A stretch of 64,000 nt of DNA from Desulfovibrionales bacterium. Its GTDB lineage: Bacteria; Desulfobacterota; QYQD01. The notes under the pieces are model-generated. The model was not told the DNA's origin. It did no database searches and worked only from the letters and a program-made list of their open reading frames with translations. Positions 1 to 64,000 of this stretch are shown one piece after another (position 1 is the stretch's first letter; the number at the start of each line of letters is the position of its first letter). The position numbers and the translations under genes are program-made. Where the stretch lies: assembly GCA_028715605.1 (NCBI GenBank), contig JAQURM010000001.1, positions 1 to 64,000 of the forward strand, read 5' to 3'.

Positions 1-1445
1 GCCACTTTGCCGGGGCTATAGGCTGGGATGCGGTTAACCTCTTCTTCGCTCCCTACCTGGTGGGCATGAGTGATAGAGAAGTCAAACAGATAGCCCAGAT
101 GCTGGTCTTTGAGTTTTCTCAGCAGGCCGTCGCCCGCGGAGGTCAGGCTATATTCTCGGACATCAACCTCTACTGGGAAGTCCCCAAGCACTTTGCGGAC
201 GTACCGGCCATCGGTCCAGAGGGGAAATATACCGGCAAGACCTATGGAGAATACGAACAAGAGGCCCAGCGTTTTGTCTGGACGATATTTGACGTCTATA
301 AAGAAGGTGATGGGGCCGGACGTCCGTTCTTCTTCCCCAAACCCCTGGTACATATTACAGAGAAATTTTTCCAGACACCGGGACACATGGAGTTTCTGCA
401 TCATATCTGTGATGTGGCCTCAAGTATGGGAAATACGTATTTCGTCTTCGATCGAGGCGATACGGCCAAAATATCCGAGTGTTGCCGCCTCAGCTTCAAA
501 CTGGAGGCCACGGACCTTGAGGATGCCCGTGAGCCTTGGCGCATGCGTTATTGCGCCCTGCAAAATGTTACCATTAACCTGCCGCGTATTGCCTACGAGG
601 CGAACGGTGATGATACTAAATTTTTCACGCTTCTGAACGAAAGGATGAAGCTCGCAGTAAATGCCCATCGCCAGAAAAAGGGTTTTATCGAAAAGCTCCT
701 CTCATACGGGGAAAACGGTCCCCTGGCCCTTTTGATGATGGATCAGGACGGGTCCCCCTACCTCCGTCTGCAGCGGGCCACCTATCTTCTGGGCATGGTA
801 GGACTCAATGAGATGATCCAGTATCATACGGGCGACGAGCTCCATCAGTCACCCGCAGCCATGAAGTTCGGCCTTAAAATCATCGCCCACATGAAGCTCC
901 TGGCAGACAAGTTATCAAAGCAGCATAATATGCGGTTCGTTCTGGAGCAGACGCCGGCCGAGAGTACCTCTTACCGCTTTGCCAAACTGGATCAGCGTTA
1001 TTATCCTTCGGCTGCACAGAAGGTAATCAAGGGAACCCTTGCCTATGGTGAGATTTATTATACCAACTCCACCCTGTTCAATGTCTCCCATCCTATGAAT
1101 CCTATAGAACGCGTCCGGGCAGAGGGACTTTTCCATCCGCTCATCGAGGCCGGGTCGCTTACCCATATCTGGTTGGGCGAATCCCATCCTGATCCCAAGG
1201 CCCTAGCCGATTTTGTCATAAAAGTCTTCCGCTGGACACAGAATGATCAGATCACGTTTTCTCCTGAGTTTACTTCCTGCCGTGACTGCGGGAAGACCAG
1301 CCGGGGCCTCAAGGAAGCGTGTCCTTACTGTCAGTCGAAAAATGTGGATGGCATTACGCGCATCACCGGTTATTTCACCAAGGTATCCAGTTGGAATAAG
1401 GGCAAGCTGGGAGAACTTAAAGACCGTTACCGGAGTACGATGTAG
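1..1445 (+). CDS. nrdD: Anaerobic ribonucleoside-triphosphate reductase, 5' end missing
   Basis: Class III ribonucleotide reductase, which makes dNTPs from NTPs in anaerobic cells using a glycyl radical. The reading frame is open from base 3, upstream of the first in-window start codon at 60, so the N-terminal part lies outside the window. The C-terminus has the family's zinc site (CRDC, then CPYC about 15 residues later) and ends in a glycyl-radical segment RITGYF about 25 residues from the stop; the Gly of TGYF is the expected radical site. A glutaredoxin-like gene and the NrdG activase follow on the same strand, the usual partners. A good RBS (GGGAGG) precedes the next gene 55 bp on. Identification is firm; only the missing N-terminus limits it. 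Confidence 0.96.
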   Translation, partial: HFAGAIGWDAVNLFFAPYLVGMSDREVKQIAQMLVFEFSQQAVARGGQAIFSDINLYWEVPKHFADVPAIGPEGKYTGKTYGEYEQEAQRFVWTIFDVYKEGDGAGRPFFFPKPLVHITEKFFQTPGHMEFLHHICDVASSMGNTYFVFDRGDTAKISECCRLSFKLEATDLEDAREPWRMRYCALQNVTINLPRIAYEANGDDTKFFTLLNERMKLAVNAHRQKKGFIEKLLSYGENGPLALLMMDQDGSPYLRLQRATYLLGMVGLNEMIQYHTGDELHQSPAAMKFGLKIIAHMKLLADKLSKQHNMRFVLEQTPAESTSYRFAKLDQRYYPSAAQKVIKGTLAYGEIYYTNSTLFNVSHPMNPIERVRAEGLFHPLIEAGSLTHIWLGESHPDPKALADFVIKVFRWTQNDQITFSPEFTSCRDCGKTSRGLKEACPYCQSKNVDGITRITGYFTKVSSWNKGKLGELKDRYRSTM

Positions 1446-1500
1446 GACAATTAATAATTTGAGATTTCAAATTTGAGATTTATTTAGGGAGGTATTCAGT

Positions 1501-1779
1501 ATGACTCTCTTCACCAAGTCGGACTGTACCCGCTGTATGGAATTAAAAAATCAGTTTGACATGAGGGCCATGGGCATTAAGGTCGAGAAATTAGACTCTG
1601 ATAATGCCGAGGCCTTGTCGCACCTGGCCTGGCACGGGCTGGTAGAGGCCGCCCGGAAGCATCTGCCGATACTTGTCCTCGATGATTGTTCTTCGCTGAC
1701 CGACTATAACGAGATCCGCAATCACCTTACTCAGGAGGCCCAGAAAACCGGAATTGCCTGCGTCAACCTGTTCGTATAA
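1501..1779 (+). CDS. Glutaredoxin/NrdH-like thiol protein
   Basis: A 92-residue protein with a CTRC redox motif at residues 9-12, directly after a short beta strand (MTLFTKSDC), as in glutaredoxin and NrdH folds. A strong Shine-Dalgarno (GGGAGG) precedes the ATG. It lies between nrdD and nrdG and overlaps nrdG by 26 bp, so a role as thiol reductant for ribonucleotide reduction is a reasonable inference; many class III enzymes use formate, while others use a thioredoxin/glutaredoxin system. The region after the active site is short and lacks an obvious TVP cis-proline motif, so this is a divergent member. Function from context is moderately sure; the fold is likely. Confidence 0.8.
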   Translation: MTLFTKSDCTRCMELKNQFDMRAMGIKVEKLDSDNAEALSHLAWHGLVEAARKHLPILVLDDCSSLTDYNEIRNHLTQEAQKTGIACVNLFV

Positions 1780-2506
1780 GATCAAGGGGTTTATTGAGAC
1801 CTCGTTTATCGATTGGCCGGGCCGGCTGACCGCCGTCCTGTTTCTACCGGGCTGTAATTTCAGGTGTCCTTATTGCCATAATGCCGACCTGGCCCTGGGC
1901 GGTCGAGGGCTTCCCACCTGGCCCATATCATCCATATTGGAGCGTCTCAAGCAGCTTCGGGGCTGGGTGGATGGCGTTTGTATAACTGGAGGGGAGCCTA
2001 CCCTTCATTCCTGCCTTCCGGAGATCTTTGCCCTTCTTAAAAATCAGGGCCTTAAAACCAAGCTCGATACCAATGGCTCAAACCCTGAGATGCTGGAAGG
2101 GCTTATTGACGGAGGCCTGGTGGACTATGTGGCCATGGATGTCAAGGCCCCCCTCAACAGATTTGCCTATGCGCAGTGTACCGGTGTCTTACCCCCACTG
2201 GATAATATCCGGGAAAGCATCCATATCCTGATGAAAAAAGATATTCACCATCAGTTCCGTACGACCATTTTACCAAGACTGCACTCCATAGAAGATGTCC
2301 TGAGTTTAGCCTGTCAACTGCGCGGAGCTATGGATTACAAGCTTCAGAATTTCAATCCGGGAAATACCCTTGATCCTGCCTTTGAAAAAGAACCCCCTTA
2401 TGACCATACGATCTTCCGCGAATTACAGCGAAGGTCTCAAGATATAATATCCCTCTCCGGCTTGTCACTGGCAGGCCGTGGCTTGGAGGCCAGCCTTCAG
2501 GCGTAG
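1754..2506 (+). CDS. nrdG: Anaerobic ribonucleotide reductase activating protein
   Basis: Radical-SAM activase that installs the glycyl radical on NrdD. The cluster motif CNFRCPYC is at residues 34-41 (Cys34, Cys38, Cys41), followed by GGEPT near residue 80, the SAM-binding glycine-rich motif. At 250 residues it is longer than the E. coli enzyme (about 155) and matches the longer family found in anaerobes, starting KGFIETSFIDWPGRL. The TTG start at 1754 overlaps the upstream gene by 26 bp, suggesting translational coupling; a slightly later start cannot be excluded. Together the three genes form a complete class III dNTP supply unit. Confidence 0.93.
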   Translation: MPASTCSYKIKGFIETSFIDWPGRLTAVLFLPGCNFRCPYCHNADLALGGRGLPTWPISSILERLKQLRGWVDGVCITGGEPTLHSCLPEIFALLKNQGLKTKLDTNGSNPEMLEGLIDGGLVDYVAMDVKAPLNRFAYAQCTGVLPPLDNIRESIHILMKKDIHHQFRTTILPRLHSIEDVLSLACQLRGAMDYKLQNFNPGNTLDPAFEKEPPYDHTIFRELQRRSQDIISLSGLSLAGRGLEASLQA

Positions 2507-2532
2507 CGGAGGTCTTTGCATAATATCCACGC

Positions 2533-2583
2533 TGTCATTGCGCGAGGCAATCTCGTCCTCAGATTACTTCGTTCGCAATGACA
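2533..2583. repeat. Dispersed inverted repeat (TCATTGCG type)
   Basis: The ends TGTCATTGCG and CGCAATGACA are perfect 10-bp inverted repeats, with further imperfect pairing inside (GGCAATCT against AGATTACT). This resembles a class of intergenic palindromic repeats widespread in environmental bacterial genomes. It lies just after nrdG and could act as a transcript 3' structure. Confidence 0.6.
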
Positions 2584-2671
2584 ATTTGGGAAAGGGTAAC
2601 GCTTAAGCCCTAAATTTAGAAGCCCGGGGCCGTCGGCCCCATAACACCAACAAAAACAAGGAGGAAAAGGC

Positions 2672-2767
2672 ATGGCTACTAAGACAACGACCAAAAAGAC
2701 AACGACCAAAGCCAAAAGCACGACCAAAGCCAAAACCGCTGCTAAGCCCAAAGCCAAGAAGAAGTAA
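2672..2767 (+). CDS. 31-residue Lys/Thr/Ala-rich basic peptide
   Basis: An ATG 4 bp after a strong RBS (AAGGAGGAAAAGG) opens a 31-codon frame composed almost only of Lys, Thr, Ala, Pro and Ser (for example MATKTTTKKTTTK), ending in KKK before TAA. The composition is like the Lys-rich tails of histone-H1-like bacterial proteins (Hc1/HctB, AlgP types) and like the tail of the desulforedoxin-like protein at 31454-31762. A 6-bp GC hairpin (GGGGCC/GGCCCC, 2626-2640) lies upstream and a large GC-rich hairpin (2784-2828) follows. RBS strength and the biased but in-frame composition favour a real gene. A nucleic-acid-binding or polyanion-binding role is inference from charge alone. Confidence 0.55.
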   Translation: MATKTTTKKTTTKAKSTTKAKTAAKPKAKKK

Positions 2768-3698
2768 TGCCAACCCCCGGAATCCCCCCTCCCTCGCCCG
2801 CCTCTGGCGGGACGAGGACGGAGGGGGGAGGGCCGGGGTAGGGGTGTACGCGCACTTAACGCCCCGCCGCCAAACCACAGCCTGCCCGCCAGGCCACGGC
2901 CCGCCGCAGGCAAAGTCAGCGTTTTTGTATATGCCTCAGACGAAGGGCCTGGACGGCTGTAGGCAGGGAAGGAGGATTCGAAGGGAAAACTTCAGGAGAA
3001 AATCTAAACAAGATTGGAAACGGGTAAATTATAACCCATTTAACGCAGTTAACTGTTTAATATGGAAACGGCTCCGGGCTTGATTAAATAATAAAACAGG
3101 ATTCAGCGATCTGTAATCCGCACGGCAAAAGGTTTGTAGGATACAGTCAACATCCTGTATTTATTAGATTTAGTACTTAGATGCCATAAGATAATACCGC
3201 AATTAGGTAATAGGGAATGTCCGTGAACTAACTGAAATATTGACATTCTTTTGTTTTGTTACTGAATAGTGACCATGCTATGTAAAAGCATGTCAGGAGA
3301 ATGGGAATTTTTGCTGTATCCTTACGTCACCGATAGAATGGTACATAGCGCCATTAGCGTATTAGGGTAACTTGTTAAAAATATCACTTTTCAACGGAAT
3401 GCCTCGTTAAAACAATAAATTCCCCCTCCCCTTCATACCCCCCCGCCAGTGGAAGGGAGTTTCCGGATGGGGACTAACTGGTAACTATGTCTATGCCTAC
3501 TTTTTGCGATGCCTTTTTCATTGACATATAAACGTCCTTATCCCTATACTCTCCAGCCAAAACCGAATCCTGTCACTTTAATATACAAATGAACTACACT
3601 GCACGCAGCAAGCTGCGAGGGATTATCCGGTTAAACTATACCTCAAAACAGGTTTGCCAGTAAAAACAAGCCCTTGTGCTTGTTCTGAGGGGAGCAAA
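2768..3698. other. Non-coding stretch after the basic peptide gene
   Basis: No convincing gene. It holds a strong nested GC hairpin (CCCCCCTCC at 2784-2792 with GGAGGGGGG at 2820-2828, inner CCCGCC/GGCGGG), a degenerate C-rich repeat around 3420-3450, a repeat AGTTTCCGGATGG at 3458-3470 that recurs reversed at 6947-6958, and the promoter of the FIST operon. The middle (about 2900-3400) shows only short frames without ribosome binding sites. Confidence 0.6.
3521..3550 (+). promoter_or_regulatory. Sigma-70-type promoter of the FIST-kinase operon
   Basis: TTGACA (3521-3526), an 18-bp spacer and TATACT (3545-3550), five of six matches to TATAAT. Transcription would begin near 3557, leaving a leader of about 140 nt before the FIST start codon. 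Confidence 0.55.
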
Positions 3699-4925
3699 AT
3701 GAAGGTTGGTGTGGGATACTGCAACGAAGAAGACGCCAGTTTGTCGGGTAGGACAGTAGCGGAAAATGCAATAAAAAATGGCGACATCCATAGACCTGAG
3801 TTTGTGTTTGCCTTTTGCCATGGACAGCTTAATCATGATGAATTTTTTAGAGGGCTACAATCCGTTGTGGGGGATAAGGTCCCAATAATCGGCGGTTCGG
3901 CTATTGGTATAATCACTAATGATTGTCTGTCGTACGAGGGTTGTCCTGCAGGTGCTGCGGTATTCCAGTCAGAAACACTCCAATACAGGGTTGCTGCAGT
4001 AGGTGATCTTGATAAGGATGAAAGACTGGCCGGAATAAAATTAGGAAAAGAATTATCCGGCGAACCAGAAGGCAAGCTTTTATTTGTCTTATATGATTCG
4101 ATAAAAATTCCTGCAACAGATGAGGCCCCGCCGCTTCTAAACGCCTCATCGCCCTTAATTGAAGGAATAGAACAAGGCCTCCCGTCAAGTGTGCCTATTC
4201 TAGGTGCTGGTGTGGTAGGAGATTATGCCCTTAGTAGTCCTACAAGACAGTTTTGCGGGAGTTATGTCGGTAAACAACATGTTGCAGGGATTATGCTAAC
4301 CGGAGATTTCAAGCCCTATTTTCGAATTATGCATGGTTGTACCCCATTGGATGGCGTCTATCATCGAATTACAAAAATAGAAGGTCCGGTCATTTACGAA
4401 ATTGACGGCAAGCCCATTGTGGAGATGATTGATGAGTTATATGGTAATCAGGATTGGCGACGTCAGCACCCTGTCAATCTTTTAACAATAGGTGTAAACC
4501 ATGGAAGAAGGTTCGAGGAGCCTAAAGAAGGTAACTATGTCAATAGGCTGATTACCGGCGCTTTGCCGAATGGAGAAGGTATTGGTATTTTTGAACCAGA
4601 CCTTGAACCGGGTACAGAGATACAATTTATGTTAAGAGATACGGCAAAGATGATAGAATCCGCAAAGAGAAATTCCGCAGAATTAATGGAGCAAATAAAA
4701 GCAGGTGGGAGAGAGTCTCTTTTTGGAATGTATATTGATTGTGCAGGACGGACAGCCACTTATTCAAATACCACAACCGAGGAAGCCTCAGTAGTCCAGG
4801 AAGTGTTTAACCAATATAATACTCCGTTATTAGGTTTTTATTCTGGAGTTGAAGTTGCCCCCCTCCTTCAAAAAAGCAGGGGACTAGATTGGACGGGGGT
4901 CTTGATTGTCTTAGCTAAGGAATGA
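3699..4925 (+). CDS. FIST-domain sensory protein
   Basis: A 408-residue protein with the two-part FIST architecture: an N-terminal FIST domain (roughly 1-210, with GCPAGAAVF and a GGSAIG segment) and a C-terminal FIST_C domain (roughly 220-390, with a long acidic loop and GFYSGVEVAP near the end). FIST domains are putative small-ligand sensors linked to signal transduction. ATG at 3699 is preceded by GAGGGG with good spacing, so this start is preferred to an in-frame one 45 bp upstream. No signal peptide or membrane segment is seen, so it is probably cytoplasmic. The hybrid kinase begins 4 bp after its stop, which makes the pair a sensor-kinase unit; the ligand cannot be read from sequence. 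Confidence 0.88.
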   Translation: MKVGVGYCNEEDASLSGRTVAENAIKNGDIHRPEFVFAFCHGQLNHDEFFRGLQSVVGDKVPIIGGSAIGIITNDCLSYEGCPAGAAVFQSETLQYRVAAVGDLDKDERLAGIKLGKELSGEPEGKLLFVLYDSIKIPATDEAPPLLNASSPLIEGIEQGLPSSVPILGAGVVGDYALSSPTRQFCGSYVGKQHVAGIMLTGDFKPYFRIMHGCTPLDGVYHRITKIEGPVIYEIDGKPIVEMIDELYGNQDWRRQHPVNLLTIGVNHGRRFEEPKEGNYVNRLITGALPNGEGIGIFEPDLEPGTEIQFMLRDTAKMIESAKRNSAELMEQIKAGGRESLFGMYIDCAGRTATYSNTTTEEASVVQEVFNQYNTPLLGFYSGVEVAPLLQKSRGLDWTGVLIVLAKE

Positions 4926-4929
4926 GAAT

Positions 4930-6258
4930 ATGGCGGAAGAATATAAAACCCCGGAAGAAAGATGCGCTGAACTGGAAAGGCTGTTAGAGGAAGCAAGAGA
5001 AGAGGCCAGGTATTATCATAAGATCGCAGAGGACACGGGAAGGCGGCGTTTAAGGGAAATAGATCAGTTATCAAGACTCATCACCGAGCGCAAGCGGGTA
5101 GAGGAAGAAAAGAAGAGGCTTGAAGCTCAATTTCATCGCGCCCAGAAAATGGAGGCCATCGGTACTCTGGCTGCAGGTATTGCCCATGACTTTAATAATC
5201 TGCTTATGGGTGTCCAGGGTAATGTCTCATTGATGCTTTTGGACATCGATTCCTCACGCCCGCATTATAAAAAACTGCAAGACATCCAAAGACAAGTTCA
5301 AGGCGGGGCTAAGCTGACCGGGCAGCTTCTTGGATACGCCAGGAAGGGAAGATATGAGGTCAAGCCCATTGACTTAAACAGGTTAGTAAATGAGGTCTCC
5401 GAAACTTTTGGCAGAACCAGAAAGGAGATTAATATTCATTGCGAACTTGCGGAAGACCTTCTGGCCATAGAGGCAGATCAGGGGCAAATAGAGCAGGTAC
5501 TATTAAATCTATTTGTGAATGCCGCGGATGCCATGCCCGGAGGTGGGGATCTTATTTTAAAAACTAGAAATACAACCTACGAGGAGATGAGAGGTAACCC
5601 ATACGATCTAAAACCAGGCCATTATGTCCTGTTAACGGTTACCGACACAGGCATAGGGATGGACAAAAAGACCATGGAGCGCATTTTTGATCCCTTTTTT
5701 ACGAGCAAGGAGTTAGGCCGGGGCACAGGTCTCGGATTGGCGTCTGTTTACGGCATCATAAAGGGCCATGACGGCTATATTGGCGTCGATTCCAATAAGG
5801 GGTACGGGACTACCTTCAGTATTTATATGTCTGCATCAGAAAAAGCGGTCCAGGAATCTGTCAAAACTACCGAGGATTTCGTTAAGAGAACTGGAACCAT
5901 CCTCGTGGTAGACGATGAAGAGGTAATCCGAAAGATAGGCCAGGCTATGCTGCGGGCGACGGGCTACCGGGCACTCACAGCCAGAGACGGAATAGAGGCT
6001 GTCGAAGTTTATAAAAACCACCGGGATGACATAGACCTGGTCCTTTTAGACATGGTTATGCCCAACATGGGTGGCGGGAAAGCTTATGACACCCTTAAAG
6101 AAATTAATCCCGATATAAAGGTACTCCTTTCAAGTGGATACAGTATTGAGGGCCAGGCGACCGAGATATTGAATCGGGGTTGTAACGGCTTTATTCAGAA
6201 GCCGTTCACTATAAAGCAGTTGTCTAAAAAAATAGGAGAGATTCTGGGGAATGGATAG
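4930..6258 (+). CDS. Hybrid histidine kinase-receiver, partner of the FIST protein
   Basis: A 442-residue soluble hybrid kinase. Residues 1-75 are a coiled coil (Glu/Arg-rich), then HisKA with phospho-acceptor His86 in GIAHDFNN, an HATPase with N box (NLFVNAADAMP), G boxes ([17 protein letters not shown]), and a C-terminal receiver with acidic pair DDEE, phospho-Asp374 in LLDMVMP and the Lys of QKPF. No sensor domain or membrane helix is present, so input probably comes from the FIST protein encoded 4 bp upstream. The catalytic core is very similar to the second kinase at 7211-9232, pointing to local duplication. No DNA-binding output regulator is encoded nearby, so the receiver's target is unknown. 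Confidence 0.92.
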   Translation: MAEEYKTPEERCAELERLLEEAREEARYYHKIAEDTGRRRLREIDQLSRLITERKRVEEEKKRLEAQFHRAQKMEAIGTLAAGIAHDFNNLLMGVQGNVSLMLLDIDSSRPHYKKLQDIQRQVQGGAKLTGQLLGYARKGRYEVKPIDLNRLVNEVSETFGRTRKEINIHCELAEDLLAIEADQGQIEQVLLNLFVNAADAMPGGGDLILKTRNTTYEEMRGNPYDLKPGHYVLLTVTDTGIGMDKKTMERIFDPFFTSKELGRGTGLGLASVYGIIKGHDGYIGVDSNKGYGTTFSIYMSASEKAVQESVKTTEDFVKRTGTILVVDDEEVIRKIGQAMLRATGYRALTARDGIEAVEVYKNHRDDIDLVLLDMVMPNMGGGKAYDTLKEINPDIKVLLSSGYSIEGQATEILNRGCNGFIQKPFTIKQLSKKIGEILGNG

Positions 6259-6288
6259 ATTTGACTATATGAACATACGGAGGAACAG

Positions 6289-6807
6289 ATGGAACTAAAA
6301 GGAAAGAAGGTCATCATCCTCGTGGAGGAGATGTTCAACGATCAGGAGTTCTGGTATCCCTATTACCGGCTTAAGGAGGCTGGAGTTGAAGTGGTGGTAG
6401 TTGGATCCGGCAGCGCCAAAGAATACACCGGAAAATCAGGAACGCAGACCAGGGTAGATGCTGATGCGGACAAGATTTCATCTTCAGAATTTGACGGCAT
6501 CCTCATCCCCGGCGGATACGCGCCGGATCATATGCGCCGTTATCCAGCCATGGTCAGGTTGGTGAAGGACGTCTATAAAGCAGGAAACGTTGTAGCAGCC
6601 ATCTGCCATGCCGGCTGGATGCTCGCTTCCGCTGGCATACTTAAGGGCCGCACTGTGACCTCATTTTTTGCCATTAAGGACGATCTCATTCATGCCGGCG
6701 CCAACTGGGTAGATCAAGAGGTAGTTGTGGATGGAAAACTGATCACCAGCCGGAAGCCGGACGATCTCCCGGCCTTTATGAAGGCCATTCTCCATGCCTT
6801 AACGTAG
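6289..6807 (+). CDS. PfpI/DJ-1 family protein (putative deglycase or protease)
   Basis: A 172-residue DJ-1/PfpI superfamily protein. The nucleophile elbow AICHAGW carries Cys106-His107, and the family's acidic partner region is present near the N-terminus (LVEEMFNDQEF). IPGGYAPD (73-80) is the usual loop before the active site. PfpI relatives act as intracellular peptidases or as glyoxalase/deglycase-type stress enzymes; sequence alone does not decide. It begins 30 bp after the first hybrid kinase, so it may belong to that operon as a stress-response output. A normal RBS (GGAGG) precedes ATG. Confidence 0.88.
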   Translation: MELKGKKVIILVEEMFNDQEFWYPYYRLKEAGVEVVVVGSGSAKEYTGKSGTQTRVDADADKISSSEFDGILIPGGYAPDHMRRYPAMVRLVKDVYKAGNVVAAICHAGWMLASAGILKGRTVTSFFAIKDDLIHAGANWVDQEVVVDGKLITSRKPDDLPAFMKAILHALT

Positions 6808-7210
6808 GTCGGTCTTTGCGGCCCATAGCCATGGCAACATTTCGCTCCGTCACCACAGGAAGGGCGACCAAACATCCCTGCCTTACTCTTTTAGGAATTT
6901 AAGCAACCAGCCTTCTTAATTTCTATCGGGCAAAATAATTAGTGCTCATCCGGAAACTACCGTTTCCGTCTTCATGCGATCAGCGATTAGCTGTCAGCGA
7001 AAACCTAAGACAAACGACATATTAAGCTGAACGCTGATAGCTCCATCCGGAATTTTTAGGCTTCCGGATGGAAACTAATTACCCAGGCAGAACTTCTTTA
7101 GCATATTTAACATATTGCCGATAGTACAATATGATGAGAACACTACTCTTAATCGAACCCGCCTAGGGATAAGGGGACTGAGATTGCGGTCTAATCCGGC
7201 TGGTAATGAA
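6808..7210. other. Intergenic region with repeat pieces
   Basis: No gene seen. It contains CATCCGGAAACT (6947-6958), the reverse of a repeat at 3458-3470, AGCTGTCAGC-type debris common between genes in this window, and a perfect 9-bp inverted repeat CCATCCGGA/TCCGGATGG (7043-7051 and 7063-7071). The start of the following kinase is uncertain, so the last 90 bp might be partly translated. Confidence 0.55.
7043..7071. repeat. Hairpin repeat CCATCCGGA...TCCGGATGG
   Basis: Perfect 9-bp stem with an 11-nt loop. The arm is shared with repeats at 3458-3470 and 6947-6958, so this is a dispersed repeat rather than a unique operator. There is no T-tract for a terminator. Confidence 0.5.
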
Positions 7211-9232
7211 ATGAAAGCTGAAGATAAGGCAAAAGAACGGCTGATAGATGAGTTGTTGGAATTGCGCCGGCAAATCGCTCGACTGGAGGCAGCACAGACC
7301 GGGCACAAGGAGACGGAAGAGGCGCTGCGGAAAAGCGAGGAGAGATATCGGCGCATCACCAGGGCAGTAACGGATTACATCTTCACAGTCCGTATCGAGG
7401 ATGGGCGCCCGGTAGAGACCATTCATAGTCCTGCCTCTGTCGCTGTGACCGGCTATACCCCTGAGGAGTATGCTTCCAACCCCTACTTATGGTTTCGCAT
7501 GGTACATGAAGAAGATCGCTCCGCCGTTCAGGATCAGGCCACACAAGTCCTTTTAGGGCAAGATACTCAGCCCATTGAGCACCGCATCTGGCGAAAGGAT
7601 GGCATCCTCCGTTGGGTAAAAAACACGCTCGTTCCCCATTACGACGCACAGGGCAGGCTCTTATCCTACGATGGCCTGGTCAGCGATATCACCGAGCGTA
7701 AGCAGGCCGAGGAAGCTCTCCGCAAATCAGAAGCGCTCTTGCGTAATACCTTTGAGGCCATCCCCGACCTCCTGACCGTTCATGACAGAGATCTCCGCAT
7801 TGTCTTAAGTAATTGGCATGGGCATGAATTCGTGCCCATGGAACAGCGCGATAAACGGCCGCATTGCTACCGGGCTTACGTGCACCGCGACACCCCCTGC
7901 GAGCCTTGCCACGCACTCGAAGTGTTTAAAACCGGCAAACCCAAGACGGTAGAATTCTTTAACCCGGAACCCGGGGTTGGATTTCTGGAAATCAACGTTT
8001 ATCCTGTATTTGATGACCGTGGGAATGTCGTTATGGTAACAGAGTATGTCCGCAATATCACTGAGCACAAGCGGGCGGAGGAGGAAAAGAAGAAACTGGA
8101 AGCCCAGCTCCAGCGTGCCCAAAAGATGGAGGCCATCGGCACCCTGGCCGGAGGAATCGCCCATGATTTTAACAACCTGCTCATGAGCATCCAGGGCAAT
8201 GTTTCTTTGATGCTTTTAGATATGGATCCCGAGCAGCCCCATTATGAAAGGCTGAAAAGGACTGAAGAGCAGGTGCAAAGTGGGGCGAGGCTGGCCAAAC
8301 AGCTTCTCGGCTACGCCAGAAAGGGACGATATGAAGTCAGGCCAACCAGTTTAAACCAACTGATAGAAGAGACTGCGGAGACCTTTGCTATGACAAGAAA
8401 GGGAATCACTGTTTATAAAGAGCTTGCCGAGGGCTTATTTGATATAGAGATAGACCAGGGACAAATAGAGCAGGTCCTGTTGAATCTGTTTATCAATGCT
8501 GCTGATGCCATGCCTAAAGGTGGAAAGCTTATGTTAAGAACCAGAAATACGACCCACGAGGGTATAAAGAACATGGTATATGATGCCCGGCCAGGGAATT
8601 ATGTCCTGTTAACAGTGACTGATACCGGCACGGGCATGGACAAAGAGACACAGGCACGCATCTTTGAGCCATTCTTTACCACCAAGGAGATGGGCCGGGG
8701 CACTGGTCTTGGCCTGGCCTCAGTCTATGGTATCATAAAAGCCCATGCAGGATATATCAACGTTGAGTCTGAAAAGGGGCATGGAACTATTTTCAGTATT
8801 TATCTGCCTGCATCAGAAAAAAAGGCCCAGAGGACGGTAAAAACGGTCGAACAATGCGTCAAAGGAACCGGAACCATCCTTATGGTGGACGATGAAGACG
8901 CGCTCCGGGAAGTAGGCCAGGAATTGTTAACGGCCATGGGCTATAGGGTACTGGTAGCCAGGGATGGAAAAGAGGCTGTCGAGGTGTATAGAAAAAATTG
9001 GCATAACATAGATCTGGTTCTTTTAGACATGATTATGCCCAACATGGGTGGTGGTGAGGCCTATGACTGCATGCAGGAGATCAATCCGGATATAAAAGTC
9101 TTGCTTTCCAGTGGTTATAGTGTTGCTGGCGAAGCCGGTGAGATATTAAAACGAGGATGCCACGGTTTTATTCAAAAGCCCTTCAAGGCCTCGGAACTCT
9201 CCAGAAAAATAGAGGAAATCCTCCAGATGTAG
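7211..9232 (+). CDS. PAS-containing hybrid histidine kinase-receiver
   Basis: About 673 residues: an N-terminal coiled coil, a PAS/PAC domain ending in VSDITERK, a second PAS-like domain with a Cys/His-rich stretch ([14 protein letters not shown]), HisKA (GIAHDFNN), HATPase ([28 protein letters not shown]) and a receiver ([21 protein letters not shown]). From HisKA to the end it aligns almost gap-free with the kinase at 4930-6258. No membrane helices are seen, so sensing is cytoplasmic. The ATG at 7211 starts a natural coiled coil ([11 protein letters not shown]) but has a weak RBS; the frame stays open upstream to 7115. The Cys-rich second PAS could hold a metal or redox centre; that is inference. 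Confidence 0.9.
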
Positions 9233-9241
9233 TTGACGTAT

Positions 9242-9251
9242 CCGTTCACCG
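9242..9251. repeat. Short dispersed repeat CCGTTCACCG
   Basis: This decamer is the reverse complement of CGGTGAACGG found in the intergenic spacers at 20271-20280 and 23331-23340, where it follows a T-run in both cases. It is repeat debris without an assignable role. Confidence 0.4.
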
Positions 9252-9265
9252 TCCATAAATAAACA

Positions 9266-9296
9266 TTGACAGTCGGCTGCTGATTTATGTTATAAA
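9266..9296 (+). promoter_or_regulatory. Probable promoter of the Nudix gene
   Basis: TTGACA (9266-9271) and TATAAA (9291-9296) are separated by 19 bp, slightly long but usable, about 65 bp before the Nudix start codon. Confidence 0.4.
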
Positions 9297-9361
9297 CTGG
9301 GCAATCACCATTTCGTCGGGTAACTTATCATCTATAAACAAAAGATCGAGGAAGGCTCCTT

Positions 9362-9937
9362 ATGGGCGCGGAAGAACTCTTAGAGATAGTCGACAGACAT
9401 GGCAATACCATAGACATTGCCCCCCGCTCTGTAATTCACGGGAATCCCTCATTGATACACAAGGTAGTCCACGTGCTGGTCTTTAACGAACGCGGCGAAC
9501 TCCTCCTGCAAAAACGCTCCGCCAATAAAGACGTGGCCCCCGGGAAATGGGATACCTCCGTCGGCGGCCACGTAGCGCCGGCCGAGAGTTTGCTCGTAGC
9601 GGCCCGGCGGGAGATGCAGGAAGAAATCGGTATTATTACCGATAAAATAAGCCCCCTTTATTCCTACGTCCTTTCAAATTCCTATGAGACAGAGTTGGTC
9701 TATTCCTATGTGTGTATCCATAATGGGCCGTTTTCGTTTGACAGGGAAGAGATAGACGAAATCCGGTTCTGGGATATCCCGGAGATAAAAAAGGTAATCG
9801 GACAAAAAATCCTGAGTGATAACTTCGAGTTCGAAATAAACAGATGCCTTTCATTTTACCCTCATATTTCCTCTACTCCGGCTGGCGGGCCGATGCCGGA
9901 CATCTTCAGGGGCACGCCTTTCCCGCAATCCAGATAG
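9362..9937 (+). CDS. Nudix hydrolase, isopentenyl-diphosphate isomerase-like subgroup
   Basis: A 191-residue Nudix protein. The Nudix box is complete: GG-HVAPAE-S...ARREMQEEIG (G-x5-E-x7-REUxEExGU), giving Mg-dependent pyrophosphohydrolase activity on a nucleoside diphosphate-X type substrate. The opening (EELLEIVDRHGNTI) and LLLQKRS match the YfcD/IDI-like subgroup, whose substrates are not settled. RBS GAGGAAGG precedes ATG at a normal distance. It stands alone, with its own promoter candidate and a repeat-filled downstream region. Housecleaning of oxidised or non-canonical nucleotides is a possible role. Confidence 0.88.
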   Translation: MGAEELLEIVDRHGNTIDIAPRSVIHGNPSLIHKVVHVLVFNERGELLLQKRSANKDVAPGKWDTSVGGHVAPAESLLVAARREMQEEIGIITDKISPLYSYVLSNSYETELVYSYVCIHNGPFSFDREEIDEIRFWDIPEIKKVIGQKILSDNFEFEINRCLSFYPHISSTPAGGPMPDIFRGTPFPQSR

Positions 9938-10257
9938 AAGACTGATCAGCTGTCAGCGCTCAGCTTTCAGATTTGAGCCTTCAGCCCCGAGCTTTGATGC
10001 CTCCCGATTTCTGCCATGAAAGACATAAAATTTAAAATCAGCAGGTTATGGAGTATTACTGATCACCAGCAAGATATTAGATGCAAGGCGCCGAGGAGCG
10101 ACGACGGAGGCGTATGGAGCAATACGCCGCAAGGAGGAGCGATCGAAGGCAACGCCGCAGATGATGTCTTGATGGTGGATCAGGGCCCCGTGCTTGACAA
10201 CGAATGGATAATAACATAGAATCAGCAGCTAAAAGTCTTTAAAAGAGGTTATTTCAG
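9938..10257. other. Intergenic region filled by repeats
   Basis: Apart from the 154-bp structured repeat (10032-10185) it carries GCTGTCAGCGCTCAGC-type debris. A 67-codon frame at 10016 is made of repeat sequence and is not a gene. The EF-G RBS (AAAGAGG) lies near 10240. Confidence 0.6.
10032..10185. repeat. 154-bp structured dispersed repeat, copy A
   Basis: Begins TTAAAATCAGCAGG and ends GGTGGATCAGGG. It matches copy B (23597-23750) over its full length with no insertion or deletion and only a few substitutions. The outer parts are imperfectly self-complementary (CTGATCACCAGCAAG against CTTGATGGTGGATCAG) and the centre holds GGCGTAT...ATACGCC, so the transcript would fold into one long hairpin. 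This resembles a REP/MITE-like element or a structured RNA. It lies between the Nudix gene and fusA. Confidence 0.85.
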
Positions 10258-12312
10258 GTGGCCGGCGAGGGGAGGCTCAAAAAAATACGCAATATCGGCA
10301 TCATTGCCCATATTGATGCCGGCAAGACAACGGTTACCGAGCGCATCCTCTTTTACACGGGCCGCATCCATAAGATGGGCGAGGTACATAATGGTCAGGC
10401 CGTGATGGACTGGATGCCCGAAGAACAAGAACGGGGTATCACCATCACCTCGGCCGTGACTACCTGTCATTGGCTGGGGCACGAGATACATATTATCGAC
10501 ACACCCGGACATGTCGATTTCACTATCGAGGTAGAACGTTCCTTGCGCGTATTGGACGGGGCCATCGGTGTTTTTTGTGCCGTCAGCGGCGTCGAGCCCC
10601 AGTCTGAGACGGTATGGCATCAGGCAGATAAATATAAAGTCCCCAAGATTGCCTTCATCAATAAGATGGACCGCATTGGCGCTAATTTCTCCGGCGCCGT
10701 GGAGATGATGCGGGAGCGGCTGGGAGTGAGGCCCGCATTACTCCAGTTACCGATAGGAGCGGAAGACAGTTTTCGCGGGATAATAGATATTATCGACCAA
10801 AAATCCCTCTACTGGGATGAGGGCACACAAGGCGCCGTCATCCGCCATGAAGAAATCCCCCCTGATTATCGGGAAGAGGCATTAAAGCAGCGCAACCAGC
10901 TCTTAGAAACCTTGTCCGAAATAGACGACGTCATCCTGGAAAAGTACCTGGATGATTCGGAAATAACCAGAGATGATATCCTTCGCGCGGTGCGTCAGGG
11001 GACCGTCTCCCTCAAAATCGTGCCCGTTTTGTGCGGCTCTGCCCTGAGAAATAAAGGGATACAATCTCTGCTGGATGCCATCGTGCAGTTTCTCCCCAGT
11101 CCTCTGGACATAAAGGCCATCACCGGGGTTAATCCGAAAACCGGTGAGACAGAGGAGCGACCCGGCCGCGACGACGCCCTCCTGGCGGCGCTGGCCTTCA
11201 AAATTATGATGGAGCAGGGACGAAAAAGGACCTACGTGCGCGTCTATTCCGGTGTGTTACGCGAAGGCGCCGAGGTTTATAATGCTACCAAGCAGATAAA
11301 ACAAAGGGTAGCCCGCATACTGAACATCCATGCCAATAAGACAGAACGCCTGGATGAGGCGCGGGCGGGTAGTATTGTCGGAGTTATGGGCCTTAAGGAT
11401 GCCTCTACAGGCGATACCTTATGCGATCCGGATCATCCCATTCTCCTCGAAAACATAGATACCTATGAGCCGGTCATATCTGTGGCCGTGGAGCCCAGAA
11501 CGAGAGTCGATCAAGAAAAGGTGTCGGAGGCCTTGAATAAATTGGCGGATGAAGACCCCACATTTCGGGTGCGGGTTGACGATGACACCGGCCAGACCAT
11601 TATAGCGGGCATGGGAGAGCTGCACTTAGAGGTATTGGTACACCGCATCCTGCGGGAATTTGGTGTGCCGGTAAACGTGGGCAAACCCCAGGTAGTCTAT
11701 CGGGAGACCATCGAACATGAAGCCACGGCAACGGAGAAGTTTGACCGGGAGATAGGCGGAAGCCGCCAGACAGCAGACATAACCATAAAAGTCTCGCCGC
11801 GTCCCCGCGGCGCCGGCAACATCGTAGAAAATGGGCTTCCTGCGGATAAGATACCGCCGCAATTTGTACCGGCCATTGTGTCCAGTTTGAATGAATCCCT
11901 GGAAGGCGGCGTTATACAGGGTTATCCTCTATTGGATGTCGGTGTGATCTTACTTGATGCCTCTTATATCGAAAACAGTTCCACCGAACTGGCCTACCGG
12001 GCCGCGGCCTCCGTCGCCCTAAAAAGGGCTTGTAGCGCTGCCTCGCCGGTCCTGCTGGAGCCAATCATGCGGGTGGAGGTAACCACCCCGGAAGAGTTTA
12101 TGGGAGAAGTCATCGGCGACCTGAATTCGCGCGGCGGCAAAATAGAGGCCATCACGCCCAAGGGGCGGGTACAGGTGATAAAGGTGGTTGTGCCCCTTTC
12201 CAGCATGTTCGGGTACTCGACGGCCTTACGCTCCGTTACGCAGGGACGGGCTACATTTAGCATGCACTTCTCCCGTTATGACCGGGTGGGTAAGGAGAAA
12301 AGGACGCCCTGA
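10258..12312 (+). CDS. fusA: Translation elongation factor G
   Basis: A 684-residue EF-G GTPase that drives ribosomal translocation. GTP motifs are intact: AHIDAGKTT (17-25), RGITITS (59-65), DTPGH (81-85), NKMD (135-138). Domains II-V follow, with the domain IV region ([16 protein letters not shown]) and the domain V region (GGKIEAI). The start is GTG at 10258, after AAAGAGG. No rpsL, rpsG or tuf genes are adjacent, so this could be a second, unlinked EF-G copy (EF-G2 type) and not the one in the str operon. EF-G activity itself is not in doubt; which paralogue it is cannot be decided here. Confidence 0.93.
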
Positions 12313-12375
12313 TACCGTCTATTGCCCGGTGGAAAACGCCTCCGGTGATATTTGTCCCTTGCTTTAAAGCCTGCA

Positions 12376-12406
12376 TTATGGTAGTTTCATAATGACATTA
12401 CCATAA
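12376..12406. promoter_or_regulatory. Compound palindrome before the AAA ATPase (operator candidate)
   Basis: TTATGGTA (12376-12383) and TACCATAA (12399-12406) form a perfect 8-bp inverted repeat that encloses a second palindrome TAATG-A-CATTA (12390-12400). It ends 12 bp before the start codon of the ATPase, a position where a bound protein would block transcription or translation. An autoregulatory operator is inference. Confidence 0.45.
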
Positions 12407-12418
12407 AGGGTCTGCCGA

Positions 12419-13555
12419 ATGTCAAATCCGTTTTGTCTATACACTCTTCTGCCCGACGCCCCTTTTTGCAACAGAGAGCGGGAGATCAAAGACCTCTCGT
12501 CTTTTGCTGGGTCTGGAACTAATGTTGTTCTCTATTCTCCTCGCCGTTATGGAAAGACCTCTTTGGTGAAAAAAATACAATACAAATTAAAAAGGCAAGG
12601 CGCCATTACGGTGTTTGCGGATTTTTTTGGAGTTACTTCAATTGATGATATCGCCGCTCGCCTGGCCAAGGCAACCTTTTCCGTAACTCACAAAAACCGC
12701 TCCCTTTGGAAAACGGCGCTGCAAACCATAAAGTCATTTCGTCCCGTGCTCAAGCCTGATCCGCAAAGCGGCGTATCTCTTAGTGTGGAGCCGGCATCCG
12801 CCGGCACGCGGGGGATAGAACTCCTCAGCGAAACCATGGAATCGTTGGGGCAGTTTATTGAGGCCGGTGGTAAGCTGGTTCATATCGCTCTTGACGAGTT
12901 TCAGGAAATTGTCGAGCTGAAAGAGGCTTTGCAGATAGAAGCGACCATGCGAACCCATATTCAGCATCACAAGGGTTCCTATTTCTTCATCGGAAGCCGG
13001 CGCCGCGTTCTACTCGGGATATTCAACGAACGGCAGCGTCCTTTTTTCCAAAGCGCAATCAATTACGAACTGGAGCTTCTTCCCGTCGATGAGCTTACTT
13101 CCTTTGTAAAGGAGCAGTTTGAATCCGGCGGTCTGAAAAAATGTACGGCTGAAACAGCGCGCAAAATTGCCGTAAGCGTTTCCTGCCACCCCTATTATGT
13201 GCAAAAGCTTGGCCATTTTATTTTTGAACTATCGGGGGAAACAGTAACCGCAGACGACATTACAGCGGCGATGGCCAGAGTCCTTCTATCAGAAAAGCCG
13301 GTTTTCGAGGCCATACTCCAGGGTCTGTCCCTGCAACAAAAACTCGTTTTACGTACAATTGCTGTAGAACCCACCGCCACACCGCTGGCGCATGCCTATA
13401 TTGCGAGGCATCGATTGGGATCGACCGGAGGGGTGCAACACTCGCTAAGGCAGCTAACGTTATTGGACGTAATCGAAAAAGAAAAGGAATGGCGGGTTGT
13501 AGATCCGGTTTTTGCCATGTTTCTAAAGATGCAGGGTGAGGATTATTTGCAGTAG
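12419..13555 (+). CDS. AAA ATPase of the ATPase_2 (archaeal-type) family
   Basis: A 378-residue STAND/AAA-like ATPase. Walker A is YSPRRYGKTSL (39-49), in the form seen in this family (x-PRR-x-GKTSL); Walker B is IALDEFQEI; sensor 1 appears in YFFIGSRRR; Arg-rich GSRR continues the family pattern. The C-terminal third (about 290-375) looks like a winged helix, so DNA binding is plausible. Solitary members occur widely in bacteria and archaea with unknown or mobile-element-linked roles. It is flanked by a palindrome 12 bp upstream and two TGAAAC/GTTTCA palindromes downstream, and no partner gene is adjacent. Function is unassigned beyond ATPase. Confidence 0.82.
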   Translation: MSNPFCLYTLLPDAPFCNREREIKDLSSFAGSGTNVVLYSPRRYGKTSLVKKIQYKLKRQGAITVFADFFGVTSIDDIAARLAKATFSVTHKNRSLWKTALQTIKSFRPVLKPDPQSGVSLSVEPASAGTRGIELLSETMESLGQFIEAGGKLVHIALDEFQEIVELKEALQIEATMRTHIQHHKGSYFFIGSRRRVLLGIFNERQRPFFQSAINYELELLPVDELTSFVKEQFESGGLKKCTAETARKIAVSVSCHPYYVQKLGHFIFELSGETVTADDITAAMARVLLSEKPVFEAILQGLSLQQKLVLRTIAVEPTATPLAHAYIARHRLGSTGGVQHSLRQLTLLDVIEKEKEWRVVDPVFAMFLKMQGEDYLQ

Positions 13556-13591
13556 TTTAGCCCCTTGGGAAGACCTGTGTTCCTGTATTAA

Positions 13592-13702
13592 TGAAACAAA
13601 ACGCAGTATTTTGTTTCACGTGGGCAGGAGAAAGGCAGGAAATTACCCTTCAATTATCCTCTTGGAAAGCCTAAAATGAAACACTTTTAAAAATCTGTTT
13701 CA
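13592..13702. repeat. Two related palindromes, TGAAAC...GTTTCACG
   Basis: First: TGAAACAAAA (13592-13601) with TTTTGTTTCA (13609-13618), a perfect 10-bp stem with a 7-nt loop. Second: TGAAAC (13677-13682) with GTTTCA (13697-13702). Both units are 29-30 bp, start ATGAAAC and end GTTTCACG. Two similar sites 85 bp apart look like binding sites of a dimeric regulator, or a bidirectional 3' structure between the convergent genes; the AT-rich stem is poor for a terminator. Confidence 0.45.
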
Positions 13703-13735
13703 CGATGACAAACATGGCTCCAAAGAGAGTCAGCT

Positions 13736-14494
13736 TTAACTGCTTGCGAGATCGCCTTCTGCTGAACACAACAACTCATAAACTACAGAAGCTCCTGTGA
13801 CGTTGGGATGGCGGGTGTAACCACGGATCATCCGGTTCTGGATGAAGTCCATGAGCGTCAGATTCTTCTCGATATGTATCTGCGTTAAAAACTCGATAGC
13901 TTCAGGCCGTTTTGCGTTTATATCTTTCCTGAGGGCCATAATCTTGGTCCTATCCCGGACGAACAGGTTAATCATGTCCTCTACTTGCTGGTGCCAAAGG
14001 AGGATTCCCCTGGTATCTTTCAGCATCAACTCCATAACCCCGGCAGTAGTTGACCGGCCCGAGTGAAAGCCGCCGATTATTTCTTCCGGCTTATGGGGAT
14101 AAAGGTCCAAATAAAAGAGCGTCTCCTTAAAACTCCGGGGATAGTACTTTTCGATATAACGCGCAAAGGCGTTTCTTTCCCGAGTCCACTCAGCCACGAA
14201 GGATGGGTTTATTAGGGTCCCGTATATGAGTTTTATCTCGCTGGTTCTTTCCGTGTAAATGCAGTAACCATAAAATTCATTTCTTATAGCCCAGTCCAAG
14301 GCTTTTTCAGAGAAAAACCGCCGGAGCCAGGGCCTGCTGTTTGCGGGAAATATCTCCTCTTTAATAAAGCTCAAGGTCTGCCTGGAGATCGGGTGCTTTC
14401 CTTCATGTATATCCCCTGTAACGTCGTCGAAGTTCAAAATAGAGGCAAGGCCGCCACCTACGACAGTCCTCAAAAAATCCCTTCTGTCCAGCAT
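13736..14494 (-). CDS. Tat-signal protein of unknown function
   Basis: About 252 residues. ATG at 14494 follows a good RBS (GGGAGGG) and opens with DRRDFLRTVVGGGLASIL, a twin-arginine-type export signal (RRDFL then a hydrophobic stretch). The mature part is rich in aromatic and charged residues (KLIYGTLINPSFVAEW, PHKPEEIIGGFHSGRS) and has no cysteine pattern for a cofactor that I recognise. An alternative start 54 bp upstream lacks an RBS. Export in folded form to the periplasm is likely; the function is not recognised. It is convergent with the AAA ATPase and unlinked to it by operon structure. Confidence 0.7.
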   Translation of the reverse strand: MLDRRDFLRTVVGGGLASILNFDDVTGDIHEGKHPISRQTLSFIKEEIFPANSRPWLRRFFSEKALDWAIRNEFYGYCIYTERTSEIKLIYGTLINPSFVAEWTRERNAFARYIEKYYPRSFKETLFYLDLYPHKPEEIIGGFHSGRSTTAGVMELMLKDTRGILLWHQQVEDMINLFVRDRTKIMALRKDINAKRPEAIEFLTQIHIEKNLTLMDFIQNRMIRGYTRHPNVTGASVVYELLCSAEGDLASS

Positions 14495-14836
14495 CACAAA
14501 ACCCTCCCTGGATATTTTGTCGGCGGTACTCACTATAACACAGGACATAGGACAGATAGCGTCCGAGGAGGAAATTGATTTAAGAAGGATGGGTTAAGAT
14601 TAAGACGCTGAGTGGATCGACCCCTTTATCTTGGTAGCAAAATCCGGAAGGTCCCAGAGGGGCCCTTGTTCTTGGGTTGACCTGATACCTGAAGGATGAA
14701 GAAATGTTTTTCAGCTGGAGGTGAAGCAAGAAATTCGAGATACTGCGAGATATTACAAGTAAGCGCAGGACCTTTTTTGTGGGGTTTCGGTAGAGACGTT
14801 TGGAGCACTGTATGCCGGGAAAAATCCTGGCTTTAG
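14495..14836. other. Intergenic region without assigned function
   Basis: No supported gene; a 60-codon minus-strand frame (14626-14808) has no RBS and unconvincing composition. This is the promoter-side region of the Tat-signal gene and the 3' flank of the M48 peptidase gene. Confidence 0.5.
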
Positions 14837-16240
14837 TTATTGAGGCACGTCCTTCATGTCCTCCAGGATTCCCTGGATCTCTTTTCTATTTCCTGGAGAT
14901 AGGGTCTTGTCCTGCAGGGCCTGTTTCAGGTGGGTTACGGCGCTCTGGTGTTCGCCTGTCAATTTGTAGTACATCCCCAGATTATACTGGGCCGGGCCGT
15001 TTTCCTTTCGCCCTCCATAGATGAGGCCGAGATGATAATAAGACTCCGCATAATCCGGGAAGTCCTGCACGATCCTTTCCAGGCTGCGCACGGCCTCTTC
15101 GACCTGCCCCAGCTCTTTATATGTCCTGGCCAGATATAGCCGGAATCGGGCCCTGGCCGGATCATCTTCCACGGATTGTTTAAGGAGGACCAGAGCCTCC
15201 GATAGCCTGCCCTCAGCAAAGGCGTTGATGCCTCTTTCGCCTTGCAGGACAGATCCGGAGACTCCCAGAGAAGCGGCCCGGTCGAGGTAGCTGTTGGCCT
15301 GTCCGTATTGCTTTTCAGCCTGGTAAGTAAGGGCTATGCCGTAGTAGCAATAGGAATCTTCAGGACTTTTCTTGAGTTCAGCCTCCCATTTTTCCCGAAG
15401 CCGGGCCGGGCTTTGCATAGCCAGGGAGAGGTACACCTGACAGCGGCGGAGTTCTGCCGTATCTCCTTTTACCACAGGAGTCGGTCGGGTCAAAATAAGG
15501 TCTTCCAGATAACCGATGCGTTCTTCCAGGGCCGGATGGGTGGTCATGTAAGATGGAATGGTGGGGGAACCCAGAAAGCGATAACGCCGGATCTTTTTAA
15601 AGGTGCTTATCATACCCCGCACGTCGTAACCCGCACTCTGAACCCACTTGAAGCCCATGCGGTCTGCCTCTTCCTCATCTTCGCGGCTGTATTTCAGGGA
15701 AAGGGCGCTAGTCGCAGCCAATGCACCGCTGGCCACGGCCTCGGCCCCCTTGCCGCCGCCCCCTAAAAAGACTCCAGCCAGGACTCCGACCATGGTGATA
15801 AGGCTTAATTTCTGCGTGCGCTCTATCCGGCGGGCGATGTGCCGGGCTACTACGTGGGCGACTTCATGGGCCAGGATACCGGCCAACTCACTCTCGTTAT
15901 CCATGGCCTCCAGCATACCGCTGTGGACAAAGACCAGGCCCGAAGGCGCGGCAAAGGCATTTAAGGCCTCATCGCGGATGACATAAAACTTATAATCAAA
16001 GAACTGCGGCCCGGCCTGCGCCAATATCTTTCGTCCCACTCTTTCTACGTAAGATACCACGTCCGGGTCGGAGATTAACGGCAGCTGCGCTTCTACCATC
16101 AGCAGAAATTTTTTCCCCAAGGCCCTCTCTTCGTCAGGAGAGAAGCCGGCTGCATTAAAAACCCCGGCGTTGGCTGCGGCCGGCCACATAAGCGATTCCA
16201 AGATCAATACTACGACTGTGAGTATGGTAATAATGCGCAA
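14837..16240 (-). CDS. M48 family metallopeptidase with TPR repeats (BepA/YfgC-like)
   Basis: A 467-residue exported zinc peptidase. Residues 1-25 are a signal peptide ending ANA, then a peptidase_M48 domain with HEVAH at 125-129 and a downstream acidic ligand region (EEEADRMG). The C-terminal half is a tetratricopeptide array (for example YGIALTYQAEKQYGQANSY and repeats to the end). BepA-like enzymes are periplasmic and act in outer-membrane protein assembly and quality control, with the TPR part docking on the assembly machinery. The start is TTG at 16240 after GGAGCAGG. It lies 143 bp downstream of gpmI on the same strand, separated by a hairpin repeat. Confidence 0.9.
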   Translation of the reverse strand: MRIITILTVVVLILESLMWPAAANAGVFNAAGFSPDEERALGKKFLLMVEAQLPLISDPDVVSYVERVGRKILAQAGPQFFDYKFYVIRDEALNAFAAPSGLVFVHSGMLEAMDNESELAGILAHEVAHVVARHIARRIERTQKLSLITMVGVLAGVFLGGGGKGAEAVASGALAATSALSLKYSREDEEEADRMGFKWVQSAGYDVRGMISTFKKIRRYRFLGSPTIPSYMTTHPALEERIGYLEDLILTRPTPVVKGDTAELRRCQVYLSLAMQSPARLREKWEAELKKSPEDSYCYYGIALTYQAEKQYGQANSYLDRAASLGVSGSVLQGERGINAFAEGRLSEALVLLKQSVEDDPARARFRLYLARTYKELGQVEEAVRSLERIVQDFPDYAESYYHLGLIYGGRKENGPAQYNLGMYYKLTGEHQSAVTHLKQALQDKTLSPGNRKEIQGILEDMKDVPQ

Positions 16241-16302
16241 GATATGGACCTGCTCCCGGGCGATTTTTTTGACAGGTGCTTCGTCTTGGGGGCTACGGGG
16301 CT

Positions 16303-16321
16303 GACAGGCGAGACGCCTGTC
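16303..16321. repeat. Hairpin GACAGGCG-AGA-CGCCTGTC
   Basis: A perfect 8-bp stem with a 3-nt loop between gpmI and the M48 gene. The surrounding GGGGCTGACAGGCGAGACGC resembles a widespread intergenic repeat. It has no T-tract, so its use as a terminator is doubtful. Confidence 0.5.
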
Positions 16322-16383
16322 CTACTTATCACTCACCACTAAATTCTGACTTCTGTCTCCTGTATCCTGTCTTCCCACTCCTG

Positions 16384-17928
16384 TCATTCGACGAACAATG
16401 GCGTCCCGGTCATTTCCTCAGGAACAGGCAGCCCCTGAATGCTGAGAATAGTCGGTGCAATATCGGCCAGGATACCCCGGCGAAGGGGTTGCCCTGTCTT
16501 CTGCCCGTCGATAAGTATGAACGGCACCAGATTGGCGGTGTGGGCGGTATGCGGGCTTCCGTCTCCAGGATCGATCATCTCTTCGGCATTGCCATGATCC
16601 GCCGTGATAATCACCGCCCCGCCGCTTTCCTCCAAAAATGTGTTGACTACTTTTCCGAGGCAGAGATCAACCGCTTCACAGGCCCGGATGGCGGCCTTCA
16701 GTATGCCGGTATGTCCTACCATGTCCGGGTTGGCATAATTGAGTACGATTAAATCGTAGTCTCCGGTCTTGATACGCCTTATGACCTCTTCTGTTACCTG
16801 ATGAGCGCTCATCTCCGGTTTAAAATCGTATGTAGGCACGTCTTTGGGAGAGGGAACAAGGCACCGGTCTTCGTTCTTAAACGGAGTCTCCTCCCCGCCG
16901 TTAAAAAAGTAGGTGACATGGGCATATTTTTCCGTCTCGGCTATGCGAAGCTGTTTAAGGCCATGCCGGCTTATTTCTTCGCCGAGAATGTGGAACAGGT
17001 GTTGTGGCGGGAAGGCCACGGGAAGTTGAAAATGGGCGTCATATTCGGTCATGGTCACATAGCCGGCCAGTTTGGGCCTGGCTTGCACATCAAAGGCCGA
17101 AAATGCCTTCTGGGTGAAGGCGCGGGTGATTTCCCTGGCCCGGTCGGCCCGGAAGTTGAAAAATATCACCCCGTCTCCCTCGCTGATGCGTGGGAGGGGC
17201 TTCCCACCATCGGCTATCACAATAGGACGGATAAACTCATCTGTCTCGCCCCGCTCATACGCCTCCGATACCGCCTGTACGGGATCATGGGCTATGGCGC
17301 CTTCGCCCCTGACCAGGGCCCGATAGGCCGTCTCCACCCGCTCCCAGCGATTGTCCCGGTCCATGGCATAGTACCGGCCGCAGATGGTGGCTATCTTACC
17401 TACTCCTGTGCGGGAAAGAAAGCCTGTTACCCGGACTATGTAGTCCTTACCGCTCTGGGGCGGGGTATCGCGGCCATCCATGAAGGCATGTAGATAGACG
17501 TCCTTCACTCCGTGTCTTTTGGCCATTTCTATCAGGGCAAAAAGATGCGGCAGATCGCTGTGCACACCCCCGTCAGAGACCAGGCCCAACAGATGCAAGG
17601 CCCCGGCATTTTTGCCCACTTTATCCATGAGGGTAATAAAAGGCTCAACCTTAAAGAAATCATTGGACGTTATGGCCCGGTTGATGCGTGTCAGATCCTG
17701 ATAAACGATGCGGCCTGCGCCGATATTCAGGTGTCCTACCTCCGAGTTTCCCATCTGGCCTTCCGGCAATCCCACGGCCTCGCCGGAAGCCTTAAGGAAT
17801 GTAAGGGGGTGCCTCCTTGACCAGTCATCCATGTTTGGAGTCCTGGCCAGATAGATGGCGTTGCCTTCTGTATGTGGGCTGTAGCCCCACCCGTCCAGAA
17901 TTATCAGCAAGACCGGCCGCGGCCTCAC
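16384..17928 (-). CDS. gpmI: 2,3-bisphosphoglycerate-independent phosphoglycerate mutase
   Basis: A 514-residue alkaline-phosphatase-superfamily mutase interconverting 3- and 2-phosphoglycerate, of the usual length for the family. Seen: the N-terminal metal site LIILDGWG, the nucleophile motif MGNSEVGH (Ser), the phosphatase-like insertion with DGRDTPP, and the C-terminal metal site TADHGNAEEM. The GTG start overlaps the rsfS stop (GTGA, 4 bp), so the genes are translationally coupled. It ends the rplU-to-gpmI operon. Confidence 0.97.
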   Translation of the reverse strand: MRPRPVLLIILDGWGYSPHTEGNAIYLARTPNMDDWSRRHPLTFLKASGEAVGLPEGQMGNSEVGHLNIGAGRIVYQDLTRINRAITSNDFFKVEPFITLMDKVGKNAGALHLLGLVSDGGVHSDLPHLFALIEMAKRHGVKDVYLHAFMDGRDTPPQSGKDYIVRVTGFLSRTGVGKIATICGRYYAMDRDNRWERVETAYRALVRGEGAIAHDPVQAVSEAYERGETDEFIRPIVIADGGKPLPRISEGDGVIFFNFRADRAREITRAFTQKAFSAFDVQARPKLAGYVTMTEYDAHFQLPVAFPPQHLFHILGEEISRHGLKQLRIAETEKYAHVTYFFNGGEETPFKNEDRCLVPSPKDVPTYDFKPEMSAHQVTEEVIRRIKTGDYDLIVLNYANPDMVGHTGILKAAIRACEAVDLCLGKVVNTFLEESGGAVIITADHGNAEEMIDPGDGSPHTAHTANLVPFILIDGQKTGQPLRRGILADIAPTILSIQGLPVPEEMTGTPLFVE

Positions 17929-18305
17929 TTCGCCTCCCCTACTTCTACGATTTTGGCCTCACTCCAGAGGCTTTCCAGGTCATAAAACTCCCTGATGGGT
18001 CCATAAAACACATGTATGACCACGTCATTATAGTCCATGAGCACCCACTGGCCCGGCCCCAGGCCTTCAATGCCCTTGGGATAAATCTTCTGAGGACGGA
18101 GAGATTCTTCAATGGCCTGCACAATGCCCTGGACATGACGCGTGGAATGGCCGCTGCAGATTATAAAATAATCGGAAAAAGAGGATACGATGCGGACGTC
18201 CAGAATCTGTAAATCCTCCGCCTTCTTGTCCAGGGCCGCCCGGGCACAGATCAGGGCCTTTTCTTTTGAGGCCATAGGGAGTTTCTTTTGCTTCTTACTT
18301 AGCAT
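17925..18305 (-). CDS. rsfS: Ribosomal silencing factor RsfS
   Basis: A 126-residue RsfS/Iojap protein that binds ribosomal protein uL14 and blocks subunit joining in starved cells. Family motifs are clear: SSFSDYFIICSG, RHVQGIVQAIEE, and GQWVLMDYNDVVIHVF. ATG at 18305 has a strong RBS (AGGAAAGG) inside the end of nadD, overlapping it by 11 bp; the inner ATG at 18275 lacks one. The nadD-rsfS pairing is standard. Confidence 0.96.
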   Translation of the reverse strand: MLSKKQKKLPMASKEKALICARAALDKKAEDLQILDVRIVSSFSDYFIICSGHSTRHVQGIVQAIEESLRPQKIYPKGIEGLGPGQWVLMDYNDVVIHVFYGPIREFYDLESLWSEAKIVEVGEAK

Positions 18306-18939
18306 AAAGCCTTTCCTGATAAATGTATTTTTCTACTGCCGGGGGCGCCAGGAAACGAATGGAGTGTCCTTCTGCAACTGCCCGGCGGACAGCCGTAGAT
18401 GAGATGCCAAAGAGTGTTGTTTTCCTATAAAAGACAGAATATTGTCCGGTGAGGAGATATTCTTTCCTGTTATCATCATAAGTATAACCGGGGAAACACT
18501 GATCCAGAACCGCTTCTAGTTCTGCCTTGCTGTAACCCGGCCTGTCCACCACTACAAAATTAGCATAGGATGGGAGTTGCCTGTATTCCTTCCACGTGGG
18601 CAGTTCAACAAAGGCGTCCAGGCCGATGATAAAGTAAAATCCTGTACCTGGCTCAAATGCGGCATGAAGACGGCGTAAGGTCTCTATCGAATAGGAATGA
18701 CCCGGTATCTCCTTTTCGATATCCGAGACCACAAAATGGCCAACGCCATCTATGGCCAATTGAACCATCTTGATCCGGTGGGCAAACGAGGTTATCCTCC
18801 CGGCGGTCTTATGCGGAGGTGTGGCAGTAGGAAGGAAAAAAACCCTCTCTAAGGCCAGAGATTCATAGACCTCTTCTGCCACCCGCAGGTGGCCATAATG
18901 AATGGGGTCAAAGGCCCCTCCGAATATCCCGATCCGCAT
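18295..18939 (-). CDS. nadD: Nicotinate-nucleotide adenylyltransferase
   Basis: A 214-residue NMNAT-family enzyme making deamido-NAD from nicotinate mononucleotide and ATP. The nucleotidyl-transfer motif GGAFDPIHYGHL is at residues 7-18, and the second family motif appears as ISSTAVRRAV near residue 180. The ATG immediately follows the proA stop with no gap, and its 3' end overlaps rsfS by 11 bp. Confidence 0.97.
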   Translation of the reverse strand: MRIGIFGGAFDPIHYGHLRVAEEVYESLALERVFFLPTATPPHKTAGRITSFAHRIKMVQLAIDGVGHFVVSDIEKEIPGHSYSIETLRRLHAAFEPGTGFYFIIGLDAFVELPTWKEYRQLPSYANFVVVDRPGYSKAELEAVLDQCFPGYTYDDNRKEYLLTGQYSVFYRKTTLFGISSTAVRRAVAEGHSIRFLAPPAVEKYIYQERLYAK

Positions 18940-20196
18940 CTAGGTCCGAACCTGGCCATCTCCAAAGACAATGAATTTTGTGCCGGTCAACTCTTCCAGG
19001 CCCATCGGCCCAAAGGCATGCAGTTTAGAGGTGCTGATGCCTATTTCCGCCCCGAGACCCAACTGTCCGCCGTCGTTAAAGCGGGTCGAGGCGTTGACCA
19101 GAACTACGGAAGAATCTACATCGTTTAAAAACTTCCTGGCCCGGCCATAGTCCGAGGTTATTATGGCCTCGGTATGATTGGAGCCGTAACAGGCGATGTG
19201 CCGTATGGCCTCATCCATGCCCTTTACTACCCGGACGGCCAGTATCAAATCCAGGTACTCGGCCGGCCAATCCTCTTCCGTAGCAGGGACGGCCTGGGGC
19301 AATATCTTGCGGGTCTTTGGACAGCCGCGCAGCTCAACCCCGGCCCTGGCAAAGTCCCCGGCCATGGCCGGGAGAAAGTCCCGGGCTATTTTTTCATGGA
19401 CCAGCATGGTCTCCATGGCGTTACAAACCCCGGGCCTCTGCACCTTGGCATTGTAGCATACTCGTCTGGCTATTTCGATGTCCGCACTCTCATCCACAAA
19501 TATGTGACAGACGCCCTTGTAGTGTTTAAGCACCGGGATGCGGGAATTTTCAGCCACAAACCGAATAAGACTTTCACCGCCGCGTGGAATTATCAGATCA
19601 ATATGTTGTTCCAGCAGCAGCATCTCTTTTACGGCTTCCCGGTCGGTGACCGGTATTACCTGAATGGCCTCCCCGGGGACTTTAAAATTCCCCAGCGACT
19701 TCTGTAACACCCCGGCCAGGACCAGATTGGAATAAATAGCCTCCGAACCGCCCCGCAGCAGGATGGCATTTCCTGCCTTCAGGCAAAGCGCCGCCGCATC
19801 CACAGTAACGTTCGGTCTGGATTCATAGATCATACCGATTACGCCCAGGGGTATGCGCATCCGCCCCACCTGAAGTCCGTTGGGGCGCCTCCACATCCTG
19901 AGCACCTCCCCGACCGGGTCCGGCAAGGCGGCCACTTCCGCCAGGCCTTCGGCCATGGCCTTTATGACCTTGTTTGTTAAGGTCAGCCGGTCGATAAAGG
20001 CGGCGGAAAGCCCTTTTTTCTTTGCCGCCCGGAAGTCCTTTTCGTTGGCTTTTTGTATCTCTTTGGTTTGTTTTGCTAACTCCTCAGCCATAGAGAGAAG
20101 GATATTATTTTTGGTATCTGTGGGCAGCTTGGCCACCACCCGGCCGGCATCTCTGGCCGCCTTGGCCATATCCAGCATCAGTTTTCTGATATCCAA
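18940..20196 (-). CDS. proA: Gamma-glutamyl phosphate reductase
   Basis: A 418-residue aldehyde-dehydrogenase-fold enzyme that reduces gamma-glutamyl phosphate with NADPH, the second step of proline synthesis. The catalytic Cys lies in [32 protein letters not shown] is the family signature; length is normal. It follows proB after a 137-bp repeat-bearing spacer and abuts nadD. Confidence 0.97.
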
Positions 20197-20333
20197 GGTA
20201 ACCTCTCCTTTCTATAAGCCATGAGCTATAAGCATGTTTGTTATCCGTTAACCGTTGTCCGACATTTTTTCGGTGAACGGTCAACAGTAAACCGGCTTCA
20301 TACTGATAGCTGAGTGCTGACAGCTGATCTATA
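20197..20333. repeat. Repeat-bearing spacer between proB and proA
   Basis: It carries CGTTGTCCG and TTTTTTCGGTGAACGG (ending 20280), shared in order with the spacer at 23281-23340, and AGCTGAGTGCTGACAGCTGAT debris. The operon is interrupted here by repeat sequence, so proA may be less tightly coupled to proB. Confidence 0.5.
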
Positions 20334-21494
20334 TCAGCTCTGCGGCAAAATAACCAGGTTATCCCGGTGTATAACCTCATCGTAGTCCTTGTGCCCTAAG
20401 ATAGCGGCAATTTCCTGGGTCTTATGCCCTTTAATCTTCTCAATCTCCGCAGAGGCATAATTTACCAGGCCGGCCGCAAAGGCCGTTCCGGTTTGATCCA
20501 CACAGTGGATCGGGGCCCCCACGTCAAAATTACCCTTAATCTCTGTAATTCCCGATGGCAGCAGACTCTTGCCGTTTACCGTGATAGCCTTTTTGGCCCC
20601 GTCATCGACTACTAGAATCCCCTTGGGGTTAAGGGTAAAGGCTATCCAGTACTTGCGGCTGGTCATCCTCTGCCCGTGCGGTTGGAAGAGGGTGCCATAG
20701 TCCTCACCGGCGAATATCTTTTCCAGAATGTAGGGGACCTTGCCATTGGCGATAATAGTTGGAATACCCTGGGACGATACCATCTTTGCGGCCTTAACCT
20801 TGCTGAGCATTCCCCCGCGTCCCATAGACCCGGGGATACCGCTGGCCATTTTTTCAATCTGTCCGGTAATATTTTCTACCAGAGACAACCTTCGGGCGCC
20901 GGGATTAATGCGTGGGTCTGAGTCATACAGGGCGTCTATATCTGTAAGGCAGATCAAAAGGTCTGCCTCTACTAAACTGGCGATCAGGGCAGCCAGCATA
21001 TCGTTATCACCAAATTTTATCTCCTCCACAGCCACCGTGTCATTCTCATTTATAATAGGAATTATACCCCAGTTCAGCAAAGTAAATATAGTATTTCTGG
21101 CGTTCAAGTACCTTCTCCGGCCGGATAAATCCTCTCGTGTCAACAGAATCTGCGCCACCTTTTCTCCATAGCGCTCAAAGGCCTCTTCATAGGCCAGGAT
21201 CAGACTACTCTGGCCGACTGCCGCTATAGCCTGCTTCTCAGGTATTGATCGGGGCGGCAGGAAAAGGCCGATCTTTTTCAGGCCGGAGGCGATAGCCCCG
21301 GAAGAGACCAGGACAATGTCGAATTGTTCCCGTTTAAAACGGGAAAGTTCCGCGCTAAGATTTTCGATAATCTCCCGGTTCAATCCCTCTTCAGCGGTGA
21401 GGACAGCGCTGCCTGCCTTAACTACTATACGCCGGGCCCCCTTTAAAATAGCAAGCCTGATCTGGCGAATATCCGTATCAGTCTTTTCTTTCAT
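20334..21494 (-). CDS. proB: Glutamate 5-kinase with PUA domain
   Basis: A 386-residue kinase making gamma-glutamyl phosphate, first step of proline synthesis. The amino-acid-kinase domain shows VVKAGSAVLT, LVSSGAIASGL, INENDTVA and KFGDNDMLAA; about residues 285-370 form the C-terminal PUA domain (ILVVDDGAKKAI). Feedback inhibition by proline is normal for the family. Its start lies inside the 3' end of obgE (17-bp overlap). Confidence 0.97.
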   Translation of the reverse strand: MKEKTDTDIRQIRLAILKGARRIVVKAGSAVLTAEEGLNREIIENLSAELSRFKREQFDIVLVSSGAIASGLKKIGLFLPPRSIPEKQAIAAVGQSSLILAYEEAFERYGEKVAQILLTREDLSGRRRYLNARNTIFTLLNWGIIPIINENDTVAVEEIKFGDNDMLAALIASLVEADLLICLTDIDALYDSDPRINPGARRLSLVENITGQIEKMASGIPGSMGRGGMLSKVKAAKMVSSQGIPTIIANGKVPYILEKIFAGEDYGTLFQPHGQRMTSRKYWIAFTLNPKGILVVDDGAKKAITVNGKSLLPSGITEIKGNFDVGAPIHCVDQTGTAFAAGLVNYASAEIEKIKGHKTQEIAAILGHKDYDEVIHRDNLVILPQS

Positions 21495-22494
21495 ATTCGT
21501 CTTGCTGTAGTCTTCTTGCCAGCGCCTCTTTCAATTCTTCTACTCCCTTACCGGTTGCAGCAGAGATAAAATAAACAGGGCATCCCTTCTCCAGAAAGGC
21601 CGCCTTGACGGCCTCAAGTTTATCATCTTCCATTATAAGGTCAATCTTATTTAAGGTTACCACCTGTGTTTTTTCGGCCAGGGCGGGCCCATACGCGCTT
21701 AACTCGGTGTTTATCTTCTGCCAGTTTTTAATGGTCTCCTCCGGACCAAGAGAGGCGTCGATAACATGCACCAACAGCCTGGTGCGTTCTATGTGGCGTA
21801 AGAAGCGCATACCAAGCCCCAACCCGGCATGGGCCCCCTCGATTAAACCGGGGATGTCGGCGACCACAAACGGATGATAGTCTTCGGGTTCGACCACACC
21901 CAGATTCGGTATAAGAGTAGTAAATGGATAATCCGCTATCTTGGGTTTAGCTGAGGTTAGTTTGGATAGAAGGGTGGATTTACCGGCGTTCGGCGCACCA
22001 ATAAGCCCTACATCGGCCAGGAGCTTGAGGTCGAGGATAATTTGCTTTTCTTCGCCAGGCTGACCGGGCTGTGCATATCTGGGGGCTTGCCGGGTCGGCG
22101 AGGCAAAACGGGCATTTCCTAAACCCCCGATACCGCCACGGGCAACAATAAACCGTTCGCCGTCTGCTGTCAGATCGGCAAGAATCTCTCCCGTTTGCAG
22201 TTCTCTGAGGATTGTCCCCACGGGGACATAAGCCAGGCAATCCGCACCGTTTTTCCCGTGCTTATTACTGCCTTTGCCATGTTCCCCTTTTTCTGCCTTG
22301 AAATGTTGCTGGAATTTAAAATCAAGAAGGCTGTGCAGCCTGTTTGTGGCTATAAAGACGACGTCGCCGCCCTTGCCGCCGTCACCGCCGTTTGGACCGC
22401 CTCTAGGGACATACTTCTCACGCCGAAAACTTACGCAACCGCGGCCTCCATCCCCTGCTTTGATGAAGATTCTAGCCTCATCGACAAATTTCAT
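21478..22494 (-). CDS. obgE: GTPase Obg/CgtA
   Basis: A 338-residue Obg GTPase for 50S subunit maturation and growth control. The Gly-rich Obg fold covers about 1-158 (GGRGCVSFRREKYVPRGGP), then the G domain with P-loop GAPNAGKSTLL, DIPGLIEGA (G3) and NKID (G4). There is no long C-terminal extension. The ATG follows the rpmA stop directly. Confidence 0.97.
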   Translation of the reverse strand: MKFVDEARIFIKAGDGGRGCVSFRREKYVPRGGPNGGDGGKGGDVVFIATNRLHSLLDFKFQQHFKAEKGEHGKGSNKHGKNGADCLAYVPVGTILRELQTGEILADLTADGERFIVARGGIGGLGNARFASPTRQAPRYAQPGQPGEEKQIILDLKLLADVGLIGAPNAGKSTLLSKLTSAKPKIADYPFTTLIPNLGVVEPEDYHPFVVADIPGLIEGAHAGLGLGMRFLRHIERTRLLVHVIDASLGPEETIKNWQKINTELSAYGPALAEKTQVVTLNKIDLIMEDDKLEAVKAAFLEKGCPVYFISAATGKGVEELKEALARRLQQDEYERKD

Positions 22495-22764
22495 TTAATG
22501 GGTGGTTTCTGGCAATGGATAGACGCTGACCTTTTTTTTAGTCTTGCCCAGCCGTTCAAAGGTCACCAGACCATCGATCAGGGCAAAAAGTGTATAGTCC
22601 TTGCCTGTGCCTACATTTTGTCCCGGATGGATCCTGGTGCCCAACTGGCGGACAATAATGTTGCCTGCCTTCACGACCTGACCGGCAAACCTTTTTACAC
22701 CGCGCCTCTGACCGGCGCTATCACGTCCATTCCTGGAGCTTCCCCCTGCCTTTTTGTGTGCCAT
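22495..22764 (-). CDS. rpmA: Ribosomal protein bL27
   Basis: An 89-residue protein starting [16 protein letters not shown], the canonical bL27 N-terminus that reaches the peptidyl-transferase centre. No N-terminal Firmicutes-type prepeptide is present. It lies 15 bp after rplU in the standard rplU-rpmA-obgE order. Confidence 0.98.
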
Positions 22765-22779
22765 TGTCTCTACTCCTGA

Positions 22780-23091
22780 TTAAAATTGAATATCTTCGAT
22801 CTTCAGGGCCGTATAAGGCTGACGATGCCCTTGTTTTTTGCTGTAACCCTTGCGGCGCTTCTTCTTAAAAACCATTATCTTGTCGGCCCTGGCCTGATCG
22901 ACGATCTTGCCCGTGACCTGTGCCCCGGCTACGGTTGGCTGTCCGATCTTTATATCACCTTCTTTAGCGACGAGAAGCACGTCCGAAAGGGTCACTGCAT
23001 CTCCTACATTCCCGGCCAACTTTTCTACACGCACGGTATCGCCGGAACTGACCTTGTATTGCTTACCGCCCGTTTTTATTACTGCGTACAT
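22780..23091 (-). CDS. rplU: Ribosomal protein bL21
   Basis: A 103-residue bL21 with MYAVIKTGGKQYKV at the start and KKRRKGYSKKQGHRQPYT near the end. It is the first gene of the minus-strand operon ending at gpmI. The RBS is GGAGG and the leader is about 58 nt from the promoter candidate at 23156-23183. Confidence 0.98.
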   Translation of the reverse strand: MYAVIKTGGKQYKVSSGDTVRVEKLAGNVGDAVTLSDVLLVAKEGDIKIGQPTVAGAQVTGKIVDQARADKIMVFKKKRRKGYSKKQGHRQPYTALKIEDIQF

Positions 23092-23155
23092 TAGCAGACC
23101 TCCAGTTACCTCGCAAAAGGTAAAATATGCCTCATACTTATACGAAGAGCGTTGA

Positions 23156-23183
23156 AATTTAACACGTTTTTATGTTGTGTCAA
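23156..23183 (-). promoter_or_regulatory. Promoter of the rplU operon
   Basis: On the minus strand TTGACA (23183-23178), a 16-bp spacer and TAAATT (23161-23156), four of six in the -10. It lies about 65 bp before rplU. Confidence 0.5.
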
Positions 23184-23218
23184 GAGAAAATCGGTCTGTG
23201 CAGCCCTGATGCATGAAA

Positions 23219-23258
23219 CCCCCTCACACTAACCCTCTCCCACCAGGGGAAAGGGGAT
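23219..23258. repeat. Dispersed repeat CCCCCTCACACTAACCCTC type
   Basis: The segment CCCTCTCCCACCAGGGGAAAGGGG is nearly self-complementary and belongs to a repeat very common between genes in environmental bacterial genomes. Confidence 0.55.
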
Positions 23259-23391
23259 TAATTGGGTGATATCATTTATTCGTCCAACGTTGTCCGTAAA
23301 AAGCACGAAAACGTCTTTTTCGGTGAACGGCTACTAATTCAGATATAGGCTAAAGGGATAGCATACGGGATTACCCATAGGGGTTATCAAT

Positions 23392-23419
23392 TTGACATAT
23401 AGATTATATCTATTACAGT
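23392..23419 (+). promoter_or_regulatory. Promoter candidate for the tRNA gene
   Basis: A perfect TTGACA (23392-23397), a 16-bp spacer and TACAGT (23414-23419, four of six). Transcription would start near 23426, about 20 nt before the mature tRNA 5' end. An AGAT-TAT-ATCT palindrome (23401-23411) sits in the spacer. Confidence 0.45.
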
Positions 23420-23444
23420 TGTGACAAAAAGCTGGCCGGGTTTC

Positions 23445-23537
23445 GGGGGCAATGGCGCCGGGCGCCCCACGGGCTGCAAACCCGTTGGCCTCATCTAAGA
23501 AATGAGGGGTGGGTTCGACCCCCACTTGCCCCCTCCA
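23445..23537 (+). tRNA. tRNA-Cys (GCA) with tRNA-Sec-like architecture
   Basis: A 93-nt tRNA with encoded CCA. Acceptor stem is 8 bp (GGGGGCAA, 23445-23452, with TTGCCCCC, 23526-23533). The D arm is GC-rich with a very short loop (GGCGC/GCGCC or GGCG/CGCC, 23454-23466). The anticodon stem ACGGG/CCCGT closes the loop CTGCAAA, anticodon GCA at 23476-23478, which reads Cys codons. A long variable arm has a 6-bp stem (CCTCAT/ATGAGG, 23489-23507) and 7-nt loop. The T stem is 5 bp (GTGGG/CCCAC) with loop TTCGACC. Discriminator base is T (U73), a CysRS identity element. The 8+5 stack and long extra arm are tRNA-Sec traits, but anticodon and U73 are those of tRNA-Cys. I recall a published survey reporting extra tRNA-Cys genes mimicking tRNA-Sec in deltaproteobacteria; this fits that class. 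Confidence 0.9.
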
Positions 23538-23563
23538 AAATATGTAATTATTGCGTTTTGGAG
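23533..23563. other. Hairpin overlapping the tRNA 3' CCA end
   Basis: CTCCAAAA (23533-23540), which includes the tRNA's terminal CCA, pairs perfectly with TTTTGGAG (23556-23563) over a 15-nt loop. In the primary transcript this could mask or present the 3' end for processing. It has no T-tract. Confidence 0.4.
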
Positions 23564-23596
23564 CCTCAAATCCACCGTCTAATTTGGATATCGAGA

Positions 23597-23750
23597 TTAA
23601 AATCAGCAGGTTATGGAGTATTCCTGATCACCAGCAAGATATTAGATGCAAGGCGCCGAGGAGCGCCTACTGAGGCGTATGGAGCAATACGCCGCAAGGA
23701 GGAGCGATCGAAGGCAACGCTGCAGATGATGCCTTGATGGTGGATCAGGG
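23597..23750. repeat. 154-bp structured dispersed repeat, copy B
   Basis: Same length and order as copy A at 10032-10185, with a handful of substitutions, for example GAGCGCCTACTGAGG where A has GAGCGACGACGGAGG. It ends 3 bp before the galT stop codon. Termini are imperfect inverted repeats and the centre GGCGTAT...ATACGCC is conserved. Confidence 0.85.
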
Positions 23751-23753
23751 GAG

Positions 23754-24761
23754 CTAGGCCTCGCGCAGGTACTGTGCGGCGTCCTCAGGGGGAACAATAT
23801 TGATGTAAATACTCGTGCCTATCTCAAATCCGGCCGGGGTGGTGAGCCGCGGCGTTATCTCCAAGTACCAGTGAAAAGTATCCAGTGTGTCTGTATCATT
23901 CGGCGAGGTAATAATCATGTAGTTGTAAGGTGGATTATTGAGGCAGCGGTGAAGGCGACCCAGAACATCTTTTAATATCGCAGAAAATTGTTCTACCTCG
24001 AAACGGCTCATCCTGGCAAAACAGGAACGATGGTTTTTGGGAAGAATCCAGGTTTCAAAGGGAGAGCGGGAGGCAAAAGGGGCAATAGCTGTAAAACTTC
24101 CGTTTTCGCAGATCACGCGCTCCTGCAAATTCGTTTCCGTGGCGATGATATCGCAATAGACGCATTTATCTCTGTACTCCCGGTATTGTGTCACGCCACG
24201 GACTTTACCCCACACCTTTTGCGGGATTATTGGGGTCGCCACTATCTGTGAATGGGGATGCGCCAATGAACAGCCCGCTGTCACCCCGTGATTCCTGAAG
24301 ACGAGAAAGTACTTAAGGCGGGTATCTTCGCGTAGCGCATTATAACGGTCAATATAAGACCACACTATGCGCTCGACCTGTTTGTCATCCATTGTGGCCA
24401 GGGATAGATTATGCTCCGGACATTCTATGACTACTTCATGGGCCCCCACCCCGTTCATATGATCATAAATATGATAGTTCTCTCTGTTTAAGTCTCCTTC
24501 GCTGATCAATGCCTGGTATTTATTGGGTGTCACTCTGAGCAGCCAGCCAGGGGAGTTCGGTCCAGAATTGACAGGACGATACGCCAGGACCTCCGGGGGT
24601 GTCTTGTCTTCATTTGCAGTGCAAAACGGGCAGCTCTTATCGTGTTCCGGTAGTTCTTCCAGGGCCTTCTTGGTATGAGCAAAGTCATGTGGCCTCTTGG
24701 CCCGTTCCTTGGATATGATAACCCATTCACGGGTTACTATGTCCTTGCGTAGCTCCGGCAT
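23754..24761 (-). CDS. galT: Galactose-1-phosphate uridylyltransferase
   Basis: A 335-residue HIT-superfamily transferase of the Leloir pathway, exchanging UMP between UDP-glucose and galactose-1-phosphate. The active-site motif HPHSQ is at 168-172 (the second His is the nucleophile). Zinc ligands are suggested by CPFC (44-47) and CVYC (about 197-200). The C-terminal GalT domain carries FHWYLEITPRLT. It stands alone, without galK or galE nearby. It may equally supply UDP-sugars for the polysaccharide locus; closely related ADP-glucose phosphorylases cannot be fully excluded. Confidence 0.88.
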   Translation of the reverse strand: MPELRKDIVTREWVIISKERAKRPHDFAHTKKALEELPEHDKSCPFCTANEDKTPPEVLAYRPVNSGPNSPGWLLRVTPNKYQALISEGDLNRENYHIYDHMNGVGAHEVVIECPEHNLSLATMDDKQVERIVWSYIDRYNALREDTRLKYFLVFRNHGVTAGCSLAHPHSQIVATPIIPQKVWGKVRGVTQYREYRDKCVYCDIIATETNLQERVICENGSFTAIAPFASRSPFETWILPKNHRSCFARMSRFEVEQFSAILKDVLGRLHRCLNNPPYNYMIITSPNDTDTLDTFHWYLEITPRLTTPAGFEIGTSIYINIVPPEDAAQYLREA

Positions 24762-25091
24762 CTCAGCGCTCCCTTATAACCAAAATGTTATCAACATCTG
24801 ATTTTTATTTTCGGCATAATGAAAATTTTTCGTAAATCAGCGGTTGACGGCTTTGTAAAAAGTCAATTTCTCACGCAAAAGCGCAAAGACCGCGAAGACA
24901 ACATATTGTTATCAAAGAAAAAACTTTGCGTCCTTGGCGGCTTTGCGTGATATTTTGGAATTTTTACGAGATCTTCAACGTTAGCGTCAGCTTTGAGCCT
25001 GAGCGCTGATAGTCGGCCCTTACTTTTTAATTGAAGATTTGCCGCCTTCATGTTAGTTTTGTACCCAAAAAGCGGGAAAGACAGATAAAAT
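24762..25091. other. Divergent promoter region galT/gatB with a repeat
   Basis: No gene seen. It includes an 80-bp inverted-repeat element (24871-24950) and GAGCCTGAGCGCTGATAG debris. Promoters for both genes must lie here but none stands out clearly. Confidence 0.5.
24871..24950. repeat. Inverted-repeat element of the TCACGCAAAGGCGC family, short form
   Basis: Starts TCACGCAAAAGCGCAAAG and ends CTTTGCGTGA; the two arms, separated by an AT-rich centre, are imperfect inverted repeats. The arms match those enclosing the GxxExxY gene at 32482-32926, so this is a short, gene-less relative. Confidence 0.6.
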
Positions 25092-26525
25092 ATGGTTGGA
25101 TTTGAATCGGTCATGGGCCTGGAGGTGCATGCCCAACTCCTGACCGATAGCAAGATTTTTTGTAATTGCTCCACGGCGTTCGGGGCCCCGCCCAATACCC
25201 ACACCTGCCCGGTGTGCCTGGGGATGCCCGGGGTTTTGCCGGTTCTGAATAAAAAAGTAGTTGACTACGCCATGAAAATGGCCCTGGCCACCCACTGCCG
25301 CGTGTCGCCCTTCAGCCGGTTTGCCCGCAAGAATTATTTTTATCCGGATCTCCCCAAGGGGTACCAGATCTCACAGTATGAGTTGCCCATTGCCGAACAT
25401 GGCTATACAGATATTGGCCTGAACGGCCACACCAAACGCATCGGCATCACCCGTATCCACATGGAAGAGGACGCCGGCAAGCTGATCCATGACGCTACCG
25501 CGCCAATAAGTTACGTGGACTTTAACCGGACTGGCGTGCCGCTTATTGAAATTGTCAGCGAGCCGGATATTCGCACCCCGGAGGAGGCGGTCGAATACCT
25601 GAAAATCTTACGCAACATCCTGCGTTATCTAGGTATATGTGACGGCAATATGGAAGAGGGCAGTTTCCGCTGTGATGCCAATGTGTCTATGCGACCGGAA
25701 GGCACGGAGACCTTCGGCACCAGGACGGAGATTAAGAATATGAATTCGTTCCGGCATGTACAAAAGGCGCTGGAATACGAGATTCGCCGCCAGACCGCCT
25801 TGCTCCTGGACGGGAAGACAGTGATACAGGAAACACGTCTCTGGGATACAACAAAAGGTATTACCGTTTCTATGCGCGGCAAAGAAGAGGCCCATGATTA
25901 CCGCTACTTTCCGGACCCGGATCTGGTGCCTCTGGTCATCGACGAAAAGTGGATCGAAGAAGTGCGTGCAGGCCTGCCGGAGCTCCCCGACGCCAAACAG
26001 CGCCGCTTCGTGGAAAAATATGGGCTGCCGGAGTATGACGCCGCAGTTCTCACGGTATCCAAATCCCTGGCCGACTATTTTGAAGACTGCGTGCGCCTCT
26101 ACCAAAAACCAAAGGCCATAAGCAACTGGGTGATGTCTGAGTTGCTGCGAGAGTTAAAACGTGACGAACGGGAGATAGAAGAATGTCCGGTGCCGCCCGG
26201 ACATCTGGCCGGAATGCTAAAGATGATGGATAACGGCGTCATCAGCGGCAAGATTGCAAAGACGGTCTTTGAAGAGATGTATGCAACGGGTAGGAATCCA
26301 GAGGTTATTGTCAAAGAAAAGGGCCTGGTCCAGGTTACAGATGCGGCCGAGATTGAGAAGGTGGTTGAAACCGTACTGGCGGCTCATCCGGAAGCGGTAG
26401 AGGATTATAAAAAAGGCAAGGTAAGGCTCCTCGGATTTTTCGTCGGGGAGGTAATGAAAAAGACCAAGGGCAAGGCCAATCCCGGGTTGGTAAATGAGCT
26501 GCTAACCGGGATGCTGCGCAAATAA
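25092..26525 (+). CDS. gatB: Asp-tRNA(Asn)/Glu-tRNA(Gln) amidotransferase subunit B
   Basis: A 477-residue GatB, the kinase/tRNA-binding subunit of the GatCAB complex that converts misacylated Glu-tRNA(Gln) or Asp-tRNA(Asn). Motifs: [17 protein letters not shown] (zinc site), [16 protein letters not shown], and [10 protein letters not shown]. The GatB tail with the YqeY-like helical part is complete to the C-terminus ([11 protein letters not shown]). gatA and gatC are not adjacent, so they must be elsewhere. mtnA follows after 10 bp. Confidence 0.97.
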
Positions 26526-26535
26526 AAGAGGGGAT

Positions 26536-27558
26536 ATGCCGGCGGAGATTAAGACCATAGCCTGGGAAGACGGCCGGGTGGTGATGATCGATCAGCGCAA
26601 ACTTCCCCGGAGAGAAGCCTATGTAGTCTGCCGGGATTACAGGCAGGTCATAGCGGCCATTAAGAAGATGGTTATCCGTGGGGCCCCGGCTATAGGTATT
26701 GCCGCCGCCATGGGGCTGGCTTTAGGCGCCGGGAAATTGAGGGGGAAAGGACGTAAGGATTTCGGCCAAAAATGGGCCATCATGTGCCGGGAAATGGCCG
26801 CTGCCAGGCCTACCGCCGTCAATCTCTTTTGGGCCATCGAACGCATGAACGGCGTGGTTAAACAGTCGTCTTCTGCCGGCCCGGACGAACTGGCCGGGCC
26901 GCTCCAAAAGGAGGCAGAAGCCATATTGGCCGGGGACGTGGCCGCCAACCGGCGCATGGGGGCATTCGGGCAAAAGTTACTGGCAGATGGGGATGTGGTC
27001 CTTACGCATTGCAATGCCGGCGCACTGGCCACAGGCGGCTATGGGACGGCTTTAGGAGTGATCCGGGCCGCCCATGAAGCCGGAAAGAAGGTATCGGTCT
27101 TTGCGGATGAGACGCGCCCTTTTCTCCAGGGCGCCAGGCTTACGGCCTGGGAATTACAGAAATGTGATATCCCCGTGACGTTGATCAGTGATAACGCCGC
27201 AGGTCATCTCCTGAAAACGGGAAAGATTAACGCGGTTATTGTGGGCGCGGATCGCATTGCTGCTAACGGTGACGTGGCTAACAAAATCGGCACCTATTCT
27301 CTCTCCGTCCTGGCCAGGGAAAATGGCGTCCCTTTTTATGTGGCAGCCCCGGAGTCAACCATCGACCGCGCTTTATCCGAAGGTTATAAAATACCCATAG
27401 AGGAACGTTCGCCGGATGAGGTTACCCATTGCGGCGGCCGGAGGATAGCCCCGGAAGGGGTCTCTGCCCTTAACGTGGCCTTTGATGTCACACCCAACGC
27501 CTACGTTACGGCCATTATCACGGAAAAGGGGATTTATCGGGGACCCTATGAGCTATGA
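26536..27558 (+). CDS. mtnA: Methylthioribose-1-phosphate isomerase
   Basis: A 340-residue aIF2B-like isomerase acting in methionine salvage, converting 5-methylthioribose-1-phosphate to the ribulose form. Catalytic Cys lies in [19 protein letters not shown] and the catalytic Asp in [30 protein letters not shown] is the substrate-phosphate region. A strong RBS (AGAGGGG) precedes the ATG 10 bp after gatB. No other mtn genes are adjacent, so in anaerobes the product may enter a partial or alternative salvage route. Confidence 0.95.
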
Positions 27559-27630
27559 ACCACGAACTATGAGCAATGTGCCAAATAACAAATAACTGAT
27601 AACGCATAACGGATTCACAAGGAGCAACCA

Positions 27631-28566
27631 ATGGTTCAGAAGGCGGGAAAGATCTGGTTAGACGGGAAATTTGTCAACTGGGACGAGGCCAATGTCCATA
27701 TCCTTACCCATACCCTGCACTATGGTGTGGGAGTATTTGAGGGTATCCGCTGTTACCAATGCCACGATGGCTCATCGGCTGTATTCTGTCTTGATGAACA
27801 TGTGGAACGACTCTTTGACTCGGCGCATATTCTCCAGCTTAACATGCCGTTTTCGCAGAGTGAAATTGCCCGGGCGATCAAAGATACGCTGAAGGTTAAC
27901 GGCCAGAAAGAGTCTTATGTCCGGCCCATTGTTTTTATCGGGGATGGCGTGATGGGCGTCCACCCGCAGAACAACCCCATACGGGTGGCCATCATTACCT
28001 GGCCCTGGGGGGCCTATCTGGGTGAAGAAGGCCTTGCCAAAGGTATCCGGGTCAAGATATCCTCTTTTACGCGTCACCACGTCAATATCATGATGACCAA
28101 GGCCAAGACCGTCGGCAATTATGTCAATTCCGTACTGGCCAAGAGAGAGGCAGTTCATGATGGTTACGATGAGGCTATTCTTTTAGACCCGGAAGGCTAC
28201 GTCTGCGAGGCCAGCGGTGAAAATATCTTCATCGTCAAACGGGGCATACTTAAGACACCGCCTCTTACTTCCATATTGCCGGGCGTTACGCGGCGTTGTG
28301 TGCTCACTATCGCGCGTGACCTTAATATCCCGGTGGTGGAAGAACGTTTCTCCCGGGATGAGCTTTATATTGCCGACGAGTCATTTTTCTCCGGCACTGC
28401 GGCTGAAATGACGCCTATCCGTGAGGTGGACAACCGGGTCATCGGCCAGGGTTCTCCCGGATCAATAACTCAGGCTATCCGCTCGGTCTTTTTCGACGCC
28501 ATCCGCGGCAAGAGCAAAAAATATAAACAATGGTTGTCCTATGTGAGTAAAAAAGCGACAAGCTGA
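27631..28566 (+). CDS. ilvE: Branched-chain amino acid aminotransferase
   Basis: A 311-residue class IV PLP aminotransferase transferring amino groups to branched-chain 2-oxo acids. Signature features: [14 protein letters not shown] near the start, the PLP Lys region [12 protein letters not shown], and [10 protein letters not shown] with SILPGVTR for cofactor phosphate binding. The RBS AAGGAGC precedes ATG. It is convergent with the cooC-like gene with only 4 bp between stops, so their transcripts overlap. Confidence 0.95.
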
Positions 28567-28570
28567 AAGC

Positions 28571-29338
28571 TCAAGGCTGTAGGCTGATTAACGCATCAAA
28601 TATCGCCTCTGCATCCCGCACCGCTGCCGATTCGGATGGCAGATCCAGGAAGGACAGCTTCTTTAATTCGTAGGTGGCGAGAAGGGTATCCTGCCTGATG
28701 GTCCCGCCCAGAACCAATCCGGATTTATTGATCTCCTCCCGTAACACCGGATCCAATCCGTCCGGGGTGCGATTCACGATGAGGACCTTCTTGCCGACGT
28801 GCACGTCCAAGTGCGTAGTGAGATCCGCAATGCGTTTGGCCGTCATTATGCCGCGCGGCCCCGGATCGGATACAGAAATCAATACGTCAATCTCGCGCAG
28901 ATTGAGGCGGCTTAGATGCTCCATACCGGCCTCGTTATCTACTATAACTATCCTGTAATTCCTGGTTAATATCTCAAGATACTTGGCCAGGAGATTGTTG
29001 GCCGCGCAATAACAGCCGGGTCCCTCAGGCTGTCCCATGATCAGAAGATCAAAGCCTTTTGACTCGATTAAAGCCTCTTGCATCTTGTATTCGATATAGG
29101 TCTCCTTCGTCATACCGATAGGAACAGCCGTCTTCATCTCATCTCTTACCTGTCCCAAAGTGCGTTCTACTTTCAGGCCGAGCAGTTCATTAAGATTGGC
29201 ATTGGCGTCGGCGTCCACCACCAATACAGGCAGCAGATTTTTATTCAACAAATACCTTATCAGAAGGGCAGATATGGTGGTTTTACCCGTGCCGCCCTTA
29301 CCCGCCATAGCTATGACGAAAGTCCGCAAGTTATCCAT
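28571..29338 (-). CDS. cooC: CooC/AcsF-type nickel-insertion ATPase
   Basis: About 255 residues, a MinD-like ATPase with the deviant P-loop GKGGTGKTT and the carbon-monoxide-dehydrogenase maturation signature PEGPGCYCAANNLL (CxC motif that binds metal at the dimer interface), plus VVDNEAGMEHLSR. CooC-type proteins help insert nickel into CODH or acetyl-CoA synthase. ATG at 29338 (RBS GGGGTG) overlaps the upstream RACo-like gene by 8 bp; a GTG 9 bp earlier is possible. No CODH structural gene is in the window. The pair implies acetyl-CoA pathway or CO metabolism. Confidence 0.9.
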   Translation of the reverse strand: MDNLRTFVIAMAGKGGTGKTTISALLIRYLLNKNLLPVLVVDADANANLNELLGLKVERTLGQVRDEMKTAVPIGMTKETYIEYKMQEALIESKGFDLLIMGQPEGPGCYCAANNLLAKYLEILTRNYRIVIVDNEAGMEHLSRLNLREIDVLISVSDPGPRGIMTAKRIADLTTHLDVHVGKKVLIVNRTPDGLDPVLREEINKSGLVLGGTIRQDTLLATYELKKLSFLDLPSESAAVRDAEAIFDALISLQP

Positions 29339-31250
29339 TTTGCGCACCCCAACAATTTATTCGTTTCCATACCAAGGGAAAGAGCTGACGATCGGTATGG
29401 GGCAGAAAGAGGGATGATATATAATGCTCCATAAAGCGGGGATTTTCGCTTAGTTCAAAGTTGGTCATCGTATTGGCTACTTTTTCACGCTCTTCCATGA
29501 CGCCCACAGAACAAATAGCGGCCTTTACCCCGAGAAGAGAGCCATTGCCTACAAAATAGAAACAATCCCTGGGCAGATCCGGGAGAAGGCCGATGGTGAT
29601 CGCCTGTTCGATATCCAGAAAACTGCCAAAGGCGCCGGCGATCAAAACGCGTTCTATGTCTGAAATAGACAGACCTACCGCCTCGGCGAGGGTAAGATAA
29701 CCGGCAAACATGGCCCCCTTGGCCCGGATGAGATTTTCTATATCCACCTCGGTAAGGACTATATCTTCCCCGGTAGCCGTGTTTTCACCATACACGATCA
29801 CGTATTCATAGCCATCCCGACCCTCGCGTATGCGTCCTGTACAGAGGCCACGGTTAAACTTGCCCTGTTGGTCAATTATACATCCTTCCATAAGGCTGGA
29901 CACCAGGCTGATTAATCCTGTACCACAAATCCCTTTGGGCTTCGCCATACCGATAGCGACTATCATGGGCTCGCAGGTTTCCGGATGCACATGCACGGCC
30001 TCGATAGCGCCGGGCATGGCCCGTAGGCCGTGCCTGATGCCGCCTCCTTCGAAGGCCGGGCCGGCGGAGCAGGAGGCGCATACCAGCCATTCCCGGTTTC
30101 CCAGGACGATTTCCCCGTTCGTGCCGATATCAATATACAGGGTGAGTTCCGACCGTTCAAAGATCCTGGAAGCGATCACCCCGGCTACAATATCCCCGCC
30201 TACATAACTGGCGATAGAAGGAAATATATCCAGGGTAACGTAGGAAGGCACATCCAGGCCGATTTCCCTGGCCCGGAGGCGGGGATAGGTCCTGGCCACT
30301 GGTGTATAGGGGGCTTCCCGCAGGTATTTAGGATCCAGGCCCAGTAATAGATGGCTCATGGTCGTGTTACCGGCGGCGGAAATGTAGTATATGTTTTCTT
30401 TAGACACGCCTGCTTTGTTCACTAATTCCCGGATGAGAGCGTTTAGTTTTTCCACCACCCTGGCCTGAAGGACCTTAAGGCCGTCTCCTTTTTGCGAAAA
30501 GATAATCCGGGATATGACATCTTCGCCAAAACCGATCTGCGGGTTGTAATCTGACACCTCTGCGGCAACCTCCCCACTATTTGAGTCCACCAAATAAGTG
30601 CAAAGGGTGGTAGTGCCGACGTCTATGGCTACCGCGTAATCTTTGGCCCTGGTATCTCCGGGTTCTATCTCTATAATGAGCGCCGGCCGCGGCGGATCAT
30701 AACGCAGAGTAGCCGTGACCGCCCAATCCTGCGCCCTTAATACATGGGGCAATCTGATAATAAGCGAGGGATCGATTTCTATCTCCTGCAGACCAAAACC
30801 GACCTTGAGTCCACGCTTAAGGCGGGACAAATCACTTATATTATCGCGGGATGTAGGAGGGGATAGCTGCAGAAACTTTTTTTGCGCTACCGGGGAAAAA
30901 GGTCTGGAGATGAGCAGCCCTTCACGGCCGGCATCTCTGGCCAGAGAGATACCTGTCGAAGGGATCTTGCGTGCCAACGCACCGCGATCGAGATGCGAAA
31001 CGACAGGTATGGTTACCCCTACATCACCCTGCACAAAGGTCTTACAGGCCTGCCAGTACCCGGCTTCGTCCTGTTCACCCGTGACATTACCGTTTTCTAT
31101 CTTGACCTTACACCGTCCGCAGACTCCGGCCCCGCCACAAGAGGCATTGATGTGCACGCCCGCCATCATGGCTGCCTTTAACAGATTTTCTCCCGCGTCA
31201 ACAAATACCTCTTTATTATCCGGTAAAAAACGAACTCTGCTTTTTGCCAT
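29331..31250 (-). CDS. RACo-like ASKHA activator of corrinoid iron-sulfur proteins
   Basis: A 639-residue protein with an N-terminal 2Fe-2S ferredoxin domain (Cys38, Cys44, Cys47 in CGGAGVCGRC, then Cys69), a linker domain, and a C-terminal DUF4445 actin-like ATPase domain (AIDVGTTTLCTY, YIDIGTNGEIVLGN, CSAGPAFEGGGI). RACo/AcsV proteins use ATP to restore the Co(I) state of corrinoid proteins for methyl transfer in the acetyl-CoA pathway; related proteins serve O-demethylases. Overlap with the cooC-like gene (8 bp) supports the carbonyl-branch role. Which corrinoid protein it serves cannot be seen here. Confidence 0.9.
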   Translation of the reverse strand: MAKSRVRFLPDNKEVFVDAGENLLKAAMMAGVHINASCGGAGVCGRCKVKIENGNVTGEQDEAGYWQACKTFVQGDVGVTIPVVSHLDRGALARKIPSTGISLARDAGREGLLISRPFSPVAQKKFLQLSPPTSRDNISDLSRLKRGLKVGFGLQEIEIDPSLIIRLPHVLRAQDWAVTATLRYDPPRPALIIEIEPGDTRAKDYAVAIDVGTTTLCTYLVDSNSGEVAAEVSDYNPQIGFGEDVISRIIFSQKGDGLKVLQARVVEKLNALIRELVNKAGVSKENIYYISAAGNTTMSHLLLGLDPKYLREAPYTPVARTYPRLRAREIGLDVPSYVTLDIFPSIASYVGGDIVAGVIASRIFERSELTLYIDIGTNGEIVLGNREWLVCASCSAGPAFEGGGIRHGLRAMPGAIEAVHVHPETCEPMIVAIGMAKPKGICGTGLISLVSSLMEGCIIDQQGKFNRGLCTGRIREGRDGYEYVIVYGENTATGEDIVLTEVDIENLIRAKGAMFAGYLTLAEAVGLSISDIERVLIAGAFGSFLDIEQAITIGLLPDLPRDCFYFVGNGSLLGVKAAICSVGVMEEREKVANTMTNFELSENPRFMEHYISSLFLPHTDRQLFPLVWKRINCWGAQNG

Positions 31251-31375
31251 ATCCCTTTCCCGCTGGTATTTATAGATGGGATATTATAACTGGAAATGTC
31301 TTGGGGTCAATGGAATAGATTTACGAGGAGCAACCGGACGACTTCAGACCTGCTTCATATTGAGGAAAAAATCCG

Positions 31376-31406
31376 TTTAGCGCCTGGAAAAACTCCAGGC
31401 GCTAAA
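31376..31406 (-). terminator. Rho-independent terminator of the desulforedoxin-like gene
   Basis: Perfect 13-bp stem TTTAGCGCCTGGA/TCCAGGCGCTAAA with loop of 5. On the minus strand it is followed after a few bases by TTTTTT (CGGATTTTTTCC). It lies about 50 bp after the stop at 31454. Confidence 0.75.
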
Positions 31407-31453
31407 ACTAAACCGCTTTTTACCAGCCGTAAAAAGGCCTTAAATCAAAACGC

Positions 31454-31762
31454 TTATTTCTTTTTCTTGCTCGTTTTGGCCGCTGCTTTTTTGGTAGCAG
31501 TTTTAGTTGCAGAACCCTTCCTGGCTGCGGGTTTAGCCTTGGCCGCGGCCTTTTTTGCCGTTGCTTTCTTGGCAGCAGGCTTGGCCGGTTTATTCTTTTG
31601 TGCAGCTAATTTGCGGGCCTTGTTGGCAGCCAGCTTACCTTTGCCCATAGGCTTCTTGCAGCAAAGCATGCTCACATCGGCACAGCCACAGGGTTCGGCT
31701 ACGGTCAGAATCAAGCCGCAAGCTTCACAACTCAAAAGATCACCCTTTTTCAATTTCGGCAT
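31454..31762 (-). CDS. Desulforedoxin-like domain fused to a Lys/Ala-rich tail
   Basis: 102 residues. ATG at 31762 follows AGGAGG with 8-nt spacing, so this start is preferred to one 36 bp upstream. Residues 1-40 resemble desulforedoxin: CEAC (Cys12, Cys15) and CC (Cys34-Cys35) followed by KKPM, the pattern of the rubredoxin-type iron site; two extra Cys (25, 27) lie between. Residues 41-102 are nearly all Lys and Ala with some Pro, Thr and Arg (AAKKATAKKAAAKAK), like histone H1-type tails. It has its own terminator. An Fe or Zn centre tethered to nucleic acid or another polyanion is inference. Confidence 0.85.
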   Translation of the reverse strand: MPKLKKGDLLSCEACGLILTVAEPCGCADVSMLCCKKPMGKGKLAANKARKLAAQKNKPAKPAAKKATAKKAAAKAKPAARKGSATKTATKKAAAKTSKKKK

Positions 31763-32071
31763 GTCTAATTCCTCCTGGAACGAGATTTTAGGCGCCACGC
31801 AGTCTTGCGTTTATTGACGCCGCTTACAACCGCAATAACCATCGAAATCTTTTTATATAAATTACCTGCAAATTTCAATACATTATTTGCGGCTACGGAC
31901 ATTTATTGTTGTGTCTCTGTTCTTATCGGGCGTTTATGAAATCACTTAAATAGTCATTAGTTGTCAGCGATAAGTTGTAATATAAGGCTGATTAGCTATG
32001 AGACTGTAGGATGTTAAAAAGAGGATGGTTGATAAGGTGAGGTTTGCGGGTGGCGGGTTAGCTATACGATC
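31763..32071. other. Upstream region of the desulforedoxin-like gene
   Basis: No further gene seen. On the minus strand TTGAAA (31878-31873) and TATAAA (31857-31852) are promoter-like, but their spacing of 15 bp is short. Confidence 0.4.
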
Positions 32072-32464
32072 TCATTTTGTTTTAAAGAAAATCCATTGAT
32101 TGCCGCGGGTGTGGATGAGGGCATAACGGCCGATAAGCCTTTCGCCACGAAGGTGAAAAACGATCTTTCCTTCTTCCCGCGATTCCAAATCAAATTGACC
32201 CTTATCCCATACTGAGACAATGCCAGCTCCGTATTGAGCTTCTGGAATGGTGCCTTCAAAGTATATGTAGTCTAAAGGGTGATCTTCGGTCTGGACGGCC
32301 AGGCGTTTAACGCCCGCATCGGTTGGCGGCTCCTTGGGGATAGCCCAGCTCTTAAGCACACCGTCCAGCTCCAGGCGAAGGTCATAGTGCAGGTGCGTAG
32401 CCTGATGTTCCTGTATAGAAAAGCGTTGCGGGCTTGTTTTATAGATAGGCATCCAACAACCCAT
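32072..32464 (-). CDS. Stand-alone LigD-type 3'-phosphoesterase domain
   Basis: A 130-residue protein matching only the phosphoesterase domain of DNA ligase D: RFSIQEHQATHLHYDLRLELDGVLKSWAIPK has the metal/active-site His-x-His-x-Asp-x-Arg pattern, followed by EDHPLDYIYFEGTIPE and GxGxVxVWD-like AGIVSVWDKG. The domain trims 3'-phosphate and 3'-ribonucleotide ends in NHEJ. No ligase, polymerase or Ku gene is adjacent. Stand-alone versions are known in bacteria and archaea. The start is uncertain: ATG at 32464 or 32452, neither with a clear RBS. It abuts the inverted repeat of the GxxExxY element. Confidence 0.88.
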   Translation of the reverse strand: MGCWMPIYKTSPQRFSIQEHQATHLHYDLRLELDGVLKSWAIPKEPPTDAGVKRLAVQTEDHPLDYIYFEGTIPEAQYGAGIVSVWDKGQFDLESREEGKIVFHLRGERLIGRYALIHTRGNQWIFFKTK

Positions 32465-32481
32465 CCATAGAAGTTATTACC

Positions 32482-32926
32482 TCACGCAAAGGCGCAAAGG
32501 CGCCAATTTATTCTTTTAGGCCGTTTACGACCCTTGATATACCGTCGCGTAGCTCCGAGCTAAAATTTATCAAAAGGCCCAATCTTTTGTCAGCCAATCT
32601 CAGATAAGTCAGCAACTGCTTCTTATGTACAGGACTCACTGTTTCAACAGACTTAAGTTCTACAATAACTTTATCTTCTACAATCAAGTCTGCACGGAAT
32701 CCCTCGTCGAACTTAACATCTTCATAAACAATGGCCACAGGTACCTGTCGTTCAACCGTCACCCCTCTTTTTTTCAGCTCATAGGCCAAAACAACTTCAT
32801 ATACTGTCTCCAAAAGCCCTGGGCCAAGCTTTCTGTGAACCTGATACGCAGCATCAACAACTTCCTTAGCTATCTCGTTTTCATTCATAATTTTTTCTAT
32901 CTTTGCGTCTTAGCGCCTTTGCGTGA
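32482..32926. mobile_element. GxxExxY gene cassette bounded by 14-bp inverted repeats
   Basis: TCACGCAAAGGCGC (32482-32495) and GCGCCTTTGCGTGA (32913-32926) are perfect inverted repeats enclosing one 381-bp gene. A deletion derivative lies at 35896-36032 and short relatives at 24871-24950 and 34844-34922. No transposase is encoded, so movement would need a helper. Calling it mobile is inference from repeat structure and copy number. Confidence 0.55.
32508..32888 (-). CDS. GxxExxY family protein (putative nuclease fold)
   Basis: 126 residues with the defining motif GLLETVY (Gly24, Glu27, Tyr30) in LGPGLLETVYE, then DEGFRADLIVEDKVIVELKSVE, a D-x-n-E-x-K pattern like PD-(D/E)XK nucleases. The family is widespread, small and of unproven function. 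The gene sits exactly between inverted repeats. Its start ATG at 32888 has no strong RBS. Confidence 0.9.
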   Translation of the reverse strand: MNENEIAKEVVDAAYQVHRKLGPGLLETVYEVVLAYELKKRGVTVERQVPVAIVYEDVKFDEGFRADLIVEDKVIVELKSVETVSPVHKKQLLTYLRLADKRLGLLINFSSELRDGISRVVNGLKE

Positions 32927-32948
32927 GATATTTAATCTGTGGATTCGT

Positions 32949-34820
32949 TTAGACCTCCTGCGGAGTGTATTCCGGGACGATCTCCTTCAGTTTTTGTTTA
33001 ATGCCTGCCGCATCCCTGGCATCGGCCAGTTTCACAAGTTCCCGAATATTCTTTTCCAAATCATTTTTTGTAAGAAGGCCGGATCCGTTCTGTTTCAGGA
33101 CGAGGATTTTATCATGGCCGGTGGGAGCAACCTCCTCACCGACAACTACCAGCTCTTCATGTAGTTTTTCACCCGGTCTGAGCCCTATAAACTCGATATC
33201 GATATCTTTTTCAGGCTCAAGTCCGGAAAGTTTGATTAAATCCCTGGCCATATCCACAATCTTAACCGGTGTCCCCATGTCCAGGATGAACACTTCGGCA
33301 TCCTTTCCCATAGTCCCAGCCTGCAATATAAGTTGCACGGCCTCCGGTATAGTCATGAAATAGCGGGTCACTTCAGGGTGAGTTACGGTAACCGGTCCGC
33401 CCTGCTCAATCTGTTTTTTAAATAACGGAATTACACTGCCGGAACTCCCCACCACATTCCCGAACCGTACCGCCATAAACCTGGTAAGACCAGGATTGGC
33501 ATGGGTCTGGACAAGCAGTTCGGTTACCCTCTTTGAGGCCCCCATAACATTAGTCGGATTAACGGCCTTGTCAGTTGAGACCAGAACAAACCGTTCTATG
33601 CCGGAATCACAGGCTACCTCTATAACATTCTTTGATCCCAGGATGTTGTTATATATAGCTTCCCAAGGATTAAGTTCTAACATGGGCACGTGCTTATATG
33701 CGGCGGCGTGGAACACTACTTCCGGGCGATATCTTTCAAAGATAGCCTTAATCTCGCCTTTATGGCGAATATCCCCCAAGACCGGAATGTATCTTATATA
33801 CGAAAAGTTTCGCCACATATCCATTTCGATGTCGTAGAGATTCTTCTCCGTCCGGTCCAGCAGCATTAGGTGTGCCGGATTATACCGGGCAATTTGCCGG
33901 CACAATTCAGAACCAATGGAGCCTCCGGCGCCTGTGATCAAGATCCTTTTCCCTTGCAAGTATCGGCCAATCTTCTCTTTTTCTAAGTGTACAGGCTCCC
34001 GCCCCAAAAGGTCTTCATAGGATACATCTCGAATGGATTTTACACTCACCCGGCCATCGATCAATTCACCAATTCCGGGGATTGTCTTGTATTTAACTTT
34101 CGTCTGCTTACAAAGTTCAACTATCCTCTTCATCTGATTGCCGGTAGCAGAAGGGATGGCTATCAGGATTTCTTCTATCCTTTTTTTAATTACAAATTCT
34201 TTTAGTTCGTCTATGACGCCAAGAACAGGTACTCCATGTATAGACCTACCAACCTTATTTGAATCATCATCCAAAAAACCGATAACGTCATATTCCAAAT
34301 GGGCGTTGTCCCTAATCTCGCGCAGCATTTTCTCCCCCGCGCTGCCAGCCCCGATAATAAGTAACCTTCGACCTTTTTGCTGCCCATTTCGTCTTATAAT
34401 GGTCAAGGAATGGCCGTCAGTGACAAAAAGGAGGCGGACCGCCAAACGGAAACCCGAAATGAAGATAAGGGTCAGAATCGCATCAATCACAAAGACAGAA
34501 CGCGGATAGCCTTGAAAACGGTGGAACATGAGGATAGAGACCATTACGACCATCGTACTAATAGAAACAGCCTTTATGATATTCAGGAGGTCGGCTATGC
34601 TTGTGTAACGCCACATGCCCCTATAAAGCTTAAACCAGTAAAAGAATAAGAGCTTACTTATTACAACCGGGATGATACTCTTTTTCAAAATAACCATGTA
34701 ATCCTGTGGAATGTGGAATTCAAACCGGAGGGCATAGGCGAGGACGTAGGAGATTCCGAGTAAAGCAATATCCCCTGCCAACATCACCCAGAAATTTTTA
34801 TTGCGTAGAAGGACTTTCAT
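32949..34820 (-). CDS. Membrane-bound nucleotide-sugar dehydratase (PglF/CapD/WbpM-like)
   Basis: A 623-residue polysaccharide protein: four N-terminal membrane helices (about 10-110), a first Rossmann domain (GAGSAGEKMLREI) and a catalytic SDR domain starting GAGGSIGSELCRQI. The active site carries TDKAVNPTNVMGASKR, the form typical of UDP-GlcNAc 4,6-dehydratases of the FlaA1/PglF type. Product would be a UDP-4-keto-6-deoxy sugar feeding QuiNAc, bacillosamine or nonulosonate synthesis. It is the last gene of the minus-strand polysaccharide locus, next to the WecA-like transferase, as in many O-antigen clusters. Confidence 0.92.
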   Translation of the reverse strand: MKVLLRNKNFWVMLAGDIALLGISYVLAYALRFEFHIPQDYMVILKKSIIPVVISKLLFFYWFKLYRGMWRYTSIADLLNIIKAVSISTMVVMVSILMFHRFQGYPRSVFVIDAILTLIFISGFRLAVRLLFVTDGHSLTIIRRNGQQKGRRLLIIGAGSAGEKMLREIRDNAHLEYDVIGFLDDDSNKVGRSIHGVPVLGVIDELKEFVIKKRIEEILIAIPSATGNQMKRIVELCKQTKVKYKTIPGIGELIDGRVSVKSIRDVSYEDLLGREPVHLEKEKIGRYLQGKRILITGAGGSIGSELCRQIARYNPAHLMLLDRTEKNLYDIEMDMWRNFSYIRYIPVLGDIRHKGEIKAIFERYRPEVVFHAAAYKHVPMLELNPWEAIYNNILGSKNVIEVACDSGIERFVLVSTDKAVNPTNVMGASKRVTELLVQTHANPGLTRFMAVRFGNVVGSSGSVIPLFKKQIEQGGPVTVTHPEVTRYFMTIPEAVQLILQAGTMGKDAEVFILDMGTPVKIVDMARDLIKLSGLEPEKDIDIEFIGLRPGEKLHEELVVVGEEVAPTGHDKILVLKQNGSGLLTKNDLEKNIRELVKLADARDAAGIKQKLKEIVPEYTPQEV

Positions 34821-34843
34821 TGATTTCGCTAATATTTTAATAG

Positions 34844-34922
34844 CTCACCGCAGAGCACACAGAAAACGCAGAGTCTTAAAGATCATTATCTTTTAGGTCG
34901 TTCTTTGCGCCTTCGCGGTGAG
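34844..34922. repeat. Short inverted-repeat element between polysaccharide genes
   Basis: CTCACCGC (34844-34851) and GCGGTGAG (34915-34922) bound 79 bp that include TTATCTTTTAGGTCGTT, matching the 3' end of the GxxExxY cassette. Its right arm is translated as the last codons of the neighbouring transferase gene. Confidence 0.5.
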
Positions 34923-35882
34923 ACGAGCGGTTCCGCTTCGCAGACGAATGGTCAATAATACGAATCCCGCAAAATAAATCATTAAAAGCGGCAAAACCAT
35001 GATACTACCAAACGGCCTTACCAGCAAGACACTTGTGCCTATTATCAGTTGGGACAAGCCATATGCAACCGAAACCTTCCAATGAGGCATTCCATATTCG
35101 TTTGCCAAAATCTGGTAGAGATGTCTGCGATGGGGACGGGTCAGGCTTTCTCTGTCGCGCAAACGTACATACATGGTGGTCAACTCATCTGCATAAAAAG
35201 GAAAAAGGAAGGCAGAGAGACATATAATATCGATAAGGCTTTTGGATAAATATACGACTATCGCTGCGAACACAAAGCCGAGCAAGATGCTGCCCACATC
35301 GCCCATAAAAACTCTAGCCTTTGGCATATTAAAAGGAAGGAAACCGAGACAGGAAAGAGCGAGGCAGATGGCCAGGATTACGAAAGAAGCGGCAGTTCCC
35401 GAAAGCGAGCCAAAAAGGGCTATGAGTCCAAACCCTGTTGCACCTGTGACCCCTGCGATGCCATTGATCCCATCCATAAAATTATAAAAATTCGCGGTAC
35501 CTACGATGAATATAGCCAGGAGGAAAAGCGAGAAGGCTGAAGGCTGAAAGCTGAAAGCTGAGAGCTGGACAAGAAACAGGGCTGCTATGAACTGGATAGG
35601 CAAGCGGATTTTGGGCGAGAGTTCAAATTTGTCGCTAAAAAAACTGAACAAGGTAAGTAAGGCTGCGGGAAGCCAGAAAGTTAAGGGCATTTTAACGAAT
35701 AAGGAAGCAAGGATAAAGGCAGCTAAAATGCCAACGCCCCCCCCTCTTGGCGTTGGTGTCGCATGGGAGCTCCGTTCATTTGGATGATCAACCAGGCCAA
35801 CCCTGAAGGCAAAAAGAAAAATGATCCAAGCCCCGGCTCCACCCAGAATCAGACAAGTGGTATATAAAACAAATTTTTCCAC
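34893..35882 (-). CDS. WecA/WbpL-like undecaprenyl-phosphate sugar-1-phosphate transferase
   Basis: About 329 residues, polytopic membrane enzyme of glycosyltransferase family 4 (MraY/WecA). DHPNERSSHATPTPRGGGVGI and NFYNFMDGINGIAG hold the Mg-binding and catalytic Asp residues; about ten membrane helices. It transfers a HexNAc-1-phosphate-type sugar to undecaprenyl phosphate and so starts polysaccharide assembly. GTG at 35882 is chosen because GAGG lies 9 bp upstream; that RBS comes from the inverted-repeat element. An upstream TTG (35921) would be inside the repeat. The last residues (RLTAKAQRTT) are also repeat-derived. Confidence 0.88.
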   Translation of the reverse strand: MEKFVLYTTCLILGGAGAWIIFLFAFRVGLVDHPNERSSHATPTPRGGGVGILAAFILASLFVKMPLTFWLPAALLTLFSFFSDKFELSPKIRLPIQFIAALFLVQLSAFSFQPSAFSLFLLAIFIVGTANFYNFMDGINGIAGVTGATGFGLIALFGSLSGTAASFVILAICLALSCLGFLPFNMPKARVFMGDVGSILLGFVFAAIVVYLSKSLIDIICLSAFLFPFYADELTTMYVRLRDRESLTRPHRRHLYQILANEYGMPHWKVSVAYGLSQLIIGTSVLLVRPFGSIMVLPLLMIYFAGFVLLTIRLRSGTARLTAKAQRTT

Positions 35883-35895
35883 AAAAATTATTGCC

Positions 35896-36032
35896 TCACG
35901 CCAAGGGCGCAACGTCGCCAAGTTATTCTTTTAGGTCGTTTACGACCCTTGATGTGCCGCGTCAACAATTTCCTTGGCTATTTTATTCTCAGCCATAATT
36001 TTCTATCTTTGCGTCTTCGCGCCTCTGCGTGA
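35896..36032. pseudogene. Internally deleted GxxExxY cassette
   Basis: TCACGCCAAGGGCGC at one end and GCGCCTCTGCGTGA at the other enclose about 45 bp of the 3' end (TTATTCTTTTAGGTCGTTTA) and about 45 bp of the 5' end (ATTTTATTCTCAGCCAT) of the gene at 32508-32888, with the middle 290 bp or so missing. It is thus a MITE-like derivative. Confidence 0.75.
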
Positions 36033-36047
36033 GATATTTAATCTGCG

Positions 36048-37094
36048 TTAATCTGTGGATTGAAAGATTGTCTGCAGGGAATGGCGCGGCCTGAAACCGG
36101 TTTTCAGCATTCTTTCATTATCAAAGACCAAACTTGAAGCCAGCTTGTCATAACAGGAATACAGCCATCTCTTTCTGTCAGGTAAAAGGCACCCTGCCAT
36201 CCTGGTTGCAAACCGGACAACAGATAATGGCACCGAAATAACCGGCCGGTTGGGACGTGCGCCGGAGCTTTTAAAGACTTGGATAATAGTGTTAAATTCA
36301 TAAGGCTCAGCATCACAAACGTTTAAGATATTCACTCCAGTATCTTTTTCTTTTTTACGTCCTATGTGTCTGTGTGCGTCCGTGGCTAATTTGCTTTTTA
36401 TTAGAAATTCGACAAAATCAACCAAGTTCGGTCTGGCCAATGCAGACATCCTTTGCAGCCCTGAACCGAAACGGATATAGGTTATGGTCAGAGGTGCTAA
36501 TACCCGGCGATTAAGGTTAAAACTCCATTCACGATCATACACAGGTGCCAGACGTAGGATGACTAGACCATTGAGTATGCCCTCATCAGCTAAAGCAACA
36601 AGACGCTTCTCGGCACCAAGCTTACTGCGGGCATAATCGCTTGAAGGCTGACATTTGCCATTCTCACTAATCCCATTATAATTCTTTCTTTTTTGCGCCG
36701 TTGCGTCTTTGCGTGAGGTAATCCCCGGCCCTTCACCATACACGGACACGGAAGACAAAAAAATAAAACGCACATCAGGATTAACTTGAGAAGCGGCCTT
36801 TGCCAGATTTCCCGTAGCCTCACTGTTCACACGCATGTAAGTGGGAGAATTTACTGATCCAATCTTCTGGTGTGCGATCCCCGCGCAATGAATAACCACA
36901 TCGGGGGAATATTTTTCACAAACCGCGGCCACGGCACTTACATCGGTCAGGTCGGTTTGTTCCCAGGAAACATCTGCATAGTTAGCAGGCCCTTTTCTAT
37001 AATAAACCCCGATCACTTTATTACCAGAGGCCAATCGCCTACACAAAGCGTTTCCGATAAATCCCGCTGCGCCAGTTATCAGAATGTTTTGCAC
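36048..37094 (-). CDS. NAD-dependent sugar epimerase/dehydratase with repeat-coded insertions
   Basis: A 348-residue extended SDR: GAAGFIGNALCRRL at the N-terminus binds NAD(P), SSVSVYGE and DYARSK (Tyr-x3-Lys) hold the catalytic residues. Likely acts on a UDP-HexNAc, perhaps with the adjacent WecA-like transferase, which commonly pairs with a 4-epimerase or reductase. Odd: two low-complexity stretches are translated from intergenic repeat types. About 36691-36720 encodes TSRKDATAQKRK just after VYGEGPGI, and about 36365-36389 encodes LATDAHRH within a loop. The last residues (QSTD) come from a third repeat. The frame stays open, so the enzyme may be functional. Confidence 0.85.
   Translation of the reverse strand: MQNILITGAAGFIGNALCRRLASGNKVIGVYYRKGPANYADVSWEQTDLTDVSAVAAVCEKYSPDVVIHCAGIAHQKIGSVNSPTYMRVNSEATGNLAKAASQVNPDVRFIFLSSVSVYGEGPGITSRKDATAQKRKNYNGISENGKCQPSSDYARSKLGAEKRLVALADEGILNGLVILRLAPVYDREWSFNLNRRVLAPLTITYIRFGSGLQRMSALARPNLVDFVEFLIKSKLATDAHRHIGRKKEKDTGVNILNVCDAEPYEFNTIIQVFKSSGARPNRPVISVPLSVVRFATRMAGCLLPDRKRWLYSCYDKLASSLVFDNERMLKTGFRPRHSLQTIFQSTD
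36365..36389. repeat. Repeat fragment inside the epimerase gene (site 2)
   Basis: TGTGTCTGTGTGCGTCCGTG is of the type usually seen between genes (reverse: CACGGACGCACACAGACACA). Here it is read in frame as ATDAHRH. Confidence 0.5.
36691..36720. repeat. TCACGCAAAG repeat fragment inside the epimerase gene (site 1)
   Basis: The minus strand reads TACCTCACGCAAAGACGC, the arm of the GxxExxY cassette family, continuous with the coding frame of the epimerase. Confidence 0.65.
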
Positions 37095-37129
37095 TTGTTA
37101 TTACCTTGGCAATTAAATACCTAAATACC

Positions 37130-37214
37130 GTCATGCCTGCCTGCCCGCCTGCGGCGGATAAACTTCAGCGGGAATCCAGCAAGGAACTGGATGCCGGATC
37201 AAGTCCGGCATGAC
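37130..37214. repeat. Dispersed palindromic repeat GTCATGCC...GGCATGAC
   Basis: Ends are 8-bp inverted repeats; the interior (GGGAATCCAGC, GGATGCCGGATCAAG) is of a type common in bacterial intergenic DNA. It lies between the epimerase and the GT2 gene. Confidence 0.6.
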
Positions 37215-37253
37215 ACTTTTATATATTTACTTGCCGGATTAATAAATCCAACC

Positions 37254-38030
37254 TCAATAAAGTCGATAGCCCCAGCGAGCGAAATAACGATGTGCGCTTT
37301 TGATAAAATAATACGTGTATCTCCAGTCTTTATGAGCTGATCTTTCCCAAAAATGAGTAACGGACGCTTCCGGGTAATATACTGTTCGGTGTGTCCGCTG
37401 TATTCTGCGGCACAAATCTGCATCCTCAAAGTATAAAAAATAGCCGGAATCAAATCCACCGACACGCTTCAGTAGTTCAGCCCGGCAAAACATAAAGGCT
37501 CCGCTCAGAAATGGGACGTCATATACTGAATCATATCCGACATCTCTCATCTCATAATAAGCGATACGGCTTGAGAAATAATGCTGAAGACTTTTGGGCA
37601 CAAAACGACGTATAAACAGGTCAGCGAGGGTGGGATAGCGCTTATTAAGACCTTGAATCGTGCCGTCCGGGTTAAGAATTCTCGGTGAGACAATCCCCGC
37701 GTCATCATTCTGGTCCATAAAGTTCTGCAGACGGAGAAATATATCCGGTTCCACCGTCATGTCCGAATTCATGATCACAAAATATTGCCCACGGGCCTTC
37801 TTAAGGTTTAAGTTGTGATTCTCGCCATATCCCGCTCTGTTCGGATTGGCCGAAACAATAATTTCCGGAAAGTTCTCTTGCACAAATTCGCCTGTTCCAT
37901 CCGTGGATCGATTGTCCACAAGCAGAATTTCCGCCTGGACCGACTTGGCCACCGCCCGAAGGGAGGGCAATAACCGATCAAGGTCATGACGCTGATTGAA
38001 AGAAACTAACGAGATGGTTATATCTATCAT
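37254..38030 (-). CDS. GT2 family glycosyltransferase (rhamnosyltransferase-like)
   Basis: About 258 residues, a cytoplasmic GT-A fold enzyme. ITISLVSFNQRHDLDRLL and LLVDNRSTDGT form the nucleotide-sugar pocket, IMNSDMTVEPD the metal-binding region, and FLYFEDADLCRRI the acceptor/catalytic region, a pattern seen in dTDP-rhamnosyltransferases of O-antigen clusters. ATG at 38030 opens the natural beta strand; an upstream TTG adds four residues. Neither has a clear RBS. Sugar specificity is inference. Confidence 0.88.
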   Translation of the reverse strand: MIDITISLVSFNQRHDLDRLLPSLRAVAKSVQAEILLVDNRSTDGTGEFVQENFPEIIVSANPNRAGYGENHNLNLKKARGQYFVIMNSDMTVEPDIFLRLQNFMDQNDDAGIVSPRILNPDGTIQGLNKRYPTLADLFIRRFVPKSLQHYFSSRIAYYEMRDVGYDSVYDVPFLSGAFMFCRAELLKRVGGFDSGYFLYFEDADLCRRIQRTHRTVYYPEASVTHFWERSAHKDWRYTYYFIKSAHRYFARWGYRLY

Positions 38031-38093
38031 AGGATAGAGCAATCAATATCTCATCCGTCACAATTCTGAAATGTATTCACGAAGCGGTGTGCA

Positions 38094-38651
38094 TTAGGTG
38101 CGTTGAAATATCCCATAGATGCAGTATTGGCTTATATTCCTCTCCAGCCACAAGGATCTGAACGGCATATGCAGGATTTTGGTAATTTGAAAGCCGGTTC
38201 CCGCCAGTTTTTTGATCAACATATCCTCGTCATAGAACTGCTTATGATCAGGATCGGAAGAGTAGCCCCGCCGGCCGGGAACTCCCGCTACCAACGTACC
38301 ACCAGGTTTTAGGACTCTGCGAATTTCAGATAGGGATGGAATAGGGTCTGATAGATGTTCCAAAACATTATCCAGAACTGCTCCGTCAAAGGTCGCGGTT
38401 GCAAAAGGATAATGTACTCCATCAATCTGGCAGGCTTCCAATCTGTTTTTACGGCAATAGGCCACGTTGTAGGGGTTGATATCAATACCGATGGTTTGTT
38501 CCCGATATTCTAAAAAATCCCCGATCCCGCAGCCAACATCCAATACCCTGCCCGCTAAAAATCGACTGATTCTTGGGTACAACCAATATCGGCGATAAAA
38601 GAATCCCAGCCAACCCCGTTGGAGGAGATAATTATAGTACTGTTCATATTC
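38094..38651 (-). CDS. Class I SAM-dependent methyltransferase
   Basis: About 185 residues with SAM motif I VLDVGCGIGDFL, motif II TIGIDINPYN, and DNVLEHLSDP plus VLKPGGTLVAGVPG. Probably methylates a sugar or lipid-linked glycan in the polysaccharide pathway, or modifies the chain end. ATG at 38651 overlaps the upstream glycosyltransferase stop by 8 bp. Confidence 0.88.
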   Translation of the reverse strand, partial: EYEQYYNYLLQRGWLGFFYRRYWLYPRISRFLAGRVLDVGCGIGDFLEYREQTIGIDINPYNVAYCRKNRLEACQIDGVHYPFATATFDGAVLDNVLEHLSDPIPSLSEIRRVLKPGGTLVAGVPGRRGYSSDPDHKQFYDEDMLIKKLAGTGFQITKILHMPFRSLWLERNISQYCIYGIFQRT

Positions 38652-39741
38652 CATTCGGATCTCGAACAACTATCTCCAGGAAACGCCGCACATTGAAGTC
38701 CTGGCGAAAGGCCTCAGGCAGTAAGTTTTTTCTGTCCCCTGTCCTTTCCCTCGGTGTCGTTGCCATTTCAGCCATGATATTCACCAAATCTTCGTCGGTT
38801 TTGAAAAGCTCGCCATTCCAGCCTGGAATAACTACCTCACGGTTGGCATCCACGTCCCGGAGGATTACGGGTATTCCAAAAAAAAGGGCCTCCAAGGCCG
38901 CTCGCGAAATACCTTCAGTGCGAGAAGGCAGCACTAGACAGTCACACTGTTGTAACAATCTGTAGGGATTCGCCTGATGGCCATGAAAGATAACAAAGGA
39001 ATCCAAATCCAATTTCTTGGCCAAACTCTCCAGCTCACCACGCATGGGACCGTCCCCGACGAATTCCAGAAGACAGTTGATGCCGCTCCTGCGTAAAGAT
39101 GCAGCAGCCATGATTGGAAGCTCCGGGCACTTGAGTTGTGTAAGCCTTCCCACAAACACAAAACGAAAACTTGCGCCCACTTTTCCGCGCGGTTCTCTCT
39201 TACGCCCCAGTTTTTCCTCATCCACAAAATTCCCAATAGTGTCAATGCGCTTGATGCCGGCCTTGCGCAATTGTCCAGCCATCTCGGAGGACATGGCGAC
39301 TACCCGGTCAAAGCGTTTCAGCATCCAGAAATGAAGAAGGGCAGCGCTTCGGCCCAAGAATCCAAATTCAATTGCATAGTTTCTAGGCAGGTTCCCGCGA
39401 ACACCGCTCAAAATAGTGGCATAGGGTGCGAAAAAAAAATTGAAAGCGTCTCCGGAAAAACAAGAGGAAATAGAAATCAAATCCTTCCGCTCTCCGAAAC
39501 TCCGGAGAATTCTTCGATACGTTCCGTATTTGTCAAACCAACTGCGTTTCTTCGCAAGGGAGATAACCGGCACCTTGGGATCGATTTCGAGGCCCGGGGC
39601 GACAACATCGTCTTTCAGAGCAACAAGCCTGACCGGTAGATAATTGACTAATCCATTGCACAGAGCTACAGCCCCTTTTACCGGAGCGGCCAGAATCAAA
39701 GACGGAATCACCACAAAAACCAGTTTTGTCTTATTCTGCAC
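38644..39741 (-). CDS. GT4 family glycosyltransferase
   Basis: A 365-residue GT-B enzyme. FRFVFVGRLTQLKCPEL starts the C-terminal nucleotide-sugar domain and PSRTEGISRAALEALFFGIPVI is the E-x7-E signature of GT4. Retaining transferase of the growing repeat unit, acting at the cytoplasmic membrane face. GTG start overlaps the previous gene by 11 bp and its stop overlaps the methyltransferase start, so three genes are translationally coupled. Confidence 0.9.
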   Translation of the reverse strand: MQNKTKLVFVVIPSLILAAPVKGAVALCNGLVNYLPVRLVALKDDVVAPGLEIDPKVPVISLAKKRSWFDKYGTYRRILRSFGERKDLISISSCFSGDAFNFFFAPYATILSGVRGNLPRNYAIEFGFLGRSAALLHFWMLKRFDRVVAMSSEMAGQLRKAGIKRIDTIGNFVDEEKLGRKREPRGKVGASFRFVFVGRLTQLKCPELPIMAAASLRRSGINCLLEFVGDGPMRGELESLAKKLDLDSFVIFHGHQANPYRLLQQCDCLVLPSRTEGISRAALEALFFGIPVILRDVDANREVVIPGWNGELFKTDEDLVNIMAEMATTPRERTGDRKNLLPEAFRQDFNVRRFLEIVVRDPNGI

Positions 39742-40897
39742 CGGCTTTCACCATCTGCTTTGCTCTTGTACTCCAGCTGTATTTCGACGTACACTCTTTG
39801 TAGGCGTTCTGTGCCAGCTTTTTCCCAAGTGACCTGTCTTTTTCCAGGTGATTCAAACAACTGGACCACTCGTCAATTCGATCCGGTTCAACCAAAAGGG
39901 AGTTTTCTCCCGAACGAAGTACCTCTTCCAAAACTGGTAATTTCGATGAAATAATTGGTACTCCAGAAGCCATGTACTCAAACATTTTCATCGGAGACAT
40001 CCAGCGGGAAGTATCCATGGCTTTCAAGCCTATCGAAACACTCTTCTGGTAGGGCATGAGCAACACATCCATGGCAGCCATGTATTTGGAAACGAGAGCA
40101 GGCGCAATGTGCCCCATTATGAAGAGATTCTTCGATCCATTGCTTTCACGGGCGCTGTTAATATCCTTTTCGTTGCCGCCAAAGACCAGGAAGGCTGTGT
40201 TCTTGTGCTTTCCGGCCAATGCTTCAATGATGTCTATCCCTCTCCCGGCATAAAGATGTCCAAAGTAGCCTGCAAACATACTGTAGCCTGCAAATTGTTC
40301 CGCACCAAGCAATTCTTCTCGCAGAATCAGCTTCTCTGTGGGAGATAGGATCGGACCTGGATGGGGGGCAGCATCATGCAGCACCAAATATCTTGCAGGG
40401 AGGAATCCATGGTGCTGACCCAGAATTCCCAGTAGGGCCTCGGATATGGCTACCGTAGTCACCCACGGTCGTCGCATCAGCGCCCTCTGCAGGTACTTTC
40501 GCCAACCACCCTCAGGTTGGTGCGTTTCAAAAACCAATCTGCGCCGCAAAAGCACTCCGATAATAAAAGATGCACACAGATTCCTCGAGATCACCAGGTC
40601 GGGCCGGCAACCGACAACAGCATCGGCAAGATACTTTATCAAGGCGCGCACAGCAATGCGAGAGATCAACGCCTTGCTTATATGGATGTAGAAGGAAGTT
40701 ACCTGCATCAGCCCGATATCATAGCCGTAAAACGACTCGAACTGGGCTTGGAATTCCTTCTTCCCCCGAATGGAACGGGCGACAAACAGGGTGACCTGAT
40801 GCCCCGAATCTATCAAAGCCTGGCACATGCGCGCAACATGTATGGAATTTGCACTGCGAGACGGCATGACGGACGGAGATATATAATACACTCTCAT
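39731..40897 (-). CDS. GT4 family glycosyltransferase
   Basis: A 388-residue GT-B enzyme opening MRVYYISPSVMPSRSANSIH with an N-terminal GT4-type domain (AVVGCRPDLVISRN) and C-terminal AGYFGHLYAGRGIDIIEAL and MSPMKMFEYMASGVPIISS, the E-rich donor site. Sugar unknown. It heads the coupled set with the GT4 and methyltransferase genes. About 300 bp of damaged sequence precede it. Confidence 0.9.
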   Translation of the reverse strand: MRVYYISPSVMPSRSANSIHVARMCQALIDSGHQVTLFVARSIRGKKEFQAQFESFYGYDIGLMQVTSFYIHISKALISRIAVRALIKYLADAVVGCRPDLVISRNLCASFIIGVLLRRRLVFETHQPEGGWRKYLQRALMRRPWVTTVAISEALLGILGQHHGFLPARYLVLHDAAPHPGPILSPTEKLILREELLGAEQFAGYSMFAGYFGHLYAGRGIDIIEALAGKHKNTAFLVFGGNEKDINSARESNGSKNLFIMGHIAPALVSKYMAAMDVLLMPYQKSVSIGLKAMDTSRWMSPMKMFEYMASGVPIISSKLPVLEEVLRSGENSLLVEPDRIDEWSSCLNHLEKDRSLGKKLAQNAYKECTSKYSWSTRAKQMVKAGAE

Positions 40898-40939
40898 AGA
40901 GGGCAGGACTTCATCGGGGTACTCGGCAGGCGGACCTCA

Positions 40940-41190
40940 TTAACATGGGTATCCGTCCTGCTCCAAAGGCTTGTATATTCGCTTGCACATACCATTGGCT
41001 ATGAGATCGTGGGGGAAATAATGTCCTATGGCGTAAGCCAGTTGCTCTATGTTTCTAACAACATAGAGGCTAGATCTCTTTTTGGGGCACGAATCCATAC
41101 TTGCTTAGGAAATGATCCGGCGTTTTTACGGGAAAGAATTTTATGTGCTTGACAAAATGAGCCGAAATAAACTGGCATCATCGACATTTG
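40940..41190 (-). pseudogene. Possible degenerate coding remnant
   Basis: Two adjacent minus-strand frames read as protein-like: one ends with RAPKRDLASMLLET before a stop near 41047, and a second, frameshifted, continues RNIEQLAYAIGHYFPHDL to a stop at 40940. Neither has a start with RBS. I do not recognise the family; it could be the end of a lost gene. It fills the 307-bp gap between the GT4 gene and the cyclase-like gene. Confidence 0.3.
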
Positions 41191-41204
41191 GTCACCACAA
41201 GTCG

Positions 41205-42416
41205 CTAAGCCCCGTGGTAAAAACCAAGTCCCGGGTACGAAATAAAACCCCAGTTGCTCCGATTTCGGGTGTCTGTCGCGCAGCTGATCCTGGCCACTGC
41301 AAGCATACGAAACCACGAGTTCCAAAGATCGGACTCGCCCCATTCCCAAGGATAGCGACTCCAGTGAGTATGAATCCGGTTGTGCCGGGGCCTTTGCAGA
41401 GTGAGGCCATAACGCAAGCATTCGAATCTTGTCGACCTCTCAGCCACAGCGATATGCCTCAGGTTCGCCATCAGATTCCGCAGCGAACGGGGACGTATGT
41501 AGTGTGATTCGCCGAACCCGCCATCCGCATTCTGTTCTCTCAAAATGGAATGGAGTGTGCGTTGAAGCAGCTCCCTGCGTTTGTGCTCAAGCCAGCAGTG
41601 CCTTCCGGTGAGGATGCTCACCGCATCATAGTCGTAGCACCCGCCGCCGCCGGGATAAGGACCAAAATGCCCTTCCCTGTCCGCTAAATGCTCTACGCAG
41701 GCTGTAGCCTGCTCGGATTTTGGGTTTTCCACATTCAGGTATTCCAGAATTTCGTACTGGTGGTAACCGTTCTGAAACTCCAGGTACGTCATACCCGGGC
41801 TGTTACCCCAGAAACCCCTGGCATTCATAGCCTTGAGATGTAACTCAACCCATTCTTCTATTCGCGCCCCCGTGTCTATCCCCAAATAATCCCGAGCATG
41901 AATCAACAATATCGCCATAAACATGGCCATGTTTCCACTCTGTGGAATACCCCTGAGGGCCCCTGTCCTTTTCAGGTCTTCTGCAATATCATCCGGAAGC
42001 AATGGTACGATCAGCTCTTCCAATGGATCCTCTTGAAGCCTACCCAGCAGATAAAGGCCGCTCAATGTAAAGGCCAACAACTGCAAGAACGGTTTATCAT
42101 TGCTGATGCTGTTACTTGGCTCCCGCTCTCTTTTATAATCGAAGAGATTACGTCTAAGTTGTTCCGCGAAATACTCCCCGTGCCGCTCCAGCTCCACGGA
42201 CTCTTTGAGAAGCCAATACCCGAAGATAGCGAAACACAACGCAAAAGGTGTAACTTCGGATCGAGGTGTCAAGCGAACCTGCCCGTCCCCGGTCCTACAA
42301 GAGCGCATGAAAGCAGAGTATCCCGCCCTGGCACGATTGATTGCTGCAGACAACAAGTCTATGTCACCAAAATATGTAAACAATTTCACTCCGCTGCCGC
42401 AAGCGCTACAACACAC
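41205..42416 (-). CDS. Alpha/alpha-barrel protein resembling terpene cyclase/prenyltransferase repeats
   Basis: About 403 residues, soluble, helix-rich. EQNADGGFGE near residue 300 resembles the QxxDGGxG(W/E) repeat motif of squalene-hopene cyclases and prenyltransferases, and GHFGPYPGGGGCYDYDAV is a second repeat-like element. No DxDD cyclase motif is evident, so the fold may serve another reaction. The GTG start has no RBS, and a frame directly upstream (42406-42591) overlaps by 11 bp, so the gene may be the larger part of a frameshifted one. It lies between glycosyltransferases and the Wzy-like gene. The role in the locus is unknown. Confidence 0.5.
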   Translation of the reverse strand: MCCSACGSGVKLFTYFGDIDLLSAAINRARAGYSAFMRSCRTGDGQVRLTPRSEVTPFALCFAIFGYWLLKESVELERHGEYFAEQLRRNLFDYKREREPSNSISNDKPFLQLLAFTLSGLYLLGRLQEDPLEELIVPLLPDDIAEDLKRTGALRGIPQSGNMAMFMAILLIHARDYLGIDTGARIEEWVELHLKAMNARGFWGNSPGMTYLEFQNGYHQYEILEYLNVENPKSEQATACVEHLADREGHFGPYPGGGGCYDYDAVSILTGRHCWLEHKRRELLQRTLHSILREQNADGGFGESHYIRPRSLRNLMANLRHIAVAERSTRFECLRYGLTLQRPRHNRIHTHWSRYPWEWGESDLWNSWFRMLAVARISCATDTRNRSNWGFISYPGLGFYHGA

Positions 42417-42591
42417 TTTTTAGCTTCGTAAATAGGTCGCTCGGTGGCAGTATTGTAGGCCACTTGGTCAGAAAGGCTCTAACACAGACTTTTAGACCCA
42501 GGTCATATTTTAAAAAAGCAAGCACAAAATCGGAGAGCAATCCGGACACGAAAAACATGAGTGTACATCTCACAATTTTTAACAAAATCAT
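42406..42591 (-). CDS. 61-residue frame, possible N-terminal part of the cyclase-like gene
   Basis: Reads LLSDFVLAFLKYDLGLKV...LFTKLKSVL with a hydrophobic start and overlaps the next gene by 11 bp in another frame. A single-base shift near 42410 would join them. It might instead be a separate small membrane peptide or chance. Confidence 0.3.
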   Translation of the reverse strand: MILLKIVRCTLMFFVSGLLSDFVLAFLKYDLGLKVCVRAFLTKWPTILPPSDLFTKLKSVL

Positions 42592-42651
42592 AAAATTAGA
42601 ATTCCAGCGAGATGTTCAACGGCCTCTAAATTGAATGTCAAGATTGAACTG

Positions 42652-44064
42652 TCATGGGTTGCGTTGCAGGGTCAAGAATGATGTATATATTTCTTTGGAG
42701 ATAGGACATCGAAAACAGTTATCAGATTTCGCATAGTAAAAAAATAGTACGGCAAAAGAATACATCCAACTAAAACTGTTAATAAACGTCATAAATAATA
42801 TAATTAAAGAGGATATAAATATCATACCTAAGTAATCTCCTGTCTCTTTTGTATATTTACCAATGACAAATATACAAAAGATGGCCAAGGGAAGGAATCC
42901 AACCATACCATAACTGGCAAGAATTAAAGGTGCAAGCGAGTGTATCCCGAATCCAGCAACATGTAAAGTATAAGCATTATGACTGCCTATTCCCAAAATC
43001 GGATGATAAATAAATGTAGAAATTCCCAACATGAAAGTACCTATCCTCGAAAATGCGCTAACCGTCTGTTCATTCATTTGTAAGGAATCGTCTGAAGAAA
43101 GCTCCCCGATATACCTTTCAATCTGTTTTGGCCTAGTTCCCAGCAAGTTAGAAAGATTACGGTAAAGTTTTCCAATTTGGATTTGCTCCTGATTCTTCAT
43201 CGTTGCACTGAAACCTTTATTAACAACAAATGAATGAAAAGTAGTTATTCCTAAAGGAGCAACACCTTTTAAGGTCAAAAATGAAAAGAACAATAACGGC
43301 AACAAGGTCAACAATAGTATCTTTCGTTTTAAAATGAGTTGTCGATGAAAAGTTTCAATTAGAAAGAATATCGAAATAATAATAAATGTCAAAGATGCGC
43401 CTCTGCACTCAAAGAAGAACATCGGTAGTGCATTAACATAAATCAGCATATATTTTTTCCAGTCATCCAACGCATGAATGTAACCAAATAAAATCACAAA
43501 AATAATCGCCAAGGACTCATACGCTTGAGAAGAATTAAAAATTAGATTATTAATAAATAAAGGAATGACCTCTTCTTTCAGTAGCACTGCCATGAACATA
43601 TAACCAATCGCTTTAAAAGAAATTATATAAATTAGGTGTACGATGAAGTATAGTTTATTAACGTTTTTAATAACTATTTCAATTATGAATATAATAAGCA
43701 CACATACCAAAAAAGATGAAATTAGTTTTGAATAAAACAGATATTTAAATTGCTTAAACAGAGAATAATCATTGGGAAAATGAATTGTTTCGATCACCAT
43801 AAATATTAAGGCAACAATCAACAACTTGAATGAAATCAATTTGGGAATATCATTAAGGGTTATCCTATCATGTGAAAGGAAATATATTAATGCTGCAAAA
43901 AATAATGTTACAAATGGTTGAGCATGATTAGCGAACAGATGTTTTAATACATAAGAATCTGATACCAGTAAGATAATGCCATTAAACCACCGAGAAGCAT
44001 AAGCAATAGATACCCAAAAAAGGAAAAGAATTAATCTATTTCTAAGTACCATTGTCATTCTCAC
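42652..44064 (-). CDS. Wzy-like polysaccharide polymerase
   Basis: A 470-residue, very hydrophobic protein with about 11-12 membrane helices and a large extracytoplasmic loop (about residues 275-345, with LGTRPKQIERYIGELSS), the layout of O-antigen polymerases/ligases. HPILGIGSHNAYTLHVAG resembles the Wzy_C/O-antigen ligase motif region, with SHNAYL-type residues. AT-rich composition sets it apart from the nrdG-to-gpmI region, a sign of transfer. It would join lipid-linked repeat units in the periplasm. A WaaL-type ligase is the alternative. Confidence 0.75.
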   Translation of the reverse strand: MRMTMVLRNRLILFLFWVSIAYASRWFNGIILLVSDSYVLKHLFANHAQPFVTLFFAALIYFLSHDRITLNDIPKLISFKLLIVALIFMVIETIHFPNDYSLFKQFKYLFYSKLISSFLVCVLIIFIIEIVIKNVNKLYFIVHLIYIISFKAIGYMFMAVLLKEEVIPLFINNLIFNSSQAYESLAIIFVILFGYIHALDDWKKYMLIYVNALPMFFFECRGASLTFIIISIFFLIETFHRQLILKRKILLLTLLPLLFFSFLTLKGVAPLGITTFHSFVVNKGFSATMKNQEQIQIGKLYRNLSNLLGTRPKQIERYIGELSSDDSLQMNEQTVSAFSRIGTFMLGISTFIYHPILGIGSHNAYTLHVAGFGIHSLAPLILASYGMVGFLPLAIFCIFVIGKYTKETGDYLGMIFISSLIILFMTFINSFSWMYSFAVLFFYYAKSDNCFRCPISKEIYTSFLTLQRNP

Positions 44065-44124
44065 CCAATATCAATAAGTTGATAGGTTGATAAATGCACT
44101 TGCACAGCCTTTTCTGCTGTTGCA

Positions 44125-44808
44125 CTATCCTTTTTTACACAATCTACTCATATAAAGGCTTTCAGATACTTCGAAATCAAAATCTGTATCAATATCCAAA
44201 GATTCTTCTATCGGCATTTTTATCAAAAATGGGTCATTAATTTCAAGATTCCATAATTTCCCGTTATTCTGAGAAAAATAATCTCTATTAGCGATGTAGA
44301 ATGCATGCGTTACTCGAAAAAAAATGTTGCCGTCGCTTGTATTTTGGTATGTATCAGGATCAGTGTGTGTTATGGGCTTACCATCCTGGTCAAATATCCA
44401 ATCTTTTGTCTCTACAGCAGATATATATGATCTATAATTTGTCCGCTGGAAGGTGTCGTACGCTGACTTAATTGTATCTAACGTCAAAAAAACTGAGCAG
44501 GAGTTAATTACAAAGAAATATTCGGTTGGCACCCTTGTGTAATGTTCAAAAGTAATAAGAGGATGATGAGGACCTGGCGCTACAGATTCTTTTTTTCTTT
44601 CGAGGATCTCAACATTTTTATATTTTTTAGCCTTTTCCATCAACTCTTCTTCAGCAACAGCCAAAAATCTATGACTAAAATAATCAAGTTTGTCCAGTTT
44701 CCCTAATGCAATTTCAAGCAGATCGGTGCCGCAAAATGGACGAATCATTTTACTTTGCATTCTTGAAGAACTGAGCCTGGCGTTTACAATTGCTGATATT
44801 TGTTTCAT
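44125..44808 (-). CDS. Cytidylyltransferase-family protein (SpsF/NeuA-like)
   Basis: A 227-residue GT-A-like nucleotidyltransferase. Start ISAIVNARLSSSRMQSKMIRP matches the CTP-binding loop (NARxxSSRxxxKxx) of SpsF and acylneuraminate cytidylyltransferases; the end carries ESLDIDTDFDFEV, the metal-binding D-x-D region. The canonical RxGSK form is replaced, so substrate may be unusual. It lies 19 bp after the fused dehydrogenase-cytidylyltransferase gene, so both likely act in one nonulosonate or related sugar pathway. Confidence 0.8.
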   Translation of the reverse strand: MKQISAIVNARLSSSRMQSKMIRPFCGTDLLEIALGKLDKLDYFSHRFLAVAEEELMEKAKKYKNVEILERKKESVAPGPHHPLITFEHYTRVPTEYFFVINSCSVFLTLDTIKSAYDTFQRTNYRSYISAVETKDWIFDQDGKPITHTDPDTYQNTSDGNIFFRVTHAFYIANRDYFSQNNGKLWNLEINDPFLIKMPIEESLDIDTDFDFEVSESLYMSRLCKKG

Positions 44809-44827
44809 CGTTTTACCCTATATCCCA

Positions 44828-46525
44828 TTAGCTCAACAGACCAGATTTAATGATGCTTTCGGCTATCACCAAATCATCAGGGCCGTCAACGTCCATCGCT
44901 CTAAGGCGAGAAATGGGAATCGGAATCGATTTTGCGCCAAATAAGTCACCAGAGTTGATTAACGAGGAGACTCTCATAACCCGCACATTCCCATGAATAA
45001 AAAATTCAGGTTTCATCTGTTTATTGATACACACCTTTCTTTCTTTCATAAACAGAAAATGTGATCCGTGGTCATCATGGTATCTCTGATTATATGCATG
45101 ACTGTTTGAAGAAACAGGTGTAACTGTTTGAGCGGAATCAGCGCCGGGATCGTTTTTTAATGCATGTATGCACATTTCAATATCTCTTTCTGTTACAAAA
45201 GGAGAAGTAGGTTCAAGCAACACAAGAAATTCAGGCAGCCTTTCTTCTTTTTGCTTAATTGTCTCAAGGAAGTACATTATGACGTCAACGGTGGGAACAT
45301 TGTCACGAGATAAGTGCGTGGGACGGGGTTGAACTTCTATTTTTCGCATTTGGCAATAATTGCTAATTTCCTCGCTGTCGGTTGAACATATCATACGAGT
45401 AATCATGGAAGCGGACATCCCTGCTTCAATAGCATAACTTATTAATGGTTTCCCATTTAAGTGGACCATGTTTTTCAAAGGTATGCTTTTTGAGCCTCCC
45501 CGGGCAGGAATAAATGCCCATGCTTCATTGTTGCATAATTGTATCCCATTACATTTTTGCTTCTTCGTTAACTTATCGATGATAGAATTTATTGTAAACC
45601 TTTCCGTTTCATACCAGGCATCATACGTTGATCCTCCAATATGAGGCGTTATAATAAGATTGGAATTGGCCTTTGCATATGCTAACAACGGATGATCCTT
45701 AAATGTTTTTTGAAATCCGGGAACAAACTCGCCATCAAAGACATCAAGAACCGCACCGGCAAGATGACCGCTTTTCAAATATTCCAGTAATGCGCTATGG
45801 TCAACCAACTCCCCTCGAGAGGTGTTGATAAAGTATGCCCCTTCCTTAAATTCAGAAAACACTCGAGCACTAAACATGCCTTCAGTTTCTTTTTCATGAG
45901 GGACATGCACGGTGACAACATCCACTTGAGCGACTAACCCTTCCAAGCTGCTACAGCTTACCAAACCTGGCAAGCCGGAAAAGACAAATGGGTCAAAATA
46001 GAAAACATCCATTCCAAAGGCCAGAGCATATTGAGCCACTTTGAAACCGAGCCTGCCCAGTCCCACCACACCAATCTTCATTCTGGAAAGCATCTTGGCG
46101 CCACCAAATGGTCGGCGGTCCCATTGTCCATCCAAAGCATATTTGTACGCAGGAATAAGATTGCGTGTAAGAGCAATCAACAATCCCCAAGTATGCTCGG
46201 CTGTCGGTGTAATAGAATCCAAGAATTCTTTTTGATTTTTAAGTGTTACAACTTCAATACCTTTCGAACAAGCATAATCGACATCGATGTGCGGATGGCC
46301 GGTGGTATTCGAACCAATAACCTTGAGATTTAAACACTTATCTATCTTGTTTTTATCTAAGTAATACCCCATGGGAGCCAAGAGTACATCAATAGTGCTT
46401 AAAATATCCTCATTATCAAAAGAAGGATTTGCGACTTCAACTACATCAAATTTATCATTTAACAATTTTAAATTGTCAGCCTGATACTTTAAAATGGAAT
46501 AATACAATAGCTTAGGCTTGCTCAT
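44828..46525 (-). CDS. 2-hydroxyacid dehydrogenase fused to a CMP-sugar cytidylyltransferase
   Basis: About 565 residues in two domains. Residues 1-325 are a D-isomer-specific 2-hydroxyacid dehydrogenase: VGLGRLGFKVAQYA binds NAD, FINTSRGELVD and TPHIGGST give the substrate/catalytic region. Residues about 335-565 are an acylneuraminate cytidylyltransferase: WAFIPARGGSKSIPLKN (CTP loop), LLEPTSPFVTERDIE and AMDVDGPDDLVIAE. In other clusters these are neighbouring genes; fusion suggests sequential or channelled steps on a 2-oxo/2-hydroxy acid sugar. ATG at 46525 (preceded by AGTGAG) is preferred to GTG at 46534. Confidence 0.88.
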   Translation of the reverse strand: MSKPKLLYYSILKYQADNLKLLNDKFDVVEVANPSFDNEDILSTIDVLLAPMGYYLDKNKIDKCLNLKVIGSNTTGHPHIDVDYACSKGIEVVTLKNQKEFLDSITPTAEHTWGLLIALTRNLIPAYKYALDGQWDRRPFGGAKMLSRMKIGVVGLGRLGFKVAQYALAFGMDVFYFDPFVFSGLPGLVSCSSLEGLVAQVDVVTVHVPHEKETEGMFSARVFSEFKEGAYFINTSRGELVDHSALLEYLKSGHLAGAVLDVFDGEFVPGFQKTFKDHPLLAYAKANSNLIITPHIGGSTYDAWYETERFTINSIIDKLTKKQKCNGIQLCNNEAWAFIPARGGSKSIPLKNMVHLNGKPLISYAIEAGMSASMITRMICSTDSEEISNYCQMRKIEVQPRPTHLSRDNVPTVDVIMYFLETIKQKEERLPEFLVLLEPTSPFVTERDIEMCIHALKNDPGADSAQTVTPVSSNSHAYNQRYHDDHGSHFLFMKERKVCINKQMKPEFFIHGNVRVMRVSSLINSGDLFGAKSIPIPISRLRAMDVDGPDDLVIAESIIKSGLLS

Positions 46526-46604
46526 ATTTCTCACTTTAAAATTATCTCATCGTATTTTTTGATTGTTTTCAAGAAACACCACAAATATTTTCTCTACACA
46601 TTGT

Positions 46605-47759
46605 TCAGCCATCCAACTGTTCCTTGATAAACATGATTAAATCTGCTTTTCTTGTTTTTGTATCAATCAAATCGTAAAGTTTTGAGTCAAATTCAAGCGT
46701 ACTATAATTCCCATGCACGTTTAAATATTTCATACTATACTTGTGCATCTTAGTATCGCTATAATATTTCTTATTTTCATCAATACAGTTATAAACTGGA
46801 ATCTTATTAAAAAGACCATGCCATATACTATTACTTCTACCGGTTATCAATCCTTTTCTTACGTTTGGCAGAAACAGCTCAAGGTTCAGATTGTGAAGCT
46901 CTGTAATATCCCTGAAGCGAACAACTCGCCTCATTAATTTTACATACATTATTGCAATTGAGATATTTAAAAAAAAATCTGCTATCTTCGCATATCTTAA
47001 TTTTGCGGCGATCTTCCTTGAAATTCCATCGATAAAGGAATAGAAGGGTGAAAAAATTTTGTTTCTTAATATTGAATAGATCCTTTCGTTAACTATATAA
47101 TCAACTCGTTCATCGGCATTGTGAGGCTTTAACACTATCACATCATCAACATCGACTAATTTAATCAATGAAAAAACATTTTCTAAATATTCTAATCTGT
47201 CTTTAACGCAACAAAAACTGAACGGAGTGGGATTCGCCCATAGATAATCAATACCGTAATCAGGAAATATCGGATATTTCTTATAAGGAACGCCCATCTC
47301 AACAATATCTTCTTTACGAAATTTATGTCCGGCAGGCCTCTCATATTCATTAACTCTATAATTATAAAAATTCCGATCAATAACTAAAATTTTATCAATT
47401 TTTTTACCATACAGGTATTCATATTGGGCATTTCCCATGGCTAACCCTGATAGCCAAAATGTTTTTGTGCTTGCAATATTATTGTTGATATTATCAATAG
47501 TTTCTTTCGTGTAATTCGTTTGCGGTAATATTTCAATATTAGCCGTTATCTTCTCGTCATAAATGATGTCCGCCCCAAAAGATTCACACAATGCCAGGAA
47601 CTCATCAATTGTCTTTTTTGTGCGAACATGTGTCTTTTCATCAACAGCTTGCGGACATATAGCTATCCTGTATTGGCTGGACAACTCTTTTACAATGGAC
47701 AAATAAACGCAGCACCTCTGAAAACTAACAAACACTAAGGCTAAGTCGTAGTGAGACAT
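46605..47759 (-). CDS. Hypothetical surface-polysaccharide protein
   Basis: A 384-residue soluble, AT-rich protein. The N-terminus (YDLALVFVSFQRCCVYLSI) looks like the first beta-alpha unit of a Rossmann-like fold, and LITGRSNSIWHGLFNKIPVYN resembles the donor-binding loop of GT-B sialyltransferase- or CDP-glycerol-transferase-like proteins. I cannot name a family. Its place between a cytidylyltransferase gene and IS relics suggests a glycosyltransferase using a CMP-sugar, which is inference. Confidence 0.55.
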   Translation of the reverse strand: MSHYDLALVFVSFQRCCVYLSIVKELSSQYRIAICPQAVDEKTHVRTKKTIDEFLALCESFGADIIYDEKITANIEILPQTNYTKETIDNINNNIASTKTFWLSGLAMGNAQYEYLYGKKIDKILVIDRNFYNYRVNEYERPAGHKFRKEDIVEMGVPYKKYPIFPDYGIDYLWANPTPFSFCCVKDRLEYLENVFSLIKLVDVDDVIVLKPHNADERVDYIVNERIYSILRNKIFSPFYSFIDGISRKIAAKLRYAKIADFFLNISIAIMYVKLMRRVVRFRDITELHNLNLELFLPNVRKGLITGRSNSIWHGLFNKIPVYNCIDENKKYYSDTKMHKYSMKYLNVHGNYSTLEFDSKLYDLIDTKTRKADLIMFIKEQLDG

Positions 47760-47859
47760 ACCAAAACACTTTCTCCTTTTATTTGAGATTGGTGGTCAAT
47801 CCCTATTTAAAAGGAAAAGCGCCTTTTTTCTACCCCTTTCAGAATTTACACAAAAGATT

Positions 47860-48107
47860 TTACACTACCGTCATGGCACGACACTTCCGACCCACGTAGC
47901 AGGAAAACCGTTTCGTATAAAAGGGATTGTTTGCCAGCCAGGGGAGCTTCTCCCGCTTCACGTTCCCACACCTCTTGCACTGGACTCGCCGAACTTCCAC
48001 TTCCAGGTATATCCGCGCATCCCCACAGGACAGGTCCCGTATCTGTCGTTTTGTCTTGTCGTAATAACTGCGATGGACGGTGCCGCAACAACCGCATGCT
48101 GTTTTTT
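47860..48107 (-). pseudogene. ISL3-family transposase N-terminal remnant
   Basis: On the minus strand one frame reads RRVQCKRCGNVKREKLPWLA and FYTKRFSCYVGRKCRAMTVV before a TAA at 47860, typical of the zinc-ribbon and following region of ISL3 (IS204/IS1096-like) transposases, with CGCC upstream. There is no start codon, a stop lies upstream in frame and the catalytic DDE part is missing. Confidence 0.75.
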
Positions 48108-48289
48108 TTGAGTCCTCTCAAGTCGGATAACACGAGCTTTCGGGTCTCCAAATATCCCCTGTATTCCCGATCGCGGTCGAAATCCGGGGAACTGATATTC
48201 GTCCAGTAATCGTCTCTTCTTTCCCATCCACAAATCATACAGATTTTCTCACTATCTTTAAACCTCATTTTTCCTTATCTGACGCGGTG

Positions 48290-48419
48290 TTATGCCGTTC
48301 TTATGTCCGTTTTTACCCACACTCTTACACGAAGACCCCGTTTTTGTTTGCTCATTGTCATCTCCTTGTTTGAGTGACTCAGAGCTTACACCATTGTCCA
48401 GTTTTTGGGGACCACCTCA
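48290..48419 (-). pseudogene. IS3-family left end with truncated OrfA start
   Basis: TGAGGTGGTCCCCAAAAACT (minus strand from 48419) resembles an IS3-family terminal repeat, followed by AAGGAG and an ATG at 48355 reading MSKQKRG, the usual OrfA opening, which then shifts frame and stops at 48290. Confidence 0.55.
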
Positions 48420-48465
48420 CAATATATATGTTTTTCATGGGGAGGCTAACCTTAATATATGGAAC

Positions 48466-49413
48466 TTAATCCACGACAGGCCGCGTGCACTTCGAGACAA
48501 TAGCGATAAGCCCGGTGGTGGCAAGCGCAACGAAATGTAATACAACTGCGGTAGCTACACCTTCTTCGAAGTTGATGCCATAGGCTTGGAGCGAAATTGC
48601 GAAAAAGGCCTCATAAACCCCCAAATTTCCAGGCGGGCCTCCAAGGAAAGTGGATAGATTCACCATCGCGAGGCACATCGGAGCAGCGCTCCAGTGAATA
48701 TTTGGATAGCATGCCTTTAGGTAGACGAGGAAACCGATTGTTAAAAGGCCCCATACGAGCAGGGTGAGAATTTGAAATGACCAGAATGGGCGGCCGGCAC
48801 TCGGTATCGGAACCGCCGAGAGCAAAAGGTCAAATCGGCTGCGCAAGCTTTGTTTGGTTACAGAACGATTCAGTCGGTCGGGAGTTCTCTGAGCGAGGAA
48901 GATCAGTATAAAATATCCAATTAATAAGAGTGCTGTTATTGCCGAGAAAGTTCCCTCTAGCGGTTTGGGGACTGTTTTGGCTAAAGCGACCAAGCCCAAC
49001 AGCAACAGCAAAGCCGTAACATCCGCCAACTTTTCAGCCAGAAACGCTCCTGTTGCGAATGTTCCAGACCCCCCACGAGACTTTACCCAGCCGACTCGGA
49101 GTAATTCTCCCGCGCGCATCGGCGTGTAACCCCCGATAGCAAAGAACCAAACGTAGGCCTTAAGGGTAGTTGCAAAACGTTCATGCAACTGGCTGGACAT
49201 CAAATAATGCCAACGTATTGCGCGCACAACGACGGCCGCGCAGAACAACATTGAAAAGCCTGTTAGTGCTGCCAATCGGGATGGATTCAAAACTGCTTGC
49301 CATACTGTTGCGCTCGGCCAGTGCCAGACAAGAAAGCCTAGGGCCGCAAAAACGGCGACAAGCGATATGAGACCACGGGCATGCCGCATACCATTCGCCG
49401 GAATCCTGGTCAT
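48466..49413 (-). CDS. Flippase-like (lysylphosphatidylglycerol synthase TM region) membrane protein
   Basis: A 315-residue integral membrane protein with about eight helices of the LPG_synthase_TM/UPF0104 family. Typical features: GGYTPMRAGELLRVGWV near residue 95 and FLGGPPGNLGVYEAFF near 265. Members near polysaccharide genes are thought to move or modify lipid-linked sugars. It follows the sulfotransferase gene after 15 bp. The start at 49413 is GTG/ATG-like without a strong RBS. Confidence 0.85.
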   Translation of the reverse strand: MTRIPANGMRHARGLISLVAVFAALGFLVWHWPSATVWQAVLNPSRLAALTGFSMLFCAAVVVRAIRWHYLMSSQLHERFATTLKAYVWFFAIGGYTPMRAGELLRVGWVKSRGGSGTFATGAFLAEKLADVTALLLLLGLVALAKTVPKPLEGTFSAITALLLIGYFILIFLAQRTPDRLNRSVTKQSLRSRFDLLLSAVPIPSAGRPFWSFQILTLLVWGLLTIGFLVYLKACYPNIHWSAAPMCLAMVNLSTFLGGPPGNLGVYEAFFAISLQAYGINFEEGVATAVVLHFVALATTGLIAIVSKCTRPVVD

Positions 49414-49428
49414 GCTCCCGCTTTCAAG

Positions 49429-50517
49429 TCAATGATTAAACCTTCGATTGAGGAGACCGGGCAAGGAAAAACCTAGGCGTCTCGCTGCCCACACCGCGAT
49501 AGGCAAAAACTCTTTAAGCCATAAGCGCCAGTGGCGAAAGGAAACTAAGCGCAGAGTGCGTGCAGCAAGGCCATAGAGGAGGAAAGCCAAAAGTTCCCGC
49601 ACGTTGATTTGGCGTCCGGATATACAATAACCATTTGCAAGTAGAACATCACCGGCATAGTATTCGAACAAAGCTTGATCGCGCTCCGACATGGCGTGAC
49701 GCCACTTCTCCTTGTTTCCTGGATCAAGCGGTTCCATCAGTTTGACGTGCGTATCTCCCTGGGCGAGAAGCTCTGCCATGCTGTTGTCACGATTATCAAT
49801 CTCAGTCACCGGCAGACCTAGAAAATCTCCAACTCTAGCAAGCGTTGTGTCAGGAGCATCAAGCAAATCTTCGTAACGCAACTCAAGATAGCGATCAGGA
49901 TTACGCATTCCCCAGCGCTGCTTATCCTGTACATGGTCACGCCACAACCAGGCGGCTTCAGCCAGAGATCTCGGACCAAACCAAGTCGCGCGCCAAGACA
50001 AACTGACGTCCCGTCCATCTCGTATTACGTGAATGATCTTCATACTGGAAAGTGCATTATCGAATTCTTCCAGTGGTATCGAGGCAAAAAATGCACTTTT
50101 ATCTCCAGTCAGCCGGGCTTCGCGAAAATCGGCATATTCCCGGAACAAAGCTTCCACCATATCTGGGTAATTATCATTATCGGCAAGAATAGCTTTGGTC
50201 CGTGGTCGGGTCACCAAAAGACTATGCTGAACAATATCTTCCAAATCACGTCCCTGCCCGGAACGGAGCGTCCATATTTCCAGGAAATCGTAGATGCACT
50301 CAAGCAATAAGCTCCGGTTGGACTCGTTGCGCAAGTCACCCCACAATGGAAGGTACCTCTGAAACAGGGGAATGAAATGGGTCTCAATTGGAATCGCCAT
50401 CGAGAATAGAGCATTCAACTTAGTAACAAGCAGATAGGTTCCCGAACGCGGCGCCCCAACAATGAGCACGACACCTGGAATCTGGCTATCTTTCAGATTC
50501 TCATGAAGTGCGCCCAT
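49429..50517 (-). CDS. Sulfotransferase
   Basis: About 362 residues. VVLIVGAPRSGTYLLVTKL is the PAPS 5'-phosphosulfate-binding loop and IIHVIRDGRDVSLSWRATW holds the 3'-phosphate-binding Arg-Asp-x-Arg-Asp region of the sulfotransferase superfamily. The protein ends in a hydrophobic tail. ATG at 50517 is chosen for its AGGAG RBS at 5 bp; an upstream start would overlap the GT2 gene. It would sulfate a glycan or lipid, giving a sulfated polysaccharide. Confidence 0.85.
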   Translation of the reverse strand: MGALHENLKDSQIPGVVLIVGAPRSGTYLLVTKLNALFSMAIPIETHFIPLFQRYLPLWGDLRNESNRSLLLECIYDFLEIWTLRSGQGRDLEDIVQHSLLVTRPRTKAILADNDNYPDMVEALFREYADFREARLTGDKSAFFASIPLEEFDNALSSMKIIHVIRDGRDVSLSWRATWFGPRSLAEAAWLWRDHVQDKQRWGMRNPDRYLELRYEDLLDAPDTTLARVGDFLGLPVTEIDNRDNSMAELLAQGDTHVKLMEPLDPGNKEKWRHAMSERDQALFEYYAGDVLLANGYCISGRQINVRELLAFLLYGLAARTLRLVSFRHWRLWLKEFLPIAVWAARRLGFSLPGLLNRRFNH

Positions 50518-50525
50518 TACGGCTC

Positions 50526-51470
50526 CTAATGCCGCCCACGTCGGATACTGTCGACAACGGCCCCCGGACGACAACGAGCCTCATCGAGAATCCGCCAGAG
50601 ATATTCACCGACAATGCCTAGAGAAAACAGAATCATCCCTCCAAACATTGAAATCAACATTACGATGGTAGCCCAACCTGGCACTGCAATTCCCCATCCC
50701 AACCAACGAATGAAAACAACCATCGCATATAACACCGACAAGATCGAGGCAATGAGTCCGAGAATAGTAACGAATCTAACGGGGAGATAGGTGAAACTGA
50801 TAAACGTATCAACAGTAATCTTAATTTTTTTAGATAATGTCCACTGTGATTTTCCGTTTGTTCTTATTCTTCGCCTGTATGGAATCACAGCATGATCGTA
50901 GCCCAACCAAAAGACCAAAGGGAATATTGGACTATTCTTTTCCGCGAGATTAACCAGATCATCTCTAATCTGCCGATCAAAAAGACAATAATCGAATCCT
51001 CCCTTGGGAAGTCCTGGTATTGCATATCGACTCACCATGCGCCAATACATGTTGGAAACAAACGAACCGAACGTTCTCTCCTCGCGGGACTCCCGCTCTG
51101 CCACCACCAACTTGGCACCCCGTTCCCAGCGCTCTATCATCTCCAAGAAGATTTCAGGAGGATCCTGCATGTCAGCGGAAATTATTCCAACGCAATCTCC
51201 CCTAACAACCTTCAGTCCTTCTCGAATTGCAGGATTCTGGCCGAAATTCCGCGTTAGCTTGACTACCGTAATCTGCTCGGTGTGCGCTTCCTGCCATTTG
51301 AGCAAGATATTATAAGATAAATCCGTTGAGCCGTCGTCAACAAACACCAGGTCTAGCTCGTATCCGGGAAGACGTTGCCCAAGTTGTAAGAGGGTTGGAA
51401 TACTGTGGTTAAGGTTCAACTCATTTTGATAAACCGGAACCACGATGGAAAAGACTGCCTGTTCACTCAT
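50526..51470 (-). CDS. GT2 polyprenyl-phosphate glycosyltransferase (GtrB/DPM1-like)
   Basis: 314 residues: a GT2 domain (FSIVVPVYQNELNL, FVDDGSTD, ISADMQDPPE) followed by two C-terminal membrane helices (about 230-300). This is the GtrB/ArnC layout, transferring a sugar from a nucleotide donor to undecaprenyl phosphate. The lipid-linked sugar would be used by a GT-C enzyme in the periplasm; the membrane protein at 55868-57694 is a candidate. It ends 8 bp before the sulfotransferase start. Confidence 0.9.
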   Translation of the reverse strand: MSEQAVFSIVVPVYQNELNLNHSIPTLLQLGQRLPGYELDLVFVDDGSTDLSYNILLKWQEAHTEQITVVKLTRNFGQNPAIREGLKVVRGDCVGIISADMQDPPEIFLEMIERWERGAKLVVAERESREERTFGSFVSNMYWRMVSRYAIPGLPKGGFDYCLFDRQIRDDLVNLAEKNSPIFPLVFWLGYDHAVIPYRRRIRTNGKSQWTLSKKIKITVDTFISFTYLPVRFVTILGLIASILSVLYAMVVFIRWLGWGIAVPGWATIVMLISMFGGMILFSLGIVGEYLWRILDEARCRPGAVVDSIRRGRH

Positions 51471-51512
51471 GAGTCATTGCCTCATACGAACCGTTAATGA
51501 ATCCCGTCGAAA

Positions 51513-52229
51513 TTACGCGACAACATTAGCGGTCCTGCTTGTGATGTAAGCTCGAGCCTCAGATCCACAATTGGCGATCAAGTCCAAGACAGTAACACCG
51601 CCCTCAAACTCCCCATGCAGCTGCGGGTATGATGGATAATCATAGCTCTTGTATTCAAGTGAAATACCGTGCTGGTCGAATAGATCTTTGTCAAGATAAG
51701 CCTTTGCGGCCGGCCCGGACAAATAGCAGGTAGCATTCGCTTCCGTCAGCAACTGGATCAATCGCTCAGTTTTCGTACCAGTCGCTTGAAAGTCACGAGA
51801 CATTGCCATCTTCGTGGGAATATCCAGGTAGCTGCAAATCAGCTTGATCAGTCGAACATTCAAAGCACTAATCGTCTCATCTCGCGCGTCGAATGCTTCT
51901 CTTAATATCTGTAACGCATGATCCACATAGGGAGCCTGACGGTAGGCTACTTCAAACTTTTTAATATGCTCATCCTGCCATGTTCCCTTTCGGCCGATTC
52001 GTTCATAACCAATCAATGTATGTTCGATAAGTTGCCCTGTTTTCTTATAATTTACCGGCACGGTCAGCCACTCTAAGCCTTTTACTGATTTGATCTTATT
52101 TCGGTTACGCCAATCCTGCTTTGTGTACTGAATATTATCATGGAATATAAACAATTCGACATCGGAGATGAAGTCAAAATACCCTCTCCATGGGATATAG
52201 TTAGACTGTATAATCCCGACTTTCACCAA
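51513..52229 (-). CDS. WbqC-family protein
   Basis: A 238-residue WbqC-like protein: VGIIQSNYIPWRGYFDFI and FIFHDNIQYTKQDWRNRNKIK are the family signature, with CYLSGPAAKAYLDKD near 175. The family is frequent in O-antigen loci; roles as an acyl- or aminoacyl-type ligase or transferase are proposed but not settled. Start is TTG at 52229 or GTG at 52226, the latter giving a 4-bp GTGA overlap with the upstream TylF-like gene. A fragment of a second family member lies at 57669-57836. Confidence 0.88.
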   Translation of the reverse strand: MVKVGIIQSNYIPWRGYFDFISDVELFIFHDNIQYTKQDWRNRNKIKSVKGLEWLTVPVNYKKTGQLIEHTLIGYERIGRKGTWQDEHIKKFEVAYRQAPYVDHALQILREAFDARDETISALNVRLIKLICSYLDIPTKMAMSRDFQATGTKTERLIQLLTEANATCYLSGPAAKAYLDKDLFDQHGISLEYKSYDYPSYPQLHGEFEGGVTVLDLIANCGSEARAYITSRTANVVA

Positions 52230-52993
52230 TCCACCTCAATATAAGCTGATGGATTGCTATGCCAGGTAAACTTTTTAACTTTAGGATTGCTACTAAAATT
52301 CTCGCGGAAATACTCATCGACAGCCAGAGATTCACCTCCAAATGTCTCTACGGCATATTCATCAAGAATGATAATTCCACCCCGAACCATGCGAGGCACG
52401 AAGTGATCCAGTGCAACCTTAGTCGGCTCATACAAATCAGCATCCAGATTCAGCAAAGAGACTTTCAGACCATTTCCCTTTTCCGCCAGAAAGTTGGGAA
52501 CAGTTTCCGCGACATCCCCCTTTATCAGCTCAATCCGGTCAATATGGCTAATATGCTTGTCGTGATTCATCGCAGCCTGCGCCAGCTGGAGATCCATTTC
52601 TACGGTTTGTCCTCCGTGATACCCACCCGAGTGAACACTCTGGGCCTCATTCTCCTTACCGTCTTCCTCTCGTATTTCTACAAATCCGGAAAAGGTATCA
52701 AATCCATACACTTTCTTCAGCACATCGGTTGCACAGTAAATCTCACACAACTTTGCCCATGTAAAAGTAGAGGCTCCACGATAGACCCCGATATCGATTA
52801 TGCAACCCGGCAAATTTACTATTTTCTTGAACAGCTCGTAGTGTACCAGGAAGCGCGCCAAATTGAGCCTAGGGGTAAACACAGGAAAACAGCGAAACAT
52901 CTCAAAAGTAGAGAGCACCGTGTTTTCATAAAGTTTTTCGAGTACTTCCCTCTGCAACCTTTCCGGCTCGTGGCGTAGCGATGTGTCAGACAT
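52223..52993 (-). CDS. TylF/MycF-like O-methyltransferase
   Basis: A 256-residue class I methyltransferase of the macrocin O-methyltransferase type. CIIDIGVYRGASTFTWAKL is the SAM site, FDTFSGF the family motif, and LLNLDADLYEPT the metal site with paired Asp. It likely methylates a sugar hydroxyl of the polysaccharide. The next gene (WbqC-like) starts inside its last codons. Confidence 0.9.
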   Translation of the reverse strand: MSDTSLRHEPERLQREVLEKLYENTVLSTFEMFRCFPVFTPRLNLARFLVHYELFKKIVNLPGCIIDIGVYRGASTFTWAKLCEIYCATDVLKKVYGFDTFSGFVEIREEDGKENEAQSVHSGGYHGGQTVEMDLQLAQAAMNHDKHISHIDRIELIKGDVAETVPNFLAEKGNGLKVSLLNLDADLYEPTKVALDHFVPRMVRGGIIILDEYAVETFGGESLAVDEYFRENFSSNPKVKKFTWHSNPSAYIEVDW

Positions 52994-53054
52994 TTAGAAC
53001 ATTCCCTATGATATATGGACTAGTCTTGTTCCAGCAAAGCGGGCAACGGCGGTT

Positions 53055-53285
53055 TCAAGTTGCAGGCGCACCACGCAGGGCCTCTGCAAAAACTTCATAT
53101 AGAGCTTGATAGCCGAGGCATGTTCTAGGACACTGATTGATCTTCAAGACAATGGTCTTCATCGCCTGATCTGAGACTTTACTGAAGTCGTTTCCCTTGG
53201 GGAAGTAACGTCGCAGCAATCCACTGGTCTGCTCATTGGTGTCCCGCTGCCACGGTGAATAGGGAGCCGTGAAACAGGTCTTCAG
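53055..53285 (-). pseudogene. IS30-family transposase C-terminal remnant
   Basis: Minus-strand frame reads APYSPWQRDTNEQTSGLLRR, then YFPKGNDFSKVS and CLGYQALYEVF, the conserved end of IS30 transposases, whose DDE glutamate lies in the TNEQ region. The N-terminal and middle parts are absent. The stretch 52994-53416 holds nothing else. Confidence 0.85.
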
Positions 53286-53416
53286 ATTTAATTTTAATGT
53301 CCCGCCCACAATCCTATCAGTTGCGCACTTAGAACTTGAGTTCGCCACTATTAAGCGCTCTTTGGAAGCGTTAATGTTGTAGATATATAAGGATGTAAAA
53401 TGGATCCAGAACCTCA

Positions 53417-54373
53417 TCAATCTTCCATGCCGGCAGAAACGGCATGTTTCATCAGATCAGTGTAGCTTCGCCCTTGCTCGGGCCAGCGAGTAGTACTCCA
53501 GTCCGGGCACTGACCACAGAACTTGTGACAACTAAAGTCATTTCTCAAATGAGCCTCTCGAAGATTTCGCATTGCTTCACCCTGCCATGTTTCCTTAATA
53601 GTGGTTTCCTGGTAATTGGCAATTTCTGAACCATGAACCCAGTCTTGAGGGCAATAATGCAACATTCCATCAGGACCTAAAGTGAGGCGTTCCCAAGGAT
53701 AAAGACATGGATATCTCATACTTGGAGTACTGACTAGTCCAGGTTTCACACCTCCAGCGGAGTGTTGGCGCCGAATGACTACATAATTAACTCCGGCATT
53801 TTTCCAAAAAGCTTCAAACTGTTCTACTTCATCCGCATTCTGCGACTGTTCTACAAAACTGACTACCACCATTGTTCCATACCCTCCACGCAGCTTGAAA
53901 TCTATCAGGCGCAATACGTTGCTGCGCGTCTTTTCCAGTTTGCCTTTTCTGCGCACCAGCGCATAGGTCGCATCGGTGAAAGCATCGATGCTGATATCGA
54001 CCACGTGCACCCCGGTATCCAGCAACCGCCTCGCCTGTGTTTCTCCCAGCAGGGTACCGTTCGTGGTGACATTGATTGCGGTTCCCGCACGGTCAACTGC
54101 GTATCCCAGCATCTCGAACATATGGGGGTGCATCATGGTTTCCCCCTGCCCCGTATATCGAAGATAACGGCAGATGCCACGGCCATCCGCTGCCACCTCA
54201 TCAACCATCTTGTTATGCAAAGCAACATCCAAGAAAACGTTACCCAACAACCCTTTGGCTGTAAAGTCCGCATGGGGGCAATGAATACATGCCAAATTAC
54301 AGCGCTCGGTGGTATCGACCACGATCTGTGAAGGGAATTCGACGCTCAAATGTTTCTGAAATCCGTATGGCAT
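53417..54373 (-). CDS. Radical SAM/SPASM-domain enzyme
   Basis: About 318 residues. CNLACIHC is the cluster-binding motif (Cx3Cx2C) near residue 27 from the chosen start; the C-terminal SPASM-like region has CLYPWERLTLGPDGMLHYCP and CHKFCGQCPDW for extra Fe-S clusters. ATG at 54373 is preferred: GAGG lies 5 bp upstream and it avoids a 50-bp overlap with the aminotransferase gene. The substrate is unknown; SPASM enzymes in sugar loci can carry out dehydrogenation or deamination of sugars. It is probably co-transcribed with the aminotransferase. Confidence 0.88.
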   Translation of the reverse strand: MPYGFQKHLSVEFPSQIVVDTTERCNLACIHCPHADFTAKGLLGNVFLDVALHNKMVDEVAADGRGICRYLRYTGQGETMMHPHMFEMLGYAVDRAGTAINVTTNGTLLGETQARRLLDTGVHVVDISIDAFTDATYALVRRKGKLEKTRSNVLRLIDFKLRGGYGTMVVVSFVEQSQNADEVEQFEAFWKNAGVNYVVIRRQHSAGGVKPGLVSTPSMRYPCLYPWERLTLGPDGMLHYCPQDWVHGSEIANYQETTIKETWQGEAMRNLREAHLRNDFSCHKFCGQCPDWSTTRWPEQGRSYTDLMKHAVSAGMED

Positions 54374-54389
54374 CAATACCTCGACATCC

Positions 54390-55694
54390 TCATTCAAAAA
54401 AACGCTCAATTGCATCGCAGACACGATCGACATCGGCACTGGTCATGCGGTAATAAAGAGGCAACCGCAACAGTCGCTGGCTCTCTTTGGTGGTATACCG
54501 GTCTTCACCATGGAACACGCCAAATTTCCTGCCTGCCGGTGCGCTGTGCAACGGCACATAATGAAACGTCGCCCCGATGCCGTGTTCCTTGAGAAAACGC
54601 AGCAGACGTTCGCGCATGGCTTCATCCGCCACTTTCACATAAAAGATATGGGCATTATGGGAACAGTCGACGGGAACAACCGGCAACTCCACATTACCTT
54701 TCTGTTCCTGACCTGTCAAGCGCTGGCGATAATACTCCCAAACCCGCAACCGATCGGCAGTCACAGCTTCGAGCTGTTGCAGTTGGCCGTAAAGAAAAGC
54801 GGCTGGCAATTCACCCAACAGATGCGACGAACCGAGATCGACCCAATTGTACTTGGCCACTTCTCCCCGGAAAAATTGCGACCGGTTTGTGCCCTTTTCC
54901 CGAATGATCTCGGCACGGGCAAAGAAACTAGCATCGTTGACCAACAGGGCGCCGCCTTCCCCACACTGGAGATTCTTGGTTTCATGAAAACTGAAAGCCG
55001 CCAGATGGCCGAAGCTCCCTAGAGGACGCCCCTTGTAGCCGGAGCCGATCGCTTGGGCGGCATCTTCTACTATCCACAGGCCGTAGCGCCCTGCTACCGC
55101 CATCAGCGCATCCATCTCACAGGCCACGCCAGCATAGTGCATCGGCACGATTGCCTTGGTGCGCGAATTAATCGCCTCCTCGACCAAGGCCTCATCCAGG
55201 TTGAGCGTGTCCGGGCGAATGTCCACAAACACGATTCTCACTCCACGCAACACAAAGGCGTTGGCGGTGGAGGTGAAGGTGAACGAGGGCATGATGACCT
55301 CATCTCCCGGCCCCAACCCAAACAGGATCGCCGCCATCTCTAGGGCATGGGTGCACGATGGGGTCATCAAAGCACCAGCCACTCCTATCAGGTTACTTAG
55401 CAGACTCGAACAGCGACGGTTGAAATCGCCATCTCCAGCCATGCGACCAGTTCTTAGTGCTTGCGCCAAATATTTGCGTTCTTTCCCAACTTCTTTAGGA
55501 TATGAAAATGGAACCTGATCTGCAGAGATTGTGGCCGACGGCCCACAGTCAGGACCACCAAGCGACGGTGCAGTGTCTGTGTCTGTCACCGCCAGTTCTT
55601 GCTGTGACTGCGTGGAGGATTGGATCTTTTTTCCCACCCATGGAGTCGATCTTTCATGGGGATGGACGCTGCAACTCATGCTTTGCGCTCCCAT
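54390..55694 (-). CDS. DegT/DnrJ sugar aminotransferase (WecE/RffA-like)
   Basis: 434 residues; the enzyme core starts at about residue 64 (VPFSYPKEVGKERKYL) and runs to the end, preceded by an unusual low-complexity extension that may be non-translated if a later start is used. PLP motifs: WIVEDAAQAIGS and SFHETKNLQCGEGG with the internal-aldimine Lys in HETKN, the exact WecE form. WecE makes dTDP-4-amino-4,6-dideoxygalactose from the 4-keto sugar. Pairing with the radical-SAM gene suggests further change of the amino sugar. Confidence 0.88.
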   Translation of the reverse strand: MGAQSMSCSVHPHERSTPWVGKKIQSSTQSQQELAVTDTDTAPSLGGPDCGPSATISADQVPFSYPKEVGKERKYLAQALRTGRMAGDGDFNRRCSSLLSNLIGVAGALMTPSCTHALEMAAILFGLGPGDEVIMPSFTFTSTANAFVLRGVRIVFVDIRPDTLNLDEALVEEAINSRTKAIVPMHYAGVACEMDALMAVAGRYGLWIVEDAAQAIGSGYKGRPLGSFGHLAAFSFHETKNLQCGEGGALLVNDASFFARAEIIREKGTNRSQFFRGEVAKYNWVDLGSSHLLGELPAAFLYGQLQQLEAVTADRLRVWEYYRQRLTGQEQKGNVELPVVPVDCSHNAHIFYVKVADEAMRERLLRFLKEHGIGATFHYVPLHSAPAGRKFGVFHGEDRYTTKESQRLLRLPLYYRMTSADVDRVCDAIERFFE

Positions 55695-55867
55695 TCTATC
55701 TCATCAATCGTAACCTGTAGTGGCGATTGAATCGATAGCAGAACCCTGCCAGATAACTTGTGATGTATTACCGAACTTGAATTCATAATCTTTGGCAAAA
55801 AGAAGCAAAAGAGAAAACTCCTTATTAAGAGACGCTCTAGGACTCCAATTCCGACGAGTTATCACCA

Positions 55868-57694
55868 CTAAATCGGATTTGCCCGCCAAACAACATAATC
55901 TGGGTGAATCTTCTTCTTAACCGGACTGTAGTTATTCTCCACCATAATACGACGTACATCCTTTGCGTTAGGAAAATTAAGATTTTGCATCAAATAATCC
56001 GGTCGGTGTTTATCTAAAAATCTCTTAAAAAATGCTAGTTCACCAGTTTCTTTGGAACCTCGATATAGGTATCGCTCCACCCGCTCGCGGTTCAAAACCT
56101 CTTTCTTCCAGTCACTGTCGTTGTTCATGTTATAAAGTACTCTAGGTTCCAGCAACAATTGCGGAAACTTCGTAGAACTAATAGTCAGTGGAACCGCGAA
56201 ATATTCCGTATCAGCAACCATCGTTCCAGGCGGAAGATAAGCGTGGAGCCGCCTAACAACTTCTATAGCAACGGGAGTCAGTTTGTACCTAGGCCACTCT
56301 AGCGTCGTATATTTTCCTCCTGCGAAAATGGATGTTGGGGAAACCCATATCGCGAAAATCAGCAGCATCGACCCAATAGATAAATGCGCCAAAGAATAAC
56401 TTTCTTTTCTAAAATACGCCAATACAGCGATTACAACGACTAACGGGAATGGAAGAAGATAAAACATTCGCCAATATATATTTTCTGTCGTCAACTTACT
56501 CATAATAAATCCTGAAACAATCGGATTCAATACGAAAGCAACTGTAACAAAAACCCATATAAGGAAAAATTTCCTATGTGGAGAAAATATTGCAATCACA
56601 ACTAAACTAAGCCCTAAACAGACAGGTATGAGTAAACTATCACCCGTAATCAATTCCACCTGCCCCCAAAAGTCGGAGGGGAAATGGGACTTCCAATGTT
56701 CCTTAGGGTGAAGATTGAGCAAAGCGCGTTTATAACTCAATGCCTGAACCACTAGAGGCACGAGGGAAATCGCATATGTCGTGCCCTTTTTAAATGCCTC
56801 AAAAGAAACCAACTTACCTTGAGAGCCATAGAACGATATGAACAGAATTATAGATAGAAGCGGGATATAAGCGAAGGCGGTTGTACTTAGCGCGGCTAGA
56901 GCAACACAAACGACAACCAGTTTAAAGAAATTAGACCAATCATTATACTCCCAATACTTCAATGAAAAATATACCCAAGTGTAAAATCCCAAAAAGAGGA
57001 GCACACCCTTGCCTTGGTGAGCTCGAGCAAGCGTATATATGCCATACGAACGAGAGGTATCGCCGAATAACATAATTATAAGCACGAGAACAACACTACC
57101 AAGTAACCTTGCAGCTTTCCGCTTTTCAAACAATCCAAGCAACAAATAGATAGCAAGGAACGCAGCACTTCCAACCAGGAATGGAAAAACAATATGTGCT
57201 ATTGTCAGCACCTTCAAACCAGCTAGCCACGCAATTGCAGCTTGAAATGTCTCGTAATATTGGAAACGAACAAAATCAGTGCCGGCAGGAATATCCGCAA
57301 CCCAGGTGACCGCAAGGTTAATAATAGCGTCTGGGTGCTCTACGTAATAGACAGCTTTCGCAAGATAGAACCCGTCGTCGCCGCTATATCGGTGAATTGA
57401 TGCCGTTAAGAGTCCAGAGCCTAAAGTGCAGAAAACAAGATAGAGAGAGTTAGGACTAGACCCCGATACAATATGCTCCAGTTTATTTTTCAAATTAAGT
57501 TTTATCGCCCCGAGCGCTACCGCTCCCACGACTCCTGCTCCTATAAGATAAGAGGCGACCGCAAAACTAAACGAAAAAAACAACCCCAACTTGAGCACTA
57601 AGAAGGCAAAAGCAACAGACGCAAAAATAAACAGCAAAAATGACTCGCTCAAATCATCCTCTCGCCTGCTATTCGTGGGGCATGCAATCATCAT
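55868..57694 (-). CDS. Large polytopic membrane protein, GT-C glycosyltransferase-like
   Basis: About 608 residues with around 12 membrane helices and a C-terminal soluble domain (about 490-608). After the first helices lies RYSGDDGFYLAKAVYY, an acidic motif in the first periplasmic loop as in GT-C enzymes that use polyprenyl-phosphate sugars. The C-terminal part ends NYSPVKKKIHPDYVVWR. ATG at 57694 has GGAG 11 bp upstream; frames further upstream run into a WbqC remnant, so the original 5' flank was replaced. GT-C activity is inference from topology. Confidence 0.65.
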   Translation of the reverse strand: MMIACPTNSRREDDLSESFLLFIFASVAFAFLVLKLGLFFSFSFAVASYLIGAGVVGAVALGAIKLNLKNKLEHIVSGSSPNSLYLVFCTLGSGLLTASIHRYSGDDGFYLAKAVYYVEHPDAIINLAVTWVADIPAGTDFVRFQYYETFQAAIAWLAGLKVLTIAHIVFPFLVGSAAFLAIYLLLGLFEKRKAARLLGSVVLVLIIMLFGDTSRSYGIYTLARAHQGKGVLLFLGFYTWVYFSLKYWEYNDWSNFFKLVVVCVALAALSTTAFAYIPLLSIILFISFYGSQGKLVSFEAFKKGTTYAISLVPLVVQALSYKRALLNLHPKEHWKSHFPSDFWGQVELITGDSLLIPVCLGLSLVVIAIFSPHRKFFLIWVFVTVAFVLNPIVSGFIMSKLTTENIYWRMFYLLPFPLVVVIAVLAYFRKESYSLAHLSIGSMLLIFAIWVSPTSIFAGGKYTTLEWPRYKLTPVAIEVVRRLHAYLPPGTMVADTEYFAVPLTISSTKFPQLLLEPRVLYNMNNDSDWKKEVLNRERVERYLYRGSKETGELAFFKRFLDKHRPDYLMQNLNFPNAKDVRRIMVENNYSPVKKKIHPDYVVWRANPI

Positions 57695-57836
57695 TATGTA
57701 TGAAACTCCGTAATTGGATCTCAATCCCCTCATTTAGTACTTCTAGCTCATTTAGATAAGCTCTAGCTGCTGGACCGGTTAGATATTTTGTTGACTTACA
57801 TTTTTTCAACAGTTCTAGCACTCTTTCGCTTTTTCC
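57669..57836 (-). pseudogene. WbqC-family C-terminal fragment
   Basis: Minus-strand frame reads KSERVLELLKKC...KYLTGPAARAYLNELEV then IEIQLRSF, matching the C-terminal third of the WbqC protein at 51513-52229 (KTERLIQLL, CYLSGPAAKAYLDKD). It lacks a start and stops at 57669 after non-homologous codons, inside the 5' end of the membrane protein gene. Confidence 0.75.
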
Positions 57837-58350
57837 TCAGCCGATCCCGCTATGACCGCAAACAATTGCCCGTCTTAGTATGTTGAACAAATTTTTGCCT
57901 TGTTAGCCCTGCCATAGGGAAAGGATGATTTATTTTTTGTTGAAATATGGATAATTGCATAATTTTTCGCTGTTTTCGGCAAAAGTAACCTGTTTATCCT
58001 TCTCCGTCAATAAAATTGGGAAGAAATCGCTCTTTGAAAACCTATTTCGCAGGGGCACTCATTCTTGCAGCGCCACCGCGCTACCAGGTGAAGCAACTTC
58101 TTCTCACTCTATTTCACGTGTCCACCGACTCAGCAAATTCGGATTTACCCCTAAATTCCGTCCGGCTTCAGCATATGAATATCCTCGTTCGCTGACCAGT
58201 TTGACCGCCTCTTCCTTGAATTCTTTTGAATAGTTACGTCTTTTTCTTGCTCCCATCGAACACCTCCAGAATGATGATTAAATCACTCTTAAGAAAGTGT
58301 CCATTAATTCATTACCACTTCAGCCAAAAAGGGTTTGGTAATAATCTACA
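57837..58350. other. Gap with IS3 relic
   Basis: Apart from the truncated OrfA (58104-58256) and its upstream IS-end-like TGGACACTTTCTT (minus strand, around 58300), no gene is seen. Confidence 0.5.
58104..58256 (-). pseudogene. IS3-family OrfA, truncated
   Basis: ATG at 58256 after GGAGGTG opens a frame RRNYSKEFKEEAVKLVSERG...NPNLLSRWTREIE, the helix-turn-helix of IS3 OrfA, ending at a TGA after 50 codons. OrfB is absent, so the element is dead. Confidence 0.85.
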
Positions 58351-59511
58351 TCAGTAGGTAATTTGCTTTTGAACATCAAGAGATGTAGTTTTCAAAACCT
58401 CAATAATCTTTTCAGCCGCATAACCATCCCCATAAAGATGATCAGTTTCATATGGACCATGTTTTATCTGATACTTGACGGCGCTTAAAATTTCAGTGCG
58501 ATTATAACCGACATCTATTACGTTTTTTCCACGCTCCCTGCCATTTTGCCGTGAGCCAATATTGACAGCCGGCGTCCCAAGAAAAGCAGCCTCCCGTATG
58601 CCACTTGATGAATTTCCCAAAATACATACCGCATTTTTCAAAACAGGTGCATAATATTCAATCGGCAGGCTCTTAAAAAAATGGATATAATCGGGTGATT
58701 CACGCTCCCTTAACCTGCGAACTGCTTTATTAATGCCGTCAGCGCCAGCATCCATGTTCGGCATAATCCACAGGGTTGGCATCCTAAGCTCTCTTAAAAC
58801 CGCAATCGTTTCATTAATATGCTCAAAATTATATTCATATTCAGTGGTAACGGGATGCTGAATAAGAACGAGATATTTATTAGCCTCAATATCTATTAAC
58901 GGCCCCATACCCCATTCCTTTTGATAACTTCTTACCGGTTCCAGGTCTTCAAGATCCAATTGACGAATGATATCCATGCTTGTTCCGCCGACAGGAAATA
59001 TGGTAGATTCATCCTCGCCCATGCGCTTAATACGCTCGGCAGCCTCCTGCGAGGCAGGGAAATGGATATGAGATAATTTTGTTATGGAGTGCCTTATGGA
59101 TTCGTCAATGGATCCTGAAACTTCACCTCCTTCAATATGGGCAACGACAATATTCATATAAGCGGCGGCCATTGCGATCGGCAAACACTCAAACCGGTCC
59201 GCAATAACCAGAACAATATCCGGCTTAAGCTCTTCAAAAGCATTTGCAAATTCTATCACAGCCAACCCTGCCGATTTGGACATTGTTGCAAGATTTTCTC
59301 CTTCAATAACAAAATTAATCCTTCTTGCCACAAACGATCCGCCATTCTCAAGGGTCTGCAAGATGCGTCCATACTTTTCAAGAACAATCATGCCGCCGAT
59401 TACAAGTTGTAATTCCAAATCGGGAGCTTCCTGAATAAGGGCCATAACAGATTTCATTTTCGCATAATTGCCGCGAGTAGTTAATACCGCGCATATCTTA
59501 CGTTTTTTCAT
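58351..59511 (-). CDS. UDP-GlcNAc 2-epimerase, hydrolysing (NeuC/LegG-like)
   Basis: A 386-residue GT-B-fold epimerase. HIEGGEVSGSIDESIRHSITKLSH is the family signature and GNSSSGIREAAFLGTPAVNIGSRQ the UDP site. NeuC-type enzymes release ManNAc from UDP-GlcNAc; LegG acts on the diacetamido analogue for legionaminic acid. The ATGA overlap (4 bp) with the upstream NeuB-type gene shows coupling. Which sugar is made depends on the dehydratase and aminotransferase used, not decidable here. Confidence 0.93.
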   Translation of the reverse strand: MKKRKICAVLTTRGNYAKMKSVMALIQEAPDLELQLVIGGMIVLEKYGRILQTLENGGSFVARRINFVIEGENLATMSKSAGLAVIEFANAFEELKPDIVLVIADRFECLPIAMAAAYMNIVVAHIEGGEVSGSIDESIRHSITKLSHIHFPASQEAAERIKRMGEDESTIFPVGGTSMDIIRQLDLEDLEPVRSYQKEWGMGPLIDIEANKYLVLIQHPVTTEYEYNFEHINETIAVLRELRMPTLWIMPNMDAGADGINKAVRRLRERESPDYIHFFKSLPIEYYAPVLKNAVCILGNSSSGIREAAFLGTPAVNIGSRQNGRERGKNVIDVGYNRTEILSAVKYQIKHGPYETDHLYGDGYAAEKIIEVLKTTSLDVQKQITY

Positions 59512-60530
59512 TCCAAATCCTCAAATTTTATGACGTTATCCCTTCGTATATTGACCTTTATTTTACGACCTACTACCTGTTCAATCTGTGAAGGCGGGAT
59601 ACCAGTCCCCGGTCTTTTCGACACCACATCATCACGTGTTAACAATGATCCTGCGGAAATGTCATGTTTTGCCACCAAACTCTTTCCCGCCCAAACCAAA
59701 CTCTTTTTTTCGCCCTCGGTTGGTCCGCTTTCTCGAACTCTTAGAGCAGCTTCGATCTGCCGAACTTGTCTTATGAAGATCCCCAAATTATGCGGCCCGC
59801 ACGATACCTTCCAGTCCTGTGCATCCGGCACATCAAAATCGAGGCTGATATGTTTTTCTATAATTGCTGCGCCTAAGGCCGCTGAAGCCAGGGGGATATG
59901 ATACCCCTCAGTATGGTCAGAATATCCGGATATGACATTAAAACGTTCTCGAATCAATGCGATATTGCCTAGACTTACCTCTTCCGGCGGAGTAGGATAA
60001 CGAGTCACGCAATGCAATACTGCCACGTCTGTATTGCCGGTTGCAGCCACTGCATCTAACGCCTTTTTGATTTGGCTAATTTGATACATACCCGTTGAAA
60101 AGATTATTGGCTTTCCAAGGGCTGCCACACGGGATAAATATGGCCAATTGCCTACTTCGCCTGAACCGACCTTATAAACCGGAACATCAAGACTCACCAG
60201 AAAGTCCAGAGATGGTTCATCATGAGCTGTAGCAAAAAAAGTGATCCCTTTTTCACGGCAGTACCTCTGTATTCTCTCAAAAGCCTGAAACGGCAATTGT
60301 CTGGACCGAAGACGATCCTTCCAATCATTAAGTTCGTCGGAGATTAATGCATTAACATCAAAGACTTGAAATTTAACCGCATCGGCACGCGCTTCAACTG
60401 CAAGGTCCACCAATCTATAAGCTTTTTCTTCATTGCCGAAATGGGCCACACCCGCTTCTGCAACGATGTATATCGGATTGCCCTCTCCAACAGTTCGGCC
60501 ATCAATACTAATATTTTTGGAGAATATCAT
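59508..60530 (-). CDS. Nonulosonic acid synthase (NeuB/LegI-like)
   Basis: A 340-residue PEP-condensing synthase. The TIM barrel carries IVAEAGVAHFGNEEKA, ADAVKFQVF, FSTGM and GYSDHTEGYHIPLASAALGA; a C-terminal SAF antifreeze-like domain (AKHDISAGSLLTRDDVVSKRPG) follows from about residue 280. It joins PEP to ManNAc or a 2,4-diamino analogue, giving sialic or legionaminic-type acid. It is the core of the pathway with the NeuC-type gene and the cytidylyltransferase at 63095. Confidence 0.93.
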   Translation of the reverse strand: MIFSKNISIDGRTVGEGNPIYIVAEAGVAHFGNEEKAYRLVDLAVEARADAVKFQVFDVNALISDELNDWKDRLRSRQLPFQAFERIQRYCREKGITFFATAHDEPSLDFLVSLDVPVYKVGSGEVGNWPYLSRVAALGKPIIFSTGMYQISQIKKALDAVAATGNTDVAVLHCVTRYPTPPEEVSLGNIALIRERFNVISGYSDHTEGYHIPLASAALGAAIIEKHISLDFDVPDAQDWKVSCGPHNLGIFIRQVRQIEAALRVRESGPTEGEKKSLVWAGKSLVAKHDISAGSLLTRDDVVSKRPGTGIPPSQIEQVVGRKIKVNIRRDNVIKFEDLE

Positions 60531-60540
60531 TTTAATTATC

Positions 60541-61329
60541 TCAACACTTATTACCTTTTATGAGCGCATATTGTGATTTCCCACGTATCTCATGCACAAG
60601 TATTTCAGGGTTGGGAAGATACTTTTGCAAATCATTTTTAATTGACGTAATCAATAGTATCATCCGGCACGAATTAACAATCTTCTTGATAAACTCACCA
60701 TAACCGTCGTACCCGTAAACATGGTTGAGCCAACTATTTATAAACACATAGTCACAACCATCTGGGATCAATCTTTCTAAAACACCTTTCTCAAGTGAAG
60801 AAAGCGAATAAAATTCTACATGCTTATCCCAACTTGCTCGCTTAGCCACCTCAATCGCTGGTGAGTAAACATCAACCCCAATGCCTTTACAGCCAAATTT
60901 ATCGACCAGATAAAGAAGATGCCTGCCTGTGCCGCAGCCAGGATCAAAAATCAAAGTATCCTTATTAATATTGATGTGACCATTGCATAATTTAAGCAGA
61001 AAATCTGCATCAGCGGTAGATCTGTTGAGATAAAAATGTTCTGCAGATAACTCCTCATCATTTTTGATCTTTACTCGACACAATTCACGATTAAGAAATG
61101 TCAGAGCAACCTCTTTTCCAATCACGGCATGACCTACATTCTTCTTGCTCTCACGAAGGCATTGTTTATGTCTGTATATCTCATCATAATCACGCAAAAC
61201 AACCCTCTTACACCCATAAATGAGATTAAAAATTCGAAAAAAAAAGGAGATGCCCGCCGTTGGGTATGACTTAATAACTAACAAAAAGCGAAGCGCCGTC
61301 CTCAAAGGATATGTGAACCTTTTTTTCAT
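60541..61329 (-). CDS. Class I SAM-dependent methyltransferase
   Basis: 262 residues; LIFDPGCGTGRHLLYLVDKF is SAM motif I and GIGVDVYSPAIEVAK motif II. The N-terminal 60 residues are basic and hydrophobic, perhaps a membrane anchor. AT-rich like the gene upstream. It ends 10 bp before the NeuB-type start, so it probably belongs to the same transcript and modifies a sugar or glycan end. Confidence 0.8.
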   Translation of the reverse strand: MKKRFTYPLRTALRFLLVIKSYPTAGISFFFRIFNLIYGCKRVVLRDYDEIYRHKQCLRESKKNVGHAVIGKEVALTFLNRELCRVKIKNDEELSAEHFYLNRSTADADFLLKLCNGHININKDTLIFDPGCGTGRHLLYLVDKFGCKGIGVDVYSPAIEVAKRASWDKHVEFYSLSSLEKGVLERLIPDGCDYVFINSWLNHVYGYDGYGEFIKKIVNSCRMILLITSIKNDLQKYLPNPEILVHEIRGKSQYALIKGNKC

Positions 61330-61424
61330 TACGAGTAATTTCTTGATATTGAGGCGACACCGGGAGCTAAAACATTCCGGCCAGTTTGTTGCTTTGCCAA
61401 TTAAAGCGTCACGGATTCAGGAAA

Positions 61425-62741
61425 TTAGGCTTCCAATGCCTCCTTGTTTTTAAACATATCAATGGCTTTTCGTATGGATGCTTCCGTTCTTCTACAAGCT
61501 TGACCATCAGGTATGTATATTCTGTCACATAACAATGACTTCAATTCTTCATTATTAATAGCAATGGCACTACCTTTTGAAACAATACGTTCAATGTCTT
61601 CCATATTTTTTGCATAATTAGCCAAATTAGGATATTCCTCAAAAAAATCATGAATTATTCCGCCCCTAAAGTCTGGTGTAATAATCAGCCGGCAAGCGGC
61701 AAAACCTTCCAACAATGCCGTTGAGTTATAACCAATAATAGCGAAAGAGTTTTTTATATGGTCGTATACATTTCCAGTGTTTGTGATTAAAAGATTTTTT
61801 AAATTCGAATATCCGTTATTTTTAGCTATTTTTTTCACATAATTCAGGTACCTAATATTGCGTTTAGTTTTTATAACTACATTCTGCCCAGAATTGGATT
61901 TTGCATACCTCATTACCTCGATGTGGAATTTTTCACTCTTATCTATATATTCATTGAGCACTTCTTCAGATAGCTCCAAGTGACGAGCCTTATCCTCTAT
62001 AGAAAAAGAAAAAAATACAATATTATTTCCTTGTGTCTTCAATTTAAAGTATCTATCAAATCTTGGTATGCCGACAATCTCTACCGTATCTCGGCTAATT
62101 CCTTCAATATTTGCATTGACAAAAGCATTTCTTGTTTTTTCGTTATAAACAAGCAGCTTAGTGCCTATAAATTTATTATTGGTATAGGCGTTCACTAATA
62201 GATCATGGGCATCTTGTGAAGCATCCCCCCCCTTATACACGGGAGAAATCCCTTCTTTAAACAACACAACAAAAGGTATCTTGGCCTCATTACAAACAAC
62301 AGCTAACTCCTGTTGCCATGCATAGACATAATTTGCAGACATTACAGCGTTAATGCCAGAACTCTTGGACAACTCACTCAAAAGTGCTTTAAGAAACCGC
62401 CTATACATCTCTTTCTCATGATTGAAGCCCTTAAATTCATGATACTTAATATGGCTTTGACTTAATGGCATTTGCGAAAAATAATGATTAAATATGCTTA
62501 TAAAAACAAATTTTGGAATAATGAGATAATTAAGTGTTGAACCATATTTTGCCAACTCTTCAATGTCTTCATCAAAAATCGAGCGTCCTAGACAAAGAAC
62601 ATTATACTTACTGCCCGTATTAAATGATTTCGATAAAAGCATTGCAAGTCTTGCCGTAAGAATAGGCATACCGAGGCGAACACTCAATTGAACCAGGTTA
62701 AAATGAACAATTAAGCTTTTAGCAATACGAGAAAATTTCAA
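61425..62741 (-). CDS. Hypothetical GT-B-like surface carbohydrate protein
   Basis: 438 residues, soluble, AT-rich. Segments FAIIGYNSTALLEGFAACRLIITPDF and IVGIPRFDRYFK resemble the donor-site region and the G-x-PR-x-D motif of CDP-glycerol-type or capsule GT-B transferases (GVPRFD-like). An N-terminal half with VMSANYVYAWQQELAVVC would be the acceptor domain. A glycosyltransferase is likely; exact family not recognised. Confidence 0.6.
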   Translation of the reverse strand: MKFSRIAKSLIVHFNLVQLSVRLGMPILTARLAMLLSKSFNTGSKYNVLCLGRSIFDEDIEELAKYGSTLNYLIIPKFVFISIFNHYFSQMPLSQSHIKYHEFKGFNHEKEMYRRFLKALLSELSKSSGINAVMSANYVYAWQQELAVVCNEAKIPFVVLFKEGISPVYKGGDASQDAHDLLVNAYTNNKFIGTKLLVYNEKTRNAFVNANIEGISRDTVEIVGIPRFDRYFKLKTQGNNIVFFSFSIEDKARHLELSEEVLNEYIDKSEKFHIEVMRYAKSNSGQNVVIKTKRNIRYLNYVKKIAKNNGYSNLKNLLITNTGNVYDHIKNSFAIIGYNSTALLEGFAACRLIITPDFRGGIIHDFFEEYPNLANYAKNMEDIERIVSKGSAIAINNEELKSLLCDRIYIPDGQACRRTEASIRKAIDMFKNKEALEA

Positions 62742-63094
62742 TCCTATCCTCTATTGTTGAGAAATACCGGCATGCTAAAGAATCACGGCACTGTTGGATT
62801 ATTACTAAACTACTTCATACGCACCGAAACCTTCAACGAAATATTCCAGGCCCAAGGCACGGGCTAGAGGTTGGCAGAAAGGACGAGACATTTATCGGAA
62901 TGATTTATCTGGTTGCTGCACCGATTCAAAATATCTTGGAATCCACATAAAAAGTCGAGGAGCCAAAACTAAAACTTGCTTATCAAATATTTTCCGTAAA
63001 TCGCAAAACACTGTGCATTATGGACTGACTTTACTACGAAGAGTTACTCGACAACCCTCGCCTTTAAAGCTCCCCTCTAAGACCAATTCCCCCG
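62742..63094. other. Gap between surface carbohydrate genes
   Basis: Holds one 28-codon minus-strand frame (62805-62891, reading ARALGLEYFVEGFGAYEVV at its end), protein-like but without RBS; it may be the tail of a lost gene. Nothing else is recognised. Confidence 0.35.
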
Positions 63095-63856
63095 TCAGGG
63101 CACTATATGCGGAAGGTTCACCAAACCATTGGCGAGCAAGTACTCGGCGACGCGTAATTCCCATTCATGATCAATGTCCCATGAGTAAATAGGGTCAATC
63201 AGCACCGCGCCTTTGACGCGTCCAAAACGGCCAACGCTGAGCATGGTCTCGGTACGGGCAGCAAACAGATTGCCGAACTTCAGCGCACTCGGTTTGCTCT
63301 GACGGCTACGCGCCTGATTACGTTCTTCTTCGAAAAGAAACTCCCAGCGGCCGTCCGCCTTCATGAAGGCCAGGTTGTAAGGATGGTGGCGGTGGTCCAG
63401 CTCTGCCATAGTAGTCACCGAATCCAAGTCGGGCTCGGCACGCAGGAGTTCCACCGCCGCGTCAATGTGAGCAGCAGTGACAAACGGGGAGGTGGGTTGG
63501 ATCAGCACAACCATATCAATATTCAGACCGTGCTCGCCCTGCAGACGACGCACCAGATCAGCCACTGCCGCATCTGCAGGCACTTGATCACCAGCCAGTT
63601 CCTCCGGACGGCGGAAGGGCACCTGTGCGCCATAGCGTTTGGCTACCGCCGCGATCTCGTCGTCCTCCGTCGAAACATACACAGCATCGATACTCCGTGC
63701 CTGCTGCGCTGCCGCAATGGAATAGGCCAGCAGGGGACGCCCCGCCAGTAACGCAATGTTTTTGCGCGGGAAGCGCTTCGACCCCCCGCGTGCCGGCACA
63801 ACAACAATTGCCCGCCCCTCACCGGAAACAACGGGCTGTGAATCCGTACTTGTCAT
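63095..63856 (-). CDS. CMP-nonulosonic acid cytidylyltransferase (NeuA/LegF-like)
   Basis: About 253 residues. VVVPARGGSKRFPRKNIALLAGRPLL is the CTP-binding loop, LIQPTSPFVTAAHID and SWDIDHEWEL the sugar and metal sites of CMP-sialate/legionaminate synthetases. ATG at 63856 shares a base with the upstream stop (TAATG), a strong sign for this start over one 12 bp earlier. It activates the acid made by the NeuB-type enzyme. Its GC content is higher than in the preceding AT-rich genes, so it belongs to a different acquired block. Confidence 0.93.
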   Translation of the reverse strand: MTSTDSQPVVSGEGRAIVVVPARGGSKRFPRKNIALLAGRPLLAYSIAAAQQARSIDAVYVSTEDDEIAAVAKRYGAQVPFRRPEELAGDQVPADAAVADLVRRLQGEHGLNIDMVVLIQPTSPFVTAAHIDAAVELLRAEPDLDSVTTMAELDHRHHPYNLAFMKADGRWEFLFEEERNQARSRQSKPSALKFGNLFAARTETMLSVGRFGRVKGAVLIDPIYSWDIDHEWELRVAEYLLANGLVNLPHIVP

Positions 63857-64000
63857 TATGCCAGACACAACTTTCCAGTCTTCAAATAGTGCTCGTAATC
63901 GCGGTAGACAGCCTCACTTAGACGCTTCTCTTCGTCAGTCTGACCCCGGAAGGGCTTGGCCACATATTCCTTACAGATGCCGCGCAACGACAACAGATAT
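63856..64000 (-). CDS. C-terminal end of an unidentified gene (5' part outside window)
   Basis: The minus-strand frame from the window edge reads 47 residues ending ...YRDYEHYLKTGKLCLA and stops with TAA that overlaps the cytidylyltransferase start. Composition (AKPFRGQTDEEKRLSEAVYR) is clearly coding. Too little is seen to name the family; context suggests a nonulosonate pathway enzyme. Confidence 0.75.
   Translation of the reverse strand, partial: YLLSLRGICKEYVAKPFRGQTDEEKRLSEAVYRDYEHYLKTGKLCLA

Follow-up and report, generated by a model that had tools for sequence, protein, structure and literature searches.

A tRNA-Sec-like cysteine tRNA with a bulge-free T arm and its predicted use of the housekeeping SelB

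What might a bacterium do with a cysteine tRNA that is built on the body of a selenocysteine tRNA? The question is raised by one gene in the window (the whole stretch of 64,000 nucleotides that was analysed), whose anticodon, GCA, pairs normally with UGC and UGU and imperfectly with UGA, which counts against the reading of UGA. The initial annotation had pointed to a survey of unusual tRNAs, and had seen in this gene a candidate for an overlooked recoding system. The survey exists, and tRNA-Sec-like cysteine tRNAs are described as selC* tRNA-Cys (Mukai et al. 2017, reviewed in PMC7609411), so the class is already a published one and not an overlooked system. What is distinctive here is the variant: an 8/5 tRNA without a bulge and without a second SelB, in all five genomes analysed from the genus.

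Anatomy and conservation of the tRNA gene

ARAGORN called a single tRNA in the window, a tRNA-Cys(GCA), and its parts are laid out as follows.

23445..23537, + strand: tRNA-Cys(GCA) of the tRNA-Sec-like class, CCA encoded (ARAGORN; Rfam tRNA-Sec, 54.6 bits; model R1, 112 bits)
23445..23452, + strand: 5' strand of the acceptor stem, GGGGGCAA, 8 bp with 23526-23533 (from the sequence)
23454..23466, + strand: D arm, 5 bp GGCGC/GCGCC, 3-nt loop CGG
23476..23478, + strand: anticodon GCA; stem ACGGG/CCCGT at 23469-23485, loop CUGCAAA
23489..23507, + strand: long variable arm, 6 bp CCTCAT/ATGAGG, loop CUAAGAA
23509..23525, + strand: T arm, 5 bp GTGGG/CCCAC, bulge-free, loop TTCGACC
23526..23533, + strand: 3' strand of the acceptor stem, TTGCCCCC (from the sequence)
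23534..23534, + strand: discriminator U73, Cys-type (the genome's own selC has G73)

The 8-bp acceptor stem, 5-bp T stem, 6-bp variable arm, short D loop, GCA anticodon and U73 that the initial annotation had listed can all be read directly from the sequence, and the acceptor/T stack comes to 13 bp (8/5), with a 13-nt 3' strand and no bulge. Its description of the gene as having the traits of a tRNA-Sec is borne out for the body as a whole: the Rfam tRNA-Sec model, RF01852, matches 23445-23533 over its full length with 54.6 bits (E 2.8e-8; gathering score 47), and the general Rfam tRNA model gives only 31.4 bits on the same gene (23445-23537). The description fails for the D arm, where the stem has 5 bp and the loop 3 nt, against 6 bp and 4 nt in tRNA-Sec. 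The allo-tRNAs are a different design again, with a 12-bp acceptor/T branch and serine identity, where the window tRNA has 13 bp and U73.

For the window tRNA taken alone, the 8/5 fold (-44.1 kcal/mol) and a 7/6 fold (-44.7 kcal/mol) are nearly equal in energy. A standard 7/5 fold, with the extra pair unconserved, finds no support in the relatives: the eighth acceptor pair is A-U, G-C or U-A across 74 distinct tRNAs, a set picked for eight standard acceptor pairs, so that the evidence lies in the variety of pair types and not in the pairing itself. Aligning homologues gives the same picture within the genus, where the gene is found in all five genomes, each at species level, at 95-100% identity, with U73 and GCA invariant and the 8/5 architecture bulge-free throughout, while acceptor pair 6 passes from C-G to U-A via U-G, a compensatory change. 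Proteobacteria bacterium SpSt-1152 (L100), which is possibly one of these five genomes, also has the gene in this position, with rplU on one side and a galT-like gene on the other.

Across the five genomes the upstream region containing TTGACA is conserved, whereas the flank downstream of the gene has diverged.

23392..23419, + strand: promoter-like TTGACA-16-TACAGT, its -35 hexamer identical in 5/5 genomes of the genus
23399-23413: near-perfect palindrome ATAGATTATATCTAT, within the promoter spacer of the tRNA, which is conserved in the five genomes

Because about one site of the TTGACA-16-TACAGT type is expected by chance in shuffled sequence, it is conservation that supports the promoter. 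The palindrome is a possible operator candidate. As the signal of a wider regulon it was rejected: the sole other exact copy in the genome (on C17) and the two one-mismatch copies that were inspected all lie in coding regions, and a reversed-pattern control is about equally frequent in the genome.

Selenocysteine and cysteine genes of the genome

At 2.56 Mb and 97.5% completeness, the genome holds the genes that the initial annotation had proposed to look for. A true selC with a UCA anticodon and G73 lies at C3:80186 (74.1 bits) and a normal tRNA-Cys at C1:293313; selA is present (648.8 bits), and SelB is encoded by one copy (374.6 bits), 528 kb from the window tRNA on the contig. Three molybdopterin-oxidoreductase genes of the formate-dehydrogenase (FDH) type carry an in-frame UGA in the classic FdhA Sec context, as in ARVUHAPTVAALGESFGRGAMTNH, where U stands for UGA, and the hairpins downstream of the three codons have energies of -21.0, -22.5 and -19.5 kcal/mol. 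Given selA, SelB, selC and the UGA-containing FDH genes, the organism very probably makes selenoproteins; and since a normal tRNA-Cys and a true selC both lie elsewhere, the window tRNA is a third, additional one, and ordinary cysteine decoding needs no extra gene.

Both of the CysRS genes in the genome encode a CysS_C domain, and no dedicated CysRS* lacking the anticodon domain is found between them. The second, of 783 aa, joins a PALP-domain cysteine synthase to an entire CysRS (C10:37948-40296, L063:505-2856), which places a cysteine-making enzyme beside a cysteine-charging enzyme. Such fusions occur in about 35 of the 48 genomes of the phylum that were searched, with or without the odd tRNA (homologues L232-L243). 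As a dedicated charger of the window tRNA the fusion was rejected, being spread across the phylum and found also where the tRNA is absent. A weak tRNA match at C2:143992 was likewise set aside as a further odd tRNA; by eye, it resembles the end of a tmRNA.

Relatives, T-arm types and SelB partners

A pattern scan of named genomes found long-arm tRNA-Cys(GCA) at 88 loci in Desulfobacterota, Bacillota, Actinomycetota and other groups. When a covariance model was run on 395 genomes of the phylum, 35 genomes scored above 90 bits, five of them those of the window's genus, and were set apart from lower matches; 40 of the lower matches were fetched, and proved to be 38 true selC genes and two members of another long-arm Cys group.

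The relatives fall into two architectures that differ in their neighbours. The 8/4 forms, with a 12-nt 3' strand, a bulge and a GGAGG/CCCC T stem, have a SelB-like gene in the locus for 29 of 36 distinct tRNAs. Four of the seven that have none are followed by less than 1.2 kb of sequence; L151 and L107 have 1.8-4.9 kb downstream with no tblastn match, and L112 is a weak candidate. Among the 8/5 forms, with a 13-nt 3' strand, a SelB-like gene is present for one of 44 distinct tRNAs (L144); L144 probably does not belong to the tRNA-Sec-like Cys class as a real tRNA, and without it the count is 0/43. The association of T-arm type with SelB has a Fisher p of ~1e-15, a value that overstates independence, as the evolutionary changes are few and phylogenetically clumped.

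Copy numbers of SelB follow the same division. There is one copy in each of the five genomes of the genus; there are at least two in 26 of the 30 other genomes of the phylum above 90 bits (of the four exceptions, two have a completeness of just 62-66%), and of 13 genomes whose model matches all stay below that score, 12 have one. In a SelB tree, built quickly and with long branches, a single branch (SH-aLRT 100) separates the copies adjoining Cys tRNAs from the copies elsewhere, and the SelB of the window genome lies on the latter, housekeeping side.

The T arm itself tells a similar story. True selC genes have a GTGGG T stem in 35 of 39 cases (the genome's own included), usually against CCCAU, and the 3' strand of selC in the phylum is 13 nt long. 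The GTGGG/CCCAC stem of the window's genus is thus close to that of the phylum's tRNA-Sec, while the selB*-linked relatives have GGAGG/CCCC. The link between the want of a private SelB and a tRNA-Sec-like T arm is a correlation, which could reflect ancestry, convergence or conversion, with the 8/5 form either ancestral or restored in this genus: in overall identity the window tRNA is closest to 8/4 forms (86%), and in a short tRNA tree, whose grouping is partly driven by the T arm itself, it falls with the other 8/5 forms. The single SelB and the bulge-free, tRNA-Sec-type T arm together suggest that the tRNA of this genus shares the one housekeeping SelB with tRNA-Sec.

Set beside the known systems, the gene belongs to the published class without repeating its best-described form. 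A strict selC* tRNA-Cys has an 8/4 fold with a bulged A51a, followed by selB* in Syntrophobacterales and Desulfobacterales, and a CysRS* without anticodon domain is placed in Desulfobacterales only (PMC7609411). The selC* tRNAs share with the window tRNA the 8-bp acceptor, the long arm, U73 and an anticodon that is GCA or UCA, and are mostly 75-86% identical to it; they differ in the 8/4 fold, the bulged A at 51a and the second selB downstream. The survey to which the initial annotation referred covers the class, and its 8/4 fold is not the one found here. The anatomical and genomic features of the broad class are present (8-bp acceptor, long arm, Cys identity, and selC, selA, selB and a normal tRNA-Cys in the same genome), and the marks of the strict one, the bulged 8/4 fold, a downstream selB* and a dedicated CysRS*, are absent. 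We regard the window tRNA as a variant of the published tRNA-Sec-like Cys class, and the 2017 and 2018 surveys may already list bulge-free 8/5 forms.

From tRNA-Sec, with which it has in common the 8/5 stack, the long variable arm and the GTGGG T stem of the phylum's selC, the window tRNA is set apart by GCA in place of UCA, U73 in place of G73, and the shorter D stem and loop. A Sec tRNA of Aeromonas salmonicida also bears GCA on a Sec-type fold but carries Sec, whereas U73 of the window tRNA points to Cys (Mukai et al. 2016, cited in PMC11415595). The nearest functional precedent is the tRNA-Sec-like tRNA-Cys of Desulfotomaculum nigrificans, which is reported to use SelB, and not EF-Tu, to insert Cys where UGA codes for Sec (Vargas-Rodriguez et al. 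2018, cited in PMC11415595). Both tRNAs combine a GCA anticodon with a tRNA-Sec-like body and come from genomes that use Sec, although D. nigrificans belongs to Bacillota and the window genome is Desulfobacterota-like. The Bacillota relatives that were read agree with the window tRNA in the 8/5 fold, U73 and the lack of an adjoining SelB; their T stem mostly bulges at a C (GTCCGG/CCGAC), while that of the window tRNA is bulge-free. The D. nigrificans tRNA is also called tRNA-ReC.

Several further relatives were noted in passing. Six have a UCA anticodon (L074, L076, L175, L182, L185 and L193), some of these with A1-U72, as published for Desulfobacterales, and in genome G221 a CysRS-like open frame lies directly 3' of selB*. 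Other tRNA-Cys(GCA) genes with a long variable arm form a second group, which has GGCCGG-type acceptors and is mostly 7/5 with some 8/5 (L077, L097, L101, L103, L105, L110, L115, L118, L139, L141, L146, L156, L160, L165, L252 and L266; L146 and L160 share a contig); its hosts include Planctomycetota, Acidobacteriota and Desulfobacterota, among others. Some of these genes, judged by eye, adjoin DsrE-, MvhD/HdrA- or DUF3343-like genes; no SelB lies near the group, and no neighbour is consistent across its loci.

Proposed decoding by the tRNA and its alternatives

Judged from sequence and by analogy, the window tRNA is probably a tRNA-Sec-mimicking cysteine tRNA that is charged by CysRS, delivered by the housekeeping SelB, and used to insert Cys at the UGA codons, marked by a SECIS element, of selenoproteins. 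Charging would depend on U73 and GCA. The 8-bp acceptor, the 13-bp acceptor/T stack and the long arm would then steer the Cys-tRNA away from EF-Tu and onto SelB; in E. coli, Ser-tRNA-Sec is bound by EF-Tu about 100-fold more weakly than Ser-tRNA-Ser, and the cause is the 8-bp acceptor (PMC7609411). SelB would carry it to a UGA followed by a SECIS hairpin, where Cys would replace Sec, in at least three formate-dehydrogenase-type proteins and plausibly under selenium shortage; a backup for selenium scarcity has been proposed for the selC*/CysRS* system of Desulfobacterales (PMC9437257). The single housekeeping SelB would be common to this tRNA and to tRNA-Sec, with binding by the organism's own SelB taken as an assumption. 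We infer Cys insertion at the FDH codons through the shared SelB from the UGA decoding reported for the D. nigrificans homologue (PMC11415595), combined with U73, GCA and the 8-bp acceptor. Cys charging with insertion at UGA had been one of the options of the initial annotation, and it is the one favoured by these features and by the selA, selB, selC and UGA-containing FDH genes.

An ordinary cysteine isoacceptor that reads UGC and UGU through EF-Tu, and whose Sec-like body is historical baggage, would also agree with GCA, with U73 and with the absence of a second SelB from the genome. It is unlikely, however, because a normal tRNA-Cys is already there, because the 8-bp acceptor, which weakens EF-Tu binding (PMC7609411), is kept in 74 relatives, and because the D. 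nigrificans homologue is reported not to use EF-Tu (PMC11415595). SelB might instead bring Cys to particular UGC or UGU codons that are followed by a SECIS-like hairpin, and not to UGA; GCA matches UGY exactly and is kept in most relatives, UCA occurring in some only. Such a use would offer no obvious gain over ordinary cysteine decoding of the same codons, and the UCA relatives adjoining selB* point to UGA, which makes it very improbable.

Equally hard to sustain is the other option of the initial annotation, in which a tRNA for Sec that bears the Cys anticodon would be charged with Ser, converted by SelA and used to place Sec at SECIS-flagged UGC or UGU. SerRS reads G73, and the window tRNA has U73 instead. 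The fifth and sixth D-stem pairs help SelA (PMC7609411), and here the sixth is missing, the D stem having 5 bp and its loop 3 nt; the genome has a proper selC besides, whose discriminator is G73. The tRNA-Sec-like fold and the presence of selA and selB do favour such a route, and the A. salmonicida precedent is real (PMC11415595); we nevertheless rate the chance as slight. That the gene is a decaying or silent relic, a view to which the absence of a second SelB partner in the genus lends something, is scarcely credible for a tRNA with all arms intact, 95-100% identity in five species-level genomes, a compensatory pair 6, and a promoter region conserved beside a diverged downstream flank.

On the preferred reading, Cys insertion at UGA through the shared SelB, we tentatively offer a rule, without yet leaning towards it, by which T-arm architecture decides the SelB partner: 8/4 bulged tRNAs would use a private SelB*, 8/5 tRNAs, with their tRNA-Sec-type T arm, would compete with tRNA-Sec for the housekeeping SelB, and the choice of Cys or Sec at the FDH UGA codons of this genus would be set by the ratio of the charged tRNAs. 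The two designs, private SelB* and shared SelB, could then be told apart by a feature that is read from the T arm. The genus presents a natural, chromosomal case in which, by prediction, a single elongation factor and the same UGA codons serve two tRNAs with different amino acids, Sec and Cys, and it makes both the recognition of tRNA by SelB and the proposed backup for selenium scarcity directly testable. If the T-arm rule is true, these bacteria would have a selenium-responsive ambiguous codon that calls for no extra machinery.
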